A stretch of DNA of 29,860 nt. It comes from a virus. The notes below the pieces were generated by a model, which searched no databases, was not told the origin of the DNA, and saw only the letters and a list, made by a program, of their open reading frames with translations. How positions within the stretch are numbered: the stretch's first letter is position 1; each line of letters opens with the position of its first letter. Positions 1 through 29,860 of the stretch are shown here, piece after piece. A program made the position numbers and the translations under genes. Location of the stretch: IMG/VR virus record IMGVR_UViG_3300009180_000152, positions 1-29,860 of that record; one strand, written 5' to 3'.

Positions 1-1
1 A

Positions 2-280
2 ACCAATTGGGAGCAATGGTCTTGGGAGTACACTCCTGTTAATAGACAAGCTACTCCTAGTATAGACATAGCTATGGGTATAGCGGTAGCCTATATGGGC
101 ATAACTCCGTTCACCCCACTAGACTATCCAACATTTACACATTCAAAGCCAGAAAATTGGAGAAAGTTCTTAAGTCTGAATGTTGACCCCAACCAGGTAA
201 AAGTAGGTAATTATGTACAAACAGGCATTTTGCATTACGTGGATAAGGATATAGTTGATGAACTATCAAAAGCATTTTAA
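2..280 (+). CDS. 3' end of an unrecognised gene (partial)
   Basis: This reading frame is open from the window edge to a TAA at 278-280. Its start lies outside the window. The visible 92 residues are rich in Trp, Tyr and Pro near the start and end in a short acidic helix-like tail. An internal ATG at 74 exists, but the frame is open before it, so a truncated 3' end is more likely than a 68-residue gene. The stop overlaps the start of the next gene by 23 bases, which suggests translational coupling. The family is not recognised. Position ahead of a glycosyltransferase-like gene suggests it belongs to the same accessory operon. Confidence 0.6.
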   Translation, partial: TNWEQWSWEYTPVNRQATPSIDIAMGIAVAYMGITPFTPLDYPTFTHSKPENWRKFLSLNVDPNQVKVGNYVQTGILHYVDKDIVDELSKAF

Positions 281-1331
281 TATTGAGCTTTCGGAAATTG
301 AGCTCGATAACTTCGAATCTGGTTACTGGAAGGTAGAAGATTTTATCGTCGTTGATAATGAATTAGAAAGAGCAACTCCACTGATTAAAATCTCTGAGCC
401 AGAGATAGTTAAGAACGTCACCCTAAACGAACTCGACTGCATTTTTATCAGTTATGATGAACCTAACGCTGATCGTAACTGGGCAGATTTATTAAGCAAA
501 GCACCGTGGGCCAAAAGAGTACACGGAGTTAAAGGATCAGATGCCGCACACAAGGCCGCGGCTGAATTAAGCAATACTGAACGTTTTATTACCGTAGACG
601 GCGACAATATTGTAGACCCTAAGTTCTTTGATGTTGTATTGGATTTTGTTGGAACGCCTGTTCTTAGAAATAAACAGTTGTCTTGGTGTGGTAAAAACAT
701 TATAAACGGATTAGTTTACGGTAATGGCGGGTTAAAGTCCTGGACTAGAGAGTTTGTTCAAAATATGAAAACCCACGAGCTTGCTGATTCAGAACAATCC
801 CAAGTAGATTTTTGTTGGAGTGACGACTACAAGCAAATGGCCAACTTGTATTCAGTAAGTTATAATAATGCTAGTCCGTTACAAGCATGGCGAGCAGGAT
901 TCCGAGAAGGTGTAAAAATGACCTTAAACAACGGAGTTAAACAAAAACTTATTAATCCTAAACATCAGCTAGTTCGCCGCAATTATCAACGACTATTAAT
1001 ATGGTGTAATATAGGAGCAGATGTATCGCAAGGCATATGGGCAATGTACGGTGCTAGACTAGGATGCTATATGACCAATTGTACAGATTGGGATTATGTA
1101 CAAGTCCGAGACTTTGATTATCTTAATAACTTGTTTGAAGAACTAGCATGTAATGATCCCCTAGAGCAGATTCCACTGTTAGGTGAAAAATTAAAGCATG
1201 AACTAGATTTGCCTATGCAATATTTTAGTTCGGAACAAAGTCGTTTCTTTAAAGAAGTATGGGTCAATCCGCCTAGGTACGATCATATGGTTAAGGAACT
1301 AGATACTAATTGGGATTTACTTGACTTATGA
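258..1331 (+). CDS. GT-A-like glycosyltransferase family protein (paralogue 1)
   Basis: This 357-residue protein has a GT-A-like core. An opening strand runs from about residue 61 (CIFISYDEPNADRNW), a KRVHGVKG stretch lies at 86-93, and a DxD-type site (VDGDN) sits at 113-117, where such enzymes bind metal and nucleotide sugar. A glycine-rich stretch (NGLVYGNGG) follows. The same motif order appears in the protein at 1935-3080, so the two are paralogues. The ATG at 258 is preferred over a TTG at 255. Its end overlaps the next ATG by four bases. Likely cytosolic sugar transfer, but neither donor nor acceptor can be inferred. Glycosyltransferase is my best reading, from motif order rather than a confident family match. 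Confidence 0.55.
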   Translation: MNYQKHFNIELSEIELDNFESGYWKVEDFIVVDNELERATPLIKISEPEIVKNVTLNELDCIFISYDEPNADRNWADLLSKAPWAKRVHGVKGSDAAHKAAAELSNTERFITVDGDNIVDPKFFDVVLDFVGTPVLRNKQLSWCGKNIINGLVYGNGGLKSWTREFVQNMKTHELADSEQSQVDFCWSDDYKQMANLYSVSYNNASPLQAWRAGFREGVKMTLNNGVKQKLINPKHQLVRRNYQRLLIWCNIGADVSQGIWAMYGARLGCYMTNCTDWDYVQVRDFDYLNNLFEELACNDPLEQIPLLGEKLKHELDLPMQYFSSEQSRFFKEVWVNPPRYDHMVKELDTNWDLLDL

Positions 1332-1933
1332 CTATAGAATTTATTACAGCTAACGAAGAGTCCCCAGTAGTGGAGTTTGAGTATCCTGTAGATAATTTAC
1401 AGATGCTGTTTGACAATTATAAAGATTGGAGAACAGAGGATGATACTAGGGGACTCGAATATAAAGAATTAGATAAACGACTTACTCGTAAAAGTAATAA
1501 GATAGATAATTTAGATTTTACTTTGTTTGAACAAGCAATTGAAAAGTCTAAACTTCAGCTTGTTGAAAAATTTTTAACAATTGATACAAAAAGTAGATGG
1601 CCAAATATTGCTAGCTCTATGGTTAGACGCATTAACATTTATTCAACGTTAATAACAGATTTAAAAGGTTATAGTATGAATCAACATATCGATAACAGGT
1701 CTGTTTATGCGGCAGGGTATTTAAATATATTTGATAACGAATCGTTAACTGTGATTAGTTCGACTAAAAAATCATTTTTTGGAAAAGAAACGGAAACACA
1801 ATATCGAGCTCCTGGAAAGAAAGGCCGTGGAGTAATTTGGTTAAACACAGAAAACAGTTGGCATTGGGTAAACAAAGTATCTCAAGATAGAAAGATATTA
1901 ATGATGACATTTCAAATTGTTCCTTGGGATTAA
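1328..1933 (+). CDS. 2-oxoglutarate/Fe(II)-dependent oxygenase-like protein
   Basis: This 201-residue protein shows the facial triad of the cupin-fold oxygenases: H120 and D122 in MNQHIDN, then H179 in NSWHWVN. R188 (SQDRKILMMTF) sits at the spacing expected for the 2-oxoglutarate-binding arginine. The surrounding YAAGYLNIFDN and GRGVIWLN strands fit the double-stranded beta-helix. Known members hydroxylate or otherwise oxidise proteins, sugars, nucleic acids or small molecules. The gene sits between two glycosyltransferase-like paralogues, with a four-base ATGA overlap upstream, so a modified sugar or sugar-protein product is plausible but not shown. Confidence 0.6.
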   Translation: MTIEFITANEESPVVEFEYPVDNLQMLFDNYKDWRTEDDTRGLEYKELDKRLTRKSNKIDNLDFTLFEQAIEKSKLQLVEKFLTIDTKSRWPNIASSMVRRINIYSTLITDLKGYSMNQHIDNRSVYAAGYLNIFDNESLTVISSTKKSFFGKETETQYRAPGKKGRGVIWLNTENSWHWVNKVSQDRKILMMTFQIVPWD

Positions 1934-1934
1934 C

Positions 1935-3080
1935 ATGAAAATAGTTGATGCTGAATTAGTTAAATCTGTTGATTGGAATAGCAACCAGGCATTAAGCCGG
2001 CTATGCACCGACGAAGATTATTTTCTAGTTGTCAATCCAGAATTAGATGAATCAATTTTAAAACTAATTGATATTGACGTTCAGTTAAGTGATAATTGTA
2101 TTAAGTACAAAATTGGTGAAGGTTGGATTGCTAAACGTTTTCCTAAAAACTGGAACGGGCATGTTCAAATTGTTCAGCTACGGTTAACACCGCACCGCAT
2201 TGAAACAAATGAGTATGCCCTAGTCAATTCTAAAATACTAGATTATAAAGTTCCTGCTTGGGACTTGCCGTATAAACATATATGGACTTATAATACAGCA
2301 TTAACTAACGGCGCAGAAGTTGATGCTGTTACTGTGTCTTACATTGAGTCAGCTAGCGGGCGTAAGGTTATCGGAGTTGCTGATAACAAATACATAAACA
2401 ATCTATTTGATGTTATATTTTTAACATATAACGAAACAGATGCACAAGCTAATTGGGAACAATTACAAACTGTTTGCCCTAGAGCGAAAAGAGTTGTAGG
2501 AGTTAAAGGCATTTATAATGCACACATTGCGGCCTCTACTATAGCACAAACAGATATGTTTTATGTAGTTGACGCAGATGCGTTTGTTAAAGATTTTCAA
2601 TTTGATTACGTACCTCCTATCCAAGACAGAGATACTGTTCACATATGGTATAGTCACAACCCTGTAAACGGCTTAGAATACGGGTATGGCGGTATTAAGT
2701 TATTTTCTAAGTCACATTTTCAAACAGCACAAGCAGGAGTAATTGATACTGCGACTAGTGTGGGAGATGTTAAAGTAATACCCGTAGTTGCTTGTGAGAC
2801 TAGATTTAATACAGATGAGTTTAGTACTTGGAAAAGTGCATTTAGAGAATGTGCTAAACTTAGTTCTAAGCTCATAAAGAAACAACTCAATAAAGAAACT
2901 GTAGAAAGATTATATGCTTGGACAAATATTAACAACGGTGCTCAGTACGGCAAGTACGCTATTGCAGGAGCACTAGCTGGGGCCAAATATGGTAGTACAA
3001 ACATTAGCAATCCATACGCATTAGAAAAAATAAATGACTATGACTGGTTATTAACTCAATTTACAGAAGATCAAAAATGA
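1935..3080 (+). CDS. GT-A-like glycosyltransferase family protein (paralogue 2)
   Basis: The start ATG at 1935 lies one base after the upstream TAA, giving 381 residues. Residues 160-215 repeat the motif order of the protein at 258-1331: VIFLTYNETDAQANW, then KRVVGVKG at 185-192, and a DxD-type VVDADAF at 211-217. A glycine-rich NPVNGLEYGYGG stretch follows. The first 150 or so residues have no counterpart of equal length in paralogue 1 and may form an extra domain. The gene end overlaps the methyltransferase-like gene by four bases. A glycosyltransferase role is inferred from the DxD site and strand pattern; the substrate is unknown. Confidence 0.55.
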   Translation: MKIVDAELVKSVDWNSNQALSRLCTDEDYFLVVNPELDESILKLIDIDVQLSDNCIKYKIGEGWIAKRFPKNWNGHVQIVQLRLTPHRIETNEYALVNSKILDYKVPAWDLPYKHIWTYNTALTNGAEVDAVTVSYIESASGRKVIGVADNKYINNLFDVIFLTYNETDAQANWEQLQTVCPRAKRVVGVKGIYNAHIAASTIAQTDMFYVVDADAFVKDFQFDYVPPIQDRDTVHIWYSHNPVNGLEYGYGGIKLFSKSHFQTAQAGVIDTATSVGDVKVIPVVACETRFNTDEFSTWKSAFRECAKLSSKLIKKQLNKETVERLYAWTNINNGAQYGKYAIAGALAGAKYGSTNISNPYALEKINDYDWLLTQFTEDQK

Positions 3081-3622
3081 ATGTAGACAAAGATGCGTTT
3101 AGTAGCGGACAAATAGGCAGTAAGATTTGGCTTTGTGAAGAGCTGGAAAAAACCAATTGGGATGTAAATTATGTTTACCTCTTTGGTGGCTGGCATGGCA
3201 TGACCGCTTTCTTATTGTTATCGAGAGGAATCTTTAAGATGCAAAAGATTCGCAGTATTGATATAGACCCTGCCTGTGAAGCCATCGCTGATATGATTAA
3301 CGAGAATTGGGTATGGAAGGATTGGAAATTCAAAGCCATCACAGGAGACTGTAATACTTTTCAAACAGAGTTTAGGGGACTTATAATTAATACCAGCACC
3401 GAACACTTTGAAAGTATGGATTGGTTTAATAATCTTAGTAAAGGAACTAAAGTAGTATTACAGGGTAATAACATGCTTCATGATGAAGATACTGTTATTA
3501 TTAATAGCTTAGAAGAATTTAAGAGTAAGTATCCGTTGAGTGAATATCTTTATGCAGGAGAGAAACAATTTGTTTATCCTGATTGGCAATTTACCAGATA
3601 TATGACTATTGGAATTGTTTAA
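3077..3622 (+). CDS. class I SAM-dependent methyltransferase-like protein
   Basis: This 181-residue protein has the start of a Rossmann-like methyltransferase. The glycine motif YLFGGWHGMTAFLLL is at about residues 34-48, and an acidic end of strand 2 (SIDIDP, 60-65) would hold the SAM ribose. A GDCNTF turn near residue 90 and INTSTEHFESMDWF near 104 follow the usual motif order. Methyltransferases of this size are common in the accessory islands of marine T4-like phages. It is translationally coupled to the glycosyltransferase-like gene by an ATGA overlap and ends convergently, overlapping the next gene on the opposite strand by four bases. Confidence 0.6.
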   Translation: MNVDKDAFSSGQIGSKIWLCEELEKTNWDVNYVYLFGGWHGMTAFLLLSRGIFKMQKIRSIDIDPACEAIADMINENWVWKDWKFKAITGDCNTFQTEFRGLIINTSTEHFESMDWFNNLSKGTKVVLQGNNMLHDEDTVIINSLEEFKSKYPLSEYLYAGEKQFVYPDWQFTRYMTIGIV

Positions 3623-3795
3623 AGTGTTAGAGTAATATTAGAATCTGTAAGTACTACACTTTGGGTAATACGTCGTTCTACAAGTAACTGAGACCAAACT
3701 AGATTATCAGAGAAAACTGGCACATCAAATGTTTTTTCTTTTCCTGATTGAAAATCAACAATCTTAATTTCTACTGAAAAGTCTTTTCTATTCAT
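3619..3795 (-). CDS. small unrecognised protein coupled to the 3792-4556 gene
   Basis: The chosen ATG at 3795 overlaps the TGA of the upstream gene (ATGA, 3792-3795), giving 58 residues that start MNRKDFSVEIKIVDF. An ATG five codons upstream (3810) is also open but lies deeper inside the upstream gene. The sequence looks like a small beta-rich protein (alternating SVEIKIVDF, KTFDVPVF, SVVLTDSNITLTL). No family is recognised. Its co-translation with the 254-residue gene suggests the two act together. The 3' end overlaps the convergent methyltransferase-like gene by four bases. Confidence 0.6.
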   Translation of the reverse strand: MNRKDFSVEIKIVDFQSGKEKTFDVPVFSDNLVWSQLLVERRITQSVVLTDSNITLTL

Positions 3796-4556
3796 AGTAG
3801 TGACATCCATTTAGTAAAGGCTTTTGTGGTCCATTGATTTAAAAAATCATCCGACACTTCAGATTTAGCAATTTCTTGAATTAGAAACTGAGCAATTTTA
3901 ATATTTTGCCTGATAATTTTATCAGGGGTCTGAGTCCAACTATCAAAGTTTTTAACAAAATAGTAACCTTGTGCGTCTTCTAGTATATGTATAATTCCAA
4001 TCTCTGGAACGTAAATTTCTCCGTTGATTTCTAAATTATTTCTTGCAACTTTAATTGCGGCCTGCATTGCATAGTAGTACGGGTCTATAATATTATTTAG
4101 AAATGTTTCAATTGTGTTAGGATACAGGTAATGTCCAGCGATTTCTCCCACGCCTGCTCCAGGTCGAGCCGCCCTTGTATATTCCCAAATTTCCTCACCT
4201 ACTTCTATTTCTTCTCTTGAAATAGGAGCATCTATTCTAAATAAACCCGACGTTGATGCCTCAATAAACAAATCTTGAAACATTTTCCATTCTTTTCTAG
4301 ATCCATTTGAAATCGGTGCCCTTGTTGAATCAAGATTCCCAGCAAATGATTTTCTGTAAGTGTAAGTATGTCCTTCTATACAATCGTTAAACATGATCTT
4401 GTCGGTTTCTATTTGATAGTATCCGGTATCAGTCCAGTTGATAGCAAAATCCTTTAAAGGACTAATCAATAGATCCGGATTATTAAAATCATCAGAATTC
4501 CAAATATTTTGATCTATTGCAGACTGTAGGGCTTGAGAAAGTGTATTAGCATCCAT
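3792..4556 (-). CDS. unrecognised 254-residue phage protein
   Basis: This protein begins MDANTLSQALQSAIDQ, an amphipathic helix typical of phage structural or baseplate proteins. It ends in a helical segment (IAQFLIQEIAKSEVSDDFLNQW). The middle is mixed alpha/beta with many aromatic residues. No catalytic motif or membrane segment is visible. Only four bases separate the start codon from a TAAATA box (4561-4570), so late expression is likely. A late structural or assembly role is an inference from promoter type and N-terminal style. It runs opposite to the enzyme genes on both sides. Confidence 0.65.
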   Translation of the reverse strand: MDANTLSQALQSAIDQNIWNSDDFNNPDLLISPLKDFAINWTDTGYYQIETDKIMFNDCIEGHTYTYRKSFAGNLDSTRAPISNGSRKEWKMFQDLFIEASTSGLFRIDAPISREEIEVGEEIWEYTRAARPGAGVGEIAGHYLYPNTIETFLNNIIDPYYYAMQAAIKVARNNLEINGEIYVPEIGIIHILEDAQGYYFVKNFDSWTQTPDKIIRQNIKIAQFLIQEIAKSEVSDDFLNQWTTKAFTKWMSLL

Positions 4557-4560
4557 ATAA

Positions 4561-4570
4561 TTATTTATCC
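4561..4570 (-). promoter_or_regulatory. late-type promoter box (GGATAAATAA)
   Basis: On the minus strand the sequence reads GGATAAATAA, with the ATG of the 3792-4556 gene four bases after the box. It resembles the TATAAATA late promoter of T4-like phages. It is one of about ten such boxes in the left half of the window. Confidence 0.5.
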
Positions 4571-4598
4571 AGAACTATAATCTTGAATTAACTACCTA

Positions 4599-4607
4599 CT
4601 TAAATAC
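4599..4607 (+). promoter_or_regulatory. late-type promoter box (CTTAAATAC)
   Basis: The box lies four bases before the ATG at 4612 and is divergent from the box at 4561-4570. No sigma-70 -35 element is seen at the right distance. The implied transcript would have almost no leader, or else this element has a different role. Confidence 0.45.
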
Positions 4608-4611
4608 AGCT

Positions 4612-5970
4612 ATGGAACAACAACTTCAATTTTTTAAAAATGTAAAAGATCGACTTAATTCGGTAGGTCCTGGATTTTGTGCTATGAAATGGTTACACCA
4701 AACTTTGTATCTACATACAGGCGACAATCACAGTTGTTATCACCCTAAACCACATCATATCCAATTGGACGAAATCGCAGAAAACCCTGCGGCATTACAC
4801 AATACCAAGTGGAAGAAAGAACAACGCAAGGCCATGTTAGAAGGTGAGCGGCCTAAAGAATGTTATTACTGCTGGAACATTGAAGATTTACCAGGAGATC
4901 ACTCTAGCGATAGAGTATTGCATAGTGGCGGCAATCCTTGGGCAGAACAAGCTATTGAGAAACTAGCCCAACTACCTTGGGACGCTGATATTAATCCCAA
5001 GTACTTGGAAGTTAGCTTTGGTAACAACTGTAATTTCCGTTGCGGATACTGTGGGCCGCAAGCTAGTACCATGTGGATGGAAGAAGTAAAGAAATACGGT
5101 GACTACGATATTACACATCCGCAATATAGTATAGGCTTCCTAGATCACGGAACATACTATGGTCCTAAAGATGACAATCCCTATATCGATGCGTTTTGGA
5201 AATGGTGGCCAAGTCTACGCAAAGACCTACATACGCTTCGCATTACAGGAGGTGAACCATTAATGAATAAAGGTGCTATGGATTTCTTTGAGCTGTTAGA
5301 TCGAGAGCCTGCTCCAGACTTAGAAATTAGTATCAATAGCAATCTTGGAGTTAGTTTTAATAGAGTTGATAGATTTATAGAACAGGCTAAAAAATTGTTA
5401 AAAGACAAAAAGATCAAAACTCTCAATATTTTTACTTCAATTGATAGTTGGGGTCCTCAAGCCGAGTACATGCGTACTGGATTAAACTGTGCTCATTGGG
5501 AAAGAAACATGCTAGAGTTTGTTAAGCTAGGCAAACGTGTTAATTTTATGTGTACGTTTAATGTTCTGTGTGTGACAAACTATAAAAAATTATTAGAAAA
5601 AGTAATTGAATGGCGCAAACAATACGGATCGCATCTAATACATTTAGATATACCTTATTTGAAAGATCCTCCGCACTGGATGATTAACATTCTTCCTCCA
5701 GAGTTTATGAGCTATATGGATGACACACTTAAATTTATGGAAGATAATGCTGAATGGTTTGAATTATCAGAGATCGTTAAGTTTAGGCGTGTCCACGAAT
5801 ATATGAAAACCAATCCAGTTGATCAAGATAAGATCCGTAGGGGTCGTAGAGACTTTTATGTATTCTTTACAGAAAATGATAAACGATTAGGAACTAATTT
5901 GTTAGAACTATTCCCAGAATACACTGACTTTTATCAACTGTGCAAGGAAACATACGAATCTGGAAAATAA
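4612..5970 (+). CDS. twitch-type radical SAM protein 1
   Basis: This 452-residue radical SAM protein carries the CxxxCxxC cluster site at C140, C144 and C147 (GNNCNFRCGYC) and the GGEP motif at 213-216 that contacts SAM. The N-terminal part has further cysteines (C23, C42 and the CYYC pair at C84/C87). They sit before the core, as in the twitch-domain radical SAM proteins often seen in marine phages, and may bind a second cluster or zinc. The enzyme would cleave SAM to a 5'-deoxyadenosyl radical; the substrate is unknown. The gene follows a late-type box and heads a run of same-strand genes that includes three more radical SAM genes. Confidence 0.85.
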   Translation: MEQQLQFFKNVKDRLNSVGPGFCAMKWLHQTLYLHTGDNHSCYHPKPHHIQLDEIAENPAALHNTKWKKEQRKAMLEGERPKECYYCWNIEDLPGDHSSDRVLHSGGNPWAEQAIEKLAQLPWDADINPKYLEVSFGNNCNFRCGYCGPQASTMWMEEVKKYGDYDITHPQYSIGFLDHGTYYGPKDDNPYIDAFWKWWPSLRKDLHTLRITGGEPLMNKGAMDFFELLDREPAPDLEISINSNLGVSFNRVDRFIEQAKKLLKDKKIKTLNIFTSIDSWGPQAEYMRTGLNCAHWERNMLEFVKLGKRVNFMCTFNVLCVTNYKKLLEKVIEWRKQYGSHLIHLDIPYLKDPPHWMINILPPEFMSYMDDTLKFMEDNAEWFELSEIVKFRRVHEYMKTNPVDQDKIRRGRRDFYVFFTENDKRLGTNLLELFPEYTDFYQLCKETYESGK

Positions 5971-5989
5971 AAAGATTTGATACATAACT

Positions 5990-6724
5990 ATGACAAATTT
6001 TAATGTGTTATATGCTGGTCAATTGAGATTTGTTGAGTGTGCTCAGTATCATAAAATGCATATAGAGGGAGCAGAGTTAATTGATGCCGCATTCGTTGAT
6101 TCAGTGTTCGATATATGGAACACCAATATAGGTTCAAAACACAGCATCAATAATTTAAGTTTTAATGAATCTTTAGATTTTTTTAAACAAACAATTAATC
6201 CAACTAGTTGTACAGTAGTTGATGTGAAGAAGTATATTAATTTAATTGATGTTAGCAAAAGCAGATTTTTTTTATATCAACAGTTATTTTTGATGTTGAA
6301 TCATTTGAAAGAAAATGATGTAGTATTCTTTTTAACTCCGGAAATAGTTTTTAATAAAAAAACTTCATTAGACTTTAAACAAATAGCCAAATCTGTTCCG
6401 CAAGAGTCTCCCAAAGCATTTGGTTGGGTAGCGGATAACAATATGCTACACAACCATTTTATGTATTTTAATAGACTAGGAGTACGTACACTAAAAGAAA
6501 GATGGCATACACTTCGTTTTCTAGATATTAAAGATGCTAATATAGAAAATATTTGGTATAAGATTATTACAGACTGCGGAGTTGAAGTTATATCATCTGA
6601 GCTAGTTAACATGGACAACTATTGTTTAAGGTTTAAAAATAATATGGATTTTGATAAAATAACTGATTACAAATATCTAAATGAAAAAAGAAATCAATGG
6701 ACTATGATTCGAGAAGGAATATAA
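5990..6724 (+). CDS. unrecognised protein, possibly glycosyltransferase-like
   Basis: This 244-residue protein lies between two twitch-type radical SAM genes. Residues around 100-115 (LNHLKENDVVFFLTPEIVF) look like the strand that ends at the sugar-nucleotide site in GT-A-like enzymes, but no clear DxD motif follows. HNHFMYFNR near residue 158 and ERWHTLRF near 170 are notable aromatic and basic patches. There is no signal peptide or membrane segment. The coding sequence is A/T-rich, like its neighbours. Position suggests it prepares or binds the substrate of the flanking radical SAM proteins. A glycosyltransferase-like fold is only a weak guess. Confidence 0.6.
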   Translation: MTNFNVLYAGQLRFVECAQYHKMHIEGAELIDAAFVDSVFDIWNTNIGSKHSINNLSFNESLDFFKQTINPTSCTVVDVKKYINLIDVSKSRFFLYQQLFLMLNHLKENDVVFFLTPEIVFNKKTSLDFKQIAKSVPQESPKAFGWVADNNMLHNHFMYFNRLGVRTLKERWHTLRFLDIKDANIENIWYKIITDCGVEVISSELVNMDNYCLRFKNNMDFDKITDYKYLNEKRNQWTMIREGI

Positions 6725-6725
6725 T

Positions 6726-7895
6726 ATGAAAAGTAATACTTGGTGCATAAATGCATTCCATAGCCTAAGTGCAAGTAATGACGGAACTACTCGTCCGTGT
6801 TGTATGTATGTTAGTCAAGATCCTGATAGCAAATACATACTGGGCGAAAAAACTATAGAAGAACATCTTAATCATCCCGAATTACAACAACTAAAAAAAG
6901 ACTGTGAGACTGGTGTTCGTAATACAGGTTGTATTCGTTGTTGGGAAGAAGAAGACGGGGGCGGAAAAAGCAAGCGACTTAGAGATAACGAGCGATATAA
7001 TCAACAACAGGGGCTGGTTTATTTTGAAGCCAGTTTAGGTAATCAATGTAATATCCGTTGTAGAACATGTAATCCCCATTCAAGCAGTCAATGGGTTGAC
7101 GAGGGATATGATACACAATATCATAAAATCTATGCTATTAAAGATTACCGAAGCCATATCAAAAAGTTTTATAAAAGTTTTGAAGAAGAAAGTAATTTTT
7201 GGCCAGATCTAGAAAGCCATCTACATACTATAAAACATTTAGAGTTTTATGGAGGGGAACCTTTTATGAGCAAGAAGATGTGGAGTATATTAGAACTTGC
7301 TGTAGAAAAAGGATATGCCAAAGATATAGAAGTACACTACGCTACTAATGGTACTTTATGGCCTAAACAGGTTGAAGTGTGGAAACATTTTAAAAGAATA
7401 TCTGTACATTTTAGCATAGATGGAGTTGGTAAACAATTTGAATACATGCGTTATCTAGCAGACTGGGAAGTTGTTCAGGCTAATATGGCCAAGTCTAGAA
7501 CACAAGAAGGCAATTTAACAATAGGTTGGTTTATTACTTTGAGTAATTTAAATGTTTATTATCTTCCAGAGATTATAGAAGAGTACTATAGGGCATACCC
7601 AGACTTTGGAAGTTTTCTAAATCTAGTCCACGGCCCAAGACATTTCAATATTAGCATTATGCCAGAAGATGTTAAAAAGATCGTTCTTGATAGACTTAAT
7701 TCAATACCAAAGTCCTATAGACATGTATGGACACAATTACCGGGCATTATTGGATTCATTGAGAACGGCACACCTGATCCGGCTATGTGGGATACGTTTC
7801 TAGAAGAAATTAAAATACACGACGATTATCGAAAACAAGATTACGCAGAAGTGTTTCCGGAATTTGCAAAAATTATAGGGCTAGCACATGACTGA
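6726..7895 (+). CDS. twitch-type radical SAM protein 2
   Basis: This 389-residue protein has its CxxxCxxC site at C108, C112 and C115 (GNQCNIRCRTC) and a GGEP motif at 176-179. Before the core lie C7, C25, C26, C60 and a CIRC pair at C69/C72, the same kind of N-terminal cysteine region as in the protein at 4612-5970. The two are therefore likely paralogues. A phenylalanine and tyrosine-rich stretch and an SIDG segment follow the core, as usual in radical SAM barrels. The ATG lies one base after the upstream stop, and the 3' end overlaps the next radical SAM gene by eight bases, so tight coupling is likely. Substrate unknown. Confidence 0.85.
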   Translation: MKSNTWCINAFHSLSASNDGTTRPCCMYVSQDPDSKYILGEKTIEEHLNHPELQQLKKDCETGVRNTGCIRCWEEEDGGGKSKRLRDNERYNQQQGLVYFEASLGNQCNIRCRTCNPHSSSQWVDEGYDTQYHKIYAIKDYRSHIKKFYKSFEEESNFWPDLESHLHTIKHLEFYGGEPFMSKKMWSILELAVEKGYAKDIEVHYATNGTLWPKQVEVWKHFKRISVHFSIDGVGKQFEYMRYLADWEVVQANMAKSRTQEGNLTIGWFITLSNLNVYYLPEIIEEYYRAYPDFGSFLNLVHGPRHFNISIMPEDVKKIVLDRLNSIPKSYRHVWTQLPGIIGFIENGTPDPAMWDTFLEEIKIHDDYRKQDYAEVFPEFAKIIGLAHD

Positions 7896-9171
7896 GTTCT
7901 GGAAGACGCAAGAAGTACGTCAACTGCATATTGAATTAACCAATGCATGTAATGCCGCATGTCCCATGTGTGTACGTTTCTATCGAAACTCTCCGTTAGT
8001 CAGACCTGACTTAGAAATAGGAGAGATATCTTTAGAAAAATTCAAAGAATACTTTCCACCAGATTTGTTATCAGGGCTAGTTAAGATAATGTTTTGCGGA
8101 ACACAAGGTGATCCTTGTATGGCCAGCAATACATTAGAAATTTGTGAATATATTCTAGAGCATACTCAATATCAAAAAACAGCTTGGTGGAAGCCTAAAA
8201 AGAAAAGCGATTTTGTTCTACAGATGCATACTAACGGAGGTATGCGTAATCCCGAATGGTGGGCTAAGTTAGGTGCTGTATTCGCTAAACGCAATCCTAG
8301 AGATTTAACCTGTTGGAGACTTATTTTTAGCATTGACGGATTAGAAGATACTAATCATATATATCGCAGAAATGTTAAATGGAAAAACTTAATGGCCAAT
8401 GCTAAAGCATTTATAGATGCTGGCGGTAACGCTGTGTGGGAATACTTGATATTTGAACATAACGAACATCAAATAGAAGAAGCTCGCAAAATGGCAGACG
8501 ATCTAGGGTTTGTATTGTTTGTTCCTAAAAAAGCATTAGGAGTAGATACCGGTAGTTATCTAACCACTTTACCTGCGGTAACTAGGGATGGAGAATTAGA
8601 TTATATGATTCATGCTCCAAAAGATCCAGATAATAGAATCTTAAGAGATCCTGTAGGAGGAGAAACCCGCCCAGCTCGTTGGTACCCATTTAAATTTGAA
8701 GAGTACAAAGCACTAAGAGCAGACAAGTCTAATGACAACTATGAAGAAAAGTTTAATAAAGTCTATGAGATAATCAATAAACAGGATACTAGCAAACTTG
8801 ATGCTTGTACAATTAAATGTAAAGCAAATGTATTTAGAGACGATAAAGAAATATTTGTTGATAATTTTGGAAGAGTATTGCCTTGTTGTTACATAGGTAC
8901 ACACATTAGTGGAACATTTACAGACTACAGATCAATGCAGTTACACAAGCATATGAACGACTACGGATGGGATCATTTTGATCTCAACAAACATTCATTA
9001 AAAGATATTTTAGATGATGGACATTTAGATCGAGTCTATGCCGATTCTTGGTCTAAGGATAGTGTTAAGGATGGTAAGATGGCCTACTGTTCTAGTATCT
9101 GCGGAGAAACAAGCCGCATTGATAAAGTATACTTTGGAGCCGTTGATCCAAGTAAGATAAAACAAAAATAA
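7888..9171 (+). CDS. radical SAM/SPASM-type protein 1
   Basis: This 427-residue protein begins close to its cluster site, C21, C25 and C28 (LTNACNAACPMC). FCGTQGDP near residue 70 replaces the GGEP motif, as in many SPASM-type enzymes. The C-terminal third holds a cysteine pattern typical of a SPASM or related auxiliary-cluster domain: CTIKC, then the IFVDNFGRVLPCCYIG segment, then CSSIC. SPASM proteins commonly modify peptides or small molecules, for example in peptide maturation or coenzyme synthesis. The architecture matches the protein at 11110-12207, so these two form a second radical SAM pair next to the twitch pair. Substrate unknown. Confidence 0.85.
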   Translation: MTEFWKTQEVRQLHIELTNACNAACPMCVRFYRNSPLVRPDLEIGEISLEKFKEYFPPDLLSGLVKIMFCGTQGDPCMASNTLEICEYILEHTQYQKTAWWKPKKKSDFVLQMHTNGGMRNPEWWAKLGAVFAKRNPRDLTCWRLIFSIDGLEDTNHIYRRNVKWKNLMANAKAFIDAGGNAVWEYLIFEHNEHQIEEARKMADDLGFVLFVPKKALGVDTGSYLTTLPAVTRDGELDYMIHAPKDPDNRILRDPVGGETRPARWYPFKFEEYKALRADKSNDNYEEKFNKVYEIINKQDTSKLDACTIKCKANVFRDDKEIFVDNFGRVLPCCYIGTHISGTFTDYRSMQLHKHMNDYGWDHFDLNKHSLKDILDDGHLDRVYADSWSKDSVKDGKMAYCSSICGETSRIDKVYFGAVDPSKIKQK

Positions 9172-9190
9172 TCGAGCCTGATTAGGCCCC

Positions 9191-9199
9191 TAATAAATA
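9191..9199 (+). promoter_or_regulatory. late-type promoter box (TAATAAATA)
   Basis: The box ends five bases before the ATG at 9205. It follows a short GCCT/AGGC hairpin in the gap after the SPASM-type gene. Similar boxes precede many starts in the left half of the window. Confidence 0.45.
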
Positions 9200-9204
9200 T
9201 TTTT

Positions 9205-9828
9205 ATGAACCTACAATCTTTAAATCCTAATAATTTTTATCATAAGATATTTTATGAATCTTGTGCAGAATTTGAGGAAGTACGAGAATTATGTCTGAGC
9301 GAAGATAATTGGCTTAGAGAAATATATACTCCAAAGTTTTTAATTTTGGAAAAACACGTAGGGTATGTAGTAGTTTACGATAAAATTACGCACGAACCGG
9401 TTGTAATGGCCGGGTTATTCAATGATGGGCGATATCCATCTAATATCGCTATACATCTGCATCGAGCATACCTGTTTCCTAAATATAGACAAAGAAGTTT
9501 TAGAGGAATGGTAGATATATTCCGTATGGTAGACGCACAGATAATTAAACCTTTAAATTTAATTAAACAGTTTGATGCTTACTTTATAACGATACAGTCT
9601 CGTGAGAAAAAAGAAACTGTGGGATGGTGGAATGTATATCATTCTGCATTTTGTAAAGCTATCCCCGGTCTTAAGAAGGGGGAAGGCTTTATACAAACGT
9701 GTCCATATGATGTACAAAAATGTTGGCAATATCATCTGTATTATGAACATGTTCCAGGTACATGGGCGACCTGGGATAAACGATCTGTCACTGAAGAGGA
9801 TTGGAAAAAAATGCCAATAGGGGATTAA
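9205..9828 (+). CDS. GNAT-like acyltransferase fold protein (tentative)
   Basis: This 207-residue protein has a stretch that fits GNAT folds. A strand (YVVVYDKITHEPVVMAGLF) is followed by a strand and turn (IAIHLHRAYLFPKYRQRSFRG) where GNAT enzymes bind the acyl-CoA pyrophosphate through an R/Q-x-x-G-x-G/A loop. The match here is loose, KYRQRSFRG. The C-terminal part is rich in Trp, Tyr and His. If correct, it would transfer an acyl group within the island pathway. A late-type box lies just upstream and the oxygenase-like pair follows six bases later. Another possibility is a phage-specific fold of unknown role. Confidence 0.5.
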   Translation: MNLQSLNPNNFYHKIFYESCAEFEEVRELCLSEDNWLREIYTPKFLILEKHVGYVVVYDKITHEPVVMAGLFNDGRYPSNIAIHLHRAYLFPKYRQRSFRGMVDIFRMVDAQIIKPLNLIKQFDAYFITIQSREKKETVGWWNVYHSAFCKAIPGLKKGEGFIQTCPYDVQKCWQYHLYYEHVPGTWATWDKRSVTEEDWKKMPIGD

Positions 9829-9834
9829 AATAAA

Positions 9835-10518
9835 ATGACTACAAAATACTATCACTCGCTAGACTTTGATCTATCCATTGAGGCTAAGCAATGGGTTTTA
9901 GATAGATACAAAGATAAATTTAAAGAACAATTTTATCATCACGACGATACATCGGAATTCTTTTCAAAACAAGCACAAGAAGAATGGCATTCAAGTCTAG
10001 TGGGTATCGAAATTAATGATTTTTTAAAAAATTACGGGTGTGATACTAGTATGGCAGGTATTACTACATTCATATGTAATAGAGAAGAATACTATCCAGG
10101 AAATCCGCATATGGATATCCTATGTAAAAGTCTTATCAATAAAGTATTAGGTACTACATACAAATACGAAAAAGTTATCAAGACAAGATTAAACATCATG
10201 GTACAAGGAAATCCAGAAGATGAAATGTGGTGGTGGGGTGACTTTGGCCCGGATCATCCTGCTTTGGCTGACGTTGAATATCTTGATTTAAGCACAAATC
10301 TTCCGTTTACCTGTAGAAATATTCCGGGAAAAACTAAAGAAGACAGATTAAAATTAGCAGGAACTCCTACCTGTATAGCAGGAAATATATTAATGCCCAC
10401 TGCATTTGTTAAAACAGATTGTGTGCATACAGTAAACTGTAGTCCCGTTCCTCGAATAATTGTAACAGTTCCATTGGATAAGTCAATTGAAGAAATTTTA
10501 TCATTCACTAACGTTTAA
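9835..10518 (+). CDS. 2OG/Fe(II) oxygenase-like protein, tandem copy A
   Basis: This 227-residue protein carries an HxD at H92/D94 (NPHMDI), a later H198 (KTDCVHTV) and R207 (PRIIVTV). This order is the metal and 2-oxoglutarate signature of cupin-fold oxygenases. A tryptophan-rich MWWWGDF lies between them. Residues 4-26 (KYYHSLDFDLS, then WVLDRYKDK) align with the start of the next protein, and the shared ending (KTDCxHTV, PRxIVTVxLDKSIEE) shows a tandem duplication. The reaction would be an oxidation coupled to 2-oxoglutarate, with unknown substrate. The 3' end overlaps copy B by 32 bases. Confidence 0.6.
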   Translation: MTTKYYHSLDFDLSIEAKQWVLDRYKDKFKEQFYHHDDTSEFFSKQAQEEWHSSLVGIEINDFLKNYGCDTSMAGITTFICNREEYYPGNPHMDILCKSLINKVLGTTYKYEKVIKTRLNIMVQGNPEDEMWWWGDFGPDHPALADVEYLDLSTNLPFTCRNIPGKTKEDRLKLAGTPTCIAGNILMPTAFVKTDCVHTVNCSPVPRIIVTVPLDKSIEEILSFTNV

Positions 10519-11131
10519 TTTTTCTAACAATGCTCGAGAATGGATTTTAAATCGATATAAAGATCGATTAACGGGCAACATTGGACATAATACTGACCTA
10601 ACTCAATACACTCCGGAAGCACAAGCTGAATGGCGTAATAGTATAGTAGGGCAAGAATTAAATGCCTTTTTAAATCAATACGGGTGTGATACTGAATTTG
10701 GTGGTATAAACGTGTTTATGTGTACATTGGGTAACCCGGATCCACATATTGATACAAAGGCTGATCCTAAAACAGGCGCAGTCTACAGAATACGGTCAAG
10801 ACTAAATGTCATGGTCATGGGAAATCCCTATGATCCTTTAATTTGGTGGGGTAGTCTTGAATACGACGATCCTAGGATAGTAGAAACTAAATTCCTAGCA
10901 CCTAATGGTCGTGAGTATACCAACAAGAGTGTTCCAGGGCATGACACACAAAGTAGATATGAGTTTTTAGGAGCTCCAGAGTTAGTTGCAAGAAATGTCT
11001 ATACTCCCAGCGCATTTGTCAAAACAGATTGCGCTCATACAGTACATTTTACGCCTGGCCCAAGACTGATTGTTACTGTAGCATTAGATAAATCAATTGA
11101 AGAGCTTGTATGTTTAAATTTAACGAATTAA
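10487..11131 (+). CDS. 2OG/Fe(II) oxygenase-like protein, tandem copy B
   Basis: This 214-residue paralogue of copy A has H87/D89 (DPHIDT), H184 (KTDCAHTV) and R193 (PRLIVTV). The start is a TTG at 10487 inside copy A. It is chosen because the residues KFYHSLTFNFS then align with KYYHSLDFDLS of copy A, and the next ATG would cut this region off. The 3' end overlaps the following radical SAM gene by 22 bases. Nested starts on both sides suggest strict co-translation. It lacks the roughly ten-residue insertion that copy A has after its HxD motif. Substrate unknown. Confidence 0.6.
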   Translation: MKKFYHSLTFNFSNNAREWILNRYKDRLTGNIGHNTDLTQYTPEAQAEWRNSIVGQELNAFLNQYGCDTEFGGINVFMCTLGNPDPHIDTKADPKTGAVYRIRSRLNVMVMGNPYDPLIWWGSLEYDDPRIVETKFLAPNGREYTNKSVPGHDTQSRYEFLGAPELVARNVYTPSAFVKTDCAHTVHFTPGPRLIVTVALDKSIEELVCLNLTN

Positions 11132-12207
11132 AACAAATACATCTTGAAATTACCAATAACTGTCAAGCCAGTTGTCCCCAATGTCAGCGAAACATACATG
11201 GTGGGCTAGATAATCCATTGATAAAATTATCTAGTTGGTCTTTGGAACAGTTTAAAAGTATTATGACTGCGGATGTACTAAATCAAATTGACAAGTATTA
11301 CTTCTGCGGTAACTTTGGTGATCCGTTATTAAACAATGATCTAATCGCAATGATTGAATACTCTGTGTCTGTTAATCCCAATTTACACGTATGGATCTAC
11401 ACCAACGGAAGCCTTAGATCTAAAGACTGGTGGCAACAGTTAGCCAAAGCTCTGCCAAAAAATCATAGGGTAGTTTTTGCTATTGACGGATTAGAAGATA
11501 CACACAGTTTGTATCGGGTAGGTACTGACTTTGATAAGATCATAGATAATGCTTACGATTTTATACAAGCTGGAGGCATTGCTGAGTGGGCATTTATTCG
11601 ATTTAAACACAATGAGCATCAAGTTGCCAAAGTCAAGCAATTAGCCAATGAGTTAGGATTTGAATCATTTTCGATGAAGGACAGCGGCCGTTTCTTCTTT
11701 GATCCAACTTTTCCTGTTTATGATAAAAATGGGGATACTACACGACTTCTAGAGCCAAGCGGCTACAGCGAAATTAAATTTATCGATCGAAACGCTATAA
11801 CTAATTTTCGAGATATTGCAAAAGAAAGTATTATCAAATGTGGCGCAATAGAACAACATGAACTATATATCGATGCATACGGGCAAGTATTTCCTTGCTG
11901 TTATCTGGGCATAATACCATATATACCGGTAGATACTATTGTTGGTATGACTCAGATTAGGTTGCAAATGTTAAATGAATATCACAGCCTAATTGAAGCT
12001 CTAGGCGGTGCTATATCACAGAATGCTTATCACTACTCCATTAAGGATATTATTAATAGTGAGATGTATCAAAACATCTGGGAGAAATTTTGGAATAACA
12101 AGCAATTAAACATGTGTGTAGCAATGTGTGGAACATCGTCAAAGATATCTAAGCCTAAAGAAATGTTTATTGAACGTAGTGATTTAGATGGTACCAGGGT
12201 CAGTTAA
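11110..12207 (+). CDS. radical SAM/SPASM-type protein 2
   Basis: This 365-residue protein has the cluster site near its start, C18, C22 and C25 (TNNCQASCPQC), then YFCGNFGDP in place of GGEP, and an AIDGLEDTHSLYR segment nearly the same as one in the protein at 7888-9171. The C-terminal cysteines (KCGAIEQ, then YIDAYGQVFPCCYLG, then CVAMC) match a SPASM-like auxiliary-cluster domain. It is about 60 residues shorter than its paralogue, mainly in the middle. It begins inside the oxygenase copy B gene. Its 3' end overlaps the convergent PP-loop gene by 24 bases. Confidence 0.85.
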   Translation: MFKFNELKQIHLEITNNCQASCPQCQRNIHGGLDNPLIKLSSWSLEQFKSIMTADVLNQIDKYYFCGNFGDPLLNNDLIAMIEYSVSVNPNLHVWIYTNGSLRSKDWWQQLAKALPKNHRVVFAIDGLEDTHSLYRVGTDFDKIIDNAYDFIQAGGIAEWAFIRFKHNEHQVAKVKQLANELGFESFSMKDSGRFFFDPTFPVYDKNGDTTRLLEPSGYSEIKFIDRNAITNFRDIAKESIIKCGAIEQHELYIDAYGQVFPCCYLGIIPYIPVDTIVGMTQIRLQMLNEYHSLIEALGGAISQNAYHYSIKDIINSEMYQNIWEKFWNNKQLNMCVAMCGTSSKISKPKEMFIERSDLDGTRVS

Positions 12208-12804
12208 CCCACATTGTGCAAATCCCCAGTTGCGTTCGTTACAACCATTGCAACTGTTACATTTACCTATTTCCAATATTGAACAACTGTGTGTAAGATA
12301 GAACAAGGCTTCTTGTTTATGACGCACAATAAGATCAATAATGTAGCCCTTGGTTATATCTTTGAAGGGTAACTTGATTATTTCAGTATCACCTGTGGGA
12401 GCAGGATCGTAACCAATAATGTGTTCAGGCAGTTGAGTAATTACGCCGCCGTATATAGAATTAAATCCCATATGCATAACGCTAGTTGCGCCACTCATAA
12501 CTTGTAGGTGACCGGGTAAACTAGGATCGCCAACTTCGTGGGGGTCTTTATAAGGTATATTGAACTGTGAGTGTACGTGAGCTATAACAGGACGAGTAAA
12601 ATAACGAGAACCCTCAGTCCTGTTTACAGTAAAGGGTATAATTTGATGCAGGTTACCTTGTTCAGCATTGGCCTTCAATAACAAGTAATAGAGTATAGCA
12701 CTATCCATTCCACCACTTATGAATATAGCGATCTTTGTGGGAGTTAAGGGTAGATCAATTGAAACAGTACGTTCTATGCCACCGGCACTACAATTAAATT
12801 TCAT
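12184..12804 (-). CDS. QueC-like PP-loop ATPase
   Basis: This 206-residue protein has the PP-loop SGGMDSA at 30-36 (ATP pyrophosphatase site). Near the C-terminus it has four cysteines, C174-x7-C182-x2-C185-x2-C188 followed by NER, which match the zinc site of QueC, the 7-cyano-7-deazaguanine synthase. QueC turns 7-carboxy-7-deazaguanine into preQ0 and is used in tRNA queuosine and in phage DNA modification. No QueD, QueE or FolE partner is visible, although radical SAM proteins lie next door. None of those has the short QueE form that I can recognise. It may instead be a related amidating or adenylating enzyme of the island. A TATAAATA box lies four bases before the start. Confidence 0.65.
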   Translation of the reverse strand: MKFNCSAGGIERTVSIDLPLTPTKIAIFISGGMDSAILYYLLLKANAEQGNLHQIIPFTVNRTEGSRYFTRPVIAHVHSQFNIPYKDPHEVGDPSLPGHLQVMSGATSVMHMGFNSIYGGVITQLPEHIIGYDPAPTGDTEIIKLPFKDITKGYIIDLIVRHKQEALFYLTHSCSILEIGKCNSCNGCNERNWGFAQCGLTDPGTI

Positions 12805-12808
12805 AGTA

Positions 12809-12817
12809 ATATTTATA
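12809..12817 (-). promoter_or_regulatory. late-type promoter box (TATAAATAT)
   Basis: This is the closest match to the T4 TATAAATA late box in the window. It lies four bases upstream of the QueC-like start and is divergent from the box at 12819-12828. Confidence 0.55.
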
Positions 12818-12818
12818 G

Positions 12819-12828
12819 TATTAAATAC
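12819..12828 (+). promoter_or_regulatory. late-type promoter box (TATTAAATAC)
   Basis: The box is divergent from the previous one. It drives the dehydrogenase-like gene with a 26-base leader that contains AAAGGAAA, a plausible ribosome binding site. Confidence 0.5.
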
Positions 12829-12854
12829 CTAGTTAATAATAAAGGAAATCAATT

Positions 12855-13502
12855 ATGAACATAGTTGTATTTGGGGGTGGTCAACCTGGTAAATTTGGCA
12901 ATGATTTTTGTAAGATCGCTCGTAGAGAAGGGCATAATGTTTTTATCCTATCTCATAGAGACTATGCCAACGGTGACCCACAACACACGCATACCGACGT
13001 CAATGAAAGACAGTATGTGGTTGAAGATTTCAATCGGCTAATCCAATCAATTGATCACATAGACATATTTCTTTACAATGGACGCATGGATGGATACCCG
13101 GGCAGACCTGAACAATTCACATCTACTGCAAGAGTAAGTTCGGATATGTGGTATAGTAACTTATACTTTACTGTTGTCTTAGCCCACATATTATCTATCG
13201 AAGCTCTAAAGAAAATGTCCAAGGGTAGTAAGATAGTATTCTTGACCACAGGTATGGCCACAGAATTTGAAAGAACCACATGGACTGAAATGGCTGGATA
13301 CGCTGGTGTTAAAGCGGCACAAAATCACCTTATGTTATCTTTAGCCAATCACAATGATCGTGAAGCATTTGTTTGTTCAATTAGTCCACATTTTCCCTAC
13401 GAAGATAGACCCGCCTACAATCGTGTATGTAGAAGTGTCTACGATAATATACTAGGGTTTGATTCTACTCAAAACGGAAAAATAAAAGTAATACACGGGT
13501 AG
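12855..13502 (+). CDS. short-chain dehydrogenase/reductase-like protein
   Basis: This 215-residue protein has the Rossmann start of the SDR family: VVFGGGQPGKFG at 4-15 binds the dinucleotide, and YNG at 74-76 takes the place of the NAG motif. TTG at 131-133 supplies the usual catalytic Ser/Thr position, and YAGVK (Y149, K153) is the catalytic YxxxK. The length is near the lower end for the family. It would reduce or oxidise a hydroxyl/keto group with NAD(P). Sugar-nucleotide or island-product processing is plausible. It ends the enzyme island. A ribosome binding site (AAAGGAAA) lies just upstream. Confidence 0.7.
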   Translation: MNIVVFGGGQPGKFGNDFCKIARREGHNVFILSHRDYANGDPQHTHTDVNERQYVVEDFNRLIQSIDHIDIFLYNGRMDGYPGRPEQFTSTARVSSDMWYSNLYFTVVLAHILSIEALKKMSKGSKIVFLTTGMATEFERTTWTEMAGYAGVKAAQNHLMLSLANHNDREAFVCSISPHFPYEDRPAYNRVCRSVYDNILGFDSTQNGKIKVIHG

Positions 13503-13503
13503 A

Positions 13504-13719
13504 CTAGCTGTAGTCTGGAACGTCGCCACCGTACTTGGTGCTCTTGGCTTTCTTGCCTTTGAGATAATGGCCGTTGCCATCAGTGTGACCTTTGCCTTTA
13601 GAAGTGTGAGCACGGAGCCCTTGGCTCACACAACTACTGTAGTCCGAACGTCCTAGTCGACGACCCGAACGGCAAAGTTTAGGATCTGTTTTTTCTGTTA
13701 TAAATTCATGGGCTCTCAT
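13504..13719 (-). CDS. small basic phage protein with MRAHEF start
   Basis: This 71-residue protein begins MRAHEFITEK, an N-terminal style I recall from many late proteins of T4-like phages from aquatic habitats. It continues with a Gly, Ser, Lys and His-rich low-complexity C-terminus and two cysteines (C16, C30). It has no membrane segment. A late-type box lies five bases before the ATG. A virion-associated or DNA-contacting role is an inference from basic charge and late promoter type. The 3' end abuts the convergent dehydrogenase-like gene. Confidence 0.6.
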   Translation of the reverse strand: MRAHEFITEKTDPKLCRSGRRLGRSDYSSCVSQGLRAHTSKGKGHTDGNGHYLKGKKAKSTKYGGDVPDYS

Positions 13720-13724
13720 AACAA

Positions 13725-13733
13725 TATTTATCT
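13725..13733 (-). promoter_or_regulatory. late-type promoter box (AGATAAATA)
   Basis: On the minus strand AGATAAATA precedes the ATG at 13719 by five bases. It overlaps the region just before the 3' end of the SleB-type hydrolase gene. Confidence 0.5.
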
Positions 13734-13735
13734 GT

Positions 13736-14410
13736 TTAGATCCGTTCCTGGTAAAAGTGATGTCCGCCTATACGGCCTACATGTTCTTTTGCCTTTGCCC
13801 ATGGTGGACGAACTGTGACTGCGTGGAACCAAAGTGATTTAGCGTACTTGACACGCCACTCCCAAAATGACCCGTTGTCTTCTAGCAGTTCACGAGCTAT
13901 ACGTTGGCTTTCTTCCCAACGCTCGTCACTAGACTTAGGGTTTTTAACTTTGGAGCACACCCAACTAAATTGGCATGTGGCTACTTGGTTCCATACTGTG
14001 TGGGTTTCCTGGGTCGTTCTGAACATAGTGCGTTTTTCCACTACCACATCCCGGGAATAAGAGCGTATCATTTTCTGATCCACCACTCCGCAAATAGTGC
14101 GGCCGAATCTAGAATCTTGTGCTCTGTTGAGAGTGACTAGGCCAACTGCGACCTTACCCTCTTCTGGTTCTGACGCCGCTTCAAAAAAGATATTGCGGGC
14201 CAAACATTGTAACTCTTTAAGATCTACCACAGGGGTAGCGATGGCTGTTACGACTCCACCTACTCGTTCCCTAGTCATACCCACAAATGAATTTGTAGCT
14301 ACGATATAGGGTTGACCCTCTAATCCTTGGGTCTCGGCTTGACTGACACTTTGGAAAGCCAGAACCGATAATACTATTAGCGCACATACAGCACGGCGTA
14401 TCATAGACAT
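13736..14410 (-). CDS. secreted SleB-type cell wall hydrolase (lysis-type)
   Basis: This 224-residue protein starts with a signal peptide (basic MSMIRRA, hydrophobic LIVLSVLAF, cut near SQA-ET at residue 25/26). The cell wall hydrolase SleB family core (Hydrolase_2) follows, from LQCLARNIFFEAASEPEEGK, with E77 in the place of the catalytic glutamate. GKVAVGLVTLNR, CQFSWVC and WFHAVTVRPPW complete the family pattern. It would cut peptidoglycan in the periplasm, a role as endolysin. AGGAGG lies eight bases before ATG 14410, which fixes the start. It has its own consensus promoter at 14545-14573. A second family member lies at 22543-23073. Confidence 0.8.
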   Translation of the reverse strand: MSMIRRAVCALIVLSVLAFQSVSQAETQGLEGQPYIVATNSFVGMTRERVGGVVTAIATPVVDLKELQCLARNIFFEAASEPEEGKVAVGLVTLNRAQDSRFGRTICGVVDQKMIRSYSRDVVVEKRTMFRTTQETHTVWNQVATCQFSWVCSKVKNPKSSDERWEESQRIARELLEDNGSFWEWRVKYAKSLWFHAVTVRPPWAKAKEHVGRIGGHHFYQERI

Positions 14411-14544
14411 ATCGTTGTCCTCCTATTGTTTAAATTGTCTCTATCTGTGTGTTGCAAACTCGAAAAAACCGAGATGCGTAGTTTTAATTACTCCATAATT
14501 TCAATTTGTAAACGAAAACAGGCCATTTTGAGCCCGTTTTGTTA
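14411..14544 (-). promoter_or_regulatory. long structured leader of the SleB-type hydrolase gene
   Basis: About 130 bases separate the -10 box from the ATG, unlike the short leaders elsewhere. On the minus strand it contains an AAAAC-GGC / GCC-GTTTT hairpin soon after the start. A CTCG / CGAG stem with a T-rich loop and an ideal AGGAGG follow near the end. This could time lysis by attenuation or RNA folding; function not shown. Confidence 0.4.
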
Positions 14545-14573
14545 ATTATATACTAACAGAACTATTATGTCAA
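14545..14573 (-). promoter_or_regulatory. consensus sigma-70 promoter for the hydrolase gene
   Basis: On the minus strand TTGACA (14573-14568) is followed by 17 bases and TATAAT (14550-14545), a perfect consensus. Its spacer has no GGTAAAACC box. It overlaps the 3' end of the 14565-14762 gene and is the only clear sigma-70 promoter in the left half. Confidence 0.75.
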
Positions 14574-14762
14574 GTCCGTGTCAGTACCCCCAGTTGATTG
14601 TGTATATGTTCGCTTTTCTTTACGTGGGGGCTGTATCTGTGAATGCAGTTCTGCTTGGATCATATCTCGTTTAAATGAGTTACGAGCTTCTGCATTGGTG
14701 TACGTGGCCATAAAGCGTTTAGTCTGTTTGCTGAGTTTAAAATTACTTGTGGGTTTTAACAT
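14565..14762 (-). CDS. small unrecognised basic protein
   Basis: The start ATG at 14762 is chosen because TAGGAG lies five bases upstream; a longer open frame to 14843 lacks such a site. This gives 65 residues, rich in Lys, Arg, Gln and Thr, with a helical centre (RNSFKRDMIQAELHSQ). There is no membrane segment or known motif. It is divergent from the coiled-coil gene at 14829-15098, with an inverted repeat between them. A small DNA-binding or accessory role would fit its charge, but this is speculation. Confidence 0.5.
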   Translation of the reverse strand: MLKPTSNFKLSKQTKRFMATYTNAEARNSFKRDMIQAELHSQIQPPRKEKRTYTQSTGGTDTDLT

Positions 14763-14791
14763 AGTGTCTCCTATACTATTATGTATGCGAA

Positions 14792-14817
14792 CCAGATCTG
14801 CCCTCAGCAGATTCTGG
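14792..14817. repeat. inverted repeat between divergent genes
   Basis: CCAGATCTGC (14792-14801) and GCAGATTCTGG (14807-14817) pair over ten bases with one bulged base. It sits between the starts of two divergent small genes and could be an operator or a transcript hairpin. Confidence 0.5.
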
Positions 14818-14828
14818 CCCTGGTAAGT

Positions 14829-15098
14829 ATGACTATGTTCCAATTAAACAAAATCCGTGCCCATATAAAAATGCTGGCATTTGAAAAGACCAAACTAGAG
14901 ATGTATCTCAATGAAGCCAAAAGGGACACTCCGGAAAACGTCAAACGTATAGCCGATATCGAAAGAAGCCTTAATAGGGTCACTAAGAATATATTGGCTT
15001 TTGAAACCAAACTAGCCCGCTTTGAAACGGCTCCAGCTCGCCCTGTGTCTAGAGAAGCCATAGGCAGTGATGATCCCAGCAAGCCCCTAATAGGTTAA
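14829..15098 (+). CDS. small coiled-coil protein
   Basis: The ATG at 14829 gives 89 residues; an upstream ATG at 14781 would extend through the inverted repeat. The central part is a long charged helix with heptad-like spacing (IKMLAFEKTKLEMYL, then IADIERSLNRVTKNILAFETKLARFE). A short proline-rich tail (APARPVSRE) follows. No family is recognised. A coiled-coil oligomer, scaffold or partner subunit is plausible. The stop overlaps the convergent gene at 15095-15265 by four bases. Confidence 0.55.
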   Translation: MTMFQLNKIRAHIKMLAFEKTKLEMYLNEAKRDTPENVKRIADIERSLNRVTKNILAFETKLARFETAPARPVSREAIGSDDPSKPLIG

Positions 15099-15265
15099 GC
15101 GGCCAGTAGGTGAAACAGATAGTCTTGATCTGATATTAGCCTAGTACGTGGACCAGACCCCCACCATACGTTGAGATCCACAATCCAGTAGACCTGATTC
15201 CACACGAATGACCCATTGGTCAACTGTACAGGGTAGTAGGCATAGCACTTGATATCATGCGTCAT
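15095..15265 (-). CDS. small unrecognised aromatic-rich protein
   Basis: The start at 15265 is preferred because GGGAG lies nine bases before it; a longer frame would begin at 15289. This gives 56 residues with many Trp and Tyr (IKCYAYYPVQL, YWIVDLNVWWG), like a small beta-rich protein. No motif is recognised. A TAAATA box lies at 15291-15301. The leader contains a 17-base sequence repeated at 29466-29482. Confidence 0.5.
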   Translation of the reverse strand: MTHDIKCYAYYPVQLTNGSFVWNQVYWIVDLNVWWGSGPRTRLISDQDYLFHLLAA

Positions 15266-15267
15266 CG

Positions 15268-15284
15268 GATTCGCTCCCGGGTAA
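15268..15284. repeat. 17-base repeat, copy 1
   Basis: GATTCGCTCCCGGGTAA at this site is identical to 29466-29482, 14 kb away. This copy lies in the leader of the 15095-15265 gene and includes its ribosome binding site on the minus strand. The other copy lies in a candidate non-coding RNA. Confidence 0.7.
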
Positions 15285-15290
15285 ATCAAA

Positions 15291-15301
15291 GATATTTACA
15301 C
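15291..15301 (-). promoter_or_regulatory. late-type promoter box (GTGTAAATATC)
   Basis: The minus strand reads GTGTAAATATC about 25 bases before the ATG at 15265. A GGTAAAACC box lies seven bases farther upstream (15308-15316), without a -35 element. Confidence 0.4.
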
Positions 15302-15394
15302 ATAATTGGTAAAACCATCGTCCCGTAAAGTCCTAAGGTGTTGAGCACGAAGTGCGACGCGGTAGCGCAGAAATTTTCGCTATACGAAAGGCCC

Positions 15395-15404
15395 TAGTAA
15401 ATAC
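15395..15404 (+). promoter_or_regulatory. late-type promoter box (TAGTAAATAC)
   Basis: The box lies four bases before the ATG at 15409. The 16-base string from the box to the ATG (15396-15411) is repeated exactly on the minus strand at 16450-16465. Confidence 0.5.
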
Positions 15405-15408
15405 TCAC

Positions 15409-15615
15409 ATGCACCCCTCCCCTCACACGTATATTCAATACTGTGTATACACTAGTCATCCAGACTTCAAACAGGTATTCGAGTACATTAGCACGAATAA
15501 TATACTCTACGAAGTACACCTAAATCGCACACGTTTTTGGATAGAAAGAAAAAGCAAAACCCATACAGAGTTTATACTCAAACACTATCATTCAGTATCA
15601 GAGGTAAAAGAATGA
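15409..15615 (+). CDS. small unrecognised protein coupled to 15612-15836
   Basis: The ATG at 15409 is chosen because a late-type box ends five bases before it. The protein has 68 residues. It looks alpha/beta (TYIQYCVYTSHPDF, then VFEYISTNNILYEVHL, then TRFWIERKS), with many His and Tyr. No known motif is visible. Its TGA overlaps the next ATG (ATGA at 15612-15615). The pair resembles two-gene late modules near tail genes, since a tail-chaperone-like gene follows on the opposite strand. Confidence 0.5.
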   Translation: MHPSPHTYIQYCVYTSHPDFKQVFEYISTNNILYEVHLNRTRFWIERKSKTHTEFILKHYHSVSEVKE

Positions 15616-15836
15616 ACGTACAAGAATTAAGCGATCAAGCTAAACAACAGGTCACACAGGGTCTAGATCCAGCCAAGTGGATTGAAGAGTATAATCTAAA
15701 GTTTGCCCAGCTGGTTGTTGATGACTGTGTTAGCCAGTTAGAAGCCAGTGTTGAACACTACGACTTAAGAGCTAGTTTCAGCCCACAGCAAACTATACAA
15801 GCAAGTATAGCGTATCTAAAGCAACGTTACTCGTAA
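15612..15836 (+). CDS. small helical protein, unrecognised
   Basis: This 74-residue protein starts from the ATG in the ATGA overlap. It is mostly helical and acidic at its centre (ELSDQAKQQVTQGLDPAKWIEEYN, split by a short loop, then LVVDDCVSQLEASVEHYD). There is no membrane segment, signal or catalytic motif. The 3' end overlaps the convergent tail-chaperone-like gene by ten bases. Late expression is expected from the upstream box. Function unknown. Confidence 0.55.
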   Translation: MNVQELSDQAKQQVTQGLDPAKWIEEYNLKFAQLVVDDCVSQLEASVEHYDLRASFSPQQTIQASIAYLKQRYS

Positions 15837-16165
15837 GTGCCCAAAGGATGAGTGGGCCATGTATGATCGTAAGGAAAGCCCGGTTGATTGGGTAGCTTAC
15901 GTAGAGCCTGTCTAAACTCAGTCCAACGAGCACGTTCAGCTTCACTATATGTGGCCCAACGATCTGGTAGTACACGACGATCACTGTCACTAAGATACTT
16001 GTCACGTTGTGCTCTAGTTGCCGCTGATAGTCTGGGCTGGTGTTCTGCTCGTTCATCTTGAGTTAAAGGACGTATTTCCCATCGTCCATGAGCTATTTGA
16101 CGAATCAGTATCTTACGATCAATTGGTTGACTATGATTGGGTTCTGGCGGGTGAGTTAATATCAT
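15827..16165 (-). CDS. phage tail assembly chaperone-like protein
   Basis: This 112-residue protein has the C-terminal pattern of phage tail assembly chaperone and tail fibre assembly proteins. RDKYLSDSDRRVLPDRW is followed by WTEFRQALRKLPNQPGFP and TWPTHPLG, where the family usually has R-LL-SDW-LPD, then YRQALR, then WP-P. The first half is basic and less conserved. Such proteins help fold or attach tail components. A late-type box at 16191-16200 and AAAGGAC ahead of the ATG support late expression. The only tail-linked gene in the window. Confidence 0.6.
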   Translation of the reverse strand: MILTHPPEPNHSQPIDRKILIRQIAHGRWEIRPLTQDERAEHQPRLSAATRAQRDKYLSDSDRRVLPDRWATYSEAERARWTEFRQALRKLPNQPGFPYDHTWPTHPLGTYE

Positions 16166-16190
16166 AATATAGCTATGTCCTTTAATGACT

Positions 16191-16200
16191 GTATTTAACC
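16191..16200 (-). promoter_or_regulatory. late-type promoter box (GGTTAAATAC)
   Basis: The box lies 25 bases before the ATG at 16165. It overlaps the 3' end of the 16195-16452 gene. The leader includes AAAGGAC as ribosome binding site. Confidence 0.45.
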
Positions 16201-16452
16201 CCAGCGTAAGAGAAATATGCTCTTGTGCTTTTCTAGACTAAAACCCACACATGCTTGCCAGTACTGCTGATCACTTAATGTAGCGTAAACCCAATGTGAG
16301 TAATGATGCCCTATATAAGACTCTAGCCACGATTCTAATTCTGTAACTGAAGCTATCCAATCAGTCTGATAGTGGCGTGGATCAACTGGCCAGTCACAGG
16401 TTGCTATATGACAAAAGTAAGGCTGTACAGGATGATCAACCAAGTAGCGCAT
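16195..16452 (-). CDS. small unrecognised aromatic-rich protein
   Basis: This 85-residue protein is rich in Trp, Tyr and His (YFCHIATCDW, SWLESYIGHHYSHWVY, YWQACVGF). It has three cysteines and no signal peptide. No family is recognised. It resembles the short protein at 15409-15615 in length, aromatic content and leader. The 16 bases up to and including the two ATG codons are identical, so both genes are likely co-regulated. Expressed late if the TAAATA box is a promoter. Confidence 0.5.
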   Translation of the reverse strand: MRYLVDHPVQPYFCHIATCDWPVDPRHYQTDWIASVTELESWLESYIGHHYSHWVYATLSDQQYWQACVGFSLEKHKSIFLLRWG

Positions 16453-16456
16453 GTGA

Positions 16457-16466
16457 GTATTTACTG
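16457..16466 (-). promoter_or_regulatory. late-type promoter box (CAGTAAATAC)
   Basis: The box lies four bases before the ATG at 16452. It is the second copy of the box-to-ATG string seen at 15396-15411. Confidence 0.5.
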
Positions 16467-16857
16467 TGTATCTGTATAACTGCTTTGTTATCGCTAGTCA
16501 AATCCCACAGTAGTCTGCACAATGCTAATCAACTACATAGAACTATAATACACTATAATTGACTATAGTTGCAAGTGATTTGAACATATATCTAGCGTGT
16601 ATACAGTCAGGCGGCTGTGACCCCGCTGTATAGATAGGGCCTGCGGCAGCTGATCGAAACTATTATACTAGAGCATGTGGGGGTCACAGTATCTTATGCT
16701 GGGAATCATGAGAAATGCAGTATAATATGCGGAACTATCTAGCATAGCCTCTCTCCACCACAGCCTATCAAAATTTTTTTACCTAATAATCCTGCTCAAA
16801 GTGTGCCAAAATGCCACAAAAACGTCTCAATAATGGCCTAAAAACTCCTGATTCTGG
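16467..16857. other. gene-free stretch between late-type and early-type regions
   Basis: No convincing gene is seen in these 390 bases. The stretch holds several TATAAT-like boxes (near 16541-16560 and 16722) and a large inverted repeat (16615-16689). An A/T run lies at 16770-16782. It marks the change from late-type boxes to sigma-70 promoters. Confidence 0.5.
16615..16689 (+). ncRNA. candidate structured RNA closed by a 10-bp stem
   Basis: CTGTGACCCC (16615-16624) pairs perfectly with GGGGTCACAG (16680-16689) around a 55-base loop holding a GGCCTGCGGCAGC segment. The strand is not certain. Alternatives are a DNA operator or a cis leader element far upstream of the lipoprotein gene. Confidence 0.35.
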
Positions 16858-16886
16858 TTGACTTTTGTCAGGTTTTACCGTATAAT
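16858..16886 (+). promoter_or_regulatory. sigma-70 promoter with GGTTTTACC spacer box
   Basis: TTGACT (16858-16863), 17-base spacer, TATAAT (16881-16886). GGTTTTACC at 16872-16880 is the reverse complement of GGTAAAACC. Only seven bases separate the -10 from the lipoprotein ATG, so the transcript should be leaderless. Confidence 0.75.
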
Positions 16887-16893
16887 ATTAACT

Positions 16894-17115
16894 ATGCGAA
16901 CCACTCTTATACTGTGTCTACTGACTCTCCTTACAGCTCTTACAGCTTGTTCAGGTGTTCCCACTATAGGTGTTAAAGATCCACGCTGTACATGGAATCA
17001 GTATTGTCCTTATACAGATGCTCCTAGTGCAATACGTACAGAAGTGATTCGTCCTAGTTGGGAAGAATACTTAAGAGAATCAAGATCTGCTATTAAAGAC
17101 CCCGCTGTAAGATAA
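16894..17115 (+). CDS. small secreted lipoprotein
   Basis: The 73-residue product starts MRTTLILCLLTLLTALTAC, a type II signal peptide ending in the lipobox LTAC with the lipidated Cys at residue 19. The mature part is about 55 residues with three cysteines in all, a WNQYCPY segment and a basic tail (KDPAVR). It would sit in the outer or inner membrane of the host. A TTG farther upstream at 16858 is open but falls on the promoter. Candidates include an outer spanin or a superinfection-exclusion lipoprotein, neither proven. The start codon is at or next to the predicted transcription start. Confidence 0.65.
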   Translation: MRTTLILCLLTLLTALTACSGVPTIGVKDPRCTWNQYCPYTDAPSAIRTEVIRPSWEEYLRESRSAIKDPAVR

Positions 17116-17134
17116 TTAAGAAAGAGAGTTATAT

Positions 17135-17281
17135 ATGTATCAATATGCTATATGGGTTAGGATTAACCAACTTCAGACTGCTAATACATTCATCTATGCT
17201 AATGATGATATCCAATGTAAGCAACTAGCAGAAGCACAATATGGTCATGGTAACTTGCTATCATATACAAAGGTTACTTAA
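17135..17281 (+). CDS. small unrecognised 48-residue protein
   Basis: The frame from ATG 17135 has an AAGAGAG site about ten bases upstream. It encodes 48 residues (MYQYAIWVRINQLQ..., then ANTFIYANDDIQCKQLAEAQYG) and ends in a TAATG overlap with the glycosyltransferase-like start. The length and pattern suggest a small alpha/beta protein. Similar short proteins with an aromatic strand followed by an acidic turn are common in phages. No function can be named; co-translation links it to the next gene. Confidence 0.55.
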   Translation: MYQYAIWVRINQLQTANTFIYANDDIQCKQLAEAQYGHGNLLSYTKVT

Positions 17282-18192
17282 TGGGAATTCAAAGAGGGAT
17301 TATACAGTCAAGAGGTATAGGTGATATACTATTAGCATTGCCAATTGCCCGACACTACTTCGAACAGGGTGATGCTATAGTATGGCCCATCTGTGAGGAG
17401 TTTCTAGCCACGTTTAAGGATCATGCACCCTGGGTCAATTGGGTTCCTATTAAGACGGATCCGCAAGGTGCTTATTTCCTAGAGACCCCGCTAGCCATAT
17501 TTCGAGAGTGGGGAGTTGATCCAGATGAGGCTCTGTATCTATATCAGTACTTGAGCTCAAATCCAGAACTAACTGATCCCGAGATGTTTAACATACTCAA
17601 GTTCGATCAGTACAAGTATCAAACAGCTGGAGTTCCATTCGTTAAGAAGTGGCGGTTGGGTGCTTGTATAAGTCGTAATAGCGGACGTGAGCTAGCACTA
17701 AAGGATCGATTAGATCTACCCAAACGATATTGTATAGCGCATCTTAACGGAAGTTCAGCTCGTGTTGATGTAGCTATTGTCAAACAATTTATAGACCCCG
17801 CTGTAAAGATCATTGATGTAGACACAGTCAAGACTGATAGTATATTCGACTGGCTCACTGTAATAGAAGAAGCTGAGATCTTTGTGGGAATCGATAGCTG
17901 TTACGCCAACATGGTAGATCAGCTGGGCATAGACCGTCCTGAGCTATACTGGATCCGTCGTAGCCCGTGGGATCTAACACCTGTACTGGGATCAGCATGG
18001 AAGTTTGTGCCCACTAACTTGCCCATAGCTGAACCACAGCGTGTAGACCCGGGTAAGGCCACAGCTGACAAACAAGCACGTGAGCGAGCCGCCGCTGAGC
18101 CCGCATACAAACAGGGCATGACCAGTCACGTGCCATTTGAAACAAATAAAACAGGCTTTCCAACCAACTTCATGCACGCCTTGAAGAAATGA
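17281..18192 (+). CDS. GT9/heptosyltransferase-like glycosyltransferase
   Basis: This 303-residue protein opens with RGIGDILLALPIARHY (11-26), the N-terminal glycine motif of ADP-heptose:LPS heptosyltransferases and other GT9 enzymes. In the second half, EIFVGIDSCYANMVDQLGI with RPELYWIRRSPWDLTP follows the family pattern that binds the nucleotide sugar (usually DSG-H-A-G). It would act in the cytosol on a sugar acceptor, possibly host lipopolysaccharide or a phage glycan. The C-terminal 50 residues are charged and low in complexity. It overlaps the upstream small gene by one base and its stop lies in a hairpin before the tRNA. Confidence 0.65.
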   Translation: MGIQRGIIQSRGIGDILLALPIARHYFEQGDAIVWPICEEFLATFKDHAPWVNWVPIKTDPQGAYFLETPLAIFREWGVDPDEALYLYQYLSSNPELTDPEMFNILKFDQYKYQTAGVPFVKKWRLGACISRNSGRELALKDRLDLPKRYCIAHLNGSSARVDVAIVKQFIDPAVKIIDVDTVKTDSIFDWLTVIEEAEIFVGIDSCYANMVDQLGIDRPELYWIRRSPWDLTPVLGSAWKFVPTNLPIAEPQRVDPGKATADKQARERAAAEPAYKQGMTSHVPFETNKTGFPTNFMHALKK

Positions 18193-18217
18193 TGTTATAC
18201 TGTTAAGTGTAACATCA
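18190..18217 (+). repeat. hairpin abutting the tRNA 5' end
   Basis: TGATGTTATAC (18190-18200) pairs with GTGTAACATCA (18207-18217) over 11 positions, including one U-G pair, around a TGTTAA loop. It contains the stop codon of the glycosyltransferase-like gene and ends directly before base 1 of the tRNA. It may direct 5' processing or separate transcripts. Confidence 0.6.
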
Positions 18218-18294
18218 GGGCCGTTAGCTCATTTGGTTAGAGCAGAGGACTCATAATCCTTTGGTGGAGTGTTCGAATCACTCACGGCCCACCA
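18218..18294 (+). tRNA. tRNA with CAT anticodon, probably tRNA-Ile2 (AUA)
   Basis: The sequence folds into a full cloverleaf: a seven-pair acceptor stem, GCTC/GAGC D stem, GAGGA/TCCTT anticodon stem with loop CTCATAA, GAGTG/CACTC T stem with loop TTCGAAT, discriminator A and an encoded CCA. The anticodon is CAT. Pairs 4-69 and 5-68 of the acceptor stem are both C-G, which are known positive signs for TilS lysidine formation, unlike elongator tRNA-Met of E. coli. It is therefore probably Ile2, reading AUA, a common codon in this A/T-rich genome. Elongator Met cannot be excluded. Confidence 0.9.
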
Positions 18295-18308
18295 TTTGTA
18301 TAACCGTA

Positions 18309-18559
18309 ACAGCAGATGAATTAGATGGACAGCGCCGGAAGGATTTCTGACAAGTCCCATGGGGTCCGCTAGCTAAGTTGAGGGCCTAGCCCAAATCACC
18401 CTGTGAAGGGTCGTGCGTGTCTGCTGTGAATTGCCCACCGTTGTCAGCGGTTTCAAACTCGCCCATGTGGGAGGAGAGGCAAACGGATCTGGGTCAGACA
18501 TGACTGAGCCCAGGGCCTCCGGGCCGGAGTGCCGCCGGTGTTGTCTAAATACAACAAAA
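18309..18559 (+). ncRNA. candidate structured non-coding RNA after the tRNA
   Basis: No gene is convincing here, yet the stretch is GC-rich and full of stems: ACAGCAGA (18309-18316) with TCTGCTGT (18420-18427), CTGGGTCAG with CTGAGCCCAG (18489-18513), a CTCC/GGAG hairpin at about 18517-18529, and TGTTGT/ACAACA near the end. Boxes GCAGA, GCCGGA, GACAAGTCC and GGTTTCAAACT occur in the same order as in the stretch at 20590-21004. It may be co-transcribed with the tRNA. It does not match tmRNA, RNase P or 6S RNA that I can recognise. Confidence 0.45.
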
Positions 18560-18575
18560 TAATTTCCAAAAAAGG

Positions 18576-18604
18576 TTGACAGGGTTGGTAAAACCTTGTA
18601 TAAT
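18576..18604 (+). promoter_or_regulatory. sigma-70 promoter with GGTAAAACC spacer box
   Basis: TTGACA (18576-18581), 17-base spacer, TATAAT (18599-18604). GGTAAAACC lies at 18587-18595. The first ATG is at 18611, seven bases after the -10 box, so the transcript is expected to be leaderless. Confidence 0.85.
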
Positions 18605-18610
18605 ACACTT

Positions 18611-18949
18611 ATGATGGAAACAAAAGCAACCCGTAAAAAGCGAGTCGATCGCAATCACATTATATACGAGCTCAATGTTAACGGGCTCAACTATATAGGC
18701 GTGACTGCTAAGACTGAGTCCACAGTACTTAAGAGCGTTCGTAGCCGTGCCGCAAAGCATTTCTATCGTGCTAAGACTGAGAACAAGGACTGGGCCCTGT
18801 GCATAGAGCTTCGTAAGCTCAACAGCAAAGACGAAATAGGCATCACTGTTCATGCTGTGATACGCGGTAAAGCAGAAGCGCACAAAGAAGAAGTTCGTAT
18901 ACGCAGAACAGTCAAACCCGCACTCAACACTGACACTAGAGGAGATTGA
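18611..18949 (+). CDS. stand-alone GIY-YIG nuclease-like protein
   Basis: This 112-residue protein shows the GIY-YIG order: HIIYELNVNG at about 17-26 with the first Tyr strand, NYIGVT at about 28-33, an arginine/histidine helix (SVRSRAAKHFYRA) and a glutamate followed by PALNTD near the end (EEVRIRRTVKPALNTD). The family cuts DNA by a metal-assisted mechanism; phage members act in homing, repair or host DNA degradation. There is no extra DNA-binding domain, so it is a minimal form. The start is ATG 18611 or 18614. A leaderless early transcript is predicted. The next gene follows one base after the stop. Confidence 0.65.
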   Translation: MMETKATRKKRVDRNHIIYELNVNGLNYIGVTAKTESTVLKSVRSRAAKHFYRAKTENKDWALCIELRKLNSKDEIGITVHAVIRGKAEAHKEEVRIRRTVKPALNTDTRGD

Positions 18950-18950
18950 T

Positions 18951-19160
18951 ATGACAGACCAACACTACAAGGTTTTAGAAGCCATTGCAACCCTTGAGGA
19001 TGCTACCAATCAGATCTATAACATTGAGGGTGATCGTTGGCAGATGGCTTACGATGTGCTAGAAGCTCTGCTGAGCAATCTTAAAGTTGAGGTGCCGTAT
19101 GAAGATGACGGACAGCCCACTGAGCAGGAAGAGTGGCATAGCTTTGACCCTGACTGCTAA
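18951..19160 (+). CDS. small acidic helical protein, unrecognised
   Basis: This 69-residue acidic protein has one long helical region (VLEAIATLEDATNQIYNI, then QMAYDVLEALLSNLKVEV) and a disordered acidic tail. AGAGGAG lies ten bases before the ATG. It is the second gene of the operon that starts with the GIY-YIG protein. Small acidic phage proteins of this type often bind and inhibit host proteins, but nothing specific points to a target. The stop codon lies within a GACCCT/AGGGTC hairpin. Confidence 0.6.
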   Translation: MTDQHYKVLEAIATLEDATNQIYNIEGDRWQMAYDVLEALLSNLKVEVPYEDDGQPTEQEEWHSFDPDC

Positions 19161-19169
19161 AGGGTCTTT
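19146..19169 (+). terminator. hairpin terminator overlapping a stop codon
   Basis: GACCCT (19146-19151) pairs with AGGGTC (19161-19166), followed by TTTG. The same AGGGTCTTT element precedes promoters at 23083 and 25305. The short T run makes it a weak terminator. Confidence 0.45.
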
Positions 19170-19179
19170 GTCAAAGGGG

Positions 19180-19208
19180 TTGACAAATAGGTAAAACCTT
19201 GCTATAAT
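19180..19208 (+). promoter_or_regulatory. sigma-70 promoter with GGTAAAACC spacer box
   Basis: TTGACA (19180-19185), 17-base spacer, TATAAT (19203-19208), box at 19190-19198. The leader ends in ACAGGAGCG before ATG 19236. Confidence 0.85.
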
Positions 19209-19235
19209 AGTCACATACACTAACAGGAGCGAACT

Positions 19236-19958
19236 ATGTTTAAATTACTTTCCACAGCTAACCCAAAGATCCAAAAGGGTACGAAGCTAGGCTATCTCAG
19301 CTTTATCTTGCATCTTGCACCTAGCGACTTGAGCGGTAAGAACACTTGCCCAAAGGCTACAGCAGGTTGCAAGGCAGCTTGCCTCAATACAGCAGGACGC
19401 GGGGGCATGTTCAAGAAGGGTGAGAACACCAACATGATCCAAAAGGCTCGCATTCGTAAGACAGTACAGTTCTTCTTTGATCGCGATCAGTTTATGCTGG
19501 ATCTTGCTTACGACATTCAGAAAGCCGTTGCATTCGCTAAGAAGCAGGGATTGACGCCCGTGATTCGTTTGAATGGTACTAGTGACTTGACTTGGGAGAA
19601 GTACGAAGTGCCGGTGTTTTGCACTAAGAACATCTTTGAATTGTTCCCTAATGTACAGTTCTACGACTACACTAAGATCTTGGGTCGCAAGGTTGCAGAC
19701 ATTCCCAACTACCACTTGACGTTCAGCAAGGCTGATGGCAATGATGCAGACGTGGCTAAGGCTATTGAACAAGGCTACAATATTGCGGCGGTGTTTGATG
19801 AAATGCCCGCAGAGCACATGGGTTTGCCCGTAATTAATGCAGACGAGACAGACTTGCGCTTCTTAGACCCAAAGGGTGTGATTGCTGGGTTAAAGGCTAA
19901 GGGTCGTGCTAAGAAGGACTACAGCGGATTCGTAATCCGTTTGAAGGAAGTAGCATGA
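19236..19958 (+). CDS. gp88-like phage protein with conserved cysteines
   Basis: This 240-residue protein resembles the phage gene product 88 family. The marker is the segment KNTCPKATAGCKAACLNTAG with C38, C45 and C49, followed by a glycine-rich turn and a K/R-rich helix. The rest is a barrel-like series of strands (FVIRLNGTSDLTW style segments, NVQFYDYTK, YHLTFSKADG, AAVFDEMP). The biochemical role of the family is, to my knowledge, not established. Three cysteines so close could hold a metal or iron-sulfur cluster. The gene has its own early promoter and overlaps the next ATG by four bases. Family recall is moderately sure. Confidence 0.65.
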   Translation: MFKLLSTANPKIQKGTKLGYLSFILHLAPSDLSGKNTCPKATAGCKAACLNTAGRGGMFKKGENTNMIQKARIRKTVQFFFDRDQFMLDLAYDIQKAVAFAKKQGLTPVIRLNGTSDLTWEKYEVPVFCTKNIFELFPNVQFYDYTKILGRKVADIPNYHLTFSKADGNDADVAKAIEQGYNIAAVFDEMPAEHMGLPVINADETDLRFLDPKGVIAGLKAKGRAKKDYSGFVIRLKEVA

Positions 19959-20182
19959 AGTTGAATGAAGTACTACAATGGGCAGGGACAGCTTGCCTTA
20001 TGAGCATGTACGTAATCATGAGCTTCTTCCCTGGTGCTTATCCCTGGAACTTGGTGGCAGGATGCCTGGGAGGGCTCTTTTACTTTGCTTGGACAGTACG
20101 TGTGGCAAATAAGCCACAGATGATTGTTAACGTTATGGGAGTAACCATTACGCTAGCAGGGTTATTTAAAGCATGGGGTTGA
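19955..20182 (+). CDS. small membrane protein, about three spans
   Basis: This 75-residue protein has hydrophobic segments at about 8-26 (WAGTACLMSMYVIMSFF), 30-48 (WNLVAGCLGGLFYFAWTV) and 57-73 (MIVNVMGVTITLAGLF). It should be an inner-membrane protein. No transport or lysis motif is recognised; it has no obvious pinholin-like features. It is co-translated with the gp88-like gene through an ATGA overlap. Its TGA stop (20180-20182) lies inside the -35 box of the next promoter. Confidence 0.6.
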   Translation: MKLNEVLQWAGTACLMSMYVIMSFFPGAYPWNLVAGCLGGLFYFAWTVRVANKPQMIVNVMGVTITLAGLFKAWG

Positions 20183-20207
20183 CAAAAGGTAAAACCGATG
20201 CTATACT
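20179..20207 (+). promoter_or_regulatory. sigma-70 promoter with GGTAAAACC spacer box
   Basis: TTGACA (20179-20184), 17-base spacer, TATACT (20202-20207), box at 20188-20196. The -35 contains the stop codon of the membrane-protein gene. Confidence 0.85.
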
Positions 20208-20248
20208 ACGTATGTAGTTTAAATTGTTTAACACACTAAGGAGCAGAG

Positions 20249-20575
20249 ATGATTACAGCAGATCAAATTGTTAAAGGCAAAGAGCTAGCAGAGCAAGCAT
20301 CTATTGAGATGTACAATAAGATGGGTCGTAAGGATCAGTTCGCTTGTGGCTTTGCTTGGGTAGACGTGTTCGTTGATCGGACTAACAGCAAGCAGGCTAA
20401 AGAGTTGATTAAGGCAGGCTTTAAGAAGGATTACAAACCAAAGTGCCTGAGCATTTGGAATCCAGGTGAGTTGCCCGTGCAGAACATCGACATCAAAGAA
20501 GCTGGTGCGATGGCAATGGCAGAATACTTGAGAGCGTTGGGTTTGACAGCTTACGCATCAAGTAGGTTAGATTAA
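20249..20575 (+). CDS. conserved phage protein, unknown function
   Basis: This 108-residue protein has a pattern I recall from many phage hypothetical proteins: FACGFAWVDVFVDR, then FKKDYKPKCLSIWNPGELP, then MAMAEYLRALGLTAYASSRLD. It looks like a compact alpha/beta fold with a conserved aromatic core. No catalytic motif is known. CTAAGGAGC precedes the ATG by seven bases. Single-gene cassette, followed by a long structured non-coding stretch. Confidence 0.65.
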   Translation: MITADQIVKGKELAEQASIEMYNKMGRKDQFACGFAWVDVFVDRTNSKQAKELIKAGFKKDYKPKCLSIWNPGELPVQNIDIKEAGAMAMAEYLRALGLTAYASSRLD

Positions 20576-20686
20576 GAATTAGGGGTTACCAACTCCGGTA
20601 GGTACCCTAGTAGAGGATTTCCTAGTGACGGCTAGGCTCTACTAGGACTACACGAAAGCAGACCCGAAAGGGCGAAGCACGCCGGA

Positions 20687-20872
20687 TCAAGTTGGCCTGT
20701 AATGTGGTTGATAGACAAGTCCGTGGACGGCACGGTAGGGCAGGTTCAAAACTGTTTCTTCTATCAAACATCCCCAACAGTAATCAGCGGATAGGGTCAA
20801 GTGCGATCCTGTAGAGAGTGCCGTAGGTACTTCGCTATACAAAGTCTCTACGAAACGATGCGGGTGAATCAT
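20687..20872 (-). CDS. possible small minus-strand gene inside the structured region
   Basis: The frame encodes 61 residues from ATG 20872 (MIHPHRFVETLYSEVPTA...). A strong GGGAGGTGG lies seven bases before the ATG, which is the reason to list it. Against it: it opposes all neighbouring early genes, has no promoter, and overlaps the stem-rich stretch whose terminator reads on the plus strand. No family is recognised. The call is therefore weak. Confidence 0.2.
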   Translation of the reverse strand: MIHPHRFVETLYSEVPTALSTGSHLTLSADYCWGCLIEETVLNLPYRAVHGLVYQPHYRPT

Positions 20873-20921
20873 GGTGCCACCTCCCAAAACCATCCATGAC
20901 GATTGCTCCGGGCAGGGGCGA

Positions 20922-20936
20922 GGGGGTAGTGTCCCT
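20922..20936. repeat. 15-base repeat, copy 1
   Basis: GGGGGTAGTGTCCCT is identical to 29438-29452. Here it forms the loop region of the GGGCAGGG/CCCTGCCC stem. Both copies lie 85-130 bases ahead of a sigma-70 promoter. Confidence 0.7.
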
Positions 20937-20968
20937 TAGGAGAATCCCTGCCCAACTTATGCGTTTTG

Positions 20969-21004
20969 GCCCGGGTTGTAGCTTGGCTCCCCGGGCGTTT
21001 TTTT
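20969..21004 (+). terminator. rho-independent terminator
   Basis: GCCCGGG (20969-20975) and CCCGGGC (20990-20996) form a GC-rich stem, followed by G and seven T. It ends the candidate non-coding RNA, four bases before the next -35 box. Confidence 0.85.
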
Positions 21005-21007
21005 CGG

Positions 21008-21036
21008 TTGACAAATGGTAAAACCTGTGCTATAAT
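21008..21036 (+). promoter_or_regulatory. sigma-70 promoter with GGTAAAACC spacer box
   Basis: TTGACA (21008-21013), 17-base spacer, TATAAT (21031-21036), box at 21017-21025. Its spacer is identical to that at 25605-25621 except for one base. The leader contains CACTAAGGAG. Confidence 0.9.
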
Positions 21037-21062
21037 ATACACATACACTAAGGAGAGCAGAT

Positions 21063-21269
21063 ATGAAACATTACAGTTACAATGGGTTCGAATACAGAAC
21101 CTGGGATGATGTTGAAGAAGATAACATTAAGACGTTCCACGAGTGCTGGAAAGACGGCAAACAGATCAAGATGCCCTACGAGTTTTACAATCACAGTCCA
21201 TACAGCCTTGTCAAGTATGACGAGTTCGTTAAGTTCATCAACACCGTAGAAGTGTTCGTGCAATCATGA
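21063..21269 (+). CDS. small phage protein, unknown function
   Basis: This 68-residue protein is rich in Tyr, Trp and acidic residues (MKHYSYNGFEYRTWDDVEED, then YEFYNHSPYSLVKYDEFVKF). It is likely a small alpha/beta protein. AAGGAGAG lies seven bases before the ATG. The TGA overlaps the next start (ATGA at 21266-21269). No motif is recognised. First gene of a two-gene early cassette. Confidence 0.65.
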   Translation: MKHYSYNGFEYRTWDDVEEDNIKTFHECWKDGKQIKMPYEFYNHSPYSLVKYDEFVKFINTVEVFVQS

Positions 21270-21463
21270 AGTGGCTACAAGAAACCACAGACTGGGGTGA
21301 TCACAACACTCCAAACCATATCTACTGCCTGGACGACAAGCAGGAGAACATGCTGGCCTACATTCGTATGCCTATAGTAGAGCCTAAGGTGTTCTCTAAG
21401 CCAATCCGCTTTGATAAACGGGGACGGACCTTTGTGGCAGTAAAACAACAAAAGAAACCCTAG
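21266..21463 (+). CDS. small conserved phage protein, unknown function
   Basis: This 65-residue protein begins MKWLQETTDWGDHNTPNHIY and ends with a pattern (FSKPIRFDKRGRTFVAV) that I recall from short phage hypothetical proteins. A beta-rich fold is likely. It is translated from the ATGA overlap with the upstream gene. The next promoter begins four bases after its stop. Function unknown. Confidence 0.65.
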   Translation: MKWLQETTDWGDHNTPNHIYCLDDKQENMLAYIRMPIVEPKVFSKPIRFDKRGRTFVAVKQQKKP

Positions 21464-21466
21464 TGG

Positions 21467-21495
21467 TTGACAGGTTTTACCAAAGACGCTATAAT
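21467..21495 (+). promoter_or_regulatory. sigma-70 promoter with GGTTTTACC spacer box
   Basis: TTGACA (21467-21472), 17-base spacer, TATAAT (21490-21495). The box is in reverse orientation (GGTTTTACC, 21473-21481) and directly next to the -35. Confidence 0.85.
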
Positions 21496-21523
21496 ATATA
21501 CTTAAACACACACAGGAGCATAT

Positions 21524-21790
21524 ATGAATATTTCAACACTAGAACAATATGTAGAGCATAAGAATCGCTGGCGTGCCATTTTTAATCAGAAGCCGTTGAG
21601 CCTGTTGAACGCACGAGATCGTCAGGATATCGCTAACGGTTTAGACAGCGAACTGAGCCCAGAGAATTTGACTTGTGACGGTGAAGTGCGTGGGCAAGCC
21701 CTGCGTGACAAACAGCGTTACCTTTTCCGTTGTGCAGAAGAGTTGATCAGTATCGACCCTACTGTTTCTTTTTACGAACTTTCTATCTAA
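21524..21790 (+). CDS. small helical phage protein, unknown function
   Basis: This 88-residue protein is mostly helical and charged (LEQYVEHKNRWRAIFNQ, then RDRQDIANGLDSEL, then RGQALRDKQRYLFRCAEEL). No membrane segment or known motif is seen. It heads an operon of four genes that includes the Api92-like protein and the second SleB-type hydrolase. ACAGGAGC precedes the ATG. A regulatory or host-takeover role is possible but unsupported. Confidence 0.6.
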   Translation: MNISTLEQYVEHKNRWRAIFNQKPLSLLNARDRQDIANGLDSELSPENLTCDGEVRGQALRDKQRYLFRCAEELISIDPTVSFYELSI

Positions 21791-21799
21791 GGAGCCGCT

Positions 21800-22429
21800 A
21801 TGCCTAATTGGTGCAACAACTATCTCGAACTAGAACACGACGACCCTGCAATGATTGAGCGGGCCAAGACAGCCTTTACCAATGGTAAACTCTTAGAAGA
21901 GTTCTGCCCAGTGCCAGCAAGCCTACATATCGTAGCAGGTTGCGTAGGTGACGAGAATGACCCTGCACAGAAGAAACTGGAAGAGGATACAGCCCGGAAC
22001 ATAGAGGTGCATGGCTATGCCAACTGGTATGACTACTGCGTCAACGAGTGGGGAACCAAGTGGGATGTAGGCGGAGATGGTCAGGCTAGCCAGGACAGCC
22101 CTACCGACCTCCAATTGAACTTTGATTCAGCCTGGGCACCACCCATTGCGGCCATGGAGAAGTTTATGGATCTTGGCTTCCGAGTCAAGTTGATCTATTG
22201 GGAATCGGGTATGTGTTACTGCGGCATCTTTGATGAGAATGGTGATGACTACTTGGACTACACTGATATGACGGCAGATGAAGTAGATAAAGCCATTAAT
22301 GATGAAGTTGACGAGTGCATGTGCATCGTAGAGAACCTGCGTATGTGGGAAGAAGAGAACGAGGAAGAGGAAGAACTCTACACTTGGGTTAAAGAAGGCG
22401 CAGAGGAGTCAAAAGATGGCACCAAGTGA
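21800..22429 (+). CDS. Api92-like (MPNWCNN) phage protein
   Basis: The 209-residue protein starts MPNWCNNYLELEHDDP, the hallmark opening of the Api92-like / DUF1281 group, which has a ferredoxin-like N-terminal domain. The centre holds NEWGTKWDVGG and an SAWAPPIAAMEKFMDLGF segment typical of the group. The C-terminal 50 residues are strongly acidic (EEENEEEEELY). Found on phages and plasmids; function, to my knowledge, not defined. AAGGAGCC lies before the ATG. Its stop lies 14 bases inside the next small gene. Confidence 0.8.
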   Translation: MPNWCNNYLELEHDDPAMIERAKTAFTNGKLLEEFCPVPASLHIVAGCVGDENDPAQKKLEEDTARNIEVHGYANWYDYCVNEWGTKWDVGGDGQASQDSPTDLQLNFDSAWAPPIAAMEKFMDLGFRVKLIYWESGMCYCGIFDENGDDYLDYTDMTADEVDKAINDEVDECMCIVENLRMWEEENEEEEELYTWVKEGAEESKDGTK

Positions 22430-22556
22430 AAACTTTTGGGCATGGCTTGAATCCTGCCCTGTGCGTTACGAAGTTGATAGCCTACAGGGCTTTGACGGAG
22501 TAAGTGTAGCATTTTATCCCCCCATCGAAGAAGAGGATGAAGATGGCGAGTCTTAA
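22416..22556 (+). CDS. 46-residue small protein between Api92-like and hydrolase genes
   Basis: The ATG at 22416 lies within the end of the Api92-like gene, and the stop at 22556 lies within the next one. It encodes MAPSENFWAWLESCPVRYEV..., a Trp-rich helix, a beta segment (GVSVAFYPP) and an acidic tail. Overlaps on both sides and the lack of another gene here support it. Similar short proteins with a helix-then-strand pattern recur in early phage operons. No function known. Confidence 0.5.
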   Translation: MAPSENFWAWLESCPVRYEVDSLQGFDGVSVAFYPPIEEEDEDGES

Positions 22557-23073
22557 GACCTGGGCTACAGGGACGGCTATTGTAGCCGTCCTTGGTTTCC
22601 AACAACTAGAGATACAGGTGGTACATGATGACGTTCAAGAGATCAAACAGTTCCTGGTTCGAACCCCTGAGCGCCTCAAGTATACTACAGCAGACGCCCA
22701 ATGTCTGGCCAAGAACATCTATCACGAGGCAGGGGTGGAACCCATTGAAGGCAAGTTCGCTGTCGCCCAAGTCACCCTCAACCGACTCAAGCAGGGTCAT
22801 TGGGGTAACTCAATCTGCGATGTGGTCTACTCGAAAGCCCAGTTCTCATGGACGCTGAACAAGCGAAAGGTCCGGGAACAGCCGAAGGGCGAGCTCTGGG
22901 CTGAGAGTCAAGCGGTAGCAAGAACCGTGCTAGATAAGGGCGTTCGTGTTCCCTCATTAGCCCAAAGCACCTACTACCATGCGGACTATGTCAAACCTCT
23001 GTGGTCCAAGAGTGTTGTGAAAATACAACAGATTGGCCAGCACATATTCTACAAGAAGCCTACTAACTTGTAG
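22543..23073 (+). CDS. second SleB-type cell wall hydrolase, membrane-anchored
   Basis: From ATG 22543 (AGAGG six bases upstream) the protein has 176 residues. A short N-terminal hydrophobic segment (TGTAIVAVLGF, about 9-19) could be a signal anchor. The SleB core begins at CLAKNIYHEAGVEPIEGKFA with E62 as catalytic glutamate, then VAQVTLNR, AQFSWT and STYYHADYVKPLW near the end. It resembles the protein at 13736-14410 but lacks a long signal peptide and about 25 internal residues. It sits in an early-type operon, unlike a normal lysis gene. Peptidoglycan cleavage is likely; its timing is unclear. Confidence 0.8.
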   Translation: MASLKTWATGTAIVAVLGFQQLEIQVVHDDVQEIKQFLVRTPERLKYTTADAQCLAKNIYHEAGVEPIEGKFAVAQVTLNRLKQGHWGNSICDVVYSKAQFSWTLNKRKVREQPKGELWAESQAVARTVLDKGVRVPSLAQSTYYHADYVKPLWSKSVVKIQQIGQHIFYKKPTNL

Positions 23074-23082
23074 GGTCTTTGG

Positions 23083-23111
23083 TTGACAGGTTTTTCCTTT
23101 TGTGTTATACT
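23083..23111 (+). promoter_or_regulatory. sigma-70 promoter with variant spacer box
   Basis: TTGACA (23083-23088), 17-base spacer, TATACT (23106-23111). GGTTTTTCC at 23089-23097 differs from GGTTTTACC by one base. Preceded by AGGGTCTTT. Confidence 0.8.
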
Positions 23112-23138
23112 ACACACTTAAACACTAAAGGAGCAAAC

Positions 23139-23366
23139 ATGCAAACAAATTGCACAGCACTTGCAAAAGTTACAGTTAACAAACGTCTAAACACTTTTCG
23201 CATTGTGTTTACTTTCGATGCACATAATAAAATTACAGTACGCAATGCCGCCCTTGTAACAGGAGACATTTGTAGCATAAACTACAAACACGCAGATTTA
23301 GAAATAGAAAAAGCAATTAACAAAGCAAAAGCGGTGTTGCGTACAAACAACATTGTAATGCTTTAA
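23139..23366 (+). CDS. small phage protein, unknown function
   Basis: This 75-residue protein starts at ATG 23139 behind AAAGGAGC. It looks like a beta-rich domain (ALAKVTVNKRLNTFRIVFTF, then ITVRNAALVTGDICSI) ending in a helix (LEIEKAINKAKAVL). The codon choice is unusual, favouring GCA, ACA and AAC. It is the first of six genes in a block (23.1-25.3 kb) with this codon style and no GATC sites. No homologue recognised. Confidence 0.6.
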   Translation: MQTNCTALAKVTVNKRLNTFRIVFTFDAHNKITVRNAALVTGDICSINYKHADLEIEKAINKAKAVLRTNNIVML

Positions 23367-23371
23367 AAATA

Positions 23372-23399
23372 GCCCGCCATTTGTGCGGGTTTCTCTTTT
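23372..23399 (+). terminator. rho-independent terminator
   Basis: CCCGC (23373-23377) pairs with GCGGG (23385-23389), followed by TTTCTCTTTT. It overlaps the -35 region of the next promoter. Confidence 0.7.
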
Positions 23400-23409
23400 A
23401 TGTTATAAT
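23381..23409 (+). promoter_or_regulatory. sigma-70 promoter with poor -35
   Basis: TTGTGC (23381-23386), 17-base spacer, TATAAT (23404-23409). No GGTAAAACC box. The -35 is inside the terminator stem. The leader (ACACTTACACTAAACAGGAGC) matches the other cassettes. Confidence 0.55.
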
Positions 23410-23436
23410 ACACACTTACACTAAACAGGAGCACCT

Positions 23437-23736
23437 ATGCGTAAAGTTACAGCAGTACATTTTTTAAAACTACAGCGTTTAATGCTTAAAACTACAGAGG
23501 ACTATATTAATACTTTTGTTACTGATGGAGACGACAGTAGCAGTTTAAGTATGTACGCAGACGACGTTGCGTACAATATTAATGCTTTAGTTGCATTTAA
23601 TAAAAACAAAGACGCACAAGCGTTACACAATAGTATTATGTATCAGGACACCCTAGTACGCGAGTATTACATTAGTGTATTGCGCTACATTGAAAATAAT
23701 AAGTTAATTAATAGCAATATGTTTTGTTGCACATAA
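23437..23736 (+). CDS. small helical phage protein, unknown function
   Basis: This 99-residue protein is almost wholly helical (VHFLKLQRLMLKTTEDYIN, then YADDVAYNINALVAFNKN, then VREYYISVLRYIENN). It ends in NMFCCT. No membrane segment is present. CAGGAGC lies seven bases before the ATG. It belongs to the compositionally distinct block and has its own promoter and terminator, a monocistronic cassette. Function unknown. Confidence 0.6.
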   Translation: MRKVTAVHFLKLQRLMLKTTEDYINTFVTDGDDSSSLSMYADDVAYNINALVAFNKNKDAQALHNSIMYQDTLVREYYISVLRYIENNKLINSNMFCCT

Positions 23737-23742
23737 CCCTAC

Positions 23743-23761
23743 AGCCCGTAAGGGCTTTTTA
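23743..23761 (+). terminator. rho-independent terminator
   Basis: AGCCC (23743-23747), loop GTAA, GGGCT (23752-23756) and a T run. It follows the stop codon of the upstream gene by seven bases. Confidence 0.8.
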
Positions 23762-23769
23762 TAACGTAT

Positions 23770-23798
23770 TTGACATTTTGGGCTAATTGCGTTATAAT
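23770..23798 (+). promoter_or_regulatory. sigma-70 promoter with TTTTGGGC spacer
   Basis: TTGACA (23770-23775), 17-base spacer TTTTGGGCTAATTGCGT, TATAAT (23793-23798). It lacks GGTAAAACC. The spacer nearly equals that at 24123-24139. Confidence 0.85.
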
Positions 23799-23818
23799 AA
23801 GTTTTTAAGGAGCAGTAG

Positions 23819-24097
23819 ATGAGTTGGAACAGTTTTATTAAACAAGTAGCAGAAGACAAAGCAAATGCACTTGTATTTGGTGGGGGTACCCGCATTTCCG
23901 GCCCCGCACAACATGCGTATATAAAATACGGCAAGGGATTACTTGCATTGCACAATGCACTAGACAAAGCCATGCCCGCCGCTATTGCAAAAGCAAAAGC
24001 ACAAAAAAATGCAACATACATTGCACACTTAGAAAAGCAGGGCTACAAAGTGCTAACAAGTGCAGAGGTTGCGGAACTAGAAACCCTGCCAGCGTAA
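23819..24097 (+). CDS. small phage protein, unknown function
   Basis: This 92-residue protein is helical and basic in its second half (KALAxxx-type pattern: HNALDKAMPAAIAKAKAQKN) after a glycine-rich FGGGTRISGPAQHAY turn. No known motif is recognised. AAGGAGCAG precedes the ATG. Codon use favours GCA and ACA, as in its neighbours. Monocistronic cassette. Confidence 0.6.
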   Translation: MSWNSFIKQVAEDKANALVFGGGTRISGPAQHAYIKYGKGLLALHNALDKAMPAAIAKAKAQKNATYIAHLEKQGYKVLTSAEVAELETLPA

Positions 24098-24116
24098 GGG
24101 TTAATACATAGCGCAT

Positions 24117-24145
24117 TTGACATTTTGGGCTAAGTGCGCTATAAT
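24117..24145 (+). promoter_or_regulatory. sigma-70 promoter with TTTTGGGC spacer
   Basis: TTGACA (24117-24122), 17-base spacer, TATAAT (24140-24145). The sequence from two bases before the -35 to the -10 differs from that of the 23770 promoter at only a few spacer bases. Confidence 0.85.
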
Positions 24146-24170
24146 TAACACTTAGCAACAAAGGAACACA

Positions 24171-24437
24171 ATGCAGTTTAACACAAAGCAAATACGTGCA
24201 TTAGCACGTAACGTATCTAACGTAAGCGCAAGTTATACGGACAGGACAACTAAAAACAAAGCAAGCAAAAGACGTAGTGTAGTGTTTTGTTTTAGCAATG
24301 CACAGGATGCGGACACGTTAGCAAACTACTTACGTGCTACTTGTGCAAACGAAGTAACACAGACTTGTGTTGCTAGAGATTACATAACACGCACATTTGG
24401 CGGAACGTATGTACGTGTAAAAGCAGACTTAGCATAA
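24171..24437 (+). CDS. small basic phage protein, unknown function
   Basis: This 88-residue protein is basic and begins MQFNTKQIRALARNVSN. It continues with KNKASKRRSVVFCFSN and a helix (DADTLANYLRATCANE), then a strand pattern (GGTYVRVKADLA). It could bind nucleic acid, judging by charge only. AAAGGAAC precedes the ATG. First of three genes in this cassette (24171, 24448, 24610). Confidence 0.6.
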   Translation: MQFNTKQIRALARNVSNVSASYTDRTTKNKASKRRSVVFCFSNAQDADTLANYLRATCANEVTQTCVARDYITRTFGGTYVRVKADLA

Positions 24438-24447
24438 GGAGTACACA

Positions 24448-24609
24448 ATGCAGACATTTGTATACAAACAAACACAAACACATTATTTGCACGTAGAGGC
24501 AGAAACGCAGGAGCAAGCGAAAGCGATTGCAGACGAGGTAGAAGTATATGCAGACAATGTGTATGCAACGGAATTAAACGGCTGGGAATTAACAGAGGGA
24601 GAAGTATAA
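24448..24609 (+). CDS. 53-residue phage protein, unknown function
   Basis: The ATG at 24448 follows AAGGAGTAC. The product begins MQTFVYKQTQTHYLHVEAET, a strand pattern, followed by a helix (QEQAKAIADEV) and a final strand and acidic tail (NGWELTEGEV). This beta-alpha-beta pattern is common in small phage proteins of unknown role. The stop is directly followed by the next ATG (24610). Codon use matches the block. Confidence 0.6.
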   Translation: MQTFVYKQTQTHYLHVEAETQEQAKAIADEVEVYADNVYATELNGWELTEGEV

Positions 24610-24798
24610 ATGAGTAACATAAGCAAAGCACAAAAATTGCAAGAGGCAATTGCACTATTGATGGACGCAGACAACTGTATGCAAACAGCATTAGGCGACA
24701 CAGAGGACTGCTACGAGTTGCACAATGCACTAGAGGACATACAGGACACACTGAGGGGCTTTGCAGAGCAACTAGTGGAAATGCAAATAACTGACTAG
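24610..24798 (+). CDS. small acidic helical protein, unknown function
   Basis: This 62-residue protein is acidic and fully helical (AQKLQEAIALLMDADNCMQTAL, split by a turn, then YELHNALEDIQDTLRGFAEQ). Two cysteines lie at the turn. Its pattern resembles the 69-residue protein at 18951-19160, which may be a related small helical protein. The ATG follows the previous stop without a gap; GAGGGAGAAG provides a binding site. Function unknown. Confidence 0.6.
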   Translation: MSNISKAQKLQEAIALLMDADNCMQTALGDTEDCYELHNALEDIQDTLRGFAEQLVEMQITD

Positions 24799-24822
24799 CG
24801 TGTAGGGTTATTGCACAGTAGG

Positions 24823-24851
24823 TTGACGTTTTGGACAGACTGTGCTATAAT
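24823..24851 (+). promoter_or_regulatory. sigma-70 promoter with TTTTGGAC spacer
   Basis: TTGACG (24823-24828), 17-base spacer beginning TTTTGGACAG, TATAAT (24846-24851). A variant of the TTTTGGGC class. Confidence 0.8.
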
Positions 24852-24882
24852 ACATTTTTAACAAGCAATAGGAGCGAAAACT

Positions 24883-25266
24883 ATGCAAGCAACGACATTT
24901 AACGTAAGCGACAAATTAACTTTTGTAAGCAAAGAAGTTGAGGACGACACTACTAACACAGAGTACAAGTGCAATGTAGAAGTGCAACTAGCAGGCGACA
25001 GCATATGGGACTGCGAGCTAGAGACAGTTACAGTTACAAGCATACACATTAGCGAGACAGACTACGGCGATGGCAGTGGCGACACTAGCATACACATTGC
25101 AGTTTGCTATAACGTAGACGGTGTAGACGGCAGTGAAGTAGAGGGGAGCTGGCGTATGTATACGGACAGCGGTTTTAGCGATGCGATTAGTGCTTTGCTG
25201 GGGACAGACGTTAGCTTTACAGAACAAGGTATGCAAGACGACGGCTACGCGAGTATGGAGTTGTAA
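24883..25266 (+). CDS. acidic beta-rich phage protein, unknown function
   Basis: This 127-residue protein is very acidic and mostly beta strand (ATTFNVSDKLTFVSKEV, VTVTSIHISETDYGDGSG, TSIHIAVCYNVDGVDG), with a final helix (FSDAISALLG). It has three cysteines. No signal or membrane segment. AGGAGCG precedes the ATG. The acidity could mark a nucleic-acid mimic that blocks a host protein, but that is speculation from charge alone. Last gene of the unusual codon block. Confidence 0.6.
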   Translation: MQATTFNVSDKLTFVSKEVEDDTTNTEYKCNVEVQLAGDSIWDCELETVTVTSIHISETDYGDGSGDTSIHIAVCYNVDGVDGSEVEGSWRMYTDSGFSDAISALLGTDVSFTEQGMQDDGYASMEL

Positions 25267-25275
25267 TTACGCAAC

Positions 25276-25304
25276 AAAGACCCTGCGCACAGTAGGGTCT
25301 TTGG
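25276..25304 (+). terminator. rho-independent terminator
   Basis: AAAGACCCT (25276-25284) and AGGGTCTTT (25294-25302) form a nine-pair stem with A and T flanks, so it may work in both directions. The -35 box of the next promoter starts two bases later. Confidence 0.75.
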
Positions 25305-25333
25305 TTGACAAATGGTAAAACCTGTGTTACAAT
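25305..25333 (+). promoter_or_regulatory. sigma-70 promoter with GGTAAAACC spacer box
   Basis: TTGACA (25305-25310), 17-base spacer, TACAAT (25328-25333), box at 25314-25322. Confidence 0.85.
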
Positions 25334-25362
25334 GTTTACATAGACACTAAGAAGGAGCTATT

Positions 25363-25602
25363 ATGTTAGTAAGAGATTTAATTGAACTGCTAGAGGGTTA
25401 CGACGCAGACATGGAAGTCCACTATGCATACAACTATGGCGATCACTGGCGCACAGAAGTTGCCCCTAAGGTAGGCGATGTGCGTGAGGGTGTTGTAGAG
25501 TTTAGCGAGTACCACCGCATGGACAAAGTAGCTAACGAGGACTACGACGATGAAGACGAGGGTGTTGTAGAATCACAACGCCGGGTAGTCTTGCTCGGTT
25601 GA
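25363..25602 (+). CDS. small conserved phage protein, unknown function
   Basis: This 79-residue protein begins MLVRDLIELLEGYDADMEVHYAY, an opening I recall from many short phage proteins of the style M-V-DLI-L---DPD-EV. It continues with an acidic stretch (ANEDYDDEDEG) and ends in RRVVLLG. Function unknown. GAAGGAGC precedes the ATG. The TGA (25600-25602) lies inside the -35 box of the next promoter. Confidence 0.65.
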   Translation: MLVRDLIELLEGYDADMEVHYAYNYGDHWRTEVAPKVGDVREGVVEFSEYHRMDKVANEDYDDEDEGVVESQRRVVLLG

Positions 25603-25627
25603 CATTTGGTAAAACCTGTGCTATAAT
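25599..25627 (+). promoter_or_regulatory. sigma-70 promoter with GGTAAAACC spacer box
   Basis: TTGACA (25599-25604), 17-base spacer, TATAAT (25622-25627), box at 25608-25616. The -35 box contains a stop codon. The leader matches that of 21008-21062 closely. Confidence 0.9.
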
Positions 25628-25654
25628 ATACACATACACTAAGGAGAGCGACAC

Positions 25655-25852
25655 ATGTACAACATCGTAAACAACCCAATCCCACGTAGCGGACTCTTTG
25701 CAACTAAGACGCTTGCAGAGATACAGGCATACATTGAGATGATGCCCACAGAGGCCAAAGCTACTGCATACCTCATCATGCAATTCACGCTCAATAGCTG
25801 TCACCAAATTGTTGAAGACGAGATCCTCAGCAAAGAGATCTTTGCACAATAG
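25655..25852 (+). CDS. small phage protein, unknown function
   Basis: This 65-residue protein reads MYNIVNNPIPRSGLFATKTL, then a long helix (LAEIQAYIEMMPTEAKATAYL) and another (LNSCHQIVEDEIL). It is probably a helical bundle. No motif is known. AAGGAGAG lies ahead of the ATG. Monocistronic early cassette. Confidence 0.6.
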   Translation: MYNIVNNPIPRSGLFATKTLAEIQAYIEMMPTEAKATAYLIMQFTLNSCHQIVEDEILSKEIFAQ

Positions 25853-25855
25853 GGG

Positions 25856-25884
25856 TTGACAAGATTGGTAAAACCTGTTATACT
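25856..25884 (+). promoter_or_regulatory. sigma-70 promoter with GGTAAAACC spacer box
   Basis: TTGACA (25856-25861), 17-base spacer, TATACT (25879-25884), box at 25867-25875. Confidence 0.85.
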
Positions 25885-25911
25885 ACACACTTAAACACTT
25901 AGGAGAGCAAC

Positions 25912-26256
25912 ATGGGATTTTTTACAGACGCAGACTTCGACAGCACACTGGATATGATTGACGCTGTCAACGAGGTAGTGGAGCGCAACATTCGCAACAA
26001 CTTCGAGCAGGTGCCTGCAAGTGACATTGGCTTAGACATCCGTTGCGGTCGTGTAATGATTGACGTTAACGACCAAGTCATTGCCGTGCCTAATCATAAC
26101 ATCCGAAGCATTGATTACTACGGTGGCTTCGAGTATGTCAAAGAAGGCGAAGGTCGTGTTACTGTAGGCGACTACACTTTCTTTACCGCAGACAACGACC
26201 GTATCAACGATTGCTTTGACGCACTGAACGACAAGGTCGAGGAGGACGCAGAATGA
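25912..26256 (+). CDS. small acidic phage protein, unknown function
   Basis: This 114-residue protein has a helical N-terminus (STLDMIDAVNEVVERNIRNNF) followed by strands (IGLDIRCGRVMIDVNDQVIAV, then RSIDYYGGFEYV, then RVTVGDYTFFTAD) and an acidic terminal helix (INDCFDALNDKVEEDAE). No known motif is recognised. TTAGGAGAGC precedes the ATG. Its TGA overlaps the next ATG by four bases, so the two products may act together. Confidence 0.6.
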   Translation: MGFFTDADFDSTLDMIDAVNEVVERNIRNNFEQVPASDIGLDIRCGRVMIDVNDQVIAVPNHNIRSIDYYGGFEYVKEGEGRVTVGDYTFFTADNDRINDCFDALNDKVEEDAE

Positions 26257-26468
26257 AAGCAATAGTTGAGGGCCAAGAGGTCACTATTGGAGATGTCGTA
26301 GGCTTTAAGTCAGACATCGAGCAGTCGGGTGTGATTGTAGAGATCAAGAAGACTGTATCCTTTGGGGTTAGTCTTGTGCTAGAGAACAAGCATGGGTTCT
26401 CAGGGGACTACATCGGTGGGGACACAATAACCACACAGTTAGCCAGGGATTGCTGGATCGATGGTTGA
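26253..26468 (+). CDS. small SH3/KOW-like beta protein (tentative)
   Basis: This 71-residue protein is almost entirely beta (KAIVEGQEVTIGDVVGFKS, then SGVIVEIKKTVSFGVSLVLEN). The turn pattern G-D-V-V-G-F and VIVEI resembles KOW or SH3-like barrels. No specific family is recognised. It is co-translated with the upstream gene by ATGA overlap. The TGA stop (26466-26468) lies inside the -35 box of the next promoter. Confidence 0.6.
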   Translation: MKAIVEGQEVTIGDVVGFKSDIEQSGVIVEIKKTVSFGVSLVLENKHGFSGDYIGGDTITTQLARDCWIDG

Positions 26469-26493
26469 CAAACTGGTAAATTGGTGCTATACT
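26465..26493 (+). promoter_or_regulatory. sigma-70 promoter with variant spacer box
   Basis: TTGACA (26465-26470), 17-base spacer with GGTAAATTGG (26475-26484), TATACT (26488-26493). The box keeps the GGTAAA half only. The -35 contains a stop codon. Confidence 0.8.
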
Positions 26494-26521
26494 ACACACT
26501 TAAACACTACAGGAGCGAACA

Positions 26522-26920
26522 ATGAAGCTGACAATCCGAAAGACCGTTGAGGTGACTCCTTGTACTTACAAACAGATGTGCCGAGCTATCAGCCACGGTA
26601 GTTGGGATCCGGGTTGGGATCCTGTTGTGATGCGTAGAATGAAGATGAGCAAGGCTCGCCTCTACGCCCTATTGCTCAACGATGCAGAGGGAGAGGCACA
26701 CTTCAACAAGATGATGAAGAAGACCTTGAAGGGTGCTGAGAACACCTGGGAGGTAGAGAATCCCGAGTACTTCCGCTATACTTGGATGTGGGCCCTGCCC
26801 AAGAAGCACTGGCATGCTCAGTGGATGGAAGAGTACTTGGAGGCTGAAGAAGCCTACTGGGAAGAGTGCGATCGCAAGAACTTTCCAGAGGACTTTTTGG
26901 AAGACGAAGAAACTGCATAG
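26522..26920 (+). CDS. Trp-rich acidic phage protein, unknown function
   Basis: This 132-residue protein has a basic first half (VEVTPCTYKQMCRAISHGSW, then VVMRRMKMSKARLYALLLN). An unusually Trp and Glu-rich second half follows (FRYTWMWALPKKHWHAQWMEEY, split at PKK, then EEAYWEECDRKNFPEDFLEDEE). No known family is recognised. ACAGGAGCG precedes the ATG. The codon style is back to that of the wider early region (many CTC, AAG). Function unknown. Confidence 0.6.
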   Translation: MKLTIRKTVEVTPCTYKQMCRAISHGSWDPGWDPVVMRRMKMSKARLYALLLNDAEGEAHFNKMMKKTLKGAENTWEVENPEYFRYTWMWALPKKHWHAQWMEEYLEAEEAYWEECDRKNFPEDFLEDEETA

Positions 26921-26945
26921 GCAGTAGGGTTATTAATAACACCGG

Positions 26946-26974
26946 TTGACAAAACCAAAGTTTGATGCTATACT
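26946..26974 (+). promoter_or_regulatory. sigma-70 promoter with distinct spacer
   Basis: TTGACA (26946-26951), 17-base spacer AAACCAAAGTTTGATGC, TATACT (26969-26974). The spacer holds AAAC/GTTT around CAAA, a different symmetric element. Confidence 0.8.
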
Positions 26975-27001
26975 ATACACTTAAACACTAAAGGAGCTGA
27001 A

Positions 27002-27490
27002 ATGGGTACACGTTCAATGATTGGTATTGAGAATCCAAATACCAAAGTAGTCAAAGCAATCTACTGCCACTGGGATGGTTACTTGGAGCACAACGGTGCT
27101 ATCCTCAACGAGCACTATGCTTCAAGCCCTAAGGTCAACAACTTGATTGCGCTAGGTGACTTGAGTTCCTTGCGAGCTGAGATTGGTGAGAAGCACGCCT
27201 TTAGCCAGTTTGACTTGCCTAAAGACGAAGTCGAAGCGTTCAAACTGTTGACTGAGAATATGTGTACGTTCTACGGACGCGACAGAGGTGAGACTGCTCC
27301 GTACAAACGATTTGACACAGCCAAAGAGGCAGTGACACATTACGATCACTGCGGTGCTGAGTACTTCTACTTGTTCCGCTACGATGAAGATCAGCAAGCA
27401 GGCAAGTGGTTCTACAAGAAGGGTCCTGCTGGCGCTTGGAAGCGTTTGGCAACTGCGTTGTCTAAAGTTAAAGAAGAGGAGTTCGCATGA
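27002..27490 (+). CDS. conserved phage protein (MGTRSMIG type), unknown function
   Basis: This 162-residue protein starts MGTRSMIGIENPNTKVVKAI, an opening I recall from many phage genomes. IYCHWDGYLEHNGAIL follows, with C and H residues that could bind metal, then FYGRDRGETAPYKRF and YFYLFRYDEDQQAGKWFYKK. The family has no role known to me. AAGGAGCTG precedes the ATG. Its stop overlaps the next ATG by four bases. First of a four-gene cassette. Confidence 0.75.
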   Translation: MGTRSMIGIENPNTKVVKAIYCHWDGYLEHNGAILNEHYASSPKVNNLIALGDLSSLRAEIGEKHAFSQFDLPKDEVEAFKLLTENMCTFYGRDRGETAPYKRFDTAKEAVTHYDHCGAEYFYLFRYDEDQQAGKWFYKKGPAGAWKRLATALSKVKEEEFA

Positions 27491-27702
27491 AGAAGGTAAT
27501 TGTACGCACACACCTTTACCAAGAACTTGAAGTGCCTGACAGCTGGGATCGATACGATGTGTACGACTTCCTAGCTGAGAACCAGAGCTTCCGTACTGCG
27601 TTCCAGGGTGTCAGCAACGAAGATCAGACAGCCCGAATCATTGACTTGGGCGTCACAGAAGAAACAGTAACTGAAATGGGCGAGGAGGCCTTTGATGACT
27701 GA
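27487..27702 (+). CDS. small acidic phage protein, unknown function
   Basis: This 71-residue protein begins MKKVIVRTHLYQELEVPDSW, followed by helical and acidic segments (YDVYDFLAENQSFRTAFQ, then EETVTEMGEEAFDD). It is co-translated with the MGTRSMIG-type gene through ATGA. No known motif. It may work with that protein. Its TGA at 27700-27702 lies within the next short frame. Confidence 0.6.
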   Translation: MKKVIVRTHLYQELEVPDSWDRYDVYDFLAENQSFRTAFQGVSNEDQTARIIDLGVTEETVTEMGEEAFDD

Positions 27703-27760
27703 GCAACAAGTATTTGAATGGATGGTTAAACAACTAACAAAGGAAAAACCAAATGAGTAG
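27695..27760 (+). CDS. possible 21-residue peptide between genes
   Basis: The frame MTEQQVFEWMVKQLTKEKPN plus one Glu starts within the previous gene and ends within the next. GAGGAGG lies at about six to ten bases upstream of the ATG, a good binding site. It may encode a micro-peptide or simply carry ribosomes to the next start. The evidence is only the binding site and the helix-like sequence. Confidence 0.3.
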   Translation: MTEQQVFEWMVKQLTKEKPNE

Positions 27761-27944
27761 AATGGCTGAGTTGGATATGTATGCCTACGATATCGAGCAA
27801 CTGTATATCGAAGGATTGACAGAGAAGAACATCTCTAAGACTTTGGACATACCAGTTGAGTTTGTCTATGCTTGGATGGAGATCAATGGTGTGGCAGAAA
27901 AGCCACAAGAAGAGTTTGGCCCTTACGAAACAATGAACAGTTAG
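27753..27944 (+). CDS. small HTH-like phage protein
   Basis: This 63-residue acidic protein contains a helix-turn-helix-like segment (YDIEQLYIEGLTEKNISKTL, then DIPVEFVYAWMEINGV), like the sigma-70 region 4 or resolvase-type HTH found in short phage proteins. Its acidic charge is unusual for a DNA binder. AAAGGAAAAACC precedes the ATG. Possible roles: small regulator of the early promoters or RNA polymerase binder; not shown. Confidence 0.5.
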   Translation: MSRMAELDMYAYDIEQLYIEGLTEKNISKTLDIPVEFVYAWMEINGVAEKPQEEFGPYETMNS

Positions 27945-27947
27945 GGG

Positions 27948-27976
27948 TTGACATTTGGGCACTTTGGTGCTATACT
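27948..27976 (+). promoter_or_regulatory. sigma-70 promoter with TTTGGGCAC spacer
   Basis: TTGACA (27948-27953), 17-base spacer, TATACT (27971-27976). The leader is longer (56 bases) and contains a GTTAGAGAAGTTTCTAAC inverted repeat (27984-28001). Confidence 0.8.
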
Positions 27977-28032
27977 AGTAACAGTTAGAGAAGTTTCTAA
28001 CACATTTAACACACACAGAAAGAGGTAATGAT

Positions 28033-28434
28033 ATGAGTACATATTCACATGCAGGCGTTTCAAGTCTTAATGGCGAGTTCAAGGTTCGTTTTGCGAACGA
28101 TGGTCTCCGTGTTAAGGTTCTTCAGAAGAACGGTCACAAGAGCATCGATATCGTTGAGTTGAAGACTCCAATGACTAAAGAAGATGCTGTTGCTTACTTG
28201 TTGAAGATCGACTTCGACAACGGTAACAAGGCTGTTCGTGCCGCACTAGAAGCAGCCGCTGATAAGCGTGGCGTGACTCCTAAGGCTCCGGTTAAGGCTA
28301 AGGTCTCTAAGCCTGTTGCTACCAAAGCAACGAAGACTCCGGCTACCAAAGTAGCCAAAGCGCCTGCTCCGGCAGTTGAGCCAAAGATGACTGTCCAGGA
28401 AGCTATGGACAAAGTAGGCGAAGCGTTGATGTAA
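28033..28434 (+). CDS. phage protein with histone H1-like Ala/Lys/Pro-rich tail
   Basis: This 133-residue protein has a compact N-terminal domain of about 85 residues (SHAGVSSLNGEFKVRFAND, VDGL-type strands, then MTKEDAVAYLLKIDF and an acidic/basic helix VRAALEAAADKRG). A repetitive basic tail (APVKAKVSKPVATKATKTPA and similar) and a short terminal helix (MTVQEAMDKVGEALM) follow. The tail resembles the C-terminal domain of histone H1 or bacterial H1-like proteins, so DNA or RNA binding is plausible. It has a strong promoter, good binding site and strong terminator, which suggests high early expression. Confidence 0.65.
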   Translation: MSTYSHAGVSSLNGEFKVRFANDGLRVKVLQKNGHKSIDIVELKTPMTKEDAVAYLLKIDFDNGNKAVRAALEAAADKRGVTPKAPVKAKVSKPVATKATKTPATKVAKAPAPAVEPKMTVQEAMDKVGEALM

Positions 28435-28440
28435 TAGACC

Positions 28441-28470
28441 CCAGACCCCGCTCAAGGGGTTCTGGATTTT
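28441..28470 (+). terminator. rho-independent terminator
   Basis: CCAGACCCC (28441-28449) pairs with GGGGTTCTGG (28456-28465) with one extra base, followed by ATTTT. Confidence 0.75.
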
Positions 28471-28487
28471 AACTTAGAAAGAGCGAT

Positions 28488-28685
28488 ATGAGTAAATTGA
28501 TTGGAGTGTTGTTTGCGATTGCCCTAGTGGTTCTGATCCTTGCGATTGGTCCGCTGGCTACAATCTGGAGTGCCAATACGCTATTCCCTAGCCTGGCAAT
28601 CCCTTACACAATCGAAACTTGGTTGGCAGTGATCATCCTAGGAGCGTTCTTCCGTGCTAATGTTTCCATCAAGAAAGCCGAGTAA
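28488..28685 (+). CDS. small membrane protein, two spans
   Basis: This 65-residue protein has two hydrophobic segments: LIGVLFAIALVVLILAIGPL (about 4-23) and WLAVIILGAFF (about 45-55). Between them lies WSANTLFPSLAIPYTIET, a pattern I recall from short phage membrane proteins. Location: host inner membrane. A holin is possible on topology, but the neighbours are not lysis genes. AGAAAGAG precedes the ATG. The 3' end overlaps the next gene by 32 bases. Confidence 0.65.
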   Translation: MSKLIGVLFAIALVVLILAIGPLATIWSANTLFPSLAIPYTIETWLAVIILGAFFRANVSIKKAE

Positions 28686-29097
28686 TATAGAATATGTGCC
28701 CACTGGGCACGTTAAGTATTGGGCCAATGCGGGCGAGGAGATCGAACTCCTTGGTCGCAGGCTTGATGCTGTTCGTGATGCCAAGAAGAAGGCTAAACGA
28801 AATAGTTGGGCAAAGAAGCACTGGACACAGGCTGAAGCGATCGTATTGCGAAAGTGGAAGCTGACTGTTCAACTGCGTGATGTTGCCCTTGTGCAGGTCC
28901 TTAAGAAAGAATGCGGGCCTAAGATAGATTACAGCTGGTGGGAACCTTCTGAAGAGATTGCCATGCGGTTTCCTATCTTAGATAGCATCTCTCAACTGTT
29001 TCAGGATAAGATTGGTTTAACCAGCCCTAACCTAGAACGTGCTTGGGAAATGGCCAAAGAGGAAAAACTCCAAAAGGCTAGACAAGGACTCGCATAG
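28654..29097 (+). CDS. charged helical phage protein, unknown function
   Basis: The start may be GTG 28654 (AGGAG nine bases upstream) or ATG 28660. The product is about 147 residues, helical and basic (LDAVRDAKKKAKRNSWAKKH, then AEAIVLRKWKLTVQLRDVAL), with YSWWEPSEEIAMRF and a C-terminal KEEKLQKARQGLA. It overlaps the membrane-protein gene. The basic first half could bind nucleic acid. No family is recognised. Confidence 0.6.
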   Translation: MLMFPSRKPSNIEYVPTGHVKYWANAGEEIELLGRRLDAVRDAKKKAKRNSWAKKHWTQAEAIVLRKWKLTVQLRDVALVQVLKKECGPKIDYSWWEPSEEIAMRFPILDSISQLFQDKIGLTSPNLERAWEMAKEEKLQKARQGLA

Positions 29098-29156
29098 AGT
29101 ATACAATAGTTGGACGCTGTGAGGTTACAGCACTAAACCGATAAGGAAAATAAGAG

Positions 29157-29429
29157 ATGAAAAGAATTAATCTAGAAACTAAGACAGGCAAGGTATTTGC
29201 CGCATTGCAAGCTGGTCAGAAATTGACTGCTTCAGAAGCCAAGAAGCGTTTTGGCGTAGGTAACTTGAGTGCAGAAGCATCACGTATCCGTCAAGCTGGT
29301 TACGCTGTTTATGCAAACACACGTACCGCTGGCAACAATGTTACCGTAACAGAATACGAGTTGGGACGCCCATCACGCGAAATCGTTGCACTAGGCTATT
29401 TGGCCAAGTCAATGGGCATGTCACTCTAA
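29157..29429 (+). CDS. helix-turn-helix phage protein
   Basis: This 90-residue basic protein contains a winged-helix-like HTH: GKVFAALQAGQKLTASEAKK, then FGVGNLSAEASRIRQAGYAV, followed by a beta wing (ANTRTAGNNVTVTEYELG). It matches the short HTH proteins common in phages. DNA binding is likely. It lies next to early promoters with the GGTAAAACC box, so it is a candidate regulator of these, unproven. AAGGAAAATAAG precedes the ATG. An inverted CTGT...ACAG element lies at 29118-29131 upstream. Confidence 0.6.
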   Translation: MKRINLETKTGKVFAALQAGQKLTASEAKKRFGVGNLSAEASRIRQAGYAVYANTRTAGNNVTVTEYELGRPSREIVALGYLAKSMGMSL

Positions 29430-29437
29430 TCAAATTA

Positions 29438-29452
29438 GGGGGTAGTGTCCCT
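29438..29452. repeat. 15-base repeat, copy 2
   Basis: GGGGGTAGTGTCCCT, identical to 20922-20936, forms one arm and the loop of the first hairpin here. Confidence 0.7.
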
Positions 29453-29465
29453 AATAGGCCCAACC

Positions 29466-29482
29466 GATTCGCTCCCGGGTAA
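29466..29482. repeat. 17-base repeat, copy 2
   Basis: GATTCGCTCCCGGGTAA, identical to 15268-15284, with one arm of the second hairpin at its 3' end. Confidence 0.7.
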
Positions 29483-29558
29483 GCCAAACCCGAACCCCCG
29501 CCTACTGTGAAGTACGTGGGGGTTCACCTTATGTGGCTAAAATACAACACCTAAATGG

Positions 29559-29587
29559 TTGACAGATTGGTAAATCCTTGCTATAAT
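29559..29587 (+). promoter_or_regulatory. sigma-70 promoter with variant spacer box
   Basis: TTGACA (29559-29564), 17-base spacer, TATAAT (29582-29587). GGTAAATCC (29569-29577) differs from GGTAAAACC by one base. The leader has CACTAAGGAG. Confidence 0.85.
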
Positions 29588-29614
29588 ACACACATACACT
29601 AAGGAGAACGAACT

Positions 29615-29860
29615 ATGTTTACAGTAGAATTATACAAGAAGGACAGCCGTACTAAATCAGGCGAGCGCCTTGTGTCCAAAGTAGACCACGACGTGGAGAG
29701 CTTTGCAACCCTAGAACACCTTACCCAACGGCGCTATCCTACTTCAGCAGGCTACCGCTTTGAAATCCATCAGACCTATGTTACAAAGAAGAACTTGATG
29801 GGCGGTGGCGAGTTTACAGAACGCTACGATACACCCTACTACTGTTCGCCCGCAAGCGAA
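29615..29860 (+). CDS. early phage protein, 3' end outside window (partial)
   Basis: The ATG at 29615 follows AAGGAGAACG. The frame stays open to the window edge, giving 82 residues so far (MFTVELYKKDSRTKSGERLV..., then DHDVESFATLEHLTQRRYP, then YRFEIHQTYVTKKNLMGGGE). The pattern is alpha/beta and basic, with no recognised motif. The promoter and leader match the other early cassettes, so a small early protein of unknown role is likely. Confidence 0.7.
   Translation, partial: MFTVELYKKDSRTKSGERLVSKVDHDVESFATLEHLTQRRYPTSAGYRFEIHQTYVTKKNLMGGGEFTERYDTPYYCSPASE

Follow-up and report, generated by a model that had tools for sequence, protein, structure and literature searches.

A glycosyltransferase and radical SAM enzyme island in a freshwater phage, possibly for tail-fibre decoration

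Sixteen main genes, most of them on the + strand, form an enzyme island in the first 13.5 kb of virus record IMGVR_UViG_3300009180_000152 (29,860 bases; the window, meaning the whole stretch of DNA analysed). Its glycosyltransferase and radical SAM (rSAM) genes recur together in many other, unrelated uncultivated phages, and in this uncultivated freshwater phage the island apparently lies just downstream of the tail-fibre genes. We tentatively read the island as an enzyme set for decorating a surface structure, tied to the tail-fibre region, with the tail fibre of the phage itself as the inferred, most likely acceptor. The reading is plausible, if somewhat short of evenly balanced.

Gene content of the island

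The ORFs agree with the coordinates given below. Most neighbouring island genes either share 4-32 bp or leave a gap of less than 60 bp, and 4-base overlaps are frequent. Together with the family matches, this layout bears out the sequence-only reading of positions 258-13502 as an enzyme island with often overlapping genes.

2..280, + strand: 3' end of a GT8/glycogenin-like glycosyltransferase gene, family F5, truncated at the end of the contig (profile of relatives)
258..1331, + strand: GT1, GT-A-like glycosyltransferase, family F2 (fold model, DxD)
1328..1933, + strand: OX1, probable 2OG-Fe(II) oxygenase, P4H-like, weak call (PF13640 E 0.0027, sub-threshold)
1935..3080, + strand: GT2, paralogue of GT1 (open from TTG 1917; ATG 1935 is the likelier start)
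3077..3622, + strand: MT, methyltransferase-like, family F6 (motifs)
3619..4556, - strand: two overlapping genes (3619-3810, 3792-4556), no predicted function (no Pfam match above cut-off)
4612..5970, + strand: RS1, N-twitch radical SAM enzyme (PF04055 32 bits, NF033640 312 bits)
5990..6724, + strand: conserved protein, no predicted function (no Pfam match)
6726..7895, + strand: RS2, N-twitch radical SAM enzyme (PF04055 35 bits, NF033640 308 bits)
7888..9171, + strand: RS3, radical SAM enzyme with C-terminal auxiliary cysteines, SPASM/twitch-like (PF04055 30.3 bits)
9205..9828, + strand: conserved protein, no predicted function (no Pfam family above cut-off)
9835..10518, + strand: OX2, predicted DSBH-fold 2OG-Fe(II) oxygenase (invariant residues; model pLDDT 85)
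10487..11131, + strand: OX3, paralogue of OX2 (41-44% identical, same triad)
11110..12207, + strand: RS4, radical SAM/SPASM-like enzyme (PF04055 33.7 bits, PF13186 20.4 bits)
12184..12804, - strand: QueC-like PP-loop ATPase (PF06508 29 bits, cut-off 22)
12855..13502, + strand: SDR-like oxidoreductase (PF00106 E 3e-4, below cut-off)

In the AlphaFold2 model of GT1 (pLDDT 87), residues 57-204 match GT-A enzymes (Foldseek E about 2e-4, VIA Z about 10), and D114 and D116 of the DxD motif are invariant in 45 sequences. The predicted fold of GT1 and GT2 is GT-A with DxD, in agreement with their earlier description as two GT-A-like paralogues. MobA and IspD nucleotidyltransferases, which share the fold, score alike; therefore, the term glycosyltransferase leans on context for GT1 and GT2, and the type of transferase is unsettled. 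Relatives have two GT8-like genes ahead of GT1, and the ORF at positions 2-280 is what the window retains of the second, namely its 3' end; the sequence-only reading recognised neither this nor the tail-fibre genes upstream in relatives. Both have an invariant DxD (D70xD72 in F5). The profile of full-length F5 relatives matches glycogenin with an E value of 7e-8, placing F5 in GT8, and the profile of the other gene does so with an E value of 0.05.

RS1-RS4 all score above the PF04055 gathering threshold and contain CxxxCxxC, a motif that 142 of 430 viral ORFs with at least 250 aa have, vs 0.2% of shuffled ORFs; the claim of four radical SAM genes holds. RS1 and RS2, previously labelled twitch-type, score 312 and 308 bits against NF033640 (N_Twi_rSAM; cut-off 170). 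They are thus N-twitch enzymes, and the label needs the refinement that the extra cysteines are N-terminal. In RS1, these are C23, C42, C84, and C87, in addition to C140/C144/C147. In an alignment of 35 viral relatives, C23, C84, C87, and CxxxCxxC are present throughout, and C42 is kept by 90% or more of the sequences. RS3 and RS4 have no N-twitch N-terminal domain and keep C-terminal cysteines instead; 15 relatives all have C311, C333, C334, C401, and C405, which in RS3 accompany C21/C25/C28. Against PF13186 (SPASM), RS4 scores 20.4 bits, below the cut-off of 21.5, and RS3 has no match, so the former assignment of both to the SPASM type is narrowed to SPASM-like. Because the C-terminal cysteines of RS3 and RS4 are invariant in relatives, the label SPASM/twitch-like is fair.

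By itself, the HxD...H...R pattern by which three oxygenase-like proteins had been described is weak evidence, turning up in 1.5-11% of shuffles. For OX2 and OX3, none of H92/D94/H198/R207 varies among 12 relatives, with identities as low as 31%, and the OX2 model (pLDDT 85) matches NO66, FIH, P4H (prolyl hydroxylases), WelO5, and vCPH. Although neither protein has a Pfam or a Tet/JBP match, the modelled fold and the HxD...H and Arg residues predict that both are double-stranded beta-helix (DSBH) 2OG-Fe(II) oxygenases. The third protein, OX1, stays below threshold (PF13640, 19.1 bits against a cut-off of 27, E 0.0027). Its HxDN stretch is retained in loci L007 and L117, and OX1-like matches occur in the rSAM islands of L294, L300, L286, and L341, immediately ahead of GT2 in the first two. 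OX1 is probably, as a weak call from sequence, a P4H-like 2OG-Fe(II) oxygenase.

MT occurs in 23 of the 45 viral loci and has conserved GGW...D.D and NTSxEH motifs. These motifs suggest, less firmly, a putative methyltransferase as proposed before; the best match to a methyltransferase in the PDB is weak (E 0.07). The PP-loop (QueC-like) assignment is confirmed by PF06508 (29 vs 22 bits), with SGGxDS and four cysteines conserved in 6 sequences. Against the QueC equivalog TIGR00364, the protein scores 16 vs 150 bits. None of the nine records searched has a TGT/DpdA match. Matches to PTPS/QueD are confined to two records outside the lineage, with none in the window itself or in close relatives. 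Therefore, the protein is a QueC-like PP-loop enzyme and is not evidence of deazaguanine synthesis; 7-deazaguanine DNA modification was rejected, since these partner genes are missing. The SDR-like gene falls below the PF00106 cut-off (E 3e-4) and is another of the weaker calls; in L117, its counterpart (58%) is linked to OX and QueC genes. Among the proteins of no predicted function, the product of 5990..6724 has a 43% homologue between rSAM genes in L009, and that of 9205..9828 has homologues with 57-80% identity in L009 and L007. The genes at 3619-3810 and 3792-4556 are poorly conserved in L007.

Conservation of the island and its position beside tail fibres

A GT2 query yields 80 viral loci which, with nine found via RS3 and the window itself, come to 45 after dereplication. 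Many of these share the order tail fibre-F9-F8-GT8-GT8-(F11/F13)-GT1-(GT2)-rSAM, with 0-15 rSAM genes. Since this set was chosen through GT2, we ran the reciprocal test from RS1 alone. Among the 67 dereplicated RS1-selected loci, 57 have the GT1/GT2 family, 47 the GT8 pair, and 57 at least two rSAM genes; the counts are lower bounds, because many loci end at contig ends. In the control set, selected via gp88 (encoded in the same window outside the island), rSAM and GT1/GT2 genes occur in 2 of 62 loci, the same two. The gene set is thus not scattered but recurs in other phages, so that the refuting condition named in the sequence-only reading, homologues dispersed one by one, does not hold, and this strong reciprocal co-occurrence backs the earlier proposal of a co-inherited enzyme set. 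Where dS is unsaturated, dN/dS is 0.06-0.17 for the island enzymes, a sign of purifying selection and hence indicating that they are maintained.

The number of rSAM genes varies widely. Contig G007 has 15 rSAM matches, 14 of them inside about 23 kb, and L086, L032, and L069 have GT1/GT2 genes without any radical SAM gene. Therefore, the glycosyltransferases look like a constant core and the rSAM genes like cargo. The cassette is common to contigs G001/G006 and G007/G009, the other genes of which are largely unrelated. Relatives also carry NDP-sugar dehydratase/epimerase genes, with the GDP-mannose-dehydratase/epimerase family F12. A conserved 73-aa protein (F25), which five loci encode between their MT and rSAM genes, is not precursor-like, and no precursor of a ribosomal peptide (RiPP) was seen.

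The cut left end of the window explains why it has no tail-fibre genes itself. Relatives that reach further left have the two GT8-like genes upstream of GT1, then F8, F9, and tail-fibre genes, the last identified by tail-fibre PHROG matches. These relatives seem to belong to phage lineages other than pelagimyophages; the baseplate hub of one resembles that of PA5oct-type jumbo phages (32%). Searched as DNA against phage records for near matches, the window gives a tRNA as the sole match. Collagen-like tail fibres were considered as a general substrate of the hydroxylases and glycosyltransferases and rejected, GXY runs being present in one contig only (G006).

In cells, the RS1 branch is nearly all from Bdellovibrionota, as scanned with a narrower RS1-branch profile that biases the hits to this branch (the diverse N-twitch profile was too variable). 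The neighbours there include genes for group-1 glycosyltransferases, carbamoyltransferases, DegT aminotransferases, ABC (ABC-2) transport or export, and polysaccharide synthesis; roughly a dozen of the Bdellovibrionota loci also have a PqqD-like gene near the RS1 relative. One cellular locus (L129) has GT2 next to RS1, and two (L143, L150) have MT there.

Possible function and alternatives

Tail fibres of phages set host range. In the cytosol of the infected cell, two GT8-like and two GT-A glycosyltransferases would build a glycan, most likely on the tail-fibre or adhesin protein encoded just upstream. The rSAM enzymes, the methyltransferase and, in this phage, the 2OG oxygenases would then alter sugars or protein side chains by C-H chemistry of the kinds that their families suggest, e.g. 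epimerisation, dehydrogenation, hydroxylation, or methylation. As variable cargo (0-15 genes) after the constant core, the rSAM enzymes would diversify the decoration and hence receptor binding or recognition. The tail-fibre adjacency, the four-glycosyltransferase core, the sugar-nucleotide dehydratase of relatives, and the scarcity of membrane proteins speak for an acceptor protein in the cytosol, in the simplest case the fibre, rather than a membrane-linked O-antigen. A transmembrane segment is predicted in 6 of 419 island ORFs vs 109 of 464 genes neighbouring RS1 relatives in bacteria; the viral islands have hardly any membrane protein, flippase, or exporter. In accordance, a virion glycan is the best supported of the three substrates suggested in the sequence-only reading, given the GT8 pair, the GT-A pair, the dehydratase/epimerase genes of relatives, and the tail-fibre location. 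Against tail-fibre decoration, the adjacency could merely mark a tolerated insertion hot spot, and no island gene has a characterised orthologue.

It is doubtful, though worth stating, that the island belongs to a modular post-translational system of many uncultivated phages, in which the glycosyltransferase core would glycosylate an adhesin and up to 15 exchangeable rSAM enzymes, with 2OG oxygenases, would add non-standard chemistry. If true, such a system would be a chemical route to receptor diversification, with a role comparable to that of diversity-generating retroelements.

The main rival is that the island remodels the host surface polysaccharide during infection, as in O-chain change or superinfection exclusion. 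We consider it rather unlikely but keep it foremost among the alternatives, because the published account of the GT8-rich host recognition cluster (HRC) of pelagimyophages leans towards a change of the host surface (PMC7029224). The polysaccharide, ABC-export, and PqqD genes beside RS1 in Bdellovibrionota fit a host-surface polysaccharide or a peptide as well as they fit tail-fibre decoration, whereas the viral islands are almost devoid of the membrane proteins that abound in the bacterial loci. Modification of a ribosomal peptide by the rSAM/SPASM enzymes, in line with the earlier suggestion of a peptide substrate, appears quite improbable. Auxiliary clusters of the SPASM/twitch type are typical of peptide maturases, and the PqqD-like neighbours of the cellular relatives point the same way; however, the viral loci have no PqqD homologue, no RiPP-specific equivalog model reaches its cut-off, and the window has no precursor-like small ORF and only gaps too short to hide one.

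Known phage DNA hypermodification involves counterparts of QueC-like proteins, rSAM enzymes, 2OG oxygenases, and glycosyltransferases, and all four families are present here. Nevertheless, hypermodification of DNA or nucleotides, of the 7-deazaguanine or the thymidine/cytosine type, is very improbable in view of the lack of TGT/DpdA in the nine records and of PTPS/QueD in the window and close relatives, the lack of Tet/JBP matches for OX2 and OX3, and the location of the island at tail fibres; the nucleotide derivative once proposed as a product is likewise unsupported. The island might instead combine two independent functions side by side, with a GT/rSAM set for decoration and an OX2/OX3-QueC-SDR set that makes or modifies a small molecule, nucleotide, or protein for another purpose. 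OX2 or OX3 occurs together with QueC in L117 and L122-L126, which have no GT/rSAM island matches; L117 has the order OX2-OX2-OX3-QueC-OX1-SDR, and L122 and L126 have runs of ORFs with the HxD-H-R pattern, a pattern that often arises by chance. In the window and L007, however, the two sets are interleaved and overlapping, with RS4 between OX3 and QueC, and in L307 QueC adjoins MT and rSAM genes. Independent functions are improbable. Two modules nonetheless describe the 13 kb better than the near-complete pathway inferred earlier, the OX2/OX3-QueC-SDR genes being a separable second module that joined the island.

Relation to known systems

Tail-fibre decoration, as favoured here, invites comparison with the pelagimyophage HRC, in which radical SAM cassettes have already been described (Zaragoza-Solas et al. 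2020, PMC7029224). Like the present island, the HRC is hypervariable, adjoins tail fibres, and combines GT8 glycosyltransferases with rSAM cassettes (PMC7029224). It is defined by its position between VrlC and gp14 in a Kyanoviridae-like genome; here, tail-fibre adjacency in relatives is the feature seen. The cultivated Pelagibacter phage Mosig EXVC030M also has an analogous enzyme block beside its tail-fibre genes, with Asp/Arg hydroxylases, TauD, an acetyltransferase, a methylase, an rSAM enzyme, and a carbamoyltransferase, which counts in favour of tail-fibre decoration; Mosig has no N_Twi_rSAM match. GT1, GT2, F5, and F8, the conserved core, have no match among 50,697 phage records, which sets the island apart from both systems.

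Many rSAM genes per genome are known from the T4-like phage TARA_ERS488813_N000010, with 12 (PMC5332604), and from Campylobacter phages CP220/CPt10, with 11-12 and a swappable five-rSAM module (PMC2853527). The clustering and interchangeability in CP220/CPt10 resemble the island (PMC2853527). As far as the two reports were consulted, neither a glycosyltransferase core nor tail-fibre linkage is mentioned (PMC5332604, PMC2853527), and up to 15 rSAM genes in one contig behind a constant glycosyltransferase core distinguish the present islands. As far as the literature was searched, we regard as new the GT8-GT8-GT1(-GT2)-N-twitch order, which stays fixed across distinct lineages, a glycosyltransferase core that matches none of the 50,697 phage records, and the tie to enzymes of Bdellovibrionota, and we found no report joining radical SAM enzymes with virion modification or a virion protein matured by them. 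A conserved and widespread cassette of this kind beside fibres points to a little-studied layer of chemistry in the recognition between phage and host.

By score, RS1 and RS2 belong to NF033640. The cassette also gives a testable context to hundreds of uncharacterised N-twitch radical SAM enzymes, for which viral contigs contain at least 593 matching stretches. Vibrio phage K566 (K566/K567), a named phage whose genome is deposited, has five N_Twi_rSAM genes in about 17 kb; unlike in the island, the 25 kb around the match, which is about 25% identical to RS1, has no annotated tail-fibre gene. The RS1 branch of NF033640 is viral or from Bdellovibrionota, and entire phage cassettes are also present in contigs binned as Neomarinimicrobiota (L167, L168).

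Probable recombination and wider occurrence of the island genes

The dS between the radical SAM gene RS4 (window:11110-12207) and its counterpart in the viral relative L007 is 0.27, compared with at least 0.9 or saturation for its neighbours in the same comparison; this single gene appears to have recombined recently.

The complete cassette of tail-fibre, glycosyltransferase and radical SAM genes is also present in L167 and L168 (153 and 335 kb), contigs assigned to a Neomarinimicrobiota genome bin. The source is probably a jumbo phage inside the bin.

Pelagibacter phage Mosig carries an analogous island at 52-73 kb (L366), where genes of the hydroxylase, TauD, desaturase, nitroreductase, radical SAM, aminotransferase and carbamoyltransferase types adjoin tail-fibre genes. 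With its named host, Mosig is an experimentally accessible carrier of such an island.

Related gene arrangements elsewhere

In two other phage contigs, small ORFs with the HxD...H...R pattern form runs adjoining a QueC-like PP-loop gene:
L122:3409-11829, ORF run, by pattern
L126:3439-10747, ORF run, by pattern
Judged from the pattern alone, these runs are possibly oxygenase arrays. Related contigs have 2-4 QueC-domain matches.

In Bdellovibrionota, PqqD-like (RRE) genes are located near radical SAM genes of the RS1 type, often in divergent transcription:
L199:3561-3842, PqqD-like gene close to an RS1-type gene
Comparable proximity is observed at L171, L172, L179, L186, L191, L192, and L195. 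In these predatory bacteria, the two genes may constitute uncharacterised peptide-modification pairs.

Window features outside the island

window:13504-13719, 71-aa 'MRAHEFI' protein (74-76% identity in L009 and L016, viral relatives)
window:13736-14410, cell-wall hydrolase (PF07486)
window:18218-18294, tRNA, CAT anticodon
The first two genes remain linked. Over 48 bases, the tRNA matches (92%) sequence lying under the integrase annotation of Pseudomonas phage phi3. This points weakly to a proteobacterial host.
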